Positions 1 through 49,385 of a DNA stretch of 49,385 nucleotides are shown piece after piece. This DNA is from a virus, in the IMG/VR virus record IMGVR_UViG_3300025010_000091, positions 1 through 49,385 of that record; one strand, given 5' to 3'. How positions within the stretch are numbered: the stretch's first letter is position 1; every line of letters starts with the position of its first letter. Both the position numbers and the translations under genes were made by a program. The notes beneath the pieces are model-generated. The model was not told where the DNA came from and did not search any database. It worked only from the letters and a program-made list of their open reading frames with translations.

Positions 1-561
1 CAATGCTCCTTTACCAGTCAGTCCAAGCACGCTTTCTTCCAGCGGGTAAAATCCAGCCGCTCCTGCTGTACCAAGACTAAGCTGATAAAACTCAGCTTCA
101 ACTCCACCTAGTTTGGCAGAGTCTGCAGCGGTTCCGTCCGTAGCCAGTTTTCCAGAAAGTTCGCTTGTGGTGTCGGTTGGAAGATTTCCTATTGCGATTT
201 TTTCATTATCGGTAACATAATTTTCATCTTCCCCTTTCAGCGGCTCATACAAGTCTGCTCCATGGTACTTCCATACAGTGGCCCATGACGCACCAACTCC
301 AGGCTCAGTAGTAGCACCAGAAGTGTGATTTGACGTACATACAAATACATGCCCATTATGAGATACCATCTGGTTATTAGCTGTGTAGGCTGTAGCCGTC
401 ACCCATTTAGTAGCAGCTTGTCCATAAAGGTCAGTATCATTCCCTGATAGTTTAGTTCGGATATCAGATAGCTGATCACCACTTATCCATGTTTGCTGAG
501 CCGCATAGACATATTGTGGAGCAAGTAAAGCCAGCGCCATTACAACAAATAGTTTTCTCAT
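1..561 (-). CDS. Tail fibre / tail-tip protein with signal peptide (partial, runs off the left edge)
   Basis: The first 187 residues are visible and the frame is still open at the window edge. It starts at ATG 561, which overlaps the stop of the upstream gene as ATGA and has GGAG about 8 nt upstream. Residues 1-20 look like a Sec signal peptide: MRK, then a hydrophobic stretch, then VYA before AQQ. Residues 51-100 have the W-TAYTANN-V-HNGHVFVC-W pattern of small carbohydrate-binding modules found in phage fibres and chitinases. Residues 142-159 carry a DSAKLGG-AEFY motif of the kind that recurs in fibre repeats. Its place at the end of the tail genes supports a receptor-binding or tip role. 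The signal peptide is unusual for a virion protein, so a secreted or membrane-associated role is possible. The family is inferred from motifs only. Confidence 0.7.
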   Translation of the reverse strand, partial: MRKLFVVMALALLAPQYVYAAQQTWISGDQLSDIRTKLSGNDTDLYGQAATKWVTATAYTANNQMVSHNGHVFVCTSNHTSGATTEPGVGASWATVWKYHGADLYEPLKGEDENYVTDNEKIAIGNLPTDTTSELSGKLATDGTAADSAKLGGVEAEFYQLSLGTAGAAGFYPLEESVLGLTGKGAL

Positions 562-944
562 GCTTCGCTCCAAATTTTATTATCATCCCACGTGCCTGGT
601 TCATCCCATGTTGGGCCAAAAGTTGTTGTATCAGCTACGGTAGTAACACTGAAGGTATCCACCACACCATCGATGGTAATTTCAAGTTCTGACAGAGTTT
701 CATATTCGGTAGAACTGGTTAGCCTTACTCGAACCTTATCGCCCACTTCAACAGTGCCAGGAGTGGATACCCACAAACCTCCGTTGATTTGATACTCACC
801 AGTTCCTGCTGTGATGCTAATCGCCCCGGTGACCTGTGTCTGCACCTTGCGAGACATAATAACAGTATCGATCGGAACTGGGTAATTAAAGCTACCAAAA
901 GTAGTGAAAAAGTGTCTTCTACTAAGTAAACCGAAGTTTAACAT
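558..944 (-). CDS. Small distal tail protein with Ig-like beta repeat
   Basis: 128 residues. The second half (about residues 50-105) carries a PGTVEVGDKVRVRLTSS pattern followed by an I-DG-V-DTFSVTT strand. This is a beta-sandwich repeat often seen in secreted and phage surface proteins. The C-terminus is acidic and Trp-rich (WDEPGTWDDNKIW). The gene lies between a small unknown gene and the secreted fibre gene, sharing a 4-nt overlap with the latter, so the two are probably co-translated. The likely role is structural, at the tail tip or fibre base. The assignment rests on one motif and on location. Confidence 0.6.
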   Translation of the reverse strand: MLNFGLLSRRHFFTTFGSFNYPVPIDTVIMSRKVQTQVTGAISITAGTGEYQINGGLWVSTPGTVEVGDKVRVRLTSSTEYETLSELEITIDGVVDTFSVTTVADTTTFGPTWDEPGTWDDNKIWSEA

Positions 945-948
945 AGTC

Positions 949-1200
949 TTACCCTAAGTGGAAAGTTCCAGAAGTAATTTCTACAGAATCGGCACCAATG
1001 ATGGAAAAAGTATCCCCTTCATTTACAACAATGTCACTGGTAGTACCATCTTCCCAATTTATTGTAAAACCACCAGCTACTACACAATAAACTAGATTAG
1101 TAGTATGTTCCCCTTCAGTTAAATTTACCATACCTTTTACTAACGGCATGGCCTGTATTTGACTATCACCATCACTTTTGGCTAACACAGAATTCCTCAT
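949..1200 (-). CDS. Small hypothetical tail-region protein
   Basis: 83 residues, with a strong site (ACGGAGGAATT) just before the ATG. The composition is beta-rich and acidic (VVAGGFTINWEDGTTSDIVV). There is no signal peptide, membrane segment or cysteine pair. It sits in the tail-tip gene string four bases before the next gene. A 59-nt gap separates it from the upstream gene, and I see no clear promoter there. It may be a small tip or fibre accessory protein. I do not recognise the family. Confidence 0.55.
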   Translation of the reverse strand: MRNSVLAKSDGDSQIQAMPLVKGMVNLTEGEHTTNLVYCVVAGGFTINWEDGTTSDIVVNEGDTFSIIGADSVEITSGTFHLG

Positions 1201-1259
1201 AATTCCTCCGTTAATTGTATAATAATTTCATTACTTGGAGCATACTGCAAAATTTTATA

Positions 1260-1490
1260 CTATACAAGAAAAATTTTTCTTGACTTCTCAATTCCTGCAT
1301 AGCCCTGAATAATACCATCAAATGCAACCACCCTATCACCAAGTTTATATGGAACAGTAGATTCTACTTGCATCTTCCCTGTATCGGTTAAAATAACATA
1401 GCGGAGATTACCAGAAGAACTGATTATCTTTCCGATTATTTTAACCGTTTTTTTCTTACTATTGAGGATAGCATTCAAAATTTCTTTCAT
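1260..1490 (-). CDS. Small OB-fold-like hypothetical protein
   Basis: 76 residues. After a basic N-terminus the alternating strands (TVKIIGKIISSSGNLRYVI, then KMQVESTVPYKLGDRVV) read like a small OB or SH3-like barrel. The KLGDRVVAFDGIIQG ending fits that fold. Its start overlaps the stop of the upstream gene by 4 nt. Similar small barrel proteins occur near phage baseplate and hub genes. The function is unknown, and the fold is inferred from the hydrophobic pattern alone. Confidence 0.55.
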   Translation of the reverse strand: MKEILNAILNSKKKTVKIIGKIISSSGNLRYVILTDTGKMQVESTVPYKLGDRVVAFDGIIQGYAGIEKSRKIFLV

Positions 1491-1828
1491 TCTGCCACCT
1501 TTTCTATTTCAATTGAGGAACGTGCTGAGAATACCCCACCTTTCTTCTTTTGAATAGTAATGGAAAATTTCTGTAACTGTCCACGGTAAATACCATATTC
1601 TTTATCAATTGCCTCTACTAAAGAGGAAGGTTTCAAATAGGGAGTCAAGGAACAATTGGCACTGACTATTTCTTTATCCTGTTCCTCCTTATCGATCACA
1701 GCCCTTGCAGCAGATGCCGCAACTAAATCCGTTAAAATAAGGCTATTCGATATAGTATCCCCTACAACACATTCATCAGACAGTTCTACACAGCATTCTG
1801 GTTTTCTGGTTACACATAAATTTATCAT
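1487..1828 (-). CDS. Hypothetical distal tail protein
   Basis: 113 residues, overlapping its neighbours by 4 nt on each side. Five cysteines occur (one in VTRKPECCVELSDECV), mostly near the N-terminus, without a regular zinc spacing. The C-terminal half is a basic beta hairpin (KFSITIQKKKGGVFSARSS). It belongs to the translationally coupled run behind the hub-like gene and is therefore probably a tail-tip component. I do not recognise it. Confidence 0.55.
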   Translation of the reverse strand: MINLCVTRKPECCVELSDECVVGDTISNSLILTDLVAASAARAVIDKEEQDKEIVSANCSLTPYLKPSSLVEAIDKEYGIYRGQLQKFSITIQKKKGGVFSARSSIEIEKVAE

Positions 1829-2358
1829 GACTTCTCCAAGTAAATAGCAATGTAAACTGTATAGGAATCATATGGCAAAACTTGTGGAGTTAACCGATAT
1901 GAATAGAAAGCAACAGGGTAAGTGGCTTTACAGTAACATGGTATGGTACCAGTTCTTATATCCACTTTTAATTCAGTATTATCTACGTACAGCGGGCCTC
2001 CTACATTTCCATACCATACTGGTGTTAAAGAACCACTAGAAAGATAAGATACACTTGGTTTATTATCTATGGAATTAGTTTCAGTAAACACTAAATCATT
2101 TTCTCTGGTTCTGGTAACTGAACCAAGATAAGTAATATCGCCAGCAGTAGCCAATATTTTAGAGATGTAAATACCTTCAGCACATTTGGTTAAGAAGTGG
2201 TAAATATCTCCTGGAGCAAAACTTGTTTTCTCTACCACTTTTCCATCGGAATCGACGATAGTATCCAAAACTTCATCATGCTCTACAGTACAAGAACTTG
2301 AATCTTGTGGTACTCCTTCTCCGTAATGCAGAACTATTGTTGCATGGACTTTACTCAT
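1825..2358 (-). CDS. Hypothetical distal tail protein
   Basis: 177 residues, overlapping the hub-like gene upstream by 8 nt and the next gene by 4 nt. The protein is mainly beta (repeated Thr/Tyr/Val strands, with GNVGGPLYVDNTELKVDI in the middle). It ends in Tyr-rich strands (AFYSYRLTPQVLPYDSY). There is no signal peptide or membrane helix. Its place directly after the hub-like gene fits a distal tail or baseplate adaptor. The function is inferred from position only. Confidence 0.55.
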   Translation of the reverse strand: MSKVHATIVLHYGEGVPQDSSSCTVEHDEVLDTIVDSDGKVVEKTSFAPGDIYHFLTKCAEGIYISKILATAGDITYLGSVTRTRENDLVFTETNSIDNKPSVSYLSSGSLTPVWYGNVGGPLYVDNTELKVDIRTGTIPCYCKATYPVAFYSYRLTPQVLPYDSYTVYIAIYLEKS

Positions 2359-4510
2359 GTACCGGCCTCAGTATGCATTGAACGTCTTTTATTGTTGGGG
2401 AAGTTACTTTCCATTTATGGTATTTGGTTACATAGGTAATCTTCAGCAAAGATTCTCCAGGAATTTCAGAAGTTAAAGTACCATCTTCCGCAAAAGTAAT
2501 TGCTCCTAAAGAATCCATTACCCAGTCAATAGTATTCCTTGTGTATATTGGTTTTGACGTTTTACCAGTACCATTAACAAATTCAATAAGTTCATAGGGT
2601 AGTTCTGAATCAGCAGGTGGCATGTTTTCAGTAACCACACCAAGATATTCAATAAGTACTGAAGTACCACCAGAAGTATCAAGGTAAACTTCTTCACTAT
2701 CCCATGGTGTATGAAATCCTTTTACAAATTTAGAGATACTGGAAATTTCTTCTTCCTCTAATGTATAGGAAATACTGGAAGTCAATTGATCTGATACGTA
2801 AATAGTATTTACTCCTGATCTTTCTTCGGAAGTAGTGGATACATTTTCATAACGGATATCTGTTTTCAGATCAATATCAATTGCTTCTATTTGGTAACTG
2901 GGAACTTTCTTCGGGTACAAATGGATTATTTCCAATCGACCTTCTGGTGTAGACTGCATAACTGCACCAAAAGCTTCCAATATCTTTCTAATCACTACTA
3001 ATGGTTTCTCATTGTTTGCAAATAAGTAACCAGCGGGTATTAGTTCATCAACCAATTGGCCACTCTCATATACATTCCAATCTACAGGGATATTATGAAT
3101 AGCCGCAAGTTCTACTACCGTGGTAGATGCTAAATTAGCAGGGAATTCTTTCTGCAATGTTGGTGAAAACTTACTATCCAGTAGTACCGATTGACTTCTA
3201 CAAGTTAAAGTATATACCGTAGAAGAAACTGTAGTAGTTCTGGTCTTTTCCCATAACAAAAGATGGAACTCTTTTGTTTCTGCTCCTACTGTAATAGTAA
3301 TAATTACATTGGCTTTTCTAACACATAACGGGAAGAAGTCTGGTTTGGATAAAGTAAATACTCCTTCTATGTAGTGTTGTTCTATATCACAGTTTATGTT
3401 AACATTTTCGGATGGTACTTCTACACCAGATATAGTAACACTGTAAGAAATGGCATTAGTGGTTATTTCATTAGCAGTTATATTCCAATGTTGTCGTAAA
3501 TTAGAAACTATTTTGTTAAGCAATTCTAAATTATAATTATGGGATAAACTTATATTGGTTAACTGTTCTGTTATAGAATAGGATTGGTTAGAAGTTGCCA
3601 GAATATTTCCAATTAAAGTAAAAGCCTGTTCCAATTGTACTACCGTTCTTATTTCTTTTACATATATCTGTTCTAATACTTTTATAATATTTCTGCTGGA
3701 GCTATAGTATTGTTCCAAAAAAGTGCTTATTACTTTAGCATCTCCATAATTATGTGCCAGTGTAGCAAGGAGGAACAAACCATTAATTTGTTCCAATTTA
3801 GAAACTACCATTGAAAGTATAGAATATGGTTGATTGGTAAAACCATATACCGTTCCTTCTAAAAAATAAGGGCACCTCAACATTGACAATATCCTTACAG
3901 TTTCTACTGCTGGCAGCGTCTGCGTCTGCGATGTGGCCGCTGCCAGATAGGCGATCTCCGCTTCGGTCGGTATGCGGTCGTACCACTGGATGTTGTCGAC
4001 GGCGACGTTTTCCTGGCCTGCGGCAGAATCGCTGCGGCCAAATATTTTTAACACTCCTGCCAGCCCGGTTGTCAGTTGAGCTGAGGCTTTTGTGCCATCC
4101 AGATACAGCCAGTGCTGGTTATTGCTCGATCCCTCGACAATCCATAGATGGTGCCATCCGGTGCCGACCGTCAGATTTGTATACGACAGGCCGCCGTTAT
4201 AGACACCGAGATTGCCAGGACTACCAGTAGATATCAGTAAGATTTTTCCATTTGTCGACTCAGCCCCAAAACATGAATAGTTTGCGGTAGATACCCGCTG
4301 AAACCACAAAGAGAGGGCTTTAAATGATCTGTCAGCGGCAAGTTGCAGAGCTTGGGTAGTATCTGTATTTCCACTTAAACCATAATCAAATTGGCCAGTT
4401 ATTTGTGTCCTGCCAGTAAAAGTCAGATTCTCGCCACCGGCAACCTCATCGATAACCGATGAGCCGGAGATGTTGTCCATGGTCCAGTGATGGATAGGCG
4501 TATCGGTCAT
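2351..4510 (-). CDS. Tail hub / tip protein with N-terminal LamG (concanavalin-like) domain
   Basis: 719 residues. Residues 1-195 form a LamG-type lectin fold: HHWTMD start, WHHLWIVEG, HWLYLDGTK and VDNIQWYDRIPTEAE finish, the usual strand order of this family. Residues about 200-340 are helical and repetitive (VVSKLEQI-, VLEQIYVKEI, VVQLEQAF). The C-terminal 380 residues are a beta-rich region resembling tail hub proteins. The DNA coding for the LamG part (about 3905-4230) is clearly more GC-rich than the AT-rich remainder, which suggests a recently acquired module. The domain probably binds host surface glycan. The hub role is inferred from position and general pattern. Confidence 0.7.
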   Translation of the reverse strand: MTDTPIHHWTMDNISGSSVIDEVAGGENLTFTGRTQITGQFDYGLSGNTDTTQALQLAADRSFKALSLWFQRVSTANYSCFGAESTNGKILLISTGSPGNLGVYNGGLSYTNLTVGTGWHHLWIVEGSSNNQHWLYLDGTKASAQLTTGLAGVLKIFGRSDSAAGQENVAVDNIQWYDRIPTEAEIAYLAAATSQTQTLPAVETVRILSMLRCPYFLEGTVYGFTNQPYSILSMVVSKLEQINGLFLLATLAHNYGDAKVISTFLEQYYSSSRNIIKVLEQIYVKEIRTVVQLEQAFTLIGNILATSNQSYSITEQLTNISLSHNYNLELLNKIVSNLRQHWNITANEITTNAISYSVTISGVEVPSENVNINCDIEQHYIEGVFTLSKPDFFPLCVRKANVIITITVGAETKEFHLLLWEKTRTTTVSSTVYTLTCRSQSVLLDSKFSPTLQKEFPANLASTTVVELAAIHNIPVDWNVYESGQLVDELIPAGYLFANNEKPLVVIRKILEAFGAVMQSTPEGRLEIIHLYPKKVPSYQIEAIDIDLKTDIRYENVSTTSEERSGVNTIYVSDQLTSSISYTLEEEEISSISKFVKGFHTPWDSEEVYLDTSGGTSVLIEYLGVVTENMPPADSELPYELIEFVNGTGKTSKPIYTRNTIDWVMDSLGAITFAEDGTLTSEIPGESLLKITYVTKYHKWKVTSPTIKDVQCILRPVHE

Positions 4511-4869
4511 AGCGTAACCTTATATTCTACATAACCACAATGTGTTGGTTCCCACGGGGCATCTTTAACTGGGGCATTAGAGCATTGAATCACAAAATTG
4601 GAGCCATCATCAACTACACTATTGGCACTTATATTTATCTTATAAATAAATAATGGGCTTCCACATTTTGGGCATTTTGGCGGGGTAAAAATTTTTCGTA
4701 TTGCTCTTTTCTCAGAATATTTTGGAACCATTTCACGCGTAGATTCTGATAGAAATTCTTGTAATCTTTGGCGAAGAAAGCGCAAATCAATAATCCCCTC
4801 TGATTCCGCTATTGTGGCAATATTAATAAAATTTTGAATATCTTTTTGGGAAAAAGCGGAAAAAATCAT
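4507..4869 (-). CDS. Zinc-ribbon hypothetical protein
   Basis: 120 residues if translation starts at ATG 4869, which gives the ATGA overlap used throughout this operon. An in-frame ATG at 4881 would add four residues. The N-terminal half is helical (FSQKDIQNFINIATIAESEG). The C-terminal half has a CPKCGSPLF knuckle with two later cysteines (QCSN and HCGY), a likely zinc ribbon. It is placed between the hub-like gene and a related group of three tail proteins. It may be an assembly factor rather than a virion part. The function is unknown. Confidence 0.6.
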   Translation of the reverse strand: MIFSAFSQKDIQNFINIATIAESEGIIDLRFLRQRLQEFLSESTREMVPKYSEKRAIRKIFTPPKCPKCGSPLFIYKINISANSVVDDGSNFVIQCSNAPVKDAPWEPTHCGYVEYKVTL

Positions 4870-6653
4870 GGGCACACCCATTCGTAAACCATGGTATCAA
4901 CATATACCCCTGTAGATGGATTGCTTTTAAATGGATATCTATACCTAATATCACCAGAACAACCACTACCATCAACATGCAAGGTATCTTCTTCTATATA
5001 CATTTTATCAGGACACAGTGGATTTTTAGGCAAATTTAATGTTATGCAAAACGGAGCATTTGGATTATAGGAATCGCAGGCAATGGTATAAAATTGATTT
5101 CTAATTGTGTCGCAAGTACCTACGCCACCACCTGATACATTCCCTTGTAAGTATGTTTGCACATACTTAAGTTTTCCAGCATAAAGTTCTGCACCATCAT
5201 ATTGAGTCAATTCTCCTGTTGATCCAGGACAGGTATTATCAAGATCGGGTCGGCGTATCCACTGACCCAATGTTACCCTAATACCATTAGAGATAATTGA
5301 ACATCCATCAGTAACAGTTACTGGGGCAAATCCACAAGCATCCAGACTAGCATACACATAAACATATGGGGTAAGTGTAGTGATTTCTCTAATGTTACCA
5401 GCTTGATTAAATGATATTCCCTGACCACGAACTGACCAAGAATATGGGGATATTCCTCCTGTGACTATAATAAGAGCAGAGTATCCGGGAGCTATAGTTT
5501 CAGAAGAATTGTCAAAGTCCCAAACAATAGGTTCAACTTCATCACAACAATTCTTGGCTCGGACAATCTGTTCTGTATAAATGGCACCGCACCCTTCGGA
5601 AGTGATAGGACCAACAGAAATAAATTCAATAGGACCATCCCACTCTCTGGTCATCCTATCCATTGTTTCCTGTGGTAAAACATAACCCCCTGGGTTTGGG
5701 GATTTCCAAGTTCTACATGGATTAGGGATTCCTGCTACACAGCATTTTTCTAAGTAAAAAGATGGTTCAGCTAATGGCAAAGCACCATATGGGCCAGTTC
5801 CTTCTTCAACACAGCCATAAAATTCTGGTTCTTGTTCAGGTATTTCTGGCTCTTCAGGTTCTTCTGGATCAGTAGTTTGTCCACTTTCCCAACCACATAC
5901 TTGAGCAAGTAGTTCTTTATCTGCTAATATATCTTCTGTTGGTGCAGTTACAGTTCCTTCATAAAACTGGTAATGGTAAAAAGCCAACAAATTCACATCC
6001 TGTGGATTACCAAATTCGGAACCTACATATTTTGGTATTCCTGGTACTTCTATTTCCACTATATCATGTACTGTTACAAACTCTGCTCGTAAAAAACCAG
6101 TAACAGGTTTCTCCCAGAACAGAGTATTACCATAAATTTCTTTTATTATAGGAGGGGAAATCAATCCAGAATTATTATATACAGAACCAATCCAAGAAGC
6201 ACTCAGATTTGACTTTATTGGAAAATCTAATTTAAGAGAAGAAATACCATTTATTGTTACCTGTACAACTATTTCTTTAGTAACGGTAATAGTGCTTTTT
6301 ATGGCACCTACATCTACATACAAAACATATGGTTCATTGGGATGGCTTCGGTAAATGTTTACCAAAGCAGTGTACATTCCACTTTTCAATCTTCGGCATT
6401 CTTCTAAATCTAATTGAACTTTGGCAACTTCTACTAATTTTTCTTCAGTAGGTGGTTCAGATGGTTCTGCTTCAGAATTAGTTGGTTCACCATAACAAGG
6501 GTTTAGATCATATAAAGCATCAAGTACTTCCGCCACTTCTCCCACAGTTATCAGGTCTTCTTCTTTATCCTGCTCAATTCGTAACCAATATTCTTCAGAT
6601 GGAAATTCGGAAGCATCTGAAGAATATGTTACCGATGTAATTTGAGTATTCAT
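4866..6653 (-). CDS. Large tail protein, member of a three-gene paralogous group
   Basis: 595 residues from ATG 6653, which overlaps the upstream stop by 4 nt. A start at 6677 is possible but lacks this coupling. The N-terminus (TQITSVTYSSD, then WLRIEQ) and a central segment (LDFPIKSNLSASWIG followed by a G-R-H strand) match the next two upstream genes. This marks it as the long member of a duplicated family. The middle is Glu/Pro-rich (EEPEEPEIPEQEPE). The C-terminal 300 residues are Cys- and Tyr-rich beta sequence. It is probably a distal tail or tip structural protein. The paralogy is seen directly; the function is inferred. Confidence 0.65.
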   Translation of the reverse strand: MNTQITSVTYSSDASEFPSEEYWLRIEQDKEEDLITVGEVAEVLDALYDLNPCYGEPTNSEAEPSEPPTEEKLVEVAKVQLDLEECRRLKSGMYTALVNIYRSHPNEPYVLYVDVGAIKSTITVTKEIVVQVTINGISSLKLDFPIKSNLSASWIGSVYNNSGLISPPIIKEIYGNTLFWEKPVTGFLRAEFVTVHDIVEIEVPGIPKYVGSEFGNPQDVNLLAFYHYQFYEGTVTAPTEDILADKELLAQVCGWESGQTTDPEEPEEPEIPEQEPEFYGCVEEGTGPYGALPLAEPSFYLEKCCVAGIPNPCRTWKSPNPGGYVLPQETMDRMTREWDGPIEFISVGPITSEGCGAIYTEQIVRAKNCCDEVEPIVWDFDNSSETIAPGYSALIIVTGGISPYSWSVRGQGISFNQAGNIREITTLTPYVYVYASLDACGFAPVTVTDGCSIISNGIRVTLGQWIRRPDLDNTCPGSTGELTQYDGAELYAGKLKYVQTYLQGNVSGGGVGTCDTIRNQFYTIACDSYNPNAPFCITLNLPKNPLCPDKMYIEEDTLHVDGSGCSGDIRYRYPFKSNPSTGVYVDTMVYEWVCP

Positions 6654-7636
6654 CTGTTTAATAAACTTCTCAACCAAGGACCAGGATCAGTAAAAGAAGA
6701 CATTTTACTACAATAACTTTGTGGATCATTACCATCAAATACTGCTATCACTTCCGCAGGGTCAACACAAGAATTGTAATAAACTTGACGAGTGGAAATG
6801 GTATCACACCACAACAAAACATAAGGAAACAGCCCAGGACAAAATGCCAAGATGTCCTGCACACATTGTGGAATTTCTAAAGGCATTTGTTCCGTCATAG
6901 TTAAACCTTCGGTGTTTAACCAAGTAACTGTTATAGTGTTCTCTAAATTTTCTATTTTGTAACCATTCAATCTGGTAGAAGGTATTCCAGATACAATATG
7001 GTATTGGGTGCCATTCTTTGTGTATAATGCTTGTTCATTAAGTTCTTCTGTTGGTGTTGGTTCTTCTGCTATTTCTTTATCCAATACCATTTCACAAACA
7101 TGATATTGTCCTACAGCTTTTCCAAATATTCGTACAGCACCAAAAACTTCACTGCTAAATTGTATCTTTGTACCATTACAAACTGCGGAAGGTCTAGGAA
7201 TCATTTCACCAACTGAATTGTAACACGGTGATTCCCAAACGATTGTAGCATCTTCAAGGTAAAAATCAAGGGAAATTTCAGAAGAATTATCCACAAATAC
7301 AGAAAATTCCCTAGACTTTTTAACTATCTCCGTGCTGAAAATAGTTCCTAAAGCTGGAGTCACATTGTAAATAAGATCAGGATTTGATGGCCAAGAATAA
7401 AAACCAAGATATACTTTTATTTTAGTACCGTCAAATTCAACAGGACATCCAGCTATTTTCATGGCTCTGGCAGAAGTTCCTGTTACGGCAGCAGTCCATA
7501 ATTTGTAAACATCCCAAACACCAGCATACTGTAAATTCTTTGATGGGATTATTTGTTCTAATTTTACCCACAAATCAAGTAATGAATCAGAAGTATCTAC
7601 CGTGTAAGTTACACTATGTAAAGTAGTATTTCCCAT
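6650..7636 (-). CDS. Tail protein, second member of the paralogous group
   Basis: 328 residues. The N-terminus TTLHSVTYTVD with LWVKLEQ a few residues later, and a central LDFYLEDATIVW - VFGAVRIFGKAVGQYH stretch, align with the genes on either side. It lacks the long Cys-rich C-terminal extension of the 595-residue paralogue. Its ATG overlaps the upstream stop by one base (TAATG). It is likely a structural tail protein that forms a homologous or hetero-oligomeric assembly with its neighbours. No enzymatic motif is visible. Confidence 0.6.
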   Translation of the reverse strand: MGNTTLHSVTYTVDTSDSLLDLWVKLEQIIPSKNLQYAGVWDVYKLWTAAVTGTSARAMKIAGCPVEFDGTKIKVYLGFYSWPSNPDLIYNVTPALGTIFSTEIVKKSREFSVFVDNSSEISLDFYLEDATIVWESPCYNSVGEMIPRPSAVCNGTKIQFSSEVFGAVRIFGKAVGQYHVCEMVLDKEIAEEPTPTEELNEQALYTKNGTQYHIVSGIPSTRLNGYKIENLENTITVTWLNTEGLTMTEQMPLEIPQCVQDILAFCPGLFPYVLLWCDTISTRQVYYNSCVDPAEVIAVFDGNDPQSYCSKMSSFTDPGPWLRSLLNR

Positions 7637-8391
7637 TAGTCTTCTATAACCGTTTGATCACAGTAATCTATTTTAATGTACTGATCTTCTGGATCCACAT
7701 GATCTGGTCTTGGGTCATCTTTAGTAAAATTACCAATACCTGCATAATTATTACATTTACCATCTTCCGCCCCTTCTGGTGCTTTCAATTCAATGAACTC
7801 ATTTCCACCATCCCATATAGCATAAGCAAAAGCAGTAAAGGAATTCTCTATAGCATCTTTCCGTTTTGTTACTACAAATGGGTATAAGTGCTGGTATACT
7901 TTATAACGGACAATAACAGATCCATACACTCTTCTTGAAACTGTTATCCCTTTTGAAGTTAAAGTTAAGTTTGGTGGAATAACTATATCCCCTTCAGCAC
8001 TAAAAGAACCACCACGCCATGCAGCACTGATAATTTCCATAGCAGGGTATTTTAGTTCCAAATCTTGTTTCAGGTTACATTGTATCAGTTCCGTAAATAT
8101 TGGAAACTTTATCAGTTTAGCAGTATTATCGGCATTTACCCAACCCATCGAATAAGCTAAATCTTCTCTTGAAGGGTAAGCATAAACTTTATTGGTATAT
8201 GTATTACCATCGGAAGCACAATTTGTTTCGGGCTCTTTATTGTTGAACATAATTTTGCCTAAGAAACTTATGGCTCCCATTTTAGTTAGAAGTCCCACAT
8301 ATGGATCCCATGGTTCTTGTTCTAATAACACAAAATCATTACTGGTCTTGGATTGAACTGAATAATTGACTGAATGAAGTTGAGTAGACAT
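7636..8391 (-). CDS. Tail protein, shortest member of the paralogous group
   Basis: 251 residues. It starts with STQLHSVNYSVQ and FVLLEQ, the same N-terminal signature as the two downstream genes. It also shares the central ISAAWRGG - VYGSVIVRYKVYQH segment. It ends in an acidic, Cys-containing tail. The upstream 71 nt (8392-8462) are AT-rich, without a clear promoter or terminator. It is probably the closest to the ancestral unit of this family, because it consists of little more than the shared core. Confidence 0.6.
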   Translation of the reverse strand: MSTQLHSVNYSVQSKTSNDFVLLEQEPWDPYVGLLTKMGAISFLGKIMFNNKEPETNCASDGNTYTNKVYAYPSREDLAYSMGWVNADNTAKLIKFPIFTELIQCNLKQDLELKYPAMEIISAAWRGGSFSAEGDIVIPPNLTLTSKGITVSRRVYGSVIVRYKVYQHLYPFVVTKRKDAIENSFTAFAYAIWDGGNEFIELKAPEGAEDGKCNNYAGIGNFTKDDPRPDHVDPEDQYIKIDYCDQTVIED

Positions 8392-8462
8392 TTTATAAAC
8401 TATTCCATTAAAAATTTTACTTCGGCATTTGATTTAAATTAAAATCTAATACAAGACTACCT

Positions 8463-9467
8463 TTAAGCTGTTTCTAACGCTACTGCTAAAATAAAGCTGT
8501 TGTTTGCAAAAGAGGAAGTTCCCGCAGGTACAACCCTATTCTCACAAATACAAATACTGGAATCATGTGTGGGAATGGTAAGAGTATCATTTTCTGCCCA
8601 AGTACCACCCCAGAATTCAGATTCAATTGTAAAGTAAGGACGGCTGCATCTAGGATTATTAGGTGCATAATCGGAGGTAATTATACCAGCGGCTAATGCA
8701 CCATATCTTGCACTGACACAATTAAACTGAGTGGCATTGGTGAAAGTAATAGTAAAAGTATCCTCTATTGTACCAATATTATCAAGCAAAAGTGGATACG
8801 TAGAATCATCAAAAGTACCAGCAGCAGATGATTTAACAAGAGTTCCATTTGTAGCTTTCAGAGAAGCAACTTCCAAAACTTTACTACACCTTGAACCTTC
8901 TGCCACTGTATAAGCATATTCTGTTACTGGTGTAAAAGTAAAAGAAATTTCAGTACCATCTATAGAAGGGGTACTATTCACCGTAACAAATTCTTCAGTA
9001 CCGGTAACAGCATCAGGAGTGGCTTTATTGGTTAATCGAATTACACTTCCATTTACAATAGAACCAGTTAAACCAGCTACGGGGAAAGTTCCTACAAATG
9101 TATTTCCCCCTACAGCTATATTAGTGGATAAAGTGGCTACGGTAAATTTTGCTTCCGTACCAACTATATCCCCTTGAGTCATGCCCTGGGTTCCTTGAAA
9201 GAACTGGACATAATCACCAGCAGGAGTTTCTTTATCCAACCACATCTTCAAACTTAAAGCTTCTTCTCTGTTTGCATTATGGTTGCACAAATACACGAAC
9301 CGTTTTTTATCAGAACCAGCAGTCCTTTCCGCAGAGAATACATTAGGGAATACATTTGCAGGGCTTCCAGAAGTAATCAAGTTATCCGAACGATGGCCAC
9401 CATTACTGGCATCATCAGATACTACCATAGATTTATAGAACTTTATTTCCGATGCCAAAATAGTCAT
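8463..9467 (-). CDS. Tail structural protein sharing a domain with the major tail protein
   Basis: 334 residues. The N-terminus (about 1-105) reads as a compact virion domain (LASEIKFYKSMVVSDDASNG, then KKRFVYLCNHNANREEAL). A later 65-residue stretch has the pattern DTFTITFTNATQFN - SDYAPNN - PYFTIESEFWGGTWAENDTL. This closely parallels a stretch in the major tail protein at 17767-18657. It lies immediately after a small tail protein and the tape measure, so it is likely a distal tail or tip component. The shared domain may be a surface-exposed Ig-like decoration. The exact role is unknown. Confidence 0.65.
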   Translation of the reverse strand: MTILASEIKFYKSMVVSDDASNGGHRSDNLITSGSPANVFPNVFSAERTAGSDKKRFVYLCNHNANREEALSLKMWLDKETPAGDYVQFFQGTQGMTQGDIVGTEAKFTVATLSTNIAVGGNTFVGTFPVAGLTGSIVNGSVIRLTNKATPDAVTGTEEFVTVNSTPSIDGTEISFTFTPVTEYAYTVAEGSRCSKVLEVASLKATNGTLVKSSAAGTFDDSTYPLLLDNIGTIEDTFTITFTNATQFNCVSARYGALAAGIITSDYAPNNPRCSRPYFTIESEFWGGTWAENDTLTIPTHDSSICICENRVVPAGTSSFANNSFILAVALETA

Positions 9468-9856
9468 ACATTAACCTCCGTTACAGTAAGAGTACCATAA
9501 TAAATATCCTCTGAAGAATGACCAACATAATCTCTTAAAGGAGTTACCGACAAACAATTTGCGGGAAATCTAATCTGACGAGAAATCCCATTATAAACTA
9601 AAGCAACTACAGCACCAGAAATTTCATACTGTTCAAATAATTCTATCTGTCTTCTGGTGAAGTAAGCTCTACCACCAGAATCAGAACCTTTAGCTTCCAG
9701 TACTATCTTTCTACCACCAGATAGTGTAGTTCTCTGAACGACCTCTCCACCATCAACATCTATAAAAGCATCCTCTGCCACTCTTGGTTCGGAGAACTCA
9801 TTTACCCAAAAGACACCATTATGTAACTGTTCTGAGGCTATATAAATTGGAATCAC
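9464..9856 (-). CDS. Small tail protein after the tape measure
   Basis: 130 residues, overlapping the tape measure and the next gene by 4 nt each. The middle has YFTRRQIELFEQYEISG, followed by VYNGISRQIRFP and LSVTPLRDYVGHSSEDIYYG. This is the arrangement of small distal-tail or tail-completion proteins that sit directly downstream of tape measure genes. It probably contributes to the tail tip or the distal tail ring. The assignment is from position and general pattern. Confidence 0.6.
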   Translation of the reverse strand: MIPIYIASEQLHNGVFWVNEFSEPRVAEDAFIDVDGGEVVQRTTLSGGRKIVLEAKGSDSGGRAYFTRRQIELFEQYEISGAVVALVYNGISRQIRFPANCLSVTPLRDYVGHSSEDIYYGTLTVTEVNV

Positions 9857-12800
9857 GATGACGCTCCCATTTCCATTTTTCTGATCATCTTCAGGAAAGA
9901 TTTTGCATTCAATGGATCTGCAATGATTGTGGCTGATTCCCCACCGAGAGTAACAGATACCGTTCCAAAGGATTGAAGTTTGCTCATTATATCTCCACCT
10001 GAAGCAGTAGTCAAGTTCCTAGAATTGGTAGAAAGTTTATTTCTCGTTGTAATGTTTTGATTTTTTATGGTATCAGCTATCATCCTGCCTACCGAAGAGA
10101 ATGGCTTATTTATTCCATTCATGAATCCTGGGGCAAGTGAATCCCAATAATCAGCAGATTCATTTCGGATAAACCATTCGCCTTTACGAGCTTTAACCAA
10201 TTCTGTATCTCTAGTAGAAGAAACTCCAGGGAATCTACCACCACTTGCATATCCCCGTACCCTTCCTCCTTGTGATTTTCCACTAACATTCTTGGTATGG
10301 ATTGTCACGTAAATATCTTCCGACAGTTTATTAAGAGCATCTACCACTTTGTTATAGGAAGATTTATCCAGTTTAGAAACTACTTCTGCTGGATCTTCCT
10401 TTATTGTGGCAATAGTGGTGTTCCATTCTTCTTCAACCTTCTTAAACATTTCATCCGTATTAACAGGAAAAATATCTCCACTTTCCTTTACTTTCTCTTT
10501 GAATTCTGCAATAGCGTTCTCCACTTCAGTAATGGCTATTGGTACTTCAAATCCTTGAATCTCACCACTCTGAATCTGAGAGTTCAAAGAACGAATCTTG
10601 TTTACCAGTTCCGTTGCAGAACCTTCAATATCCTGTGTAACAATTGGAATCTCTATTGGTCTACCATTCTTTATCTTATCTTCTGCTACTTGAATCATTC
10701 CAGGAATTTGTTCCAAGAACTTCAGAACAGTGGCATTCTTGTCAAATTGCAATGGAGAAGCTTTAAGAGAATCATAAAGTTTAGTAACTCTCTTTCCTGC
10801 CTCATCAATGGTTGTAACAAATTCTCTTCCACCATCTAATTCCAAAGTAATGGGTTTATCAGCTTCCACAGCAATAGCCTGAAGTTTAACAAACATCTCC
10901 TGTAATTTACCAGTAGCTACTTGACCACTTGCTGCAACCGTATTGTAAGCCTTCATTGCAGCATCAAGCTTTTCTGTTGGTGTAACATTCTCTGAGAACA
11001 GAGAATTTACACTGGCAGCTAAGTCTTTCACAATACCTGAAGCGGTTGTGGTGTCCATTGTTGTATTGATAACAGAAGTATTTACTCTTTCCATTACATG
11101 AGACAGGGCTTCCAATGACCGTGCGGCAGAATCAGAATCTCTTACTGTCTTATCGAATCCTGTATCCTCTGTCATTGAATCTTTGGAAGCGGATACACTT
11201 TTGGAAACCTGCTGCCATACACCATCTATTTTCGCTATATTCTCAGTTTCTTTAGCGGCGGCAGTTCCAGAATTCTTTACTTCCTGATTGTATTGCTGAA
11301 CATTTTTGGTTACTTGCTGCCATACACCATTTATTTTCTCTACTGAACTAATCTCTGTCTGGGAAACTCCGGCATTGGTAGATGTTTTATCTGCATTGGT
11401 AACGTCACCAGTATTTGTATTATGGTTCATTACTGTGTCTTGCTGACCATTAAGAATAGCAATTTTCTCTTTGGCTCTGGCAATCTCTGTATCAAGATTT
11501 TTCATCTCATTGGCATGCCGTCTATTCTCGGCAGCAATCCTTTCCCCTGATTCCTCTTTTGCTATTGCCACTTTCTCTTTGGCTTTCATTCTCTCATCAG
11601 CAATTTCTTTATCAATAGCTTTAACGGCTATATCCCGATCAACATTGATCAGTTCATCCATTGCTTTGGAAACCTGGGAAACACCGGCTACCGCTTTAGA
11701 AGGATTCTCCAAACTTTCATACAGAGAAGCAGAATCATCCAGTAACTTTTTAGCCTGATCCAGCATCTTTTCATCACTGGTAATTTTGGCTTTATTGAGA
11801 AGTTCTATTCCTTTTATATACTTCTGTTGAGCCCAAAGAGAATTATCATAATCTTTTGCCTCATCGGACATACCCTTTTGATGGATCTTACGGATCTTGT
11901 CCTGAAGACTTGACTGGTTTCCCGCTATGTCAGCGGAAGCCTTCTGATAAATATCTGCCCGTTTTTCCAGAAGGTCTTCAATCTTCTCTTGCAGGGATTT
12001 ATTAATCTCCAGGATTTTATCTCCCAGATCATCTTCTATCTCTGCAATTTTGGCATTAATTTCTTTGGTTTTATCTATCCGTTCATTTCCCCAATCTTTG
12101 ATCTTTTCTTCTAGTTCACCACGTTTCTGGTTTACTTCCTGCAAAGCTTTAGTTTCTTCCTGCAAGTATTTTGTGGAAGCATCTTTATACCGTTTCAATG
12201 CGGATGCCATAGCAACAGGATCACGGTCATTCTGGCTACTTAAAGCGGCATAGTGGCGTTTGGCTTCCTGTTCAATTTGCCTGTAAGTATCCAGAGAAAG
12301 TTGCAGTTTCTTTCGTTCTGATTGCTCTTTGGATACTAATCCCAATGCTTCCTGCTTCTCTGCATTCAGGATCAATTCGGCTAATGCCTCTTCAGCAGTT
12401 TCCTTGAACTCTTTGAATTGGGCAGCAAGTTCTTTCGGATCATATATGTTAGAGTTTATTTGGATAATCTTATCGGCGTAAGCTTGTCCAAGTTCTTCCT
12501 TCTGCTTCAGAAATTCTTCTTCCAATATCAAATTCTTTTCATAACGTACTGCTAATTTAGAATACTCTTGCTCATAGTTGGCATCAGCTTTTTTAATGGC
12601 CTCGTACCGTTTCATATCTTCACTTTCTATCATCTTCATAGAAAGTTCCATAGCCTGTTTTTCCAAACTAGATTTTGTTCTAATGTATTGGGTTACATCA
12701 ATTGTACCATCTTTGTACATCTTTGCATTGGCTTTGGCTGCCGCAGCTATTCCCTTCTTCTGTTCCTCAAATCCTTTAATCGTTTCTTTATTTAAATCAA

Positions 12801-15800
12801 GCACTCCCAATATTGCTATAGTATTTGCTCCAGAAATTCCTGATACAAAATCTTCATAGAAACTTCCAGCCTTATCAAACTCTGCTGACCACTTTTCTGC
12901 CAATCCATTTATTTCTGCATTCTTCAATTCTTTTGTTTCATTCACAAGCTGGATAACTGCCTGAATCTGGGTATCAGTAGCATTGGTCAAATACCCCATA
13001 TCTTTGGCTACTTTGATAATGGAATCTGTTGACATAGAATAATCAGCATCACCAGCCAACATCAACTTGTTTATAACTTCAGCGGCTTCCTTTTGCATCT
13101 GGTCAAAAGCAACTTTCATTGTTTTTCCCATAGCAGTAGAAGCAAAACCAACATCGTTCAAAGCAGTTTCCATATCTTTGAACGTAGCGTCACCATTCTT
13201 GAACTTTTTAACTATTTCAGACAAATCAAGGAGTTCTCCACCAGCATCCTTAATCTTCCTTTCAAATTCATCAGCACCAGGCAGATTAAAGAAAGGCAGG
13301 AATATATTGGGAATCTTGCTGAATAGATCCAAGGCAAATGCAGAAAATTCCAACAACTTTCCTTTTGCTGTATTGATAAACACATTCAGGTTGGACATAC
13401 TCTCTTCAAAAATCCTACCAGATGCTTCAAAAGCTTTCGCCAAGTTTATTGTTTCCAATTCTCTGGCTTTCTTATAGAAGTTATCTAAAGCGGTAGAACC
13501 CTCTTCAAACTGCCCTGTTAATGGATGAATGGCTGAAACTACCAAACGAGCAGAAGCAGCCAGAGCAGTATTGCCTTTACCGACTTCAATCAGTTTAGTC
13601 CGCAATTCAAATGCAGCATCCTTATATTCCTGAGTAGTCTTATCAAGACTGGCAATCTTCACTTCATAATCGGCAACTGAATCTGCAAGAGATTTAAATT
13701 CATTTGACAGGTTCTTGGATTCGTCATAACTTTCTTGCAGGTGTTTTCGGTACATGGAAAACCCTATACCTACCGCAGTTAAAGCAGTGGATATAGCAAC
13801 TATGGACCAACCTAATGGCCCTAAAGTTATATTGAAAACACCCATTGCAGTAGCAGCCGCGTATATTCTCGGAACAAGTGCGGTAAAATGACCAGCAAAT
13901 GCAGCAATCATAGTTCCAAAAGATGCAGCTTTAATAACCATAAAGGCGGCATACATAGCGGACAAAGCTACTGTAGCAATTCCTAATTGGATAATCAGGG
14001 CACCGAGAGGATTACCAGTTATGTAAACAATTATATCCAAGAATCCACGCATACTATCAATCAGGAAACCAAGAATTTTTGACAATCCCAGTTCACCCAA
14101 AGCTACTGCTACCAGTTTAGCCTTGTCATACATATTCTTCAAACGAGCGGCAAGACCTTCCATCTGTTTCGCTGCCATTACAGCAGCAGTTCCAGACTGG
14201 GAAACAGCCGACTTCATTTTATTGAAACCAGCTTCACCGTTAGATATAAGAGCAGTAACAGCAGAAGCACCACGAATACCAAACATTCGGAAAGCTTTCT
14301 CAGAAGTATTTACTACTACGGAAAGATTACCAATTATTTTCCCCATTGAGTGCATCTGAGGATTAAAATCATCAATAGACATACCGGCAGCTTTAATACC
14401 TGCCTGGAAATCTTCAGACGGTTTAACCAATCCTTCAAGAACCTGCCTCAAACCAGTACCAATAGTGGATGCCCTGATACCCTTGTTAGAAAGTTCTGAC
14501 ATTGCGGCAGCAGTATCTTCAAAGGTTACACCAGTTTCCTCTGCTACCGTACCAACATAGTTAAAGGCTACTCGTAATTTCTCTACATCAAGTTTTGATT
14601 TATTGATTGCATTGGCAAATACATCTGCAATATGGGAAGAATCAGTAGCCTTTATATTGAATACAGCCATTGCAGTAGTAACAAGATCAACCGATGTTGC
14701 CATATCAGAAAGAGTACCAGTGGACAAATCAGATACAGCCTGAATAGCTTCAATCGATTCTTGGGCAGTAAGACCAGCTTGTCCCAGAATCTTCATCCCT
14801 TCTGCAACTTCTTGAGCAGAGAATTTTGTACTACTGGCAACAGCTTTGATTGTCTTTCCCATCAAAGCAACTTCTCGGTCAGTTGCACCAGTAATAGACT
14901 GCAAATCTTTCAGGGATTGATCAAAGTCTATAATTGCTGCGGTGGCTAAACCAAATCCACCTACCATACCAGCAATAAATGTGGCAGCAGCAGCATAGGA
15001 AGCAAAAGACTTTATATGATCGATAACGTCAGCAGTAATCCTTTGGAAAATCGTCATAGCCTTTGCGGCATCTCTTGTAGCCTTAGCATGAAGCTTTAGC
15101 CTTGCCTCTGCTTTCTTGCCCTCTATATCACTACGACCGTAAGCCTTTACAACATTGTTTAATTCCTTGACGAAATCTCTGTTGGTTGTAGCAAGATCAT
15201 GATAGGTAGAACGGAGACGGACATTCGTTTTGTCCATCTTATCCTTACTTGCCAAGTTCTCCTTAATGGTAGTATTTTCCCTTTGCAGTTCTTCAAGACG
15301 TTTCTTGGCTACAGTAATTAAATCCTGATCGGATTTAGCACTGTTTATCTGGGCAGCAGTACGTTCATGGATTTTCTTTACGTTTGCCCCAGTAGTTTCG
15401 GCTAACCTTTTCTCAGCAGTTTCAATCTGTGAAGCTAAATTGGAGTATTGCTTATACGTGGAAATCTTATTATTTATGGCATTACCAATATCATCGTGTG
15501 GTTTCTTCTGTGCTTTCAATGCTTGAGCCTCCGCATGTAAAGCAGCAGTGGACTGACCAGTAATAGAAGAAACTCTATTAATAGCCTTCCGCAATTCTTC
15601 ATATTCTTTCTGTGGTTTCCGCAGAGCAGCAGTCAAAGCATTAGAAGATACTGCCGATGCATTAAAACCATCTTTCATCTTCTTAGCAGTATCTTCAGTT
15701 ATCTTTCCAGTCTTCTGTAAAGTGGTTACATGCTTGTTCCAAATAGATTCAGATCGTTTCATGTCCTCGTACTGATCACGAAAAGCTTGGGTAAGAACAC

Positions 15801-16893
15801 CATGCTTGTTCGCCATCTGAGCAAGACCTTTCAGGAACTTATCTGATTTTCCTTTGGAACTGTCTAATGCCTTTCCGTAGTCAAGAAGGCTTTGGGAACC
15901 TACTTTTACACCTAGCTGATTGAACCCTTTAGAAAGCATTCCCAGTTTACTAGCGGCCTCTTCCGTTAATCCTGAAAAGGCTTTAAGCCCCTTCTCATTC
16001 ATTACAGTGAAACCTGATGCAGAAGCTTTCAGGTCTTTCTGCAATACAGCTTGGGTAAGAGCTGCCAGTTTAGTATCTCTGGTCATCTGGGTAAAAGCTA
16101 CACCAGTACCAACAGCAGCAACTTTTGTCTTCTCCATTGCAGTATGCACACTCTGCAAGGCAGGAGCCCAAATCTTTGCCTGTTCATTATTGTACTGAAA
16201 TTTCTTACCTAAACTGGAAACGGCTTCACCGTAAGAATCAGATATCCCTTTTGCTTTCGATGTTTCTCTAGCATAGATAGACTGAGATTTGTTGAATGCA
16301 TCAATGGATTTAATCAGATTGGTGTTCATCCCCATAAGAGCATAGCCCTCTTTACGGACAAACTCCATATTGGAACCCACAAGTTTTAAATCACCAGATT
16401 TTAAACCACCCTTTATCTTAGAGAAATCTAAGGATTCAGCCCACTTCTGGATACTGGATTCAGAAGCACCACCAATTCTCATCTGCTGTTTCATATTCTG
16501 GATAGAAGCAGAAAACCGTTCTGTCCATGAAACAGCGCTCTTCAAAGCAGCACCAGAAGCAGTTCCCCCTTTAGAGAACAACATCCAGGCATCTTTAACC
16601 GCACCAATTTCTTTAGAATACTTCGTCATACTCTTGGTGTTTTCATCCACCAATTTAGAAGTATCTTTACCAGTTTTATGGAGATTTGTAAAAGATTGGG
16701 TTAAGCGATCAACAGCCATGCCAACATGACCGAGACTATCAGCAGTCTCGGTCTTACCCATGTTGTATAAATCTTTAGCTGTTGACTTGAGTTCCTTGCC
16801 TAATCCTCGGAAAGCACTGGCAAGAGTTTTGAATGCTTCGGTGGAACCACCTTTCAGGGCCGCTTTTAATCCAAGTTCTATTGTTTGAGCCAT
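9853..16893 (-). CDS. Tail tape measure protein
   Basis: 2346 residues, the largest gene of the window. It sets tail length and is probably threaded through the tail lumen. Residues 1-600 are long helices rich in Lys, Ala and Thr. Residues about 615-900 match the conserved tape-measure core (FDQSLKDLQSITGATDREVA, AVASSTKFSAQEVAEGM, ELSNKGIRASTIGTGLRQVL). Residues about 930-1050 contain hydrophobic stretches that could form membrane segments at DNA injection. Residues about 1400-1850 are strongly coiled-coil (KEINAKIAEIEDDLGDKILE). The N-terminus follows the assembly-chaperone pair, the order seen in lambda. No lysozyme or peptidase motif was noticed. Confidence 0.95.
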   Translation of the reverse strand: MAQTIELGLKAALKGGSTEAFKTLASAFRGLGKELKSTAKDLYNMGKTETADSLGHVGMAVDRLTQSFTNLHKTGKDTSKLVDENTKSMTKYSKEIGAVKDAWMLFSKGGTASGAALKSAVSWTERFSASIQNMKQQMRIGGASESSIQKWAESLDFSKIKGGLKSGDLKLVGSNMEFVRKEGYALMGMNTNLIKSIDAFNKSQSIYARETSKAKGISDSYGEAVSSLGKKFQYNNEQAKIWAPALQSVHTAMEKTKVAAVGTGVAFTQMTRDTKLAALTQAVLQKDLKASASGFTVMNEKGLKAFSGLTEEAASKLGMLSKGFNQLGVKVGSQSLLDYGKALDSSKGKSDKFLKGLAQMANKHGVLTQAFRDQYEDMKRSESIWNKHVTTLQKTGKITEDTAKKMKDGFNASAVSSNALTAALRKPQKEYEELRKAINRVSSITGQSTAALHAEAQALKAQKKPHDDIGNAINNKISTYKQYSNLASQIETAEKRLAETTGANVKKIHERTAAQINSAKSDQDLITVAKKRLEELQRENTTIKENLASKDKMDKTNVRLRSTYHDLATTNRDFVKELNNVVKAYGRSDIEGKKAEARLKLHAKATRDAAKAMTIFQRITADVIDHIKSFASYAAAATFIAGMVGGFGLATAAIIDFDQSLKDLQSITGATDREVALMGKTIKAVASSTKFSAQEVAEGMKILGQAGLTAQESIEAIQAVSDLSTGTLSDMATSVDLVTTAMAVFNIKATDSSHIADVFANAINKSKLDVEKLRVAFNYVGTVAEETGVTFEDTAAAMSELSNKGIRASTIGTGLRQVLEGLVKPSEDFQAGIKAAGMSIDDFNPQMHSMGKIIGNLSVVVNTSEKAFRMFGIRGASAVTALISNGEAGFNKMKSAVSQSGTAAVMAAKQMEGLAARLKNMYDKAKLVAVALGELGLSKILGFLIDSMRGFLDIIVYITGNPLGALIIQLGIATVALSAMYAAFMVIKAASFGTMIAAFAGHFTALVPRIYAAATAMGVFNITLGPLGWSIVAISTALTAVGIGFSMYRKHLQESYDESKNLSNEFKSLADSVADYEVKIASLDKTTQEYKDAAFELRTKLIEVGKGNTALAASARLVVSAIHPLTGQFEEGSTALDNFYKKARELETINLAKAFEASGRIFEESMSNLNVFINTAKGKLLEFSAFALDLFSKIPNIFLPFFNLPGADEFERKIKDAGGELLDLSEIVKKFKNGDATFKDMETALNDVGFASTAMGKTMKVAFDQMQKEAAEVINKLMLAGDADYSMSTDSIIKVAKDMGYLTNATDTQIQAVIQLVNETKELKNAEINGLAEKWSAEFDKAGSFYEDFVSGISGANTIAILGVLDLNKETIKGFEEQKKGIAAAAKANAKMYKDGTIDVTQYIRTKSSLEKQAMELSMKMIESEDMKRYEAIKKADANYEQEYSKLAVRYEKNLILEEEFLKQKEELGQAYADKIIQINSNIYDPKELAAQFKEFKETAEEALAELILNAEKQEALGLVSKEQSERKKLQLSLDTYRQIEQEAKRHYAALSSQNDRDPVAMASALKRYKDASTKYLQEETKALQEVNQKRGELEEKIKDWGNERIDKTKEINAKIAEIEDDLGDKILEINKSLQEKIEDLLEKRADIYQKASADIAGNQSSLQDKIRKIHQKGMSDEAKDYDNSLWAQQKYIKGIELLNKAKITSDEKMLDQAKKLLDDSASLYESLENPSKAVAGVSQVSKAMDELINVDRDIAVKAIDKEIADERMKAKEKVAIAKEESGERIAAENRRHANEMKNLDTEIARAKEKIAILNGQQDTVMNHNTNTGDVTNADKTSTNAGVSQTEISSVEKINGVWQQVTKNVQQYNQEVKNSGTAAAKETENIAKIDGVWQQVSKSVSASKDSMTEDTGFDKTVRDSDSAARSLEALSHVMERVNTSVINTTMDTTTASGIVKDLAASVNSLFSENVTPTEKLDAAMKAYNTVAASGQVATGKLQEMFVKLQAIAVEADKPITLELDGGREFVTTIDEAGKRVTKLYDSLKASPLQFDKNATVLKFLEQIPGMIQVAEDKIKNGRPIEIPIVTQDIEGSATELVNKIRSLNSQIQSGEIQGFEVPIAITEVENAIAEFKEKVKESGDIFPVNTDEMFKKVEEEWNTTIATIKEDPAEVVSKLDKSSYNKVVDALNKLSEDIYVTIHTKNVSGKSQGGRVRGYASGGRFPGVSSTRDTELVKARKGEWFIRNESADYWDSLAPGFMNGINKPFSSVGRMIADTIKNQNITTRNKLSTNSRNLTTASGGDIMSKLQSFGTVSVTLGGESATIIADPLNAKSFLKMIRKMEMGASS

Positions 16894-16894
16894 T

Positions 16895-17278
16895 TTAAAT
16901 ACTCTTTGTCAAAGGGTTTGCTGCCCAAGACCGATGTTTCCCTAACATGGCTTGAGTCATTTTCTCTCTTTCCTCTGGAGAGATATTTGTGTACTCTTCA
17001 GGATCACTAAACAATGGAACTTTCGTGTTATCTGATTGCGGTTCTTTTTTACTCTGTTTCTTACCACCCTTTAAAGACGTACCATGCAATGCTGCCTGAA
17101 ATTCATACTCTCTGGCAAGCTTTGACTGGTAGGCATCATACAAGAAATCAAACTGTTTTTTGGTTAAACCCCCTTGAAAGGAATGGTACTTGTAGAAATG
17201 GTCTACTGTGTAATTCGTAGAAAATATAAGTTCGGCTACTGCTTCGTCTGTGGTAATATATTCTTGATTTTCTTCCAC
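16895..17278 (-). CDS. Tail assembly chaperone, T-like extension made by -1 frameshift
   Basis: The frame gives 127 residues from a GTG at 17278, but no Shine-Dalgarno site precedes that GTG. The frame is open upstream to a lambda-type slippery heptamer at 17290-17296. A -1 slip there would append 131 residues to the first 134 residues of the upstream gene, making a 265-residue fusion like lambda gpGT. The extension is charged, with a basic linker (KGGKKQSKKEPQSDN) and an acidic segment (FSDPEEYTNISPEEREKM). In lambda the T part recruits the tail tube protein to the tape measure. The role is inferred from position, overlap and the slippery site. Confidence 0.8.
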   Translation of the reverse strand: MEENQEYITTDEAVAELIFSTNYTVDHFYKYHSFQGGLTKKQFDFLYDAYQSKLAREYEFQAALHGTSLKGGKKQSKKEPQSDNTKVPLFSDPEEYTNISPEEREKMTQAMLGKHRSWAANPLTKSI

Positions 17279-17691
17279 AGACCCTGAAACTTTCCCAAAG
17301 CACCTGAAAAGTTCATTTCATATATTTTTTCACAAAGATCGGCAAACTGTTCATTGGTTAAATCGTTCAGGGTAACTTCTTCCTCACAGATCATTTTCAA
17401 TATTTCAGTAAGGTTTTCCTGGATAGTGGTGATGATAAAGGAGACAGCTTCCGCAGAGAATGTATCACCATCTGCTTCCAGTTCCTGCATAAAGGCTATT
17501 ACATCCGGTCCATCGGGCTGTTCTACTGGCGGTAATGGTTCCTTTTTATTCAGTTCATGGAACTTGTAAAAAGCATTAGCTATAACGGAAGTAAACTTTA
17601 CTTCATCCGCCATAGACAGACAGTACAGGGTAATTAGTCTTGCAGAGCGTACACCAATTTCCAATGTATCAGATTTAACTGCTAAACTCAT
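17236..17691 (-). CDS. Tail assembly chaperone (G-like)
   Basis: 151 residues, helical and acidic, with AAGGAGAAATTACC upstream of the ATG. It lies between the major tail protein and the tape measure gene, the invariant place of siphovirus tail chaperones, which coat the tape measure during tail assembly. The last 43 nt overlap the next frame. The in-frame G GGA AAG heptamer lies at codons 132-134, so most ribosomes should make this short form and a minority the fusion. No domain is recognisable from sequence alone, which is usual for these fast-evolving proteins. Confidence 0.8.
   Translation of the reverse strand: MSLAVKSDTLEIGVRSARLITLYCLSMADEVKFTSVIANAFYKFHELNKKEPLPPVEQPDGPDVIAFMQELEADGDTFSAEAVSFIITTIQENLTEILKMICEEEVTLNDLTNEQFADLCEKIYEMNFSGALGKFQGLWKKIKNILPQTKQ
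17290..17296 (-). promoter_or_regulatory. Programmed -1 frameshift slippery site G GGA AAG
   Basis: On the minus strand the heptamer GGGAAAG is phased X XXY YYZ in the upstream chaperone frame (codons GGA AAG). After a -1 slip the next codons are GTT TCA GGG TCT GTG GAA, all sense and leading into the downstream frame. GGGAAAG is the heptamer used at the lambda G-T junction. No obvious strong pseudoknot was identified just downstream. Confidence 0.8.
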
Positions 17692-17715
17692 GGTAATTTC
17701 TCCTTAGAGATTAAG

Positions 17716-17741
17716 TGAGAGGGGAGTGGTTACCCCTCTCA
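17716..17741 (-). other. Hairpin between major tail protein and tail chaperone genes
   Basis: Perfect 9-bp inverted repeat TGAGAGGGG / CCCCTCTCA with an 8-nt loop, in the 75-nt gap after the major tail protein. There is no T-run after it on the minus strand. It is therefore better read as a partial attenuator or an mRNA-stabilising 3' stem than as a full terminator. This would help keep tail tube output above that of the chaperones and tape measure. Confidence 0.5.
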
Positions 17742-17766
17742 GAGATAAGGTAACTACTTGAAATAA

Positions 17767-18657
17767 TTAGTCAAAGAAAATCCGACCCAAAGGCATTGCG
17801 TCCCAAGCCGCGTCTCCACCAGAAGTTTCACTATCAGCACGTTTAGCCTCAAACGTAATCGGTGAAGCGGCAGCATCCTCTGCCTGAAGATCCAACTCGG
17901 TAGAAGCGGTAGCATTTGCCCGAGGAAAGATAATATACATATGGTTGGTGCCATTCGGATACGTGTAAACAGCTTCCATACGTACAAATGCAGGAGCAGA
18001 AAGAGCACCAAGCTTAATCTCGCCAGAATGGGCACCGTCATAAGCACCAGTTGCCTTATACTCTATAGTCTGGAAAGTGGCAACATCATTATCTGCCCAA
18101 GTACCAGAGAAGAAGTTTGCAGGAATGGTGAAGTAAGGGTCACCGCCATTATCTGGTGCGAAAGCTACGGATACAGTACCAGAACCAACAAAACCAGTAG
18201 CAGCACCAAATACATCAAAAGCTGTAGCCGATGTAAATGCTACGGTAAACTTATCGGTTACTGGACCAGCATCCTGAGTAACCGCAATTGCACCTGTAGT
18301 GGTACCAGCAGTAGATACTTTACTGAGGAATGTAGCGGTTGCAGCCTGAGCACCAACAGGATCAATACCACGAGCAAGTGCCAAGTTGTACGGGGTAATC
18401 TCCTTGAACTCACACTCAAGCTGTGAAGTTTCCCGGAGAGGAATGGACATATCCTCCAACTGTGGGAAACCAGAAAGAAGTTTCCAGTAATCGACAGAAC
18501 CTGTATACTTCGTACTGGCAAGAGCACCAATAGAAGCAGCAGGGAGCAATACTGGGTTAATGTTAGCAATGTTTGCAGCAGCAGCACCAACACGAATTTG
18601 TGCAAGTCCTAATGCTATAGTACTGGTGTCTTTGGTAACTGGCCCCGACCGACTCAT
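17767..18657 (-). CDS. Major tail (tube) protein
   Basis: 296 residues, with AAAGGAGAACAAATT before the ATG. Its position just upstream of the chaperone pair and tape measure identifies it as the tail tube subunit. The N-terminal 90 residues and the C-terminal 90 residues (SGEIKLGALSAPAFVRMEAV, then PITFEAKRADS) look like the tube core. Between them lies a 65-residue insert (DKFTVAFTSATAFD - FAPDNG - PYFTIPANFFSGTWADNDV). The same pattern occurs in the tail protein at 8463-9467. The insert probably projects from the tube surface. Confidence 0.8.
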   Translation of the reverse strand: MSRSGPVTKDTSTIALGLAQIRVGAAAANIANINPVLLPAASIGALASTKYTGSVDYWKLLSGFPQLEDMSIPLRETSQLECEFKEITPYNLALARGIDPVGAQAATATFLSKVSTAGTTTGAIAVTQDAGPVTDKFTVAFTSATAFDVFGAATGFVGSGTVSVAFAPDNGGDPYFTIPANFFSGTWADNDVATFQTIEYKATGAYDGAHSGEIKLGALSAPAFVRMEAVYTYPNGTNHMYIIFPRANATASTELDLQAEDAAASPITFEAKRADSETSGGDAAWDAMPLGRIFFD

Positions 18658-18690
18658 AATTTGTTCTCCTTTAAAAGATATTTTTAATGG

Positions 18691-18906
18691 TTATTCCTTT
18701 TCAGGATTGTTTGATGGGAAGTAGTTGAAAATATTGGTATGTCGGCATGACTTCCTGATACAAATCATTTTTATGGAGCCATGTATTTCCATATCAATTG
18801 CCGGTTCAACTCCTTCACGTTTACCGAATTTGAACTGCCATAAACCGTTTGGCAAACGACTGAGTAACTTTTTACCACATTTTTCACAGTAGACAAAGTT
18901 AATCAT
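18691..18906 (-). CDS. Com-like zinc-finger protein
   Basis: 71 residues from ATG 18906, which overlaps the upstream stop as ATGA. An upstream start at 18918 is less likely. The cysteines (YCEKCGKKLL, then MICIRKSCRH) make a small zinc finger resembling the Mu Com family of translational regulators, in both spacing and size. It lies directly upstream of the major tail protein gene, so a role in regulating late gene translation is conceivable. That role is inference. Confidence 0.6.
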   Translation of the reverse strand: MINFVYCEKCGKKLLSRLPNGLWQFKFGKREGVEPAIDMEIHGSIKMICIRKSCRHTNIFNYFPSNNPEKE

Positions 18907-19358
18907 TTCGTTCCCCAATTCATTCTGAGAGTTACTGTTTTCACATTGGAACCATCTGCTCCAATTTCTACTTCAGATTCATTTACAACATGCGGTACAA
19001 TTCCACCTATTTTAACTTTTGCATCATTGATATAAGGTATCTTTACTAATCCATCAGTAGCAGCATGATCAAATATAGTGTCCAGTAATTTGTCTCTCAG
19101 TACGGAAAGATTTACATTATCTGGATCTTTTCTGGAGAAGCAGTAAGCAAACAATAAAGCATTGGAAAGTATGTCTACCTTAATTGGGCCAAAATGGAAC
19201 ACAATCCAATTAGTCAACTCTACCCCATTTAATACAGGAATTGAGTACACCTTGTCAAATGAAATATGTACTCCACGGGCTGTTACCAGGTTTTCAACAA
19301 AGTATTTCCTTATGGATAATTTATATAAAGATTCCTGTAATGTGGGATCAAGTGCCAT
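18903..19358 (-). CDS. Tail terminator / tail completion-like protein
   Basis: 151 residues. It lies between the connector genes and the major tail protein, where siphophages encode the tail terminator that caps the tube. The sequence is mixed alpha/beta (WIVFHFGPIKVDILSNALLF) and ends in a strand (VKTVTLRMNWGTK). Neck proteins of this class are short and divergent. The start overlaps the upstream small gene by 11 nt. The assignment is positional; no motif proves it. Confidence 0.5.
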   Translation of the reverse strand: MALDPTLQESLYKLSIRKYFVENLVTARGVHISFDKVYSIPVLNGVELTNWIVFHFGPIKVDILSNALLFAYCFSRKDPDNVNLSVLRDKLLDTIFDHAATDGLVKIPYINDAKVKIGGIVPHVVNESEVEIGADGSNVKTVTLRMNWGTK

Positions 19359-19557
19359 CAGTTGCCCCTTTTATTGTTTCTTCCAAGAACTTCATAAAAT
19401 TATCGACAAAGAAATCTTTTGCTTCTACTTCTTCTGGTATGGTTTGGTCAAAATTAATAGTAACCATATCCATGGCACTTCGCAATTTCACCAAATCTTG
19501 CAAAGTAAATTCACATATAAAGGTAATGTCTTTTGGATACATCTGGAGAATTCGCAT
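19348..19557 (-). CDS. Small hypothetical connector-region protein
   Basis: 69 residues, acidic and mostly helical. Its ATG overlaps the upstream stop by one base, and its end overlaps the next gene by 11 nt, so it is embedded in the coupled neck-gene run. It has no cysteines after residue 20 and no membrane segment. It could be a small neck or assembly accessory. The family is not recognised. Confidence 0.55.
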   Translation of the reverse strand: MRILQMYPKDITFICEFTLQDLVKLRSAMDMVTINFDQTIPEEVEAKDFFVDNFMKFLEETIKGATDGT

Positions 19558-20471
19558 TATTTATACCCAAATTGTTTTAGAATTTTCTGTAACTCGGGAT
19601 CCATATCAGCATAATTGATATTGTGTTTCCTGTTGAATGCATCCAGATCCGCTTGATCCTGTTTCTTTACCGCAGATTCTTGTCGTTTGACATCATTTGC
19701 CATTTTACCTAAACCAGCACTGATCTTCATTTCAGATCGTTGCATTTCATCAAACTGCCCATCTGAGAAATCTTTATTGGGCTCCATTCCCTTTGAATAA
19801 TCAACAGATGCCTGGCTCATTGCAGTGCCAGTAACACCAGTTGATTTGCTGCTACTATAGGAAGTTACTCTGTACAGGTTGGCTGCATTGGACATAGATT
19901 TGGTGACTAAATCCAATAATTCTGGAACCATAGTAGCCTTAAACTGAGCAAAGGCAGGGAAGAATAATGGTCTTTCTGGTATATTGGCATTTTCACTATC
20001 ATGGCCGAATTCCATCATAGCAGAATATGTTTCTACCTTTATCCTTTGTACTGGTCCACGGATATTAGCATTGGTACGAAAACCAATTTTAGGAACGGTA
20101 ACTCTTCGATCAATACCCACAGTCCAGGCAGAACCAACTTTCCGTATAACGATGTTTTTATATATATTTCCTTCCATCTTCCAAGGAGACATAAAAGCGT
20201 TCCTGTCTTCCTTGAAAGCGATTTGTTCTTTTGATAATGGATCCCAGTGTGGTTTCCAAGGACTGGTACCATCCATTGTTGCTTTTATGAAATCTTTTAA
20301 TGTCTGGGCTCCTAATGGAGAAAGAATACCATTACCATTACGATCAGCCCATTTGTGAATTGCATTGTATCCCATACCAAACCAGGCAAAAGCATTCTTC
20401 ATATCTTCATAGAAGATAGCAAGTGATTTTCCATCCAGTTCGATTACTGGGAATGATTTTCTGGTTGTCAT
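19557..20471 (-). CDS. Head-tail connector protein, HK97 gp10-like
   Basis: 304 residues from ATG 20471, which shares ATGA with the upstream stop. A start at 20498 would add nine residues. The central part contains MEFGHDSENANIPERPLFFP followed by a helix. This is the EFG - RPF-PAF signature typical of HK97 gp10 / minor tail completion proteins. An extra C-terminal tail of about 90 residues is rich in Ser, Lys and Gln. It probably acts in the neck, joining the tail terminator to the head connector. Confidence 0.6.
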   Translation of the reverse strand: MTTRKSFPVIELDGKSLAIFYEDMKNAFAWFGMGYNAIHKWADRNGNGILSPLGAQTLKDFIKATMDGTSPWKPHWDPLSKEQIAFKEDRNAFMSPWKMEGNIYKNIVIRKVGSAWTVGIDRRVTVPKIGFRTNANIRGPVQRIKVETYSAMMEFGHDSENANIPERPLFFPAFAQFKATMVPELLDLVTKSMSNAANLYRVTSYSSSKSTGVTGTAMSQASVDYSKGMEPNKDFSDGQFDEMQRSEMKISAGLGKMANDVKRQESAVKKQDQADLDAFNRKHNINYADMDPELQKILKQFGYK

Positions 20472-21085
20472 AACCGAGAATCCTCTTTCAATCCACAAAT
20501 CAGAACATCAGACAATCTTCTTTTATCAATGGTTGCTACTCTGTAGTACTCAGTGGCATCTGAATGGATAGGGTACCATCGATCATCAATTTTTACAGGG
20601 TAACCAGCAGGAATATACAGAACAAGTTGCTTGGAAACAAAAGCCATATTGTTCTCAAGCTTCATCTCATTGCCAAATCGATCCTCGTACTGCAATGCCT
20701 TTACTTGCTGGTACAACGGTGTCCATGTAGGAACTTCAATGTAATTTTCATCCCGTACTTTAGTAAGTCTACGCAAAGTACCATTACAGTTACAACGGTA
20801 CAAGGCTACTGTATTGTCCACGGCTTCATCTTCAAATGAAGAACCCTGAATATTAGTAGCCAAGTAATAAATTCCATTTACTAAAACAGTATCACCAGCA
20901 ATGACATTTGAATCAAATACAGTGGTAGCAGAAGCAAAAAACTGTCGGATAAACTCAGTAGAACTGTCGGGATACGTTTCAATATCCAGTTTCTCAGAGA
21001 AGACACTGCCACCTATCCGGTAAACAGTAGCCTCAGTTCCAAGTTCTTCCAATACCTCTTTGATATCCTCACCAATACCGGGCAT
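20468..21085 (-). CDS. Head closure / neck protein
   Basis: 205 residues, with GAGGTATAAAG before the ATG. It is a beta-rich protein (VIAGDTVLVNGIYYLATNI, then LYIPAGYPVKIDDRWYPI). It lies between the connector adaptor-like gene and the gp10-like gene, the usual slot of head-closure (stopper) proteins. The DDRWYPI - IDKRRLSDV ending suits a small barrel fold of that class. There are two cysteines close together (CNCNG) of unknown meaning. The role is inferred from gene order. Confidence 0.5.
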   Translation of the reverse strand: MPGIGEDIKEVLEELGTEATVYRIGGSVFSEKLDIETYPDSSTEFIRQFFASATTVFDSNVIAGDTVLVNGIYYLATNIQGSSFEDEAVDNTVALYRCNCNGTLRRLTKVRDENYIEVPTWTPLYQQVKALQYEDRFGNEMKLENNMAFVSKQLVLYIPAGYPVKIDDRWYPIHSDATEYYRVATIDKRRLSDVLICGLKEDSRL

Positions 21086-21087
21086 CT

Positions 21088-21513
21088 TTATACCTCATCC
21101 AGATAGGTACAATCATTGCCAAGACTATCATAAACAAAACCAGGAGCAAGGTAGTAGGAAAAATTATCCCACGTACCTTGATCGAACAGATCAGAAAATT
21201 CCTCTACAGCTTTCAGAAAATCTTGGTCACACTTCTCAATCAACTGGATGTAGTGCTTAAACCGATGTTCAATATGAATCTGTTTGTACTGAAACTTATG
21301 GGCAGATTCAACCATAAGGATATAGAGAGCATGTCTCCGCATCCTTTCTACCATCCAGTAAGCTTTTGTATCGTCAGAAACAGGATATACCCATTTAAGT
21401 TCTGTCTCCGTTTGCAATGCTGCTTGGGTATACCCTGCGTCCGAAACCTTAGTGGAAGAACCGCCCATAAGGTTCTTGGTGAAAGCGATCAGTTCTTCCC
21501 TATTGGTTATCAT
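21088..21513 (-). CDS. Head-tail adaptor (gp6-like)
   Basis: 141 residues, almost wholly helical (ELIAFTKNLMGG, WMVERMRRHALYILMVESA, then HRFKHYIQLIEKCDQDFLKAVEEF). It follows the capsid genes and starts the neck module. Its size, helical content and place match HK97 gp6 / SPP1 gp15-type adaptor rings. Its ATG overlaps the upstream stop by 4 nt. No single diagnostic motif is visible, so confidence is moderate. Confidence 0.55.
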   Translation of the reverse strand: MITNREELIAFTKNLMGGSSTKVSDAGYTQAALQTETELKWVYPVSDDTKAYWMVERMRRHALYILMVESAHKFQYKQIHIEHRFKHYIQLIEKCDQDFLKAVEEFSDLFDQGTWDNFSYYLAPGFVYDSLGNDCTYLDEV

Positions 21514-21881
21514 TTAGCCTTACCTCTTTTGAGAGTCTTCTTGGTAATTGGAGCGTCCTTGGATACTTTCGTTTCCTTTACTTCTGCCTTATCACCCCCC
21601 TCGTTTTCAGTTTCATTTAACGGTTTTGCTTCGGTTTCCTCAATCTTTGCAGCAGGTGTATCAATACCTCCTTTTAACTCAGGAATCGTTTCCGTAACAA
21701 CCTCCGCTATTTTTTCCTCAACAAGTTCTGTTACCGAGATATAGCCTTTCTTTGCTTTTACAGCACGACGAATTTCCTCTGGAAGTTCACTGAGGGTTCC
21801 AGTGAATATGGTTCCATCAGTGAAAAGATCTCCATCATACCGTTTAAGAGTACAATTTAATTTTACTTTCAAAACGGTCAT
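21510..21881 (-). CDS. Small hypothetical head protein with acidic/basic tail
   Basis: 123 residues, with AGAGGACAATCCA before the ATG. Residues 1-55 form a small beta domain (MTVLKVKLNCTLKRYDGDL, then KGYISVTELVEEK). The remainder is low-complexity Glu/Lys/Thr. Proteins of this layout often follow major capsid genes in siphophages and may be minor head or neck components. The function is unknown. Confidence 0.55.
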   Translation of the reverse strand: MTVLKVKLNCTLKRYDGDLFTDGTIFTGTLSELPEEIRRAVKAKKGYISVTELVEEKIAEVVTETIPELKGGIDTPAAKIEETEAKPLNETENEGGDKAEVKETKVSKDAPITKKTLKRGKAK

Positions 21882-21900
21882 TGGATTGTCCTCTTTTGAA

Positions 21901-23127
21901 TTAACGTACGGTCAGTTTGATACTGCAATCGGGATGATACATTACTGGCAAACACTTGTCCTGCACACGCAGCCAGGTTCCTTCTGGATCCCACTCATCC
22001 TTGCTGTCAACGTAGGTTCCCCAACGACGACCAAGGCCGTAAGGTGCTTCCAGAATCTCTGCAACATCATCACCATCAGCAGAAGTCTTGCTGAACATAA
22101 GGAAATCTGTATCGGGGATAAACTTCTTCCGCATTACAACCTTATCCTCACCAGCCTTGAAAGACAGAGTGGGGGCAGCAGCAACAGTAATAACACCAGT
22201 AGACTTATTTACAGCAGTGATGGTTTCATCTTCCCATACACGATTCTCGGAACGATCAACAAAACGCAGTTTACCACCAACCTCAAAATCAGTAGCATCG
22301 TCAACGGTAACAGTGGTAGAAGAACCACCAGTTACGGCAGACATAACCTCCGCAGTTACCTCGTACAGTTCATCATAGATCATGAGCTTACCAATACCAA
22401 GAAGCTCACTAAGAACCATTGCGGGATTAGCGAAAAGCTGACCGTCGCCAAATGCAGATTTTGCCAGAAGTGCCTGAAGCTTTGTATCATTGATCAGGAC
22501 CCGCAGCAAAGAACTGTTACAAATGGCATAATCGGGAGTAACACCAGCATCGTCAGCAAGAATCTGTTTGGCATCAAAGATATCACCAACAGGATTACGA
22601 TTGGCACCATCATCCCACTCATAACCAGAAGCAAGGGTAATAAGATGGGTAGAAGGGATACCATAAGAAACAGAAGCTTTGGACCCACCCTTTGTAACAT
22701 AAGAAAAAGAACCAGCTATCATAGCCTGAGCAGCCATCCATTCACGGCGACGATCAATACGGTTACGCAGTTTCTTCAGTCCACGTGCCAAATGCCTTTC
22801 AGCAGTCTGGTAGGTAGCATACGTTCCAAGCTGCCGAAGATTGTTGAGAAATTCCTCGTCAAAATAAATCTTCTCTTTGAAGAACGCACATTTTGCGGAA
22901 CCTTCACCGATACCGTCCAGGCCGATAGTAGGAGCAATCGAACCAGGAGCAACAAACGGTGTCATTCCTGCCGAACCGTACTCTACTTCCCATTTAATAG
23001 TGTCCGAATCTGCTTTCTGGGTAGAAAACAAACTGGAGAAGAACAAGTTGGAAGGACGCTGAAAAGCCATGATCAGCTTATTCAACACTTCCAGTTGTAA
23101 TTGGGGGATACCCGCAGAACCTTTCAT
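21901..23127 (-). CDS. Major capsid protein (lambda E / HK97-fold type)
   Basis: 408 residues, preceded by CGGAGGAATTTAA. The N-terminal half has the E-family pattern: an FFKEKIYFDEEFLNNLRQLG stretch, then helices with RRREWMAAQAMIAGSFSY. The C-terminal half ends with an acidic P-domain-like segment. A segment of about 65 residues near residue 265 (GGSSTTVTVDDATDFEVGGK - ITVAAAPTLSFKAGED) looks like an inserted beta domain. This would explain why the protein is longer than lambda E. The adjacent decoration protein, scaffold and S49 protease support the call strongly. Confidence 0.9.
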   Translation of the reverse strand: MKGSAGIPQLQLEVLNKLIMAFQRPSNLFFSSLFSTQKADSDTIKWEVEYGSAGMTPFVAPGSIAPTIGLDGIGEGSAKCAFFKEKIYFDEEFLNNLRQLGTYATYQTAERHLARGLKKLRNRIDRRREWMAAQAMIAGSFSYVTKGGSKASVSYGIPSTHLITLASGYEWDDGANRNPVGDIFDAKQILADDAGVTPDYAICNSSLLRVLINDTKLQALLAKSAFGDGQLFANPAMVLSELLGIGKLMIYDELYEVTAEVMSAVTGGSSTTVTVDDATDFEVGGKLRFVDRSENRVWEDETITAVNKSTGVITVAAAPTLSFKAGEDKVVMRKKFIPDTDFLMFSKTSADGDDVAEILEAPYGLGRRWGTYVDSKDEWDPEGTWLRVQDKCLPVMYHPDCSIKLTVR

Positions 23128-23168
23128 TTAAATTCCTCCGATGTATTGTTAGTGGTTATTATAACCAA

Positions 23169-23861
23169 TTATTTAAGGATGGTGTGCATACCATCAGCAA
23201 CAGCACTCATTGCAGTGATTGCCGCAGTATCCATATTGATCAACGATGCTGTATACAGCATTGCATTGGAAATAACCACTGAAGTTTCTGCCCCCAGAGC
23301 ATCTTCCCCTTCACCAGTAAAAATGTCCTTATCCAGAATGTACTTTGCAGTAGAGAACGGAGAAGAAGTACCAGTCTTAATGTAGGCACTGGCAAAGTTT
23401 GCTATACCGTGTTCTGCTTCAGTAACAGTGGTAAAAGTAATCTTATCCATATGTGGATAGGTAGTTACATCAATGGCAGTAATAGCACCACCATCATGAA
23501 TAACAGGGGTACCAGATGAATCGTCGGACAAAATAATGCTTTGTCCAACTTTAAACTTGTAACCGTCTCCCTTCGGCACATACACAATCTGAGCACCGAT
23601 AGCAATAGTAGCTACGAGGAAGACACGACCAGCAGCAGCCGCCATATGAAGTGGAGCTGTAGTAGGTACGTACGGTACCAAATCACCAGATATTGGCTCA
23701 ACTGCCATTACCTGACCAGCCCTGAGAACACCAAAACCACCAAGAACATGCTTGTCTTTAATCAGGGCAATCTCTCGGAGACTGTAGAAAAGCCGTTTCT
23801 GACCAGCAGTCTCTCCACCATGATTTACTTGCGGAGTGCTTCCGCCTAAACCCATTTGCAT
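23169..23861 (-). CDS. Capsid decoration protein (lambda D-like)
   Basis: 230 residues from ATG 23861. A TTG at 23876 in the same frame overlaps the Shine-Dalgarno GGAGG itself and is not the start. The core GGFGVLRAGQVMAVEPISGD and the PY-PTTAPLHMAAAAGRVFL region follow the HDPD decoration family pattern (early LxAGTVLA motif). An extra insertion (GDGYKFKVGQSIILSDD) makes it about twice the length of lambda D. It sits between scaffold and major capsid, as in lambda. It probably forms trimers that clamp the expanded shell. Confidence 0.75.
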   Translation of the reverse strand: MQMGLGGSTPQVNHGGETAGQKRLFYSLREIALIKDKHVLGGFGVLRAGQVMAVEPISGDLVPYVPTTAPLHMAAAAGRVFLVATIAIGAQIVYVPKGDGYKFKVGQSIILSDDSSGTPVIHDGGAITAIDVTTYPHMDKITFTTVTEAEHGIANFASAYIKTGTSSPFSTAKYILDKDIFTGEGEDALGAETSVVISNAMLYTASLINMDTAAITAMSAVADGMHTILK

Positions 23862-23889
23862 TTTAAATTCCTCCAATTATAGAATAATG

Positions 23890-24417
23890 TTAGTTTACCA
23901 GGCCAGCCAGACGGGAAACTACTGCATCTGTGTCCCCACTATTAGTGTTATCCTCAAGCCCTTCTTTACTACCAATACCTTTTATGGAACTGGAGGAATC
24001 TTCCCATTCAGCAACTTCAGTTTTTGCGGCAGCAGTATATGCATCCGTATCCAGTTTTCCTTCAACAACAAACTTTGAATGATCAAGGATAGTACGGACC
24101 TTCTTGTGCAGATGATTAGGAACAGTGCTTGCAGCCAGAGTCTCAGAAACAATAGCGTTTGCAGTGGCAACCATATTCTGTTCTTCCTGCATTGCTTCCT
24201 TTCTCTGAAATGCCTTAACCTGATCGGTCATGTCTTTATTGGAAGCAACCAATTTCTCGTTCTCTTCCTTCAGAGAAGCAATGATTTTGTCTTTGGATGC
24301 TACAATCTCATCAGTTTCTTTTACTGCGGCAGCAGCACCGGCATTAAAAATTTCGTCATAAACTCCTGGGGAGTCTTCTTTCAAGGATACGGCTGTACCC
24401 TCATACTTTTTCGGCAT
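23890..24417 (-). CDS. Capsid scaffold-like protein
   Basis: 175 residues, with AAGGAGGAAATTCC before the ATG. It begins 37 nt inside the end of the protease gene, in a different frame. Residues about 35-85 form a charged coiled coil (SKDKIIASLKEENEKLVASN). The C-terminus is acidic with a short helical end. Lambda encodes its scaffold (Nu3) as an in-frame tail of protease C, whereas here the two are separate frames. It should guide assembly of the capsid subunits and then be cleaved. The role rests on coiled-coil content and position. Confidence 0.7.
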   Translation of the reverse strand: MPKKYEGTAVSLKEDSPGVYDEIFNAGAAAAVKETDEIVASKDKIIASLKEENEKLVASNKDMTDQVKAFQRKEAMQEEQNMVATANAIVSETLAASTVPNHLHKKVRTILDHSKFVVEGKLDTDAYTAAAKTEVAEWEDSSSSIKGIGSKEGLEDNTNSGDTDAVVSRLAGLVN

Positions 24418-25223
24418 GGAATTTCCTCCTTTTCGGACAAAAGTTCCTCAAAGGAACCAATTCGGTCAGCCATGCCTACTTTCACGGCATCTGACCCCAC
24501 CAATATACCACCTTTTCCAAAATCTTTGGTGACCACAGATTCAGTCACCCCTCTAAATTCGGCAATCGAAGAAATAAACACGCCGGCAAGCGCATCCAAC
24601 TCTTCTACTACTACTGCTTTCCCCTCTTTAGTGGTGTAATCCACTCTTTTATTAGGGGAAGCCGTATTGACTATCTCTACTGTTCCACCTTCTTCCTTTG
24701 GCGGCAAACCTACAACAACTCCAATACTTCCTACTCTGGCAGTAGCATCAATTGTTACATCGGAACAGGCAGAAAGTAACCAATAACCAGCAGAAGCAGC
24801 AGTTCCACCTGAGTAACCATGTATAGGCTTATCAGCAGAATAGCTTCTGATCATATTGGCAAGTTCATTTATACCAGTAACGTGACCACCAGGGGAATCA
24901 ACATTCAGGATGATGCTATTTACTTCATCATCTTCCATGGCAACTGTCAAATCTCTTGCTACAGATTCAACAGAAGTAGCCCCACAGTATTCAGTCATCA
25001 AATTGGCTTTTGGAAAGATAGGACCAGAAACAGGGATAATTGCAACTCCATCCCTTACTGTGGCCCTTTCCGTATTTACCAATGGTTGAGAAAAGCGGGC
25101 TTGTACAGCTTCAATATCCACCTCTCGGTTAGCTATCTCAATCATTGTCAGCATCATTTCCTGGGTTACTAACCAGGGACGATTAAACAATTGGGCAAAA
25201 ATCCTGTCATATTTTTTGGGCAT
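24381..25223 (-). CDS. Prohead protease, S49 (SppA/lambda C-like) family
   Basis: 280 residues. The S49 signature is clear: NVDSPGGHVTGINELA, then GGTAASAGYWL with the likely nucleophile Ser144, then DATARVGSIGVV. Lys192 (SPNKRVD) is a plausible catalytic partner. In lambda-type heads this enzyme removes the scaffold and trims portal ends during maturation. It lies between portal and scaffold, as expected. A near-consensus promoter (25253-25281) immediately upstream could drive this gene and the capsid genes separately from packaging genes. The first five residues (MPKKY) are the same as those of the scaffold protein. Confidence 0.9.
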   Translation of the reverse strand: MPKKYDRIFAQLFNRPWLVTQEMMLTMIEIANREVDIEAVQARFSQPLVNTERATVRDGVAIIPVSGPIFPKANLMTEYCGATSVESVARDLTVAMEDDEVNSIILNVDSPGGHVTGINELANMIRSYSADKPIHGYSGGTAASAGYWLLSACSDVTIDATARVGSIGVVVGLPPKEEGGTVEIVNTASPNKRVDYTTKEGKAVVVEELDALAGVFISSIAEFRGVTESVVTKDFGKGGILVGSDAVKVGMADRIGSFEELLSEKEEIPCRKSMRVQPYP

Positions 25224-25252
25224 TAGTTCCTCCGTTCCATGGGGTTTGAACT

Positions 25253-25281
25253 ATAATATAGGTACGTTTTTGTAATGTCAA
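25253..25281 (-). promoter_or_regulatory. Sigma-70-type promoter before the protease-capsid genes
   Basis: On the minus strand TTGACA (25276-25281) is followed after exactly 17 nt by TATTAT (25253-25258), a perfect -35 and a 5/6 -10. It overlaps the portal stop codon and lies in the 54-nt gap before the protease. It would lift capsid gene expression above that of the terminase and portal. Confidence 0.7.
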
Positions 25282-26936
25282 GTATTTTCCTCCGTATCCT
25301 TAGATTTTTTATTAGGAGTATTTGGTGTTTTATTCCCTTTGTCGGGATTATTCTTCGGATCCTTTGTTTCTCCACCACCCTCCTGGATTGATTCAAGTTC
25401 GATTGTAGTTGGTAAATCTGGATAATTTTCGTCTTCAGTTGCCCGTTGCAATCTTTTCTTTTTATAATTACCAATACCAAGCTTCCTTGCAACTTCTTCA
25501 TGAGGAATACCAAGAACTTCAATAAGAGACGGATGCTTCACACCAAGAAGGGCAGAAGCTTTCATATCCATATCCGAGATATCAGAAATGGGGTATTCAA
25601 TTGAAATAAGATCATGGGCAAGTTTCTGGACTTTCTTCTTTATCGGTTTCTTGTCCTTGAAATCAACCACTTCCTCAACAGTGTATTCTAACTTAAACTC
25701 TGGTAATACAGCATTACGTAAAAGGAATAATGGTCTCCAGAAATCCAGTTTAAGAAACCGATCAAAGTAGGCAATCTGATCATGTATCCTGTCAGCAGCA
25801 GGGCCACGCGAAGCTTTAACACCAGAGAACGTGGAACCCTTTGTAGCACCAGTTACCATATCTTCAGGCTTGTTCAGTCCTGATACAACCATTCCCATAA
25901 TGTCAGTATCAGCATCAGAAATCTTCGGAAGATTCGGATTAATACATTCCAGTTTTATACCAGGAGGAAGAACAATAGTTCCACCAGGTTTCTTCTTTGC
26001 AAACAATCCTGTATTCTTTTTCTGCTCATCGGTTAACTTCAACCAAGTTCTGAATGACTTCGCATCCTCAATGTAAGCAACCCACAAATAAGAACCACTT
26101 GACTTCTTATGGTCTATTTCCCATTTCTTCAAGTTCTCATAATGGGACAACCAGACAAGAGTAGTCCGTATATGAGAAACATTCCTTGTGGTGAAAAAAC
26201 CCTTATCCCACTCAACAATAAACTGATTGTATCCCCCTATCTTGGAGAACTTACGTGATTTGGATTTTGCACCAGATAATTTTTCCTGAGTAATACTACC
26301 ACCGCCATATTGCTGCCAGTAAGTGGCATACTCAGGGAAATAAGCTATATTAATGGAAGGTATAACAATTGTACCACTGGGAACTTCTGTCAGTTCACTA
26401 TCCTTCAGATCAAATTCATAGAATAGCGGGAACCCTGCTTTCCTTTTATGGAAGTAGATACCGGACTGTTTATGTCCCGTAGGAGCCAATGTCCGTGGGC
26501 TCATGAAATCTATTTCTACAAATCCATCATTATGTAAAGTAAAGCATAAGAACAGTTCCCCTTCTATGCCTGAACGGGCAACATGCTTTGGTAGATTCCT
26601 GTATAGGGCATTTCTTGGATCTTCTATATGGGCCTTCATTACTTCAGCAACCTTTGGCTGGTCAGAATCCATATTGAATCCAAATCCAGTAAGATTCCCC
26701 ATGTAATCCTGAATATGGGTATTGATCTGTGGATTTTCAAGAAACTTCTTCCAACAAAGTTCCTGCAACTCTCTAAAGTTGGTGTAATCGGTTACACCAG
26801 AGATGGGGAAACCATCTTCATCAACTACCTGTGTACCTTCCCCCGTATAATTGGACCATGGCATAGAAGCCGCCAATTCACCAAGTACTTCATCGGGTAA
26901 ATCGTCTATAATCTGGTCAATCTCAGCTTTTTCCAT
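25278..26936 (-). CDS. Portal protein (lambda B-like)
   Basis: 552 residues from ATG 26936, one base overlapped with the terminase stop (TAATG). The in-frame codon at 26984 lies inside terminase and is less likely. It has the typical portal layout: an N-terminal helical clamp, a wing with LSHYENLKKWEIDH, and a stem/crown with VSGLNKPEDMVTGATKG-TFSG. It ends in a hydrophilic tail rich in Asn, Lys and Pro. The TFSGVKASRGPAADRIHDQI segment resembles lambda-family portals. It forms the dodecameric DNA channel and binds terminase, encoded directly upstream. Confidence 0.9.
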   Translation of the reverse strand: MEKAEIDQIIDDLPDEVLGELAASMPWSNYTGEGTQVVDEDGFPISGVTDYTNFRELQELCWKKFLENPQINTHIQDYMGNLTGFGFNMDSDQPKVAEVMKAHIEDPRNALYRNLPKHVARSGIEGELFLCFTLHNDGFVEIDFMSPRTLAPTGHKQSGIYFHKRKAGFPLFYEFDLKDSELTEVPSGTIVIPSINIAYFPEYATYWQQYGGGSITQEKLSGAKSKSRKFSKIGGYNQFIVEWDKGFFTTRNVSHIRTTLVWLSHYENLKKWEIDHKKSSGSYLWVAYIEDAKSFRTWLKLTDEQKKNTGLFAKKKPGGTIVLPPGIKLECINPNLPKISDADTDIMGMVVSGLNKPEDMVTGATKGSTFSGVKASRGPAADRIHDQIAYFDRFLKLDFWRPLFLLRNAVLPEFKLEYTVEEVVDFKDKKPIKKKVQKLAHDLISIEYPISDISDMDMKASALLGVKHPSLIEVLGIPHEEVARKLGIGNYKKKRLQRATEDENYPDLPTTIELESIQEGGGETKDPKNNPDKGNKTPNTPNKKSKDTEENT

Positions 26937-28750
26937 TAGTAATCCCCTTTTGTCTGTTCGTAATACATTGTGCCAAAGTTCCATTCAATGGTTCTGGTCC
27001 TAAAATCCTCTGGTCCAAGGTTCCTTCCACCGTAAATAGAGTTAGCTAAACTGTAAATTGCATCATCTTGGATACCCCATTTCTCAGTCTTCTCAGGAGA
27101 GCCATACCATTTCTTATGAGGATTATGGTCAAATCTCTTTGCCTCTTCCTCAAGAATATCTGGTCCCTTGGCTCCTGGAACATATACTTTGGGTGCTTTA
27201 AATAGGCCGTTTTTATACAAAGAGTACAGTTCCGAGAACATCTGACGCTGCCGATCATAGGTAGGAGAGATAACTTCCAAAGCAATCTCATTTTCACTAC
27301 ACCATTCAGTCATGTCCCACATACCCCATCTTTCTGAACATAAAGTGTCCAAACCATCAAATACATCGGACATTCTCTTCAAAACATCCTTAATATCGTT
27401 CAAATCATTACTGGCTACGTGTGCCAAATGCATGAGAAAGTAGATATATTTCTTTACGGAACCATCTTCTAAGTAGGAATCGGGGTTATTTTTGCTGTTT
27501 GGAAGCCCTTTTGCAGTCAAAGTTATGATAGTTTTGGCCCCTGCCATCTTGTTTATTTTAAGTGGATCTGCACGATCTATACCAGCACACAGAGCCCAAT
27601 CAGTCTGATACACGTCAGTTAGACGCTGCAAATCGTTTAAATCTGTCATTCTGGGATGCATAGAACCATCATGTAACGTGTACAAAAGGTCTATTTTCAT
27701 CAAATCTTTTTGCAAATATGATGCAGTTTGGGACCTTTCCCGTCCTATTTTCTCATCCCGATCACCTACCGCTTCTATTTTTTGGATGGTTTTTATGGTC
27801 TCCACTAACTGATTTTGCATCCCCAGAGTACCGTTCACCCCAATATAATGGGTCGCAGCAACCAAATCGGCAGTAAACATAGCTTTACTGCCGGCATCCC
27901 ACGTATTTTTGAAGTAACGGGCAAAATCCGCTTCAGGAAACTTTGCTTTGTAGGAATCTAGTTGCTGTTGGGTCATCTGCGGGTTCCAGAAGTCTTTATA
28001 ATCGCCTTCTGGACTGCAACGGAAGTGGAAAAACAAGGCAGGGTCTTCACCACGGGTATATGTCTGGTACAACTTATACAGAATGTGGCTTTTCTCAGAT
28101 ACGGTACTGTCAATAACTCCTAATGCATTTGGTATATTACGGATACTACCATCTAACTGAACAAAGAACTTCGGATTGTTCATATCGAACATTTCCGAGA
28201 AGGTGTATCCAGATACGTTTGATACAATACCACTAAATGAGGAAATACTTTTAATGAAAGAACCAATGTTACCACTCTTGTCTCTCATCCGTATCTCTTT
28301 TTCCTGCACATTCCGTTTACCAACAATCCGCAGCAACTTTGGGCTATTCAGAATGATATCCCGCATAATGTCATAGTGGACAAACTTGGTCTGTTCCTTA
28401 CTATTGGCACCCAACATGATCTGTTGTCTGGGAAAACAGAAGAATTTCCATAACTGAATCAGACAGGCAAACAGCGATTTACCTTCACCACGCATCCAGC
28501 AAAAAATGATCAGCCTATGGATAAACTTACCGTCTATCATCCGCAATGCATCTTCGGCAACCTTCTTTTGCTCTTCCCACATTTCCCAGTATGACCTGCC
28601 AGTACTAGGATTTGGATCCCTGCTCATGTCAGATACAGGTATCCAGGTAGCTATAGTTTCTCCTTCTCGGAAGATTGGTAAACAGATATGGTCTTCTACC
28701 CACAGACCAAACCCTTCTCCACCATTACGATACTCAGTAATGGACCTCAT
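26936..28750 (-). CDS. Terminase large subunit
   Basis: 604 residues. The N-terminal ATPase has a Walker A-like loop WMRGEGKS at residues 85-92, then a SYTF-type coupling segment (VSGYTFSEMFDM). The C-terminal nuclease keeps acidic positions in GIDRADPLKINKMAG (about residue 385), then DGLDTLCSERWG and GIQDDAIYSLANS near the end. The motor threads DNA through the portal encoded next and cuts concatemers. Start and stop overlap both neighbours, so it is translationally coupled. The exact packaging type (cos or headful) cannot be read from this protein alone. Confidence 0.9.
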   Translation of the reverse strand: MRSITEYRNGGEGFGLWVEDHICLPIFREGETIATWIPVSDMSRDPNPSTGRSYWEMWEEQKKVAEDALRMIDGKFIHRLIIFCWMRGEGKSLFACLIQLWKFFCFPRQQIMLGANSKEQTKFVHYDIMRDIILNSPKLLRIVGKRNVQEKEIRMRDKSGNIGSFIKSISSFSGIVSNVSGYTFSEMFDMNNPKFFVQLDGSIRNIPNALGVIDSTVSEKSHILYKLYQTYTRGEDPALFFHFRCSPEGDYKDFWNPQMTQQQLDSYKAKFPEADFARYFKNTWDAGSKAMFTADLVAATHYIGVNGTLGMQNQLVETIKTIQKIEAVGDRDEKIGRERSQTASYLQKDLMKIDLLYTLHDGSMHPRMTDLNDLQRLTDVYQTDWALCAGIDRADPLKINKMAGAKTIITLTAKGLPNSKNNPDSYLEDGSVKKYIYFLMHLAHVASNDLNDIKDVLKRMSDVFDGLDTLCSERWGMWDMTEWCSENEIALEVISPTYDRQRQMFSELYSLYKNGLFKAPKVYVPGAKGPDILEEEAKRFDHNPHKKWYGSPEKTEKWGIQDDAIYSLANSIYGGRNLGPEDFRTRTIEWNFGTMYYEQTKGDY

Positions 28751-29049
28751 ACAATTCCATGCTCCGGGATAGGTACAGTTTGTCCAGCTAATTTATGGGT
28801 ACAGTCACCAAGAAACTCAATCACACCAGTCTTTACAAAGCAATGGCATACGTGGTTAACTCTATGATCCTCTCTTCCGTCAGTCCACCTTGTCAACACA
28901 GACGGGCTAAAGGTAGGAGCATCCACTGAATTATCCCAAGTCCAGCTACCCCTGTTGACAAATATACGGTGCAGTGTCTCACATCCAGGACACTGCCAAC
29001 CTATACTACCATCTTCCAGTTCAACCAATACTTTACTTATCGCTTTCAT
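28747..29049 (-). CDS. DUF6527-like small zinc protein
   Basis: 100 residues. The pattern CPGCETLHRI - WTWDNSVDAPTFSPSVL - CHCFV - IEFLGDCTHKLAGQTVPIP matches a small family widespread in phages and prophages, which I recall as DUF6527. These proteins bear a zinc-like knuckle and a C-terminal LGDCTH-LAGQ box, and their role is unknown. The gene lies just ahead of the large terminase and overlaps it by 4 nt, an arrangement seen in other phages too. Confidence 0.75.
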   Translation of the reverse strand: MKAISKVLVELEDGSIGWQCPGCETLHRIFVNRGSWTWDNSVDAPTFSPSVLTRWTDGREDHRVNHVCHCFVKTGVIEFLGDCTHKLAGQTVPIPEHGIV

Positions 29050-29050
29050 T

Positions 29051-29296
29051 TTACATTAATCCTTCGGGAGTAGGTTCACAGTATCTATAAAATTCCCCTC
29101 TACCTTGGCACCATCCACACATTTTAAGTTCTTTACAGTCATCACATCCAGAACCTACTTTCTTTCTGTTCCTTTTCCTTTTACAATCTTCACTTGGTCG
29201 AAGATCACAAAAGTATCCAGCGGCATTGCAGTCCAGGCATCTACATACCACGTTATAGTCGTCGCCTACCAATTTATTAAATTTTTCAATTTTCAT
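29051..29296 (-). CDS. Small Cys-rich (zinc-binding) protein
   Basis: 81 residues with nine cysteines in a dense series: CRCLDC near the N-terminus, then FCDLRPSEDC, CDDC, and CGWCQGRG before the end. This could bind two zinc ions. The lysine/arginine block KRKRNRKK between the knuckles suggests nucleic acid contact. It is coupled by 4 nt overlap to the small terminase gene upstream, so a packaging or regulatory role is possible. The family is not recognised. Confidence 0.6.
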   Translation of the reverse strand: MKIEKFNKLVGDDYNVVCRCLDCNAAGYFCDLRPSEDCKRKRNRKKVGSGCDDCKELKMCGWCQGRGEFYRYCEPTPEGLM

Positions 29297-29865
29297 ACTC
29301 TATTCCTCGTTTTTCGGATTACCTTCGGTGCTTCTCCCTCAAACAACTTGTCATAGTAACCGGTATTACCAAGAACGTCATCCCCTTCCCCACCTTTACC
29401 AAAATCCCTACTAAAGCTTTCGGCAAGATCATTTATATTCAGGTTTATACTCCTTATGGTTTCCCGTATCTCTCTAAATAATGGATTAACCTGCACACTA
29501 CCTTTATCGGTTATAGTGGTTACGGGCCTGCCATGGTTAGCTATCTTTAGACTAACCAGATGACCAAACAACGGTATCAGTTCAAATCCAATCCGAAACA
29601 AAGCAGCTTTATCCTCACTCTTCACACTACCTATAAAGTACCGGTAAACATAATCCAAATACTCCTTCCGTACTCCACATAACTTCCCTTCCTCAATATA
29701 GGGACAAGTCGCAGCTATCTGGCAATGGTGAACATCGCACTCTGGAATGGCGTCCCACATCACTACAGGGATTCCCTCGGTAGTGGATCCCTTGACAATG
29801 CTGATGTTGCCCATTCGCTCTTTTGTTGCTCGGCTACTGGTAGGTTGCGGTCCTCGTTTTCCCAT
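29293..29865 (-). CDS. Terminase small subunit-like protein
   Basis: 190 residues. The start MGKRGPQPT is characteristic of P27-type small terminases, and the middle (YIEEGKLCGVRKEYLDYVYR, then KGSVQVNPLFREIRETIRSI) resembles their C-terminal oligomerisation part. It is the second gene of the late operon, with the large subunit three genes on. Small terminase recognises the packaging site and regulates the motor. The region upstream (30018-30528) is a reasonable place for such a site. Confidence 0.65.
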   Translation of the reverse strand: MGKRGPQPTSSRATKERMGNISIVKGSTTEGIPVVMWDAIPECDVHHCQIAATCPYIEEGKLCGVRKEYLDYVYRYFIGSVKSEDKAALFRIGFELIPLFGHLVSLKIANHGRPVTTITDKGSVQVNPLFREIRETIRSINLNINDLAESFSRDFGKGGEGDDVLGNTGYYDKLFEGEAPKVIRKTRNRV

Positions 29866-30017
29866 TATCGATGCTCTGGATACTCACTGAAGAAAGCTTC
29901 TTCGGGAGTCATGCCAGCCTCATAAAGTATAATGTACTCGGCAACGGTAACAGTTTCTCCGTATTCAGCCGATATAAGTGTCAGGTGTTCGTACCAATCG
30001 TCAAAATTTCTGGACAT
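29865..30017 (-). CDS. 50-residue protein, first gene of the late operon
   Basis: 50 residues, acidic and aromatic (NFDDWYEHLTLISAEYGETV, ending EEAFFSEYPEHR). A strong GGAGGAACCT lies just before ATG 30017, and the stop overlaps the small terminase ATG by one base. It is the first gene after the late promoter. It was found by following the Shine-Dalgarno site rather than by length. The function is unknown. Confidence 0.65.
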   Translation of the reverse strand: MSRNFDDWYEHLTLISAEYGETVTVAEYIILYEAGMTPEEAFFSEYPEHR

Positions 30018-30045
30018 AGGTTCCTCCATGGCTAAGGTTACTTGG

Positions 30046-30074
30046 ATCGTAGCACTTACCCTTTATATTGTCAA
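30046..30074 (-). promoter_or_regulatory. Main leftward (late operon) sigma-70-type promoter
   Basis: On the minus strand a perfect TTGACA (30069-30074) is followed after 17 nt by TACGAT (30046-30051), a 4/6 match to TATAAT. Transcription would begin near 30039 and give a short leader to the ATG at 30017. It is the only clear promoter seen upstream of the terminase genes. Confidence 0.65.
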
Positions 30075-30528
30075 GAACATCTTTAATATAAAGTAGTCCG
30101 AATAGAATTTGCCTTCGGCATTTAATGTTATAGGGGTAGGGCAGAGGAACGTATGCAGGGGCAGGAAAGAGGGGCGACCGCTAAAGGTACAAGGTCAGGC
30201 GTATATGGTCTCCACAAATTGAGAAAATGATACAGGGGTGGGTAATCGGAAACTGTGGGGGGAAAAAGTGGTAAAGTTCTACGGTAAAGGTATGTATGCA
30301 GGTTCGTGGAACTGTTCTCTGCAAAACCACTGGGGGAAAAGTTCACGGAAAATGCGGAAGAAAATTGTGGCGTGGACCCCATGCAGCAGTGAAGGGACGA
30401 AGCACACGAAAATAAAGGGGTGTCCCTCTTGCCTCTTGAACAGACCTTGAGAACACCTGAGAGTAGTCGAACCCTGATTGTCATCTCTCAGCGAACATAG
30501 TCAGACCTTAATCAGGTTACATAAAAGC
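30075..30528. other. Untranslated G-rich block upstream of the terminase genes
   Basis: No credible gene is present. The plus strand is strongly G- and A-rich with runs such as GGGGTAGGG, GGGGGG and AAAGGGG at about 30130-30430, unlike the coding regions around it. A minus-strand frame of 118 codons crosses it, but it lacks a Shine-Dalgarno site and has an odd Ser/Pro/Leu composition. A small stem GGGAC/GTCCC occurs near 30393-30425. The location beside small terminase suits a packaging (cos or pac) site; that is inference. Confidence 0.45.
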
Positions 30529-30551
30529 TTGACAGTCAAATGCGATTGTCA
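30529..30551 (+). promoter_or_regulatory. TTGACA with TGACA/TGTCA inverted repeat (possible operator)
   Basis: A TTGACA hexamer (30529-30534) begins an imperfect palindrome with arms TGACA and TGTCA separated by 12 nt. A good -10 hexamer at 16-18 nt spacing is missing (the bases are GGAGTG), so any promoter here would need an activator. A 9-nt direct repeat GCGAACATA flanks it at 30491-30499 and 30568-30576. Confidence 0.35.
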
Positions 30552-30587
30552 GGAGTGTAAAAGGCAAGCGAACATAACAGACAAGAG

Positions 30588-30634
30588 TAGATTAAGCCTG
30601 TATCTATTCCCTGTCTAATCTATCAATACAGGCT
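30588..30634 (+). promoter_or_regulatory. Interleaved inverted repeats before the first rightward gene
   Basis: Two perfect inverted repeats are interleaved: TAGATTA (30588-30594) with TAATCTA (30616-30622), and AGCCTGTAT (30595-30603) with ATACAGGCT (30626-30634). The second ends three bases before the AGGTGAT Shine-Dalgarno of the gene at 30647. In RNA they could form a pseudoknot or, more likely, alternative stems that govern access to the ribosome site. As DNA they could be an operator. Confidence 0.5.
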
Positions 30635-30646
30635 ATAGGTGATATC

Positions 30647-31180
30647 ATGAATTTATTCGAGTCAGCTCAGGCAATCAAGAGTGAAAGAGATGCAAAGGCA
30701 CGCAAGAGTAGTCAAGGTTCTAGTCCTGATACTCTCACTGTGCCCTACTTCAAGGGTATCGTGCGTAAGGGAGACAAGTACACTGTCAAGCTTGCCCCTA
30801 GGGTATACGAGCATGAGGGAATCATTGAAGGAGTTGAAGAACAGGCATTGCAGGTAAAACCCCTGACAGGGGCGTTCCTGATCAGCTACTTTACCTGTCT
30901 TGCATACGAGATGTGCAAGAACAATATGAAGGGCAAGGGTAAGACGGCAAAACCTGATCCTCAGCCTTTGACTACGTATGTAGTCGAAGCACTTTTGAAG
31001 ATTGAAGGGTTTTCCCTTGAGGATTATGCACAGGGGAAAACAAAGGGTTCAGTCAGGATAGCAAGTCACTTGAAAGCGATAAGCGAACAGCGAGATTTAA
31101 AGATCAGTGTTGACGCAAAGACAGGCACAATATCAGGTATTACTGATAAAGTAGCCTGTGAAGTTCTTTCATCCCTGTAA
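30647..31180 (+). CDS. First rightward gene, hypothetical early protein
   Basis: 177 residues, with AGGTGATATC before the ATG. The N-terminus is hydrophilic and helical (FESAQAIKSERDAKARKSSQ). The rest is mixed, with a basic loop (NNMKGKGKTAKPDPQP) and a C-terminal helix-turn (IASHLKAISEQRDLKISV). No cysteine pairs, signal peptide or catalytic motif was found. It is the first rightward gene, behind a strongly structured leader, so it is likely expressed early and under translational control. I do not recognise it; a nucleic-acid binding role would fit the basic segments but is unproved. Confidence 0.6.
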   Translation: MNLFESAQAIKSERDAKARKSSQGSSPDTLTVPYFKGIVRKGDKYTVKLAPRVYEHEGIIEGVEEQALQVKPLTGAFLISYFTCLAYEMCKNNMKGKGKTAKPDPQPLTTYVVEALLKIEGFSLEDYAQGKTKGSVRIASHLKAISEQRDLKISVDAKTGTISGITDKVACEVLSSL

Positions 31181-31227
31181 AATTCAAAGACCTGAGCAAG
31201 TCAATAAACTGCTCAAAGGATACTGCT

Positions 31228-31299
31228 ATGAGTAAAGGTATAATAGGCTTTTTCGCAGTTCAATTGCTTATCATTCTGATAGGCTACTTTTCAATGTGA
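31228..31299 (+). CDS. 23-residue membrane micropeptide
   Basis: The frame ATG AGT AAA ... TGA encodes 23 residues: MSKG followed by one hydrophobic helix (IIGFFAVQLLIILIGYF). It has AAGGA eight bases upstream of the ATG. Its stop overlaps a GTG that starts the next gene (GTGA). Such tiny membrane proteins are common among early phage genes. It is short, so chance is not excluded, but the clean helix and the coupling argue for it. Confidence 0.45.
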   Translation: MSKGIIGFFAVQLLIILIGYFSM

Positions 31300-31478
31300 A
31301 CGATATGAGTACAATCGAAAGAGAGTTTTTCAGGTACATCGACAAGCTTCCTTTCGATGTACCTTTTGACTATTATGATAACTGTACAGCAAGTGAGATA
31401 CAGTTATCAGGGCATGAAGCAAGCTTGATTGAATTGCAGGATAGTTTATCAGGCTACAGGCTACAGGAGATAGCGTAG
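31296..31478 (+). CDS. Small acidic hypothetical protein
   Basis: 60 residues if started at the GTG of the GTGA overlap (31296). An ATG at 31305 gives 57 residues. It is acidic with an aromatic cluster (IDKLPFDVPFDYYDNCTASE). It is placed between two membrane micropeptides with 1-4 nt spacing, suggesting a co-translated trio. It has no domain that I recognise. Confidence 0.5.
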   Translation: MNDMSTIEREFFRYIDKLPFDVPFDYYDNCTASEIQLSGHEASLIELQDSLSGYRLQEIA

Positions 31479-31567
31479 TGAAGAATATGAAACCTTACGA
31501 AGTGTTTACAGTTGTACGTGTGATAGTCGCTGTGATAGTCGTTTTAACGATGATGATTAACTTTTAA
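31478..31567 (+). CDS. 29-residue membrane micropeptide
   Basis: A GTG at 31478 overlaps the stop of the preceding gene and has AGGAGA five to six bases upstream. It encodes MKNMKPYEV and then one hydrophobic helix (VRVIVAVIVVLTMMI). An ATG at 31487 would give a 26-residue form. With the peptide at 31228 it forms a pair of single-helix proteins around one small soluble protein. The function is unknown. Confidence 0.45.
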   Translation: MKNMKPYEVFTVVRVIVAVIVVLTMMINF

Positions 31568-31576
31568 GGGGGAAAT

Positions 31577-31777
31577 ATGATTGATATGCAACTTTTAATA
31601 TCGGATAGGCTGAATCGCTTTATAGAGAATCATTTTACCTATGAAGATATTGGGGATGCTGAAAACGGACCTGAACTTGATTATTGGTATAATGGTCCTG
31701 ATTGGGCTATTGATTTGTTGGATAGAACAATTGACGCTCCTTTACATAGAGCGGAAGTTAATAACTTATATTTCTAA
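31577..31777 (+). CDS. Small acidic hypothetical protein
   Basis: 66 residues, with AAGGGGGAAAT before the ATG. It is acidic and Asp/Trp/Tyr-rich (DAENGPELDYWYNGPDWAID). This charge profile is common in small phage host-takeover or DNA-mimic proteins, but no family is recognised. It is the last gene before the long noncoding region. Confidence 0.55.
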   Translation: MIDMQLLISDRLNRFIENHFTYEDIGDAENGPELDYWYNGPDWAIDLLDRTIDAPLHRAEVNNLYF

Positions 31778-31987
31778 GCAAACGTCCTAGCGCATGACGT
31801 TAAACTGCGCTATTCTTTTGCCCTGTATTCCAGTACACCAGTATCCCGCTATCTTTCTCGACCTTCCCCTTATACCCTGACTATTTTCTGTTTTCTATTC
31901 TATCAGCGGTATATCACTGGTTCATTTCCCCTATAGCGGATAAGCCGCTATTCACCGCTATTTTCTTTCATTCCCTGTTTTCCCCTG

Positions 31988-32030
31988 CGCCCGGCATCGG
32001 TTTTCCTTCGGGCGGCTTTCACCAGCCGCC
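31988..32030. other. Overlapping alternative hairpins
   Basis: CGCCCG (31988-31993) pairs with CGGGCG (32009-32014). GGCGGCT (32011-32017) pairs with AGCCGCC (32024-32030) around a 6-nt loop. The shared bases 32011-32014 allow only one stem at a time, as in an antiterminator/terminator pair, though no T-run follows on either strand. Confidence 0.45.
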
Positions 32031-32186
32031 AACCCATTACCTTATCCTGTCCTACTCGACTCCGTTATCCAGCTGCCTGCCATAGCTACGGGTACGGCGG
32101 CCCCGCCCCGTAACCCAACCCGTTATATTCTGCTGATACAGATTAGTGGTAGACACCACCCTAAGCGCAGTTCCCACGGGAAACTT

Positions 32187-32226
32187 TTCCAATTCATGTA
32201 TTCTACCACGCAACACAGAATTGGAA
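32187..32226. other. 9-bp perfect inverted repeat
   Basis: TTCCAATTC (32187-32195) and GAATTGGAA (32218-32226) with a 22-nt loop, placed just before the second exact CCAACCCGTTATATTC copy. Confidence 0.5.
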
Positions 32227-32423
32227 GTAGTCCAACCCGTTATATTCCTGTGCCTGAACCGCTCCTTTACCAGTACAAATCGTACCTGTACCCGTTACAA
32301 AGCGGTGGAAATGACCCCACAGCCCGTATATCTACCGATACGAAACGAAGTACCTTGACCCCCCGCTAGAGTCTCCATACCTGCCTAACAACATCAGGTT
32401 TGTAATGGTTTACTGGTCTGGTA

Positions 32424-32455
32424 CAGGTAACAGCATCATTGGAACTGCTTACCTG
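32424..32455. other. Bulged hairpin
   Basis: CAGGTA-(ac)-AGCA pairs with TGCT-TACCTG, ten pairs with a two-base bulge and a 10-nt loop. Asymmetric bulges of this sort are typical of folded RNA rather than of DNA operators. Confidence 0.45.
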
Positions 32456-32776
32456 ACAGGGTAACGGTATGGTACAGCCCTGCCCCGCAGCCCAACCCAT
32501 TACTTACTCATAGTCTTCCCGTAGGCCAGTAACAGAACCGCTGACCCTAAGGCCCGTCCCCACGGTGAACTAAACCAATATACCTAACAGTCACGGTACA
32601 GTGGACGTGTGCCAGCCTAACGGAACACGGGCTTTCTGCCTAACGGTTACTGGTTCAGGTCCAGTCCATGCCACCGTACCATTACCCTTTCATCCTGTAC
32701 CTGTGCAACACTGCTGCAACCTTCGGTGTGTACAGAACCAGTGACCAGAGCCAGATACAGGGACCGTGCCCGTGTA

Positions 32777-32847
32777 CAGGTGTTAACACACCTGACCAAA
32801 GGTCCAATGTCGAGAACCATATACCGTGGTGCACCACCCTGCGGGTG
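32777..32847. other. Cluster of compact hairpins
   Basis: CAGGTGT-TAAC-ACACCTG (32777-32794) is a perfect 7-bp stem with a tetraloop. GTGGTGCACCAC (32826-32837) is a perfect 12-bp palindrome. CACCC-TGC-GGGTG (32835-32847) overlaps its right edge. Together they form the densest secondary-structure block of the region. Confidence 0.5.
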
Positions 32848-33084
32848 ACCAGTACCCATTCCATTATATTCTTTTACTTACTTCTCTATACCTGTTACCT
32901 ACTCTTGTTTATTTTATATTGTTTCGGTTATTATCGGCAAGAGATTATTTGTTTACTATTTAGTTTTGTACCGTAGTATTATTTACCACTATGTTATCGT
33001 TACTGAGTTTCTTGTTGTTTTTCTCCTGTAAATTGTAATGTAGCGGGTGGATATATTGTACCAGTAAGTCATTTTCTTTATAGG

Positions 33085-33113
33085 TTTACTTAGCCACTGA
33101 TATATGTTATATA
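33085..33113 (+). promoter_or_regulatory. Candidate extended -10 promoter for the early gene cluster
   Basis: TTTACT (33085-33090), a 17-nt spacer, then TATATA (33108-33113) with a TG one base upstream (TGTTATATA), the extended -10 form. Transcription would start near 33120, about 30 nt before the gene at 33152. The -35 match is only partial. Confidence 0.4.
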
Positions 33114-33151
33114 GTAGTTTGTAGTCTAATTTTATATAGGGAGGAAATGAT

Positions 33152-33505
33152 ATGATCCATAACGAGATAGACAATTTACGAAATCCTTTAGAAGCTGCTA
33201 CGTTTAGGCGGTTAGTCAGGAAGATAGAGATGGTGGCTGAGTTTGATATGAATGTTGTTAAGATGCAACGGTTTGAGTTTATCAGATTTAACTATCGGAA
33301 GTGGGAAGAGGAAGAGGCTGGTTGGAACTTGTATACACTGGTTCATAAGACTCTTAGTTTAGAACTGAAGGCACGGGAGTTGGGATTGTTAGAAATAGAC
33401 GGTAGATACTTATGTGTTTCTTGTTGCACTTCAGAGTTTGTTAGGAGCGGTGAGACTGTGGTGGAGTGTAAACGATGCGGTCAAATCTTTAAGGGTTGGA
33501 GGTAA
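33152..33505 (+). CDS. Zinc-ribbon hypothetical protein
   Basis: 117 residues, with AGGGAGGAAATGAT before the ATG. The first 85 residues are helical and charged (EAATFRRLVRKIEMVAEFDM). The C-terminal 30 residues form a treble-clef or ribbon with CVSCCTSEF and CKRCGQIF. It is the first gene after the noncoding region and its promoter-like element. Zinc ribbons of this kind often contact DNA, RNA or RNA polymerase, but the target is unknown. Confidence 0.6.
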   Translation: MIHNEIDNLRNPLEAATFRRLVRKIEMVAEFDMNVVKMQRFEFIRFNYRKWEEEEAGWNLYTLVHKTLSLELKARELGLLEIDGRYLCVSCCTSEFVRSGETVVECKRCGQIFKGWR

Positions 33506-33511
33506 CAGGTT

Positions 33512-34042
33512 ATGGATTTGTTTGCAATGGCAAGAGTTATTGCTTCTGATGCTCCTAAGAGGAAGAGTAGGAAAGCGGTGGATAAGCCTGGTGTGGTTAT
33601 CAAGCGTAGCGGTATGGTTGTAAAGGATACAGTTAAACGAGTGGAGAAACCTGTTATAGTTGTGAAGAAGAAAGTACGGGTTGACAGGGATAGTTTGAAG
33701 CCTGTCGGTAATGATGTTGAGCGGCGGAAAGAGTTAGGGAAGAGAGTGTATACAGAACGGGAATGTATGTTGCGGGAGTTGGTTCAGGGATATGGAGTTG
33801 ATATTTCTGAGATTGAAGAGTTGTCACTGAATGGCCTTGTTGAGTTCAGAGCAAAGGTTCATTTGCAGGCGGCTAAGAAGTTCTTATCACAAGGTATTTC
33901 TCCTTTAGTACGGAAAGACCCTAGCGGTGAAAAGAGTATGAGTTTCAACGTGGTTTACTGCATAGATTCTCAAGCAGTAGATTATGATCGGATTAATGAG
34001 GCTGGAAGGTTATTTAAAGAGCAGGAAAGACAAGAGAGGTAA
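33512..34042 (+). CDS. Basic hypothetical protein
   Basis: 176 residues, with GGAGGTAACAGGTT before the ATG. Residues 12-62 are strongly basic and repetitive (KRKSRKAVDKPGVVIK, then VVKDTVKRVEKPVIVVKKKV), like a disordered nucleic-acid-binding tail. The C-terminal half is helical and balanced in charge. It overlaps the next gene by one base. It may bind DNA or RNA; this is inferred from charge only. Confidence 0.55.
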   Translation: MDLFAMARVIASDAPKRKSRKAVDKPGVVIKRSGMVVKDTVKRVEKPVIVVKKKVRVDRDSLKPVGNDVERRKELGKRVYTERECMLRELVQGYGVDISEIEELSLNGLVEFRAKVHLQAAKKFLSQGISPLVRKDPSGEKSMSFNVVYCIDSQAVDYDRINEAGRLFKEQERQER

Positions 34043-34308
34043 TGGATATGATACACGTAACAAGTTGGAATACTGGTAGATTCTACTCAGAGAAAGGTCA
34101 ACGGATATATGCCGCATGGGAAGATGATATTTGTTACTTCATTGACATTGACAGATGTGTTTCTGGTCAATTAGAAATGACAGAAGAGGACGCGGTAAAG
34201 TATATGCGGGACAAGGTGATGAGAACTTACGATGGTAACTACTACGATGTTATAGACTGGCAGAAAGAGAAAGTACTGGCTCAGATCATTAAGGAGAAAG
34301 AAGATTAG
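34042..34308 (+). CDS. Small hypothetical protein
   Basis: 88 residues, start at ATG 34042 overlapping the preceding stop (TAATG), with a second ATG at 34048 also usable. Aromatic and acidic (AAWEDDICYFIDIDRC), ending in a Lys/Glu helix. No recognised domain. Confidence 0.5.
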   Translation: MDMIHVTSWNTGRFYSEKGQRIYAAWEDDICYFIDIDRCVSGQLEMTEEDAVKYMRDKVMRTYDGNYYDVIDWQKEKVLAQIIKEKED

Positions 34309-34318
34309 CTAACGGCTT

Positions 34319-34344
34319 AGAGGGAGCTAGAAATGGTTCCCTCT
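34319..34344 (+). other. Intergenic hairpin
   Basis: AGAGGGA / TCCCTCT, a perfect 7-bp stem with a 12-nt loop in the 85-nt gap after the gene ending at 34308. It lacks a T-run. It is possibly an RNA-processing or mRNA end-protection stem. Confidence 0.4.
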
Positions 34345-34393
34345 GACTTGTTACGTTGGTCAACCTGTAAACCTTAACTGTAAGGAGAAAGAA

Positions 34394-34762
34394 ATGGACT
34401 TCGATTTGTGGAAAAAGAATAAAGGTATAGGATTGGTTTATATGTTTGATAATATTGGAAAACTGTATAAGGAGATTGGTACCAATAGAATTTATATGCT
34501 GGCTCAGGTTGGTTACCATAAATTCAATATGATTAATGTTGATACTGGTAATCGGATGCATACTGATCCTTCCTCATTTGCTCATGAGGTTTTGGATGGG
34601 TTTGAACTGCTGGCAGGATGGAAACTGGAACTTCATCAGGAAGTGGAAGAAGTTGTGTATAATAACCCTTGTCCTGATTGTGGTACACAGTTAATTGGTG
34701 GGGATAATATGTCTGGTGTTAAGTGTCCTAAACCTGATTGCGGTTACTGGTTTTGTTTCTAA
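34394..34762 (+). CDS. Zinc-ribbon hypothetical protein
   Basis: 122 residues, with TAAGGAGAAAGAA before the ATG. The N-terminal 85 residues form a mixed domain (GKLYKEIGTNRIYMLAQVGY). The C-terminus is a ribbon with CPDCGTQLI and CPKPDCGYWFCF. A similar closing ribbon occurs in several genes of this cluster. The function is unknown. Confidence 0.6.
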   Translation: MDFDLWKKNKGIGLVYMFDNIGKLYKEIGTNRIYMLAQVGYHKFNMINVDTGNRMHTDPSSFAHEVLDGFELLAGWKLELHQEVEEVVYNNPCPDCGTQLIGGDNMSGVKCPKPDCGYWFCF

Positions 34763-34773
34763 GCGGAGGATAC

Positions 34774-34992
34774 ATGAAGAAAGGTTTTACTGGAAAGAAA
34801 ACCTGTAAAGATGGAGAGATTTACACTTTCAAGAACGGGATAGCAATTGTGCCTGGTTTCCTGTTGTTTCGGAAACCCGTTCTTATAACCTTAGCTCAAT
34901 TCAAGGAGATTAATAATGACGGAATTAAGAGCACATGCAACGGCAAAGTGGCTACCTGCTACAAAGAAGAGGGAAGAACGGTTCATGGTTAA
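34774..34992 (+). CDS. Small basic hypothetical protein
   Basis: 72 residues from ATG 34774, which has GCGGAGGATAC upstream. The longer frame beginning at a TTG (34738) lies inside the preceding gene and is rejected. The N-terminus is basic (KKGFTGKKTCKDGEIYTFKN), followed by a hydrophobic strand (IAIVPGFLLF). Its last 77 nt overlap another likely gene, so its C-terminus may be less conserved. Confidence 0.45.
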   Translation: MKKGFTGKKTCKDGEIYTFKNGIAIVPGFLLFRKPVLITLAQFKEINNDGIKSTCNGKVATCYKEEGRTVHG

Positions 34993-35086
34993 AGTAGGAG
35001 CTTATGATAAATGGAAATGCATAAACTGCGATCTGGTACTGGATATTCATGAAGATAAAAAGGAGAGTGAAGATGAGACGGTATAA
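34916..35086 (+). CDS. Small zinc-knuckle protein overlapping two genes
   Basis: 56 residues from ATG 34916, with CAAGGAGATTAATA upstream. It reads MTELRAHATAKWLPATKK and later KWKCINCDLVL, a single Cys-x-x-Cys pair following a Trp. It overlaps the previous gene by 77 nt and the next by 14 nt, in different frames. The good ribosome site and the motif support it. It is below usual length cut-offs. Confidence 0.5.
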   Translation: MTELRAHATAKWLPATKKREERFMVKVGAYDKWKCINCDLVLDIHEDKKESEDETV

Positions 35087-35462
35087 AATCATTGCTACAA
35101 GATTGGAAGCGGCTGAAAACTGTTCTGATGGGGTAAATCCAGAATGGGAAGACAAACATCTGGAAGTTATAGACAAACAGATGGAAACTGCCCCGTCTGG
35201 ATCAGGATTCAATAGTGGTACTGATTTAATGTTCAATGAAAGTACTGGTAAGAAATTGGTATTCGATACTGCCTTTCAACACATGAATGACAGTGGATCT
35301 TATGTCCGTTGGACAAATCACAAAGTAATTATTACCCCTGCTTTTGATGGATTTGATATGAGAATTACTGGTAAGAACTTTAACGGTATAAAAGAATATA
35401 TTGGTGATGTTTTCTATAACTGGCTCAGTGAAGATGTACAGGAACAAGTAGAACAGAAATAA
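35073..35462 (+). CDS. Hypothetical protein
   Basis: 129 residues from ATG 35073, which follows AAGGAGAGTGAAG. The upstream ATG 35049 in frame lies before this ribosome site and is less likely. The middle is rich in Gly, Asp and Ser (TAPSGSGFNSGTDLMF), then alternates strands and Phe/Asp (TPAFDGFDMRITGKNF). It ends with an acidic helix. No family recognised. Confidence 0.5.
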   Translation: MRRYKIIATRLEAAENCSDGVNPEWEDKHLEVIDKQMETAPSGSGFNSGTDLMFNESTGKKLVFDTAFQHMNDSGSYVRWTNHKVIITPAFDGFDMRITGKNFNGIKEYIGDVFYNWLSEDVQEQVEQK

Positions 35463-35499
35463 GCGAGAATAGCGGAGATTGTATCGGGATTCAACGATT

Positions 35500-35529
35500 G
35501 TTTACAGTGTATTGTTCTACTCTGTAAGC
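35500..35529 (+). other. Intergenic stem-loop
   Basis: GTTTACAG (35500-35507) and CTGTAAGC (35522-35529) pair over eight positions including one G-T, with a 14-nt loop. It occupies the 100-nt gap before the gene at 35563. Nothing else is evident in that gap. Confidence 0.3.
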
Positions 35530-35562
35530 GTAAACAGCTAAAATTTGACATCGGAGATCACA

Positions 35563-35853
35563 ATGAGTTTAACTAAAGTGGACTTTTCAGCAAGTGAACT
35601 GGTAAATGCTTTGAAACGTACCTTCCCACGGATAACGGGTATAAAGAAAGAGGATGAGGATTCTATCTTTCTTGGTAATGTGGCAGAAGGTGGTGAAATA
35701 GATGGTTGTCCTGCTTGTGACTATTATGCAGAAGATTATCAGGAATTGTTATATTTGATGGGGGTACATAGGAAACTGCATACCTTGATTGATACTTTTG
35801 GTTGGTATGTTGAAACTACTGATCCTGGCACTTACTATGCTTATAGGGGGTAA
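35563..35853 (+). CDS. Small hypothetical protein
   Basis: 96 residues from ATG 35563, with TCGGAGATCACA upstream. A frame extension to a TTG at 35545 covers the ribosome site and is not the start. The N-terminal half has a helix (SASELVNALKRTFPRI). The middle holds a lone CPAC pair followed by Tyr/Asp-rich sequence (ACDYYAEDYQELLYL). Unknown function. Confidence 0.5.
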   Translation: MSLTKVDFSASELVNALKRTFPRITGIKKEDEDSIFLGNVAEGGEIDGCPACDYYAEDYQELLYLMGVHRKLHTLIDTFGWYVETTDPGTYYAYRG

Positions 35854-35858
35854 CGGAT

Positions 35859-36080
35859 ATGAAAAAGTTCTGTGAATGTGACAATGAATGGCTTCCAAAT
35901 AGTGATATGAGAAGTAGACGGCAACTTGTTCTTGTGGATACGCCAGAAATATTAGAACATAAATACAGTCTTTTAATAAGACGTGGTCCTACATTCCGAT
36001 GTGTATACTGTCAGTATTGGTTTTGGTATGATGCTGACTATGAAAATATGATGTTTGATTTGCGGGAGATGAATTTATGA
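35859..36080 (+). CDS. Small zinc protein, paralogue of the one at 38791
   Basis: 73 residues. The N-terminus has CECDNEW, and the C-terminal half has CVYCQYWFWYDADYENMMFD ending in LREMN. The closing YENMMFDLR-MN is shared with the protein at 38791-38988, as is the Cys-x-Cys start, so the two are duplicates. The stop overlaps the next gene by 4 nt, again as in its paralogue. Probably zinc binding; role unknown. Confidence 0.6.
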   Translation: MKKFCECDNEWLPNSDMRSRRQLVLVDTPEILEHKYSLLIRRGPTFRCVYCQYWFWYDADYENMMFDLREMNL

Positions 36081-36469
36081 TTGTATGGGTAAACAAAAAC
36101 TTGACAGAGTTCTCTACTCCATGGTCGATCAAGAGTAGTCGGGTTCTGCTCATTCATAACAGTACAGGAAAGCACGGGAAATGTTTCAAGAATGTGTACC
36201 TTGGGTATTCACGGGATGGACGGATCCATCGTATCAGTATCCGTCCTCATCTCAATAAGAAACCTGTAGTGGAGAAAGTAGTCGGAATATGGGTTGCTGA
36301 ATGTGATTATTCCGTGATGGGTAATGAAGTGTTTTCCGGTAAGACAAAAGGGAAACAGTCTATAGATGGTAGATTTGGTATCTATGAGACTGGTACAATT
36401 ATCGAATGTCAAGATATTCAATGGGAACTGAAGGAGGATCGGGGATGGGTAATAAAAGGGAAACTGTAA
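36077..36469 (+). CDS. Hypothetical protein, overlaps paralogous zinc gene
   Basis: 130 residues, translationally coupled (ATGA) to the zinc protein. The sequence is basic and beta-rich (KCFKNVYLGYSRDGRIHRIS, later RFGIYETGTIIECQ). No domain recognised. Its C-terminus overlaps the start of the next gene by 25 nt. Confidence 0.5.
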   Translation: MIVWVNKNLTEFSTPWSIKSSRVLLIHNSTGKHGKCFKNVYLGYSRDGRIHRISIRPHLNKKPVVEKVVGIWVAECDYSVMGNEVFSGKTKGKQSIDGRFGIYETGTIIECQDIQWELKEDRGWVIKGKL

Positions 36470-36741
36470 TGATGGAACTGGATGCGAAAGATATTCATCT
36501 ATCTTTCGGTAAAACCTGTGACTGTGATATTGATGGTGATGCTGATATTACACTGGAAGATTTTGTAGGAGTATGGAACGGAAAATTCATTACCTGCAAT
36601 AAATGCTATGAGCCATTCTTTCTGACAAGTGTGGTGGCGGAAATTGATACCATTAGACGGAGAAAAGAAGCGTCAGGTGGTATCGTAAAATCGACCACGG
36701 AAGACAAAATAATTGTTGACCTAAGTAAACGGATAGACTAG
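36445..36741 (+). CDS. Small Cys-containing hypothetical protein
   Basis: 98 residues from ATG 36445, with AAGGAGGATCGGGG upstream. An alternative ATG at 36469 would give 90 residues and a one-base overlap with the preceding stop. CDCDIDGDADITLEDF carries an acidic, EF-hand-like DxDxDxD loop, and a CNKC pair follows. Both calcium and zinc binding are conceivable. Unknown function. Confidence 0.5.
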   Translation: MGNKRETVMMELDAKDIHLSFGKTCDCDIDGDADITLEDFVGVWNGKFITCNKCYEPFFLTSVVAEIDTIRRRKEASGGIVKSTTEDKIIVDLSKRID

Positions 36742-36821
36742 AATATAAACATAGGGAGAGTTGTGCCCATACGATAGAGCTATGTCTGGTGATTGGTAAC
36801 CTAAAACAAGTGAGGTGTGAG

Positions 36822-37487
36822 ATGGCGAAAACCAAGCAAAATTGGATTGATGAGGTTAAGGCGTTCGGTCAGGAAGCACTCGGTGATGTCAGTGATGATG
36901 ATCTGAATGCAATGCAGATTGGTCAACTTAAAGCTCTTAAAAAGGAGTTGGAAAAAGAGACTGGCAAGACGGAAGAACCTGCTGCCGGTAAGCAGGAAGA
37001 GGGAAAGTTGGAAGAACTTCCTAAGAGCCAGTTCATTTCAATGTGTGGCAGTGAATATGATCCTAAGAAGTCGGGGTCATGTGCCAAGCAGTGCAATAAA
37101 GATTTTCCGGAAGCATTTAAAGCTTGCTCCGAGAATTTCGCGGCTAAAGCTTCAGTTGGTACCACTACTAAAACGAAAAAGACTAAGGCCCCAGCTACTG
37201 GTGGGAAGACAATATGGAATCATGTTGCCTCTTCTCAGGCTGGTCTGATTGACGAGTGTATAATTGGTGGCAAACAGATGACTTTGGCTGAGATTGCTGC
37301 GTATGCAAAAGCCAAAGAACCTCGGACACTGAATCATATTCAGCATCTGGTTGCTGACTGGAAGATCACTATCCTGACTGACAAGCGAAAGGTTGGTGAG
37401 GAAGAGAAGGTTTATTACTTCTGGAAAGATAAATGTCCGGGAGCAGTTGGTGAACCTGTTGCTGGTAAATCTGCATATAAATCTTAA
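36822..37487 (+). CDS. Hypothetical early protein with Lys/Glu linker
   Basis: 221 residues from ATG 36822. The first 30 residues form a helical module (DDDLNAMQIGQLKALKKELE). A Glu/Pro linker leads to a Cys-containing segment (MCGSEYDPKKSGSCAKQCNK) and a Lys/Thr-rich linker. The C-terminal 85 residues (QMTLAEIAAYAKAKEPRTLN, then WKITILTDKRKVGEEEKVY) look like a winged helix. DNA binding is plausible. The family is not recognised. Confidence 0.55.
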   Translation: MAKTKQNWIDEVKAFGQEALGDVSDDDLNAMQIGQLKALKKELEKETGKTEEPAAGKQEEGKLEELPKSQFISMCGSEYDPKKSGSCAKQCNKDFPEAFKACSENFAAKASVGTTTKTKKTKAPATGGKTIWNHVASSQAGLIDECIIGGKQMTLAEIAAYAKAKEPRTLNHIQHLVADWKITILTDKRKVGEEEKVYYFWKDKCPGAVGEPVAGKSAYKS

Positions 37488-37501
37488 TTAGGAGAAACAG
37501 T

Positions 37502-37702
37502 ATGACAAAACGTGAATCAGCAATTATCGGAGCATATACTGGTATACTATGTGGGCCTTTTGATGCTCTTCATGGTTACATTAAAGAAATACTAGAAAGA
37601 CCAGTACTTACACACGAACTGACAAGTAAAACGGTATTTGCTGAAATAAAAGAAAAATCTACAAAAGATTTTATGGAACTGGCTGCTTCTGTTACCGATT
37701 AA
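37502..37702 (+). CDS. Widespread small phage protein (DUF7736-like)
   Basis: 66 residues, with TAGGAGAAACAGT before the ATG. The sequence MTKRESAIIGAYTGILCGPF, then GRP-like and THEL, EIKEKS and DFMEL elements, is a family found in many phages, which I recall as DUF7736. The role is unknown. It lies in the early gene row. Confidence 0.65.
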   Translation: MTKRESAIIGAYTGILCGPFDALHGYIKEILERPVLTHELTSKTVFAEIKEKSTKDFMELAASVTD

Positions 37703-37711
37703 AGGACAGCA

Positions 37712-37745
37712 TACATAAACAGAATCCGAAGATTCTGTTTATGTA
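37712..37745 (+). other. Perfect 15-bp hairpin with CGAA loop
   Basis: TACATAAACAGAATC and GATTCTGTTTATGTA flank a CGAA tetraloop, in the gap between two early genes. No T-run follows, although the 3' arm itself contains GTTTATGT. The stem is long enough for RNase III recognition; it may be a processing or stabilising element. Confidence 0.6.
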
Positions 37746-37805
37746 CTGGTAATGAATAGAAGGATTTGTTATCGGTATATAAACAGAAACCTTTGGGAGA
37801 ACAAT

Positions 37806-38519
37806 ATGGAACAGAATGAGAAAATTGTAGACCGGATCAAGAAACTGTTTGCATTGGGGTTGAAAGACCCTGATTCACCAGAAGCAATGTCGGCTATGTC
37901 TAAGGCTAAGGAGTTGATGGACAAGTACAATATTGCTACTATCGACATGGAAGATGATGGTACCATAAAGGATAGCAATATCATTCAGACGGATATTGAC
38001 TTTATGGATCAGACCAATACATGGGAAGGGGTTCTGTCTGTTCATATCTGTAAAGCTTTTCAGTGTGAAGTGGTACGGGCGGTGGATACTTTCACTAAGC
38101 AAAAGAGAATTGTTATGTTTGGTGCTAAAACGGATATAGATTTTGCCAGTTTCCTTATGAAATTTACCAGACTGCAAATTCAGAAACTTCTGGAGAAATC
38201 AGGATATACAGTACCTGCTGATAAAAAGACCTATTGTCTTGGTTGTGTTCACACTGTTGGTAAGCTGATCAAGGAAGCTTTCGTGGATCCTCCTAAGATG
38301 GATAAAACGGTGGAAGAAACGAATACTCAACATGCTCTGATTGTGGTTAAGTCTGATGCAGTTGCTCGGAAGTTTGATCAGGCTTTTCCTAATCGTAGAC
38401 AGGGAAGGAAAGTTCAGGCAAATGGTTCAAGAGATGCCTACATGAATGGTATTGTTGATGGTAGTAAAGTGAAACTCAATAGACAGTTGGGTGGGCAGTC
38501 CCACAGTAAACTGAATTAG
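37806..38519 (+). CDS. DUF2786-domain protein
   Basis: 237 residues from ATG 37806, with TTTGGGAGAACAAT upstream. Residues about 5-45 match the DUF2786 pattern (IVDRIKKLFALGLKDPDSPE, then AMSKAKELMDKYNI). The remainder fits the associated C-terminal domain, with a WEGVLSVHICKAFQCEVV helix-strand and GSRDAYMNGIVDG near the end. Such proteins occur in many phages and plasmids with unknown function. The Gly-rich end is typical. Family call from motif; role not established. Confidence 0.75.
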   Translation: MEQNEKIVDRIKKLFALGLKDPDSPEAMSAMSKAKELMDKYNIATIDMEDDGTIKDSNIIQTDIDFMDQTNTWEGVLSVHICKAFQCEVVRAVDTFTKQKRIVMFGAKTDIDFASFLMKFTRLQIQKLLEKSGYTVPADKKTYCLGCVHTVGKLIKEAFVDPPKMDKTVEETNTQHALIVVKSDAVARKFDQAFPNRRQGRKVQANGSRDAYMNGIVDGSKVKLNRQLGGQSHSKLN

Positions 38520-38528
38520 GGGGTTGGT

Positions 38529-38807
38529 ATGAAAGTAATCATATTGGAAGGAAGGTATGAATCAGATGGTCAGATGATTAATCGGTATCAACCAGTTATC
38601 ATTAAAGATGGTGAACCTACTTTCAGTCTAAAGAACCATACTATTCAGTTTGCTTTCTATGAAGAATGGGAACATCATGATAAAGATAAGCATCTGGAAG
38701 CAAAGCTAAATGCATTGAATAATGTGGTTGATGTTCTGAATACTATGGTTATGGAAGTGAAAACTTTAAAAAGTAAACTGGTGGAAGAATATGAAAATAC
38801 TATGTAA
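38529..38807 (+). CDS. Small hypothetical protein with C-terminal coiled coil
   Basis: 92 residues. The N-terminal half is beta-rich (VIILEGRYESDGQMINRYQP). The C-terminal 40 residues are a heptad-like helix (LEAKLNALNNVVDVLNTM). Its end overlaps the following zinc gene by 17 nt. Unknown function; likely oligomeric. Confidence 0.5.
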   Translation: MKVIILEGRYESDGQMINRYQPVIIKDGEPTFSLKNHTIQFAFYEEWEHHDKDKHLEAKLNALNNVVDVLNTMVMEVKTLKSKLVEEYENTM

Positions 38808-38988
38808 TTGTAACAGTAAATGGGAAAAAGATAGTTCCTCTTTAAAAAATTCTGTATTCCAATTGGTTGTGGTGGGTAAAGGGAAAGAAGAAATTGATTT
38901 GGGAGTTTGTTGTAAATGTGGAAAGTTTCGTTGGATAAACCCACAGTATGAAAATATGATGTTTGATTTACGGGGGATGAATACATGA
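38791..38988 (+). CDS. Small zinc protein, paralogue of the one at 35859
   Basis: 65 residues. It has CNCNSKW near the start, CCKCGKF in the middle, and ends YENMMFDLRGMNT, the same closing as at 35859-36080. It overlaps the preceding gene by 17 nt, and its stop is coupled (ATGA) to the next gene. Two Cys pairs suggest one zinc. The function is unknown, and the paralogy is clear from the shared ends. Confidence 0.6.
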   Translation: MKILCNCNSKWEKDSSSLKNSVFQLVVVGKGKEEIDLGVCCKCGKFRWINPQYENMMFDLRGMNT

Positions 38989-39292
38989 AACCAGAACAGA
39001 ACCTAATAGTGGCAGAAGAGATACTGAAACAACTTGGTGGATCAGGCAGATTAACAGCTATGATCGGAGCAAACACTTTCTGGGAGACAGTAAAAGTTTG
39101 CAGTTCAAGTTCATGTTGGTGAATGGAATCAATCACGTAAAGATTACCCTTAACTCTATGGATACATATGATCTGGTATTTTCTGGTATCCGTGGAACCA
39201 ATTGCAAAGTGATAAAAGAAATATCAGGAATATATGGCGATCAGTTGCGAGAAGTTTTCAGCAACACAACTGGATTGGTACTTTCACTGTAA
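38985..39292 (+). pseudogene. Frameshifted copy of a widespread small phage protein
   Basis: ATG 38985 opens a frame that reads NLIVAEEILKQLGG - RLTAMIGANTFWETVK and then stops at 39120 after an odd Ser/Cys tail. The next frame, open from 39092, continues LQFKFMLVNGINHVKITL - YDLVFSGIRGT - ISGIYGDQLREVF - TGL. Together the two make one protein of about 103 residues belonging to a common phage family. One missing A in the AAAA at 39092-39095 would explain the break. It is either a real mutation, a sequencing error, or a -1 slip at A-AAA. Confidence 0.7.
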
Positions 39293-39302
39293 GGAGATTA
39301 CA

Positions 39303-39617
39303 ATGGATATAGAAGAAGCCAAGAAGATGCAAGGCATTGAATTTACTTACGTTTTTGGAGACGGCGATACCGTACCTTCTTACGTCAAGAAGTTTGATCC
39401 GGAGGTCGGGCTGACCTGCCTGAGTCTGGATACAGAGACCAAAAATGGTTGGAAACCTACTGATGAAGATGTGCTGGAGGCTGATGGAACCTTCTGCGTG
39501 GTCGGAGCGCCAGCTAATGACCTGCCAGAATGTCTGCGTATTCTGGCGGTTATAAAAGAGAGTGGGTCATTCTCTAGCAGTGGTCCAGGATATTTCTCTG
39601 GCTGTGTCTTCAGCTAA
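39303..39617 (+). CDS. Hypothetical protein
   Basis: 104 residues from ATG 39303, with AAGGAGATTACA upstream. An in-frame ATG at 39234 lies inside the preceding gene and is not used. The sequence is acidic and mixed (YVFGDGDTVPSYVKKFDPEV). The DNA is somewhat more GC-rich than its neighbours, a hint of separate origin. The family is not recognised. Confidence 0.55.
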   Translation: MDIEEAKKMQGIEFTYVFGDGDTVPSYVKKFDPEVGLTCLSLDTETKNGWKPTDEDVLEADGTFCVVGAPANDLPECLRILAVIKESGSFSSSGPGYFSGCVFS

Positions 39618-39660
39618 ACCATAGCCAAAATGTATTGGATAAAATAAAAGGAGATTTACT

Positions 39661-40533
39661 ATGAATGGTCAGGAAAAGATAGTGGAAGAAGAGAAATTGG
39701 AAGCTATCCGGGAAGAGATTCATGCACGTTTTCCAGACATAGCATGGCCGGAACCTGTGCTGGAACCAATCTACTACGGCAGACTGAAGAAGACTGAGAT
39801 TGAAAACCGTAAAGCAATAATGGACGTCAATACAGGTATTGTCTGGGATATCGTTTCAAATACCTATGGACTGATTCCTCATGAGAAAGCACTGTATGAT
39901 GTACTGGCTGGTATTCCTGAAGAGATGGGGACACCTGAAATTGATCTGAGTATCTGGAATTATGGTTCACGTTTCCGGGCAGATATCAAGTTTCCTGAAG
40001 TTGGAAAGGACGTGGAGATCAAGGTCGGAGACTCTGTTCGACCAAGATTTACGATTCAATCTTCCTATGACCGTTTCTTGCTGCATGATCTGGAATACGG
40101 GGCAGAACAGCTTAAATGCACGAATGGATTGATGATTTTCAATGGTAAGAAAAGTTCACGTAAGCATATTACTACGGCACATATCACTCCTGAAACTTTG
40201 GCGAAACTTGCGGAAAATTTCCTGATCGAATATAGTGAGGCTACAGAGCAGTGGCGCAAGTGGGCCAACAGGCAGTTGACACAGACGGAGTTGGATGATG
40301 TCTTTGTCTCTTTGCCTTTTTCTGAACCTGAAAAGGAGAAGATAATGGCACTTCCACTGATGAACAGTGATAATCGGTTTCTGCAACAGATGAAACATCG
40401 TACACTGTGGGATGTAAACAGCGCGGCTACTCAGTATGCAAAGCATGAAATTCGTGGTGAACAGAGGCGCAATGACCTGGAAAGGGATATTGCAATTGCT
40501 ATGAATAAAGTTGGTAAGGATTTACTGAAATGA
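39661..40533 (+). CDS. DUF932-type phage protein
   Basis: 290 residues, with AAAGGAGATTTACT before the ATG. The segments IMDVNTGIVWDIVSNTYGLI, PHEKALYDVL, RFTIQSSYDRF and LWDVNSAATQYAKHEI follow the DUF932 plan found in phage and plasmid early genes. Members are often grouped with anti-restriction or replication genes, but the biochemical role is not established. The stop overlaps the next ATG by 4 nt. Confidence 0.7.
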   Translation: MNGQEKIVEEEKLEAIREEIHARFPDIAWPEPVLEPIYYGRLKKTEIENRKAIMDVNTGIVWDIVSNTYGLIPHEKALYDVLAGIPEEMGTPEIDLSIWNYGSRFRADIKFPEVGKDVEIKVGDSVRPRFTIQSSYDRFLLHDLEYGAEQLKCTNGLMIFNGKKSSRKHITTAHITPETLAKLAENFLIEYSEATEQWRKWANRQLTQTELDDVFVSLPFSEPEKEKIMALPLMNSDNRFLQQMKHRTLWDVNSAATQYAKHEIRGEQRRNDLERDIAIAMNKVGKDLLK

Positions 40534-40721
40534 TCTATGAGATATTTTTGTCGGCAGAACAAGAGGATGGGTTTATTGTACATGATGCTGGCTCTATACA
40601 TGAGGCGGTAAACAGAACTATTGTTCATGCCAAACAAAAGCATCCTGGCCTATTTGACACTAATGGGAACATAAAAGAGTATGGGTTCCCATTAGTGTTT
40701 GAAATTCAACAATGGCAATAG
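40530..40721 (+). CDS. Small hypothetical protein
   Basis: 63 residues, coupled (ATGA) to the DUF932 gene. Mixed alpha/beta with a His-rich helix (HEAVNRTIVHAKQKHPG). No recognised domain. Confidence 0.5.
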   Translation: MIYEIFLSAEQEDGFIVHDAGSIHEAVNRTIVHAKQKHPGLFDTNGNIKEYGFPLVFEIQQWQ

Positions 40722-40729
40722 GAGGTATT

Positions 40730-41158
40730 TTGAAAAAGATAGGAGTATGGGTACCAATAGATCAGAACGGAACTTCCTTTAGACAGATAGTGGAAACTGA
40801 TGGAATGGCTTATGCTGAGTTAGTAGAAAAAGTCTATCGTGGAATTGATCTGTTTCTTGTACACAGTATGGATAACAGTTTCATTTTCATTTTTCCTATG
40901 GCTTTTGCAGAAGATAGATTGATTCCATTATCAGCTATAATGGCAAATGGCTACAGCATTATGCCTACAGGGAAGAAGTTGGGGGAACTGGAATGTACTG
41001 CTATCACTCCCAATTACTGGACATGCAATTGTAAAGAAAACTTTGTTTGGCACAAGATTGTGCCGACCTGTCCAAACTGCAAGCAAACTGTTGGGCAAGC
41101 ACAGGCACGATTACCAGATTTAAACAATCTCATCAAATGGGAGTACCTGGTACCATAA
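40730..41158 (+). CDS. Zinc-ribbon hypothetical protein
   Basis: 142 residues from TTG 40730, which follows ATAGGAGGTATT, the best ribosome site. The ATG at 40712 has none and lies inside the previous gene, though it cannot be excluded. The C-terminal third carries a ribbon, CNCKENFVW then CPNCKQTV. The N-terminal part is mixed with a SFIFIFPMAF strand. Another member of the zinc-rich early set. Confidence 0.55.
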   Translation: MKKIGVWVPIDQNGTSFRQIVETDGMAYAELVEKVYRGIDLFLVHSMDNSFIFIFPMAFAEDRLIPLSAIMANGYSIMPTGKKLGELECTAITPNYWTCNCKENFVWHKIVPTCPNCKQTVGQAQARLPDLNNLIKWEYLVP

Positions 41159-41200
41159 GATATAGAACCCCGCAATCCTTAATTAAAATGGAGAACTGAA

Positions 41201-41533
41201 ATGAGTATTGACAATTTGACAATTGGTGAAATTAAACAGTTAGCTTGTCTGTTTGGATCAAAGCAGTCTGATAATTCTGCTTGGGAACTGGATGAAGTAT
41301 ATTTGATCAGGACAGTGACCATGATCGACACTGGTAAAGTGGTTAAAGTTACAGATCAGGAAATTGTATTAGAAGATGCTGCATGGATTGCCGATACTGG
41401 AAGATTTTCCGATGCTATTAAAAAATGCGAGTTCAATGAAGTGGAACCTTTTCCTGATGGTAAAGTAATAATTGGCCGTGGTTCTATTATTGATGCTGTA
41501 AAGATTAAAAAATCTCCCAGGAGTCAAAAATGA
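41201..41533 (+). CDS. DUF6948-like phage protein
   Basis: 110 residues. The start MSIDNLTIGEIKQLACLFG and the barrel-like VYLIRTVTMIDTGKVV, EIVLEDAAWIADTGRF, then EPFPDGKVIIGRG, match a small phage family that I recall as DUF6948. In other phages it precedes a glycine-repeat protein, and the same is true here. The stop overlaps the next ATG as ATGA. The function is unknown. Confidence 0.65.
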   Translation: MSIDNLTIGEIKQLACLFGSKQSDNSAWELDEVYLIRTVTMIDTGKVVKVTDQEIVLEDAAWIADTGRFSDAIKKCEFNEVEPFPDGKVIIGRGSIIDAVKIKKSPRSQK

Positions 41534-41793
41534 ATACAGCAGTTTTAAGAACTGGTTATGATCGGTCATGGTCAGGGTCAAGGTCAGGGTCATGGTCAGG
41601 GTCAGGGTCAGGGTCATGGTCAGGGTCAGGGTCAGGGTCATGGTCAAGGTCAGGGTTATGGTCAGGGTCAGGGTTATGGTCAGGGTTATGGTCAGGGTCA
41701 TGGTCAAGGTCAGGGTCATGGTCAGGGTCATGGTCAGGGTCAGGGTCAGGGTCAAGGTTATGGTCAGGGTCAGGGTCAGGGTCAAGGTTATGA
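41530..41793 (+). CDS. Hexamer-repeat protein, frame with the best start (Ser/Gly/Trp repeats)
   Basis: 87 residues. ATG 41530 has CAGGAGTCAAAA upstream and overlaps the DUF6948-like stop, so initiation here is convincing. [11 protein letters not shown] is followed by SWSGSGSGS-type repeats encoded by GGTCAG-type hexamers. In related phages the gene at this place encodes a Gly/Tyr-type repeat, which here lies in another frame (41558-41866). A single extra C at 41563-41564 would reconcile both. So this frame may only be the start of a frameshifted gene. Confidence 0.45.
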
Positions 41794-41866
41794 AAATGCA
41801 ATAGTTGGAACCTATCGGGATTTTGTTTTCTGTTCAATGCATAGTCAAGTAAGCAGGACAGTCTAA
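41558..41866 (+). CDS. Hexamer-repeat protein, alternative frame (Gly/Gln/His/Tyr repeats)
   Basis: 102 residues. The repeat reads [11 protein letters not shown] and GYGQG, then leads into a normal-looking end ([20 protein letters not shown]). Among the units CAA and CAG vary synonymously in this frame but not in the others, which argues that it is the protein-coding one. No good ribosome site precedes ATG 41558, so translation may begin at 41530 and shift. A 16-bp inverted repeat covers its last codons. Confidence 0.5.
41564..41791 (+). repeat. Hexanucleotide tandem array, 38 units
   Basis: 38 consecutive units of GGTCAG with variants GGTCAT, GGTCAA and GGTTAT (228 nt). The units contain no stop in any forward frame and none in the complementary frames either. 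All six frames are therefore nearly open, which explains several long overlapping frames here. Confidence 0.95.
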
Positions 41867-41881
41867 AAACAAAATCCCGAT
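41814..41881 (+). other. 16-bp perfect inverted repeat at the end of the repeat gene
   Basis: ATCGGGATTTTGTTTT (41814-41829) and AAAACAAAATCCCGAT (41866-41881), with a 36-nt loop, spanning the stop codon of the 41558 frame. It is too long for chance. It may be a transcript end-protecting stem; no T-run follows on the plus strand. Confidence 0.65.
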
Positions 41882-41903
41882 GCAATCTCCGTGAGAATCC
41901 AAT

Positions 41904-42203
41904 ATGAGTAGACTACAGAAGAAAGTCATTCCCTCAGAAGAAGAACGATTAAAGGTATTGGTTAAACGCCATTCAAGAGTATATTACAAAAGACTTGGTA
42001 ATCACAGATACGTCGTAGTTTTCCCTATGCTACCTGGTATCTTTCCATATAAACAGGGGCTATTTATTGATGCTGAATATTATGGATTTTTTAATAGAGT
42101 TATTGAATCAGAAGTAAATGGAACTTTATTGGAATATGAAAATATCCCAGAACCAGTTCTCAATCTCATAAAGAGAGAGTTATATCATGGCGGATATTTG
42201 TGA
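41904..42203 (+). CDS. Small basic hypothetical protein before helicase
   Basis: 99 residues, basic N-terminus (RLQKKVIPSEEERLKVLVKR), then hydrophobic aromatic strands (YVVVFPMLPGIFPYKQGLF). Overlaps the helicase start by 17 nt. The Shine-Dalgarno is weak. Possibly a helicase partner by context; not recognised. Confidence 0.5.
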   Translation: MSRLQKKVIPSEEERLKVLVKRHSRVYYKRLGNHRYVVVFPMLPGIFPYKQGLFIDAEYYGFFNRVIESEVNGTLLEYENIPEPVLNLIKRELYHGGYL

Positions 42204-43671
42204 GCTTCATACATACGATCCTATATTTACTTGGTGCAATCGGAAAGCGGCAGATGCTTTACGAAACCTGCTATCTTACGAATATGAAGTATGGGAAAAG
42301 AAACAGTTTGGTAAAAAACGTAAGATGTATAAGCGGTACCTGATTGAAGGACGGAACTATGGCAACTACTATTTTCTTTCGGGGTTTGTTGACCGCTGCA
42401 TCGACTACTTACATAAAAACGGTATTGAGTACCAATATACAACAGACATCCCCGAACTGAGATTTAATGGTCCCCACCTAGAAACAATCCAATTCCGAGA
42501 ATATCAACTCAACCTGATCAATGTTGCAATAGAACGTGGATACGGTGTTATACTTTCACCTACTGGAAGTGGTAAATCCATCATTCTATATGGTGTAATT
42601 TCTTGTTTTCCTGTTGAAAATATTCTGATACTGGTTCATTCCCTTGATCTTGTAAAACAGTTGCATGATGGTTTGCAGGAATTAGGATTTACTGGTACTG
42701 GAATATATTCCAGAGGGAAACCAATGCATAGAATAACCGTATGCACAGTACAGAGTTATGCAAAAGTTGCTGATAAATGGAAAACACATTGGGATGTGGT
42801 AATCGTTGATGAAGGACATCATATTGGTAACCCCTATAAAGGATGGTACTATGATGCCTTAACCTATACCAAATGTCCTTGGCGGTTTGCCTTTACTGCT
42901 ACCTTATCTGATAGAGCGGAAGCAAGATTTGCTTTAGAAGGATTGATTGGTCCCGTAATTGGTGAGTTGACAATGGCTGAAGGACAAGACCTTGGCTTCC
43001 TTGCTACTCCTGAGATTATATTTCGGGTAGTTCCTGTACCAGAAGAAGTAAGAAATATCAGAAGAGATACGGCATACAGTAAAATTTATACAGAAGGTAT
43101 TGTAAACAATTGGACAAGAAATGCTAAGATGGCATTTGAAGCTGAAAGGGAAGTTAAAAATAGTGGTACTGTTTTGATCCTTGTCAGTAGGATAGCCCAC
43201 ATAGCAAAGATAATTGAGTTTATGGACATGCCTGTTGAGATTGTCCAGGGATCGGTTTCTAAAGAGCAACGGTCAATCATTAAGGAAGAGTTAAAAAATG
43301 GTGATATTAGTTGTGTTATAACCACTATTGCTTGGGTAGAAGGTGTTGATATTCCTTCACTTTCTATGGTTATTAATGCTGCTGGTGGCATATCTGAAAG
43401 AGAAACCCTGCAAAAGATTGGTAGGGGTTTGCGTAAGACAGAGAATAAGAACACGGTTAAGATCATTGAGTTTATGGATATTGCCAATATACCAAGAAAC
43501 ATATTGAAACCAGCTAGGGATGCCCATATCCTTCATAGACAAAGTGTAATTCGATGGGAAATATATGAAGGACAGGGATGGAAACCTATTCTGGTACAGG
43601 AAGATAAACATTATGTAAAAGAACCTATACGGAAATTATTAAATGATAAAGAAAACCAGAATAGATTATAG
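42187..43671 (+). CDS. SF2 DEAD/DEAH-type helicase
   Basis: 494 residues. The motor motifs are in order: Q-motif-like region FREYQLNLI (about 103), Walker A SPTGSGKS (124-131), DEGHH (208-212), FTATL (236-240), and QKIGRGLRK near residue 420. A 100-residue N-terminal domain precedes the motor. The motor resembles the UvsW-type and other repair or origin-remodelling helicases of phages. It overlaps the primase gene downstream by 29 nt, giving a helicase-primase pair. It likely acts in replication, recombination or fork restart. Confidence 0.9.
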   Translation: MADICELHTYDPIFTWCNRKAADALRNLLSYEYEVWEKKQFGKKRKMYKRYLIEGRNYGNYYFLSGFVDRCIDYLHKNGIEYQYTTDIPELRFNGPHLETIQFREYQLNLINVAIERGYGVILSPTGSGKSIILYGVISCFPVENILILVHSLDLVKQLHDGLQELGFTGTGIYSRGKPMHRITVCTVQSYAKVADKWKTHWDVVIVDEGHHIGNPYKGWYYDALTYTKCPWRFAFTATLSDRAEARFALEGLIGPVIGELTMAEGQDLGFLATPEIIFRVVPVPEEVRNIRRDTAYSKIYTEGIVNNWTRNAKMAFEAEREVKNSGTVLILVSRIAHIAKIIEFMDMPVEIVQGSVSKEQRSIIKEELKNGDISCVITTIAWVEGVDIPSLSMVINAAGGISERETLQKIGRGLRKTENKNTVKIIEFMDIANIPRNILKPARDAHILHRQSVIRWEIYEGQGWKPILVQEDKHYVKEPIRKLLNDKENQNRL

Positions 43672-44590
43672 TTCTTTTAACATTATTGGATTCTTGGATG
43701 AACACGGAATTTCCTACAGAACTTCAGGCAAGAATATTGCAAATGGTTGGATAGGTATTGAGAGTTGCCCTTTCTGTTCTGGTGGTGGCTTTCACTTTGG
43801 TGTTAAGCTATCTTCAAATTCAGGAAGTTGTTGGTTATGTGGTGAGAATGCTAATGCCATTAAAATCATTTCTGCTATTGCGGAAATAGGCTGGAAAGAG
43901 GCTTACCAGATACTGTATAAATTCAGTTCAGATGTTGTAGATTGGATTCCTGAATCGGATAAACCAGGACAACAAGTTATTTTACCTGATGGAATCAGGG
44001 ACAGGTTATCCAAGTCAGCAAAAAGGTATTTGATTAGTAGAAAGTATAATCCAGATTTTCTGGTGCAACAGTACAAGATAAAGTCCACTGATCAGTATTC
44101 CACTCTGTATGTAGAAGAAAGAGAGTGGGATTTTTCAGAACGTATATTGTGTCCTGTGTACATGCATCGTCAATTACAGTGCTATATTGCTCGGGATTAC
44201 ACTGGTGAGAAAGATCCAAAGTATATGAACTCCCCTGTAGTAGCATCTATACGGGAACCCAGAAGTTGCATTTACAATTATGATACCTTGAAAGGAAAGA
44301 TTATAATTGTGGAAGGGGTGACAGATGTATGGAGATTTGGGGCAAAGGTAGGAGCATTTCTTGGAATTGTATTTACACCACATCAAATACGAAGTTTGGC
44401 TGAAAAAGATATTGAAGAAGTTACGGTTTTGTTTGATCAGGGAGCAGAGAAAAGAGCTAATATGTTGGCACATGCACTGGCTGCTGTTATTCCTGTAGTC
44501 AGAGTGGCTTACATAAGTGAAGATGATCCTGGTATAATGGAACAGGATGAAGCTCTTAAAGTGAAGTACCAACTTATTGGAGAGATATGA
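43643..44590 (+). CDS. DnaG-type primase with zinc finger and Toprim domain
   Basis: 315 residues. The N-terminal zinc finger has CPFC (42-45) and CWLC (63-66). A Toprim motif IIIVEGVTDV with Glu224 follows, then VTVLFDQGAEKRAN and an acidic DDPGIMEQDEA. It lacks a fused helicase and is only half the length of bacterial DnaG, which is normal for short phage primases. The gene overlaps the SF2 helicase. It should make RNA primers for phage DNA synthesis. The stop is coupled (ATGATG) to a lipoprotein gene. Confidence 0.85.
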   Translation: MIKKTRIDYSSFNIIGFLDEHGISYRTSGKNIANGWIGIESCPFCSGGGFHFGVKLSSNSGSCWLCGENANAIKIISAIAEIGWKEAYQILYKFSSDVVDWIPESDKPGQQVILPDGIRDRLSKSAKRYLISRKYNPDFLVQQYKIKSTDQYSTLYVEEREWDFSERILCPVYMHRQLQCYIARDYTGEKDPKYMNSPVVASIREPRSCIYNYDTLKGKIIIVEGVTDVWRFGAKVGAFLGIVFTPHQIRSLAEKDIEEVTVLFDQGAEKRANMLAHALAAVIPVVRVAYISEDDPGIMEQDEALKVKYQLIGEI

Positions 44591-44850
44591 TGAAAAATAT
44601 AGTTATGGTGGCTTTATTGTTACTTTTATCTTCTTGTATACAGGAAAAGGAAACGGCGGAATATAAAGAAAAACAAATACCAGCTTTATGGATATGTACT
44701 AAAGAATTTCCAGTAATTCATTATGACAATATAAGTACCATGGGGCAAATATGTACTGATAGGAAAACAGGAATAAAATATCTAAAAATTTGGGCAGGAA
44801 TGGCTAGTGGTGGTCCAGCAATAACAAGGTACTACGAGAAAAACCAATAG
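44587..44850 (+). CDS. Small lipoprotein
   Basis: 87 residues. An N-terminal signal with LLLLSSC is a lipobox, giving a lipidated Cys17 followed by IQ, so the predicted site is the outer membrane by the usual +2 rule. The mature part is short with two further cysteines (WICTKE, QICTDRK). It is coupled to the primase stop. Phage lipoproteins often block superinfection or act in lysis; here the function is unknown. No endolysin or holin is visible nearby, so lysis is less likely. Confidence 0.7.
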   Translation: MMKNIVMVALLLLLSSCIQEKETAEYKEKQIPALWICTKEFPVIHYDNISTMGQICTDRKTGIKYLKIWAGMASGGPAITRYYEKNQ

Positions 44851-44855
44851 GGGGT

Positions 44856-45065
44856 ATGATGGAAATTGGAGACAGAGTTAATACACCGCATGGAATAGGC
44901 ACAATTATGGATGTAGAAGAAGTTTCCAATCAAGCTAAAAATGTGAAGTATAAAACTGGCAGATTTGGTGTTAAGCACGACTTCTTCCCAACTGTATTAT
45001 ATGGTAAAATGTACCGTAGTAATATTATTTACTACTTTCCCAGAGAAATAAATATAATAAAATAA
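44856..45065 (+). CDS. Small barrel-like (KOW/SH3-type) protein
   Basis: 69 residues, with ATGATG at 44856 so that either start is possible. The GDRVNTPHGIGTIMDVE pattern is typical of small beta-barrel proteins, with a basic end (KMYRSNIIYYFPREINIIK). Unknown function. Confidence 0.5.
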   Translation: MMEIGDRVNTPHGIGTIMDVEEVSNQAKNVKYKTGRFGVKHDFFPTVLYGKMYRSNIIYYFPREINIIK

Positions 45066-45073
45066 GGAGAGAT

Positions 45074-45328
45074 ATGGTGAAACATTTTGGTGAACTTAAA
45101 GAGCTTAAAGAGATTAGTGGTTATTCGTGGATAGTACTTTTTATTATATTTGGTTTGTTCTTTGTAGCAGGGATGGCAACAGAATATGTTGTCCTTATAA
45201 GAGATACCCCAGTAACAGTCCAGAAATACAGATTTCACCACAAATGTTCAGATGGAACAGATGTAGATTATATTGCTACTGGTAAGTTGAATGCAATGGT
45301 TATCTGTAATGAAATCCCGGAAGGGTAA
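45074..45328 (+). CDS. Single-span membrane protein
   Basis: 84 residues. A charged N-terminus (KHFGELKELKEISG) leads to one hydrophobic helix at residues about 18-39 (WIVLFIIFGLFFVAGMA). The tail that follows has two cysteines (HHKCSDGT, VICNE), suggesting that it may face the periplasm. It lies two genes after the lipoprotein, so the pair may act together at the envelope. Not a typical holin by length and helix count. Confidence 0.55.
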   Translation: MVKHFGELKELKEISGYSWIVLFIIFGLFFVAGMATEYVVLIRDTPVTVQKYRFHHKCSDGTDVDYIATGKLNAMVICNEIPEG

Positions 45329-45336
45329 GGAGAATT

Positions 45337-45522
45337 ATGCTAGAGAAACTGGAATTAGCTGATGGAAAATATACTGTTATCCTGCATGACAACTATTCAT
45401 TGGAAGCTTTGCGTCACGGTGAACCTTGGAGAGATTTGACAGGGGATAACTTGGTATATTTCATGATGCAAAAAATACTGGATTTACAGAAACAGTTGGA
45501 AGATAAGAAGAAAGTGGAATGA
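45337..45522 (+). CDS. Small acidic hypothetical protein
   Basis: 61 residues with GGAGAATT before the ATG. N-terminal strand hairpin (DGKYTVILHDNYS) and a C-terminal charged helix (MQKILDLQKQLEDKKK). The stop overlaps the next ATG by 4 nt. Unknown function. Confidence 0.5.
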   Translation: MLEKLELADGKYTVILHDNYSLEALRHGEPWRDLTGDNLVYFMMQKILDLQKQLEDKKKVE

Positions 45523-45911
45523 AAAATCTTAAAAAATGGATAAAATGGAAAGTAGCAGAAGCACCAACTGGCAGGTTTAGGTCATTTCAAGTAAGAGGAT
45601 GGCCTGATGCTAATTATAAAGATGGTAATGAATCTATTTGTGCCAGTATTCATTGCCCGAAAGATTATTACCCAAGTGATGTAAAAACGGGGAATCATCC
45701 AGAACTTACACTGAGAATTGCAGTTTATTCCCAGGATGATCCAAATAAATGGGTATGGAGATCAGCCAAGAAAAGGTTTAAGACATTGGATGAAGCCAAA
45801 CAAGGTTTAATTGAAATCCTTTCTAAATATCCAGAAATGCTACCAAGACATATAAGGGAAACTTTTCCAGATATGGAATTGGAGAAAACGAAGGCAGAAA
45901 CATCGGAGTAA
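45519..45911 (+). CDS. Hypothetical protein
   Basis: 130 residues, basic N-terminus (KNLKKWIKWKV) and an acidic end. The middle has SICASIHCPKDYYPSDV and WVWRSAKKRFKTLDEAKQGL. Translationally coupled to the preceding gene (ATGA). Not recognised. Confidence 0.5.
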   Translation: MKNLKKWIKWKVAEAPTGRFRSFQVRGWPDANYKDGNESICASIHCPKDYYPSDVKTGNHPELTLRIAVYSQDDPNKWVWRSAKKRFKTLDEAKQGLIEILSKYPEMLPRHIRETFPDMELEKTKAETSE

Positions 45912-45948
45912 GTGTAGTAAATAATTCAACCTGTAAAGGAGAAATGTT

Positions 45949-47943
45949 ATGGAATTCAAAGAGTTCAAAGCGGCTGTACAAGAACAGTTTGAGAAGATGA
46001 AGAATTACAATCTGTTTCGAGTAAATGTGGATAAAGATCGTCTTTGGGAAACTTATCTTAGTAGTTTCCCAAAAGGAACTGATCCTATATTCCGTGAACG
46101 GACAGAACATGACTGTCAGTGCTGTAAATCTTTCATACGGGCTGTTGGTAATGTTTTTGCTATTGTTGGTAATGATAAAATTACCATTTGGGATGTAAAT
46201 ATTGGTGGACATTACCAGATTGTAGCTGATGCAATGGCTGCTCTGATAAAATGCAGCCCAACTGATAATGTATTTCTTCATGCGGAAAAAACTGCTGGTG
46301 TTGATAAAAACTTTCAGCAGTTAGAATCCGGGGAAATTCTTACATGGAATCATTTCTTTCTTAATGTTCCAGAAAAGCATTACTGTAAAGGAATAGATAT
46401 CGGTACTAAATTATCAGAGTTCAGAAGTACTTTTGATGTAATGCACCGTGGTCTTAATGAAATAACAGTAGATGCCATTGAAACTGTTCTTGAATTGATT
46501 GCACAAAATTCACTGTACCGGGGAGAAGAACATCTCCATTCAGTAAAAGCCTTTCGAGAACTGAAAGCTGGATTTGATAAAGCAGAAAACACCCATATAT
46601 TCTGTTGGGACAAAGTTTGGGGTAGTCCAGCTGTAGCACGAATTCGTAACACTTCGATAGGAACTCTTTTGGTTGATATATCAGAAGGGGTAGATTTAGA
46701 GAGAGCGGTAAAGGCTTTTGAATCTAAGGTGGCACCACACAATTATCAAAGAACTTCAGCTATTGTTTCAAAGTCAATGGTTGAAAGCGCAAAGAAGAAA
46801 CTGGAAGAGTTGGGCCTTGTAGAAGCTCTTGAAAGACGGCATGCCATAATTGAAGATATTACTATAAACAATGTGTTGTTTGCTGATCGGTCTGCAAAGA
46901 AGAAAATGGATGTATTTGATGAAATTGCCACAAATTCAACTAAAATTCCTAAGAAATTGGAAAGGGTTGATTCTGTGGATATTGAAACCTTCATCAAAGA
47001 GATTCTTCCGAGAGCAGATTCGGTTGAACTGATGTTTGAAAACAAACATACACCTAATCTGGTTAGCTTGATTGCCCCTGTAATGAAAGGGAAAAGTATG
47101 TTCAAATGGGGTAACAATTTCTCATGGTCATACAATGGGGAAGTTGCTGATTCAATTAAAGAGCGTGTCAAGAAAGCTGGTGGTAATGTTGAGGGATATC
47201 TTCGATTTTCCCTGTCATGGTACAATTTTGATGACCTGGATTTGCATATGGTAGAACCTGGTGGATATGAGATTTACTACGGAAATCGGGACAAACATAG
47301 CCCATGTAAGGGAATGCTTGACGTTGACATGAATGCTGGATCAGGCCATACGAGAACCCCCGTTGAAAATATCTGCTACTTGGATAAGAAATCTCTAAAA
47401 GATGGAAAGTATTACCTGTTCGTGAATCAGTTCAACCAGAGGGAATCAAAGGATGTTGGGTTTGAAGTAGAGTTTGAAGTAGATGGAAAAATAGAAACAT
47501 TAACTTTTGATAAACCAGTAAAAGGAAAAGTACCTGTTCTTGAAATTGAGTACTCAAAAGAGAACGGTATAAAAACTACAAAACATCTTCCTTCTTCACA
47601 GGCAACAAAGGAGATTTGGGGAATCAATACACAGCAATTCCACAAAGTCAGTACTGTTATGTTTTCTCCAAATTACTGGGATGAAAAAGCTACAGGGAAC
47701 AAGCATTACTTTTTCATCCTTGATGGTTGTAAGAATATGGATTCAGCCCGAGGTTTTTATAATGAATTTCTGGCACCAGAATTAAATGCTCATAGAAAAG
47801 TATTTGAAATTCTTGGATCAAAGATGAAGATAGAGAATTCAGAAAATCAACTGAGTGGTCTTGGATTTTCGTCAACCCAACGGAATGAAGTTCTCTGTAG
47901 GGTAACTGGGAGTTTTTCCCGCACAATCAAAATAACCTTTTAG
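45949..47943 (+). CDS. Large early protein with YfaP-like beta domain
   Basis: 664 residues, with AAAGGAGAAATGTT before the ATG. Near residue 50 an HDCQCCKSF segment is a possible zinc site. Residues about 415-545 (LRFSLSWYNFDDLDLHMVEP, then GMLDVDMNAG) resemble the YfaP/DUF2135 beta-sandwich, including its D-L-D-L and D-V-D acidic pairs. The whole layout recurs in many phages, beside the gene downstream. It lacks a signal peptide, so the domain works inside the cell or virion. The molecular role is unknown. Confidence 0.65.
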   Translation: MEFKEFKAAVQEQFEKMKNYNLFRVNVDKDRLWETYLSSFPKGTDPIFRERTEHDCQCCKSFIRAVGNVFAIVGNDKITIWDVNIGGHYQIVADAMAALIKCSPTDNVFLHAEKTAGVDKNFQQLESGEILTWNHFFLNVPEKHYCKGIDIGTKLSEFRSTFDVMHRGLNEITVDAIETVLELIAQNSLYRGEEHLHSVKAFRELKAGFDKAENTHIFCWDKVWGSPAVARIRNTSIGTLLVDISEGVDLERAVKAFESKVAPHNYQRTSAIVSKSMVESAKKKLEELGLVEALERRHAIIEDITINNVLFADRSAKKKMDVFDEIATNSTKIPKKLERVDSVDIETFIKEILPRADSVELMFENKHTPNLVSLIAPVMKGKSMFKWGNNFSWSYNGEVADSIKERVKKAGGNVEGYLRFSLSWYNFDDLDLHMVEPGGYEIYYGNRDKHSPCKGMLDVDMNAGSGHTRTPVENICYLDKKSLKDGKYYLFVNQFNQRESKDVGFEVEFEVDGKIETLTFDKPVKGKVPVLEIEYSKENGIKTTKHLPSSQATKEIWGINTQQFHKVSTVMFSPNYWDEKATGNKHYFFILDGCKNMDSARGFYNEFLAPELNAHRKVFEILGSKMKIENSENQLSGLGFSSTQRNEVLCRVTGSFSRTIKITF

Positions 47944-47955
47944 GAGGAAAGTACC

Positions 47956-48348
47956 ATGGACATTTTTGAAAAAGCAAGTCGGTTGAAACTGCGTTTCGCA
48001 AGCCCGAAAGGTCTGCTCAGTATAGAAGACCTGTGGGACATTCCCCTCACTAACAGAAATGGGGTAAATTTGGATAAAATTGCCCAAGGATTGCGGCAAA
48101 GTTTAAGGGAAAGCACTAACGAAAGTTTCGTAGTTAAAAGTAACAAAGCGGATGAAATCTTGCAACTTCAGTTTGATATTGTCAAGTACATCATTGATGT
48201 CAGACTGGCTGAAGAAGAGATGGCTGAAAAGCTCAAGGTGGACAGGCAAAAGAAACAGAGGATCATGGCAATAATTGCTGAGAAAGAAGATCAAAGTTTG
48301 ATGGGGAAATCTTTGGAGGAATTGAAAGAGTTGGCAAACTCTTTGTAG
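47956..48348 (+). CDS. Widespread small phage protein with C-terminal helix
   Basis: 130 residues, with TAGGAGGAAAGTACC before the ATG. The start FEKASRLKLRFASPKGLLS, then EDLWDIPLTNRNG, belongs to a family common in phages, often downstream of the same large protein seen here. The C-terminal half is a charged helix (LAEEEMAEKLKVDRQKKQR). Unknown function. Confidence 0.65.
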   Translation: MDIFEKASRLKLRFASPKGLLSIEDLWDIPLTNRNGVNLDKIAQGLRQSLRESTNESFVVKSNKADEILQLQFDIVKYIIDVRLAEEEMAEKLKVDRQKKQRIMAIIAEKEDQSLMGKSLEELKELANSL

Positions 48349-48350
48349 AA

Positions 48351-48395
48351 TTATTCACTTACTCTGCTTCGGTAATGAGTGGAGTAAGTGAATAA
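48351..48395 (+). other. 14-bp inverted repeat after the gene at 48348
   Basis: TTATTCACTTACTC (48351-48364) and GAGTAAGTGAATAA (48382-48395) with a 17-nt loop. It lies three bases after the stop codon. AT-rich sequence follows, but no clear T-run, so it is a weak terminator or a processing stem. Confidence 0.55.
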
Positions 48396-48414
48396 AATTA
48401 TTGCTAAATTTTAC

Positions 48415-48443
48415 TTGCAAAAGATTTTCTTTCTTTGTATGTT
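48415..48443 (+). promoter_or_regulatory. Candidate promoter for an intergenic RNA
   Basis: TTGCAA (48415-48420), a 17-nt spacer, then TATGTT (48438-48443). Both hexamers match the sigma-70 consensus at four positions each. The start would fall near 48450. Confidence 0.35.
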
Positions 48444-48449
48444 CTGTAC

Positions 48450-48620
48450 TTGCGTAGGATATTAAGGAACTGGTCATTTCTTAATAGAAAAGAAAAAGAA
48501 AAAGCTTTACGGAACACATTAACTAGACAACAAAACATTTTATTGAGACCACATAGCCACGTGGGGAAAATATCGGTTTGTCTAGGGCCAATATTTTTCT
48601 CATTGTGGCTATTTTTATTT
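48450..48620 (+). ncRNA. Candidate small RNA
   Basis: The interval lies between a promoter-like element and a terminator. It has no gene with a ribosome site: a 65-codon frame from TTG 48435 crosses the terminator and lacks one. The predicted transcript is about 170 nt and mostly composed of the terminal hairpin and an A/G-rich 5' part. No known family is recognised. Confidence 0.35.
48553..48620 (+). terminator. Intrinsic terminator
   Basis: ATAGCCAC (48553-48560) pairs with GTGGCTAT (48605-48612), and inside it AAAATAT pairs with ATATTTT. The outer stem is followed at once by TTTTATTT. This is the best intrinsic terminator seen in the early region. Confidence 0.6.
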
Positions 48621-48692
48621 GAAGAAATGTAGATTTGCTGCCCGTATCAAACTAGTTTAACCCTCCGCTGAAACTGAATGAAGGAGAACTAA

Positions 48693-48986
48693 ATGGAAAT
48701 AGATGACCATATAAAAATGTTCCCAAGTCCTTTAAATATTTTTGACCGCTTTTTAGAACAAAACAGAAAGAAACAACCATATAATGTAGAAGCATGGTTA
48801 CTTTATAATTTCTATTGGTACCTTGTAAGTACTGAGAATATTATTCCCTATATTTCAGAAAATGAAACTGCAAATATTACTAGCCTTACGTTGGAAGAAG
48901 TGAAGGGGGCAAGGAGATTGTTAATAGAAATGGGATTAATTTCCAAATGGTGTGGGGCAGGTTTTCCTATAAAGGGGAGAGAATAA
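48693..48986 (+). CDS. Winged-helix-like hypothetical protein
   Basis: 97 residues, with GAAGGAGAACTAA before the ATG. After an aromatic helix (AWLLYNFYWYLVSTENIIPY), TANITSLTLEEVKGARRLLI and MGLISKW read like a helix-turn-helix of the DnaD/replication-initiator type. The stop overlaps the next ATG (TAATG), and the next protein has a similar shape. It may act in replication initiation. Inferred from pattern. Confidence 0.5.
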   Translation: MEIDDHIKMFPSPLNIFDRFLEQNRKKQPYNVEAWLLYNFYWYLVSTENIIPYISENETANITSLTLEEVKGARRLLIEMGLISKWCGAGFPIKGRE

Positions 48987-49318
48987 TGAGTTACGGGGTA
49001 AAAATACTTGATGCTAACCAGTATCTAAGAGTACATAAAATGCTTGCCCATTATTATGGAACCTTAGAGATAATCCTTATGTCGGCACATTACAACAAAT
49101 GGGAGGATAGTGGACAAACAAAGTATACTGTTACAAGAGAAGAGTTACAGGACAGATCCACAATTCCAGTAAAAGATCAGGAAGCAATAGAAAATAAGTT
49201 GATAGAACTTGAACTACTAATCCGGACTTCGGAAGGCTTACCAGTAAGATTTCATTATGTTGTTGATGCAGAAAAGTTTGATTCCGAAGTACAACAGATT
49301 TTAAGTAACCGGAGGTAG
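48986..49318 (+). CDS. Winged-helix-like hypothetical protein
   Basis: 110 residues from ATG 48986, overlapping the preceding stop by one base. GAGAGAATA precedes it. Helices with TLEIILMSAHYNKW and TREELQDRSTIPVKDQEAIE, then LIELELLIRTSEG, resemble a small winged helix. It likely partners the gene upstream. The frame extends to 48947 but that part lies within the previous gene. Confidence 0.5.
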   Translation: MSYGVKILDANQYLRVHKMLAHYYGTLEIILMSAHYNKWEDSGQTKYTVTREELQDRSTIPVKDQEAIENKLIELELLIRTSEGLPVRFHYVVDAEKFDSEVQQILSNRR

Positions 49319-49320
49319 TT

Positions 49321-49385
49321 ATGCCAGTTCTACAAAATTTAATGAAGGAAAGTGGTGGTTATTGGGTACTGCATAGGGATATACT
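49321..49385 (+). CDS. Start of a further early gene (partial, runs off the right edge)
   Basis: ATG 49321 follows CGGAGGTAGTT, a strong ribosome site, and opens MPVLQNLMKESGGYWVLHRD before the window ends. The first 21 codons have no stop. Nothing can be said about the function. Confidence 0.55.
   Translation, partial: MPVLQNLMKESGGYWVLHRDI

Follow-up and report, generated by a model that had tools for sequence, protein, structure and literature searches.

GOLLD and ROOL RNAs frequently, but not universally, have tRNA genes as neighbours, and pac sites of the P1 type are made of hexamer repeats. In phage ICP1, the pac terminus is located in a 1.3-kb orf-less space between gp1 and gp2 (PMC7145576), and a second orf-less space of 1 kb, between gp139 and gp140, gives rise to a noncoding transcript of roughly 800 nt which is the most abundant transcript of this phage (PMC7567579). 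The noncoding region of PLE, which is bound by RepA, provides an example of an iteron-type origin (PMC7145576).

The locus described here is found in the IMG/VR virus record IMGVR_UViG_3300025010_000091, a stretch of 49,385 nt that is referred to below as the window. The preceding plus-strand gene ends at position 31777 and the next one starts at 33152, leaving a gene-free stretch of 1,374 bp (31778-33151), the first 1,093 bp of which form a GC-rich, C-biased and repeat-bearing block (Table 1). The sequence-only reading had described about 1.1 kb without a gene, richer in GC than its surroundings, C/T-biased on the plus strand and carrying at least six stems and repeated short motifs, and each of these features was borne out. 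The GC content of the block is 51.1% compared with 39.9% for the whole window, and the block is the GC-richest segment of its length (one of 1,932 sliding 1,093-bp windows reaches this value). Its plus strand has a pyrimidine fraction of 57.4% and a C/(C+G) of 0.62, where both the C over G bias and the pyrimidine content are strongest over the initial 300 nt. The block has six perfect stems of 6 bp or more, compared with 2.2 +/- 1.4 in dinucleotide shuffles, and four of 7 bp or more, compared with 0.8 +/- 0.8; the excess of stems is real but modest. No tRNA or tmRNA gene was observed in or near the block.

Like the pac space of ICP1, the block is a gap on the kilobase scale in a lytic phage that has a densely packed genome and a replisome of its own, and it is in such noncoding DNA that ICP1 has its terminus and a late replication signal. 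However, the block has no sequence similarity in the phage records and the two contig ends of its near-complete relative differ. It resembles the region of the ICP1 transcript in having about 1 kb without ORFs and no tRNAs but differs in that no conserved fold was detected. GOLLD and ROOL share its length class and phage location, whereas the block has no Rfam hit, no tRNA island and no family-wide covariation. Repeated short sites in noncoding sequence with AT-rich DNA alongside are features that the block shares with the iteron-type origins of phages, satellites and plasmids, although its hexamers are irregularly spaced, occur in both orientations and have no recognised initiator gene adjacent to them. 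A P1-type pac site also has many hexamer copies near packaging genes, but the hexamer is a different one.

Table 1. Coordinates of the features in and around the noncoding block (window positions).
Feature	Position	Strand	Remarks
Second conserved noncoding block, upstream of the small operon	about 30030-30646		left part G-rich on the plus strand
Small operon with a noncoding block on either side	30647-31777	+	177-aa conserved protein of unknown function, short ORFs
GC-rich, C-biased, repeat-bearing noncoding block	31778-32870		defined by composition, gene calls and homologues in relatives
Predicted H-type RNA pseudoknot, beginning 3 nt past the stop codon of the ORF before it	31781-31812	+	compensatory changes, loop lengths
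ATAGCGG-N5-CCGCTAT hairpin or dyad, then a second direct CCGCTAT	31933-31962		arms the same in all three genomes
TAAYGG, copies 1-6 of 12 (range of all copies 32034-32866)	32034, 32062, 32120, 32237, 32292, 32403	-, -, -, -, -, +	both orientations
TAAYGG, copies 7-12 of 12	32462, 32497, 32618, 32641, 32679, 32861	+, -, +, +, -, -	both orientations
Internal duplication, first copy	32076-32193		65% identical to the second copy; single copy in G010
Internal duplication, second copy	32452-32579		pair of the first copy
Best conserved core	32603-32650		GGACGTGTGCCAGCCTAACGGAACACGG unchanged in G010, then ..TTTCTGCCTAACGG
Palindrome GTGTTAACAC	32780-32789		different palindrome, GCGCTAGCGC, in G010 (our own reading of the alignment)
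AT-rich tail, candidate unwinding element	32871-33150		29.6% GC; 24 of 4,911 windows as AT-rich
Early promoter candidate, TTTACT-17-TATATA with extended -10 (TG)	33085-33113	+	TTTACT-17-TATAAT in G010

Homologues were searched for in IMG/VR with DNA and with the neighbouring proteins, in phage records, and in GTDB genomes through the neighbouring 177-aa protein. The phage records held no sequence similar to the block, and these searches together gave one full homologue (G010; positions 4620-5375 of the 10.3-kb contig L069) and one partial homologue (G001; contig L001 of 86.6 kb, which ends inside the block and shares its left 290 nt). Among the three phages the block was found to be 71-80% identical in segments and to occupy the same genomic place, and the genes flanking it are syntenic. 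The GC-rich part of G010 is only about 750 nt long, and the extra 380 bp or so of the window belongs to a diverged internal duplication. Two observations had been named beforehand as speaking against the sequence-only reading, namely an absence of both conservation and a transcript, and a protein frame consistent among the homologues. The block is kept in G010 and partly in G001, and its translated similarity to G010 is spread across all six frames, as in conserved noncoding DNA. A protein-coding gene on either strand was rejected, since the best ORF (32668-32976) is broken by in-frame stops in the G010 homologue.

The earlier placement of the block inside the early genes proved to be wrong. 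It lies between a small plus-strand operon and the early operon, at the divergence of a leftward late/structural arm and a rightward early arm, a position that follows from the gene directions of G001 and from its skew, which turns at contig ends falling either side of the block region. In this near-complete relative, plus-strand genes extend over about 45 kb from the contig start and minus-strand genes over about 40 kb (45 to 85 kb), and the cumulative GC skew has its maximum at ~45 kb where the arms meet. The genome of the phage would be roughly 88 kb in size, and those of its uncharacterised environmental lineage about 85-90 kb. G001 also encodes a replisome of its own with PolA, a gp32-like SSB, a RecA-like protein, a clamp loader, a 5'-3' exonuclease, a ligase, a DnaG-like primase and a helicase. 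Noncoding blocks lie on both sides of the small operon, and their strand biases are opposite (in L069, the second of these blocks is found at 2990-3660). The 177-aa protein of the operon (30647-31180) has no Pfam or PHROG match and was observed among the relatives in G001 and G010 only, and the alignment of its gene gave the strongest consensus-fold score among the tested segments (z -6.2 on the plus strand). The predicted structures of the two proteins flanking the block are of low confidence (pLDDT about 46 and 51).

The hexamer TAAYGG was found 12 times in the block compared with 1.6 copies expected, and none of 1,000 shuffles had more than six, where the motif was picked after inspecting the block and the shuffle counts are uncorrected for this choice. 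The module private to the window, which is missing from G010 and holds five of the 12 copies, serves as a partial check, and the shorter block of G010 has eight copies compared with 1.3 expected. The change from GTGTTAACAC in the window to its counterpart in G010 keeps the symmetry, including the central pair, which an RNA hairpin could not form. This palindrome suggests a DNA dyad site, and protein-binding DNA sites are favoured because the symmetry is kept at the centre, where RNA cannot pair. A 28-bp perfect palindrome of G010 is an inverted pair of CCTAACGG; this palindrome and the hairpin at 32011 are not common to both genomes. No cluster of DnaA or IHF boxes was observed in the block. 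To the right of the block, 47 bp around the early promoter candidate are identical in the window and G010. A leftward TATAAT (32863-32868), which overlaps a TAAYGG copy, is a candidate -10 element kept in the two genomes, of which G010 alone has a good -35 to match.

We give about an even chance to the block being a cis-acting control region in the DNA, sited where the two arms diverge and most likely serving as the main replication origin. An origin or control region fits best because conserved noncoding DNA, repeats, a junction of GC-rich and AT-rich DNA, a skew minimum, the divergence of the arms and a phage-encoded replisome are found together. In the window, the sharpest GC drop (32860) and the minimum of the cumulative GC skew (32904) both fall at the right edge of the block, and the AT-rich candidate unwinding element directly adjoins it. 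The proposed GC-skew check of the origin model came out at the block's edge, and a turn of the skew is also seen in G001, where in both cases the skew is confounded by gene orientation. Of the three suggestions made in the sequence-only reading, an origin agrees best with the position, the skew minimum, the iteron-like repeats and the AT-rich DNA, but the block has no DnaA-box cluster and no initiator protein family was recognised among the scanned phage proteins. Our confidence is kept at an even level because of this lack of an initiator and the confounded skew. The reading draws on one complete and one partial homologue, and in two distant relatives (G011 and G013) the skew minimum lies within structural genes, contrary to it. 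In the proposed mechanism, an initiator, either phage-encoded or borrowed from the host, would bind the dyads and the TAAYGG copies of the GC-rich block, the adjacent AT-rich tail would melt open, and the phage helicase and primase would be loaded there. Forks would then leave both ways, co-directional with the late genes on the left and the early genes on the right, and the early promoter candidate would belong to the same control region. An origin at this site would provide a concrete replication start point for this phage lineage.

No alignable sequence was found at the junction in distant relatives, whose capsid proteins are 47-65% identical. The junctions of G005, G006, G009, G011 and G013 nevertheless contain strongly C-biased tracts (skew -0.44 to -0.80). 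Of the six distant relatives whose junction was mapped, four (G005, G006, G009 and G015) have a local skew minimum inside it, and in G006, G009 and G005 this minimum lies at the right end of the C-rich tract. Most of these junctions also contain direct repeats, whose sequences are unrelated to one another. The repeats were noted at 976-1078 and 376-436 of L090, 3507-3657 and 5177-5234 of L085, 17524-18015 of L097 and 14406-14463 of L083, with spacings of 21, 17, 81, 31, 8 and 29 bp. If the block is an origin, these observations suggest that in several relatives the composition and architecture of the noncoding junction outlast its primary sequence.

The foremost alternative, which we consider unlikely, is a pac region where the small terminase would recognise the repeats and start the headful series. 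P1-type pac sites are built of repeated hexamers, the gene of the terminase large subunit is located 3 kb away, and the ends of contigs are concentrated in the junction, with 11 of the 17 contigs that have a homologue of 29293-29865 ending at most 2.7 kb from that homologue. The pac space of ICP1 provides a precedent (PMC7145576). The cluster of ends may, however, only reflect variable DNA that breaks the assembly, and G001 favours this cause over a packaging terminus because its two ends, which lie ~2 kb apart (it ends at the window equivalent of about 32.06 kb and starts at about 34.08 kb), do not coincide as those of a physical terminus would. Furthermore, the contigs of the window and G010 read through the region, and no small terminase was identified. 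The start of the G001 contig (L092 1-72) has a 22-bp inverted repeat with a short loop, TTAATCATATCATTAACGGCAA...TTGCCGTTAATGATATGATTAA, which is either a genuine hairpin or a fold-back that arose in assembly.

A large, discrete structured noncoding RNA acting by its fold, either of the GOLLD or ROOL kind or like the ICP1 transcript, appears improbable. For each strand, the folding energy was lower than in shuffled sequences, with z scores of -4.6 and -2.3 for the window and of -3.1 and -4.4 for G010. Since GC-rich inverted repeats lower the folding energy whatever the function, the retention of mutated pairs was tested instead: predicted pairs mutated between the window and G010 were asked to be still pairable in the other genome. 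The comparison took in about 580 nt of the block in two segments (69% and 63% identical), with the 380-bp private module lying outside them, and the test is blind to folds of invariant pairs. On the plus strand, 24 of 121 mutated pairs were kept compared with 31.1 expected (ratio 0.77), and on the minus strand 41 of 120 compared with 41.1 (ratio 1.00). RNase P RNA, used as the positive control, retained pairs at 1.45 times the expectation (minimum 1.23 over 30 pairs of sequences, mean identity 65%). A single conserved fold is not supported on either strand because, unlike in RNase P RNA, mutated pairs are kept no more often than expected by chance. The consensus-fold scores of the block segments, plus or minus strand, do not stand out, and the suggested Rfam search gave no match at the gathering threshold, including the GOLLD, ROOL and OLE covariance models, with only chance-level matches at a relaxed threshold. 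In addition, the presence of the 380-bp module in one genome and not the other, the hairpins that are not shared and the absence of a nearby tRNA speak against such an RNA. In its favour are, besides the folding energies, the minus-strand TATAAT at the right edge, the abundance of the ICP1 transcript from a similar space (PMC7567579) and a covarying pseudoknot at the left edge. The proposal of a large structured RNA thus finds no support as a single conserved fold and survives in this small element, whereas pair retention in the two compared segments is at chance level. Pair retention with an RNase P control is a cheap guard against reporting low-energy GC-rich phage DNA as a giant RNA.

The predicted pseudoknot has the order AACGTC-C-TAGCGCA-T-GACGTT-AAAC-TGCGCTA, where stem 1 (AACGTC/GACGTT) forms 6 bp and stem 2 (TAGCGCA/TGCGCTA) forms 7 bp, with C as loop 1, 1 nt between the stems and AAAC as loop 3. 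These loop lengths (1, 1 and 4 nt) place it on the plus strand; a minus-strand version was rejected, as 1 nt would have to cross 7 bp of shallow groove. Stem 2 is GATCA/TGATC in both G010 and G001, where two neighbouring pairs have changed in each arm (CG to AU and GC to UA). G001 has one further pair of stem 2 deleted on both sides and one swapped pair in stem 1 (CGAC/GTCG). The change in stem 2 is common to G010 and G001, so that the compensatory changes represent two or three events and not many. The comparison supports a separate small RNA element belonging to the transcript of the small operon, and it is probably a structure at the 3' end of this mRNA with a role in stability, termination or translation. 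A covarying pseudoknot directly behind a stop codon would be a small but specific RNA element.

It is also improbable that the entire block is an untranslated control region of this kind, namely a Rho-dependent termination zone or mRNA 3' end between the small operon and the early promoter, in which C-rich, G-poor RNA would follow the operon and the pseudoknot would protect or regulate the 3' end. The pseudoknot is found 3 nt past the stop codon in the window and 4-8 nt past it in G010 and G001, the excess of C over G and of pyrimidines is greatest in the first 300 nt, and the early promoter candidate follows shortly downstream. However, about 100-200 nt would suffice for this purpose and not 1.1 kb, a large part of the block, unlike a Rho-binding site, has a high GC content and can fold, and both the TAAYGG copies on the two strands and the conserved core are left unexplained. 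Transcription of the block as a discrete ~1-kb plus-strand RNA starting with the pseudoknot, as a new phage RNA class, is very unlikely. In such an RNA, the pseudoknot could be, for example, a nuclease-resistant 5' end or a processing boundary, the body would evolve by gain and loss of modules too fast for pairwise covariation, and repeated TAAYGG-containing modules would act in place of one fixed fold. A host-derived insertion, as also proposed earlier, is disfavoured because three related phages share the same place at 71-80% identity and several distant relatives have a C-rich noncoding junction.

Two further observations concern genes of the relatives. In G010, the gene for the large terminase subunit (L098 4183-7032) has an in-frame insertion of ~1 kb in the ATPase P-loop, which is missing from the window and G001; it begins at the Cys after RGEGK and ends with ..VTHN before a Ser, and is intein-like. 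In G001, the N terminus of the PolA-family polymerase frame (L093 8470-11070) gives an additional match, to a uracil-DNA glycosylase domain; such a fusion would be unusual if real.
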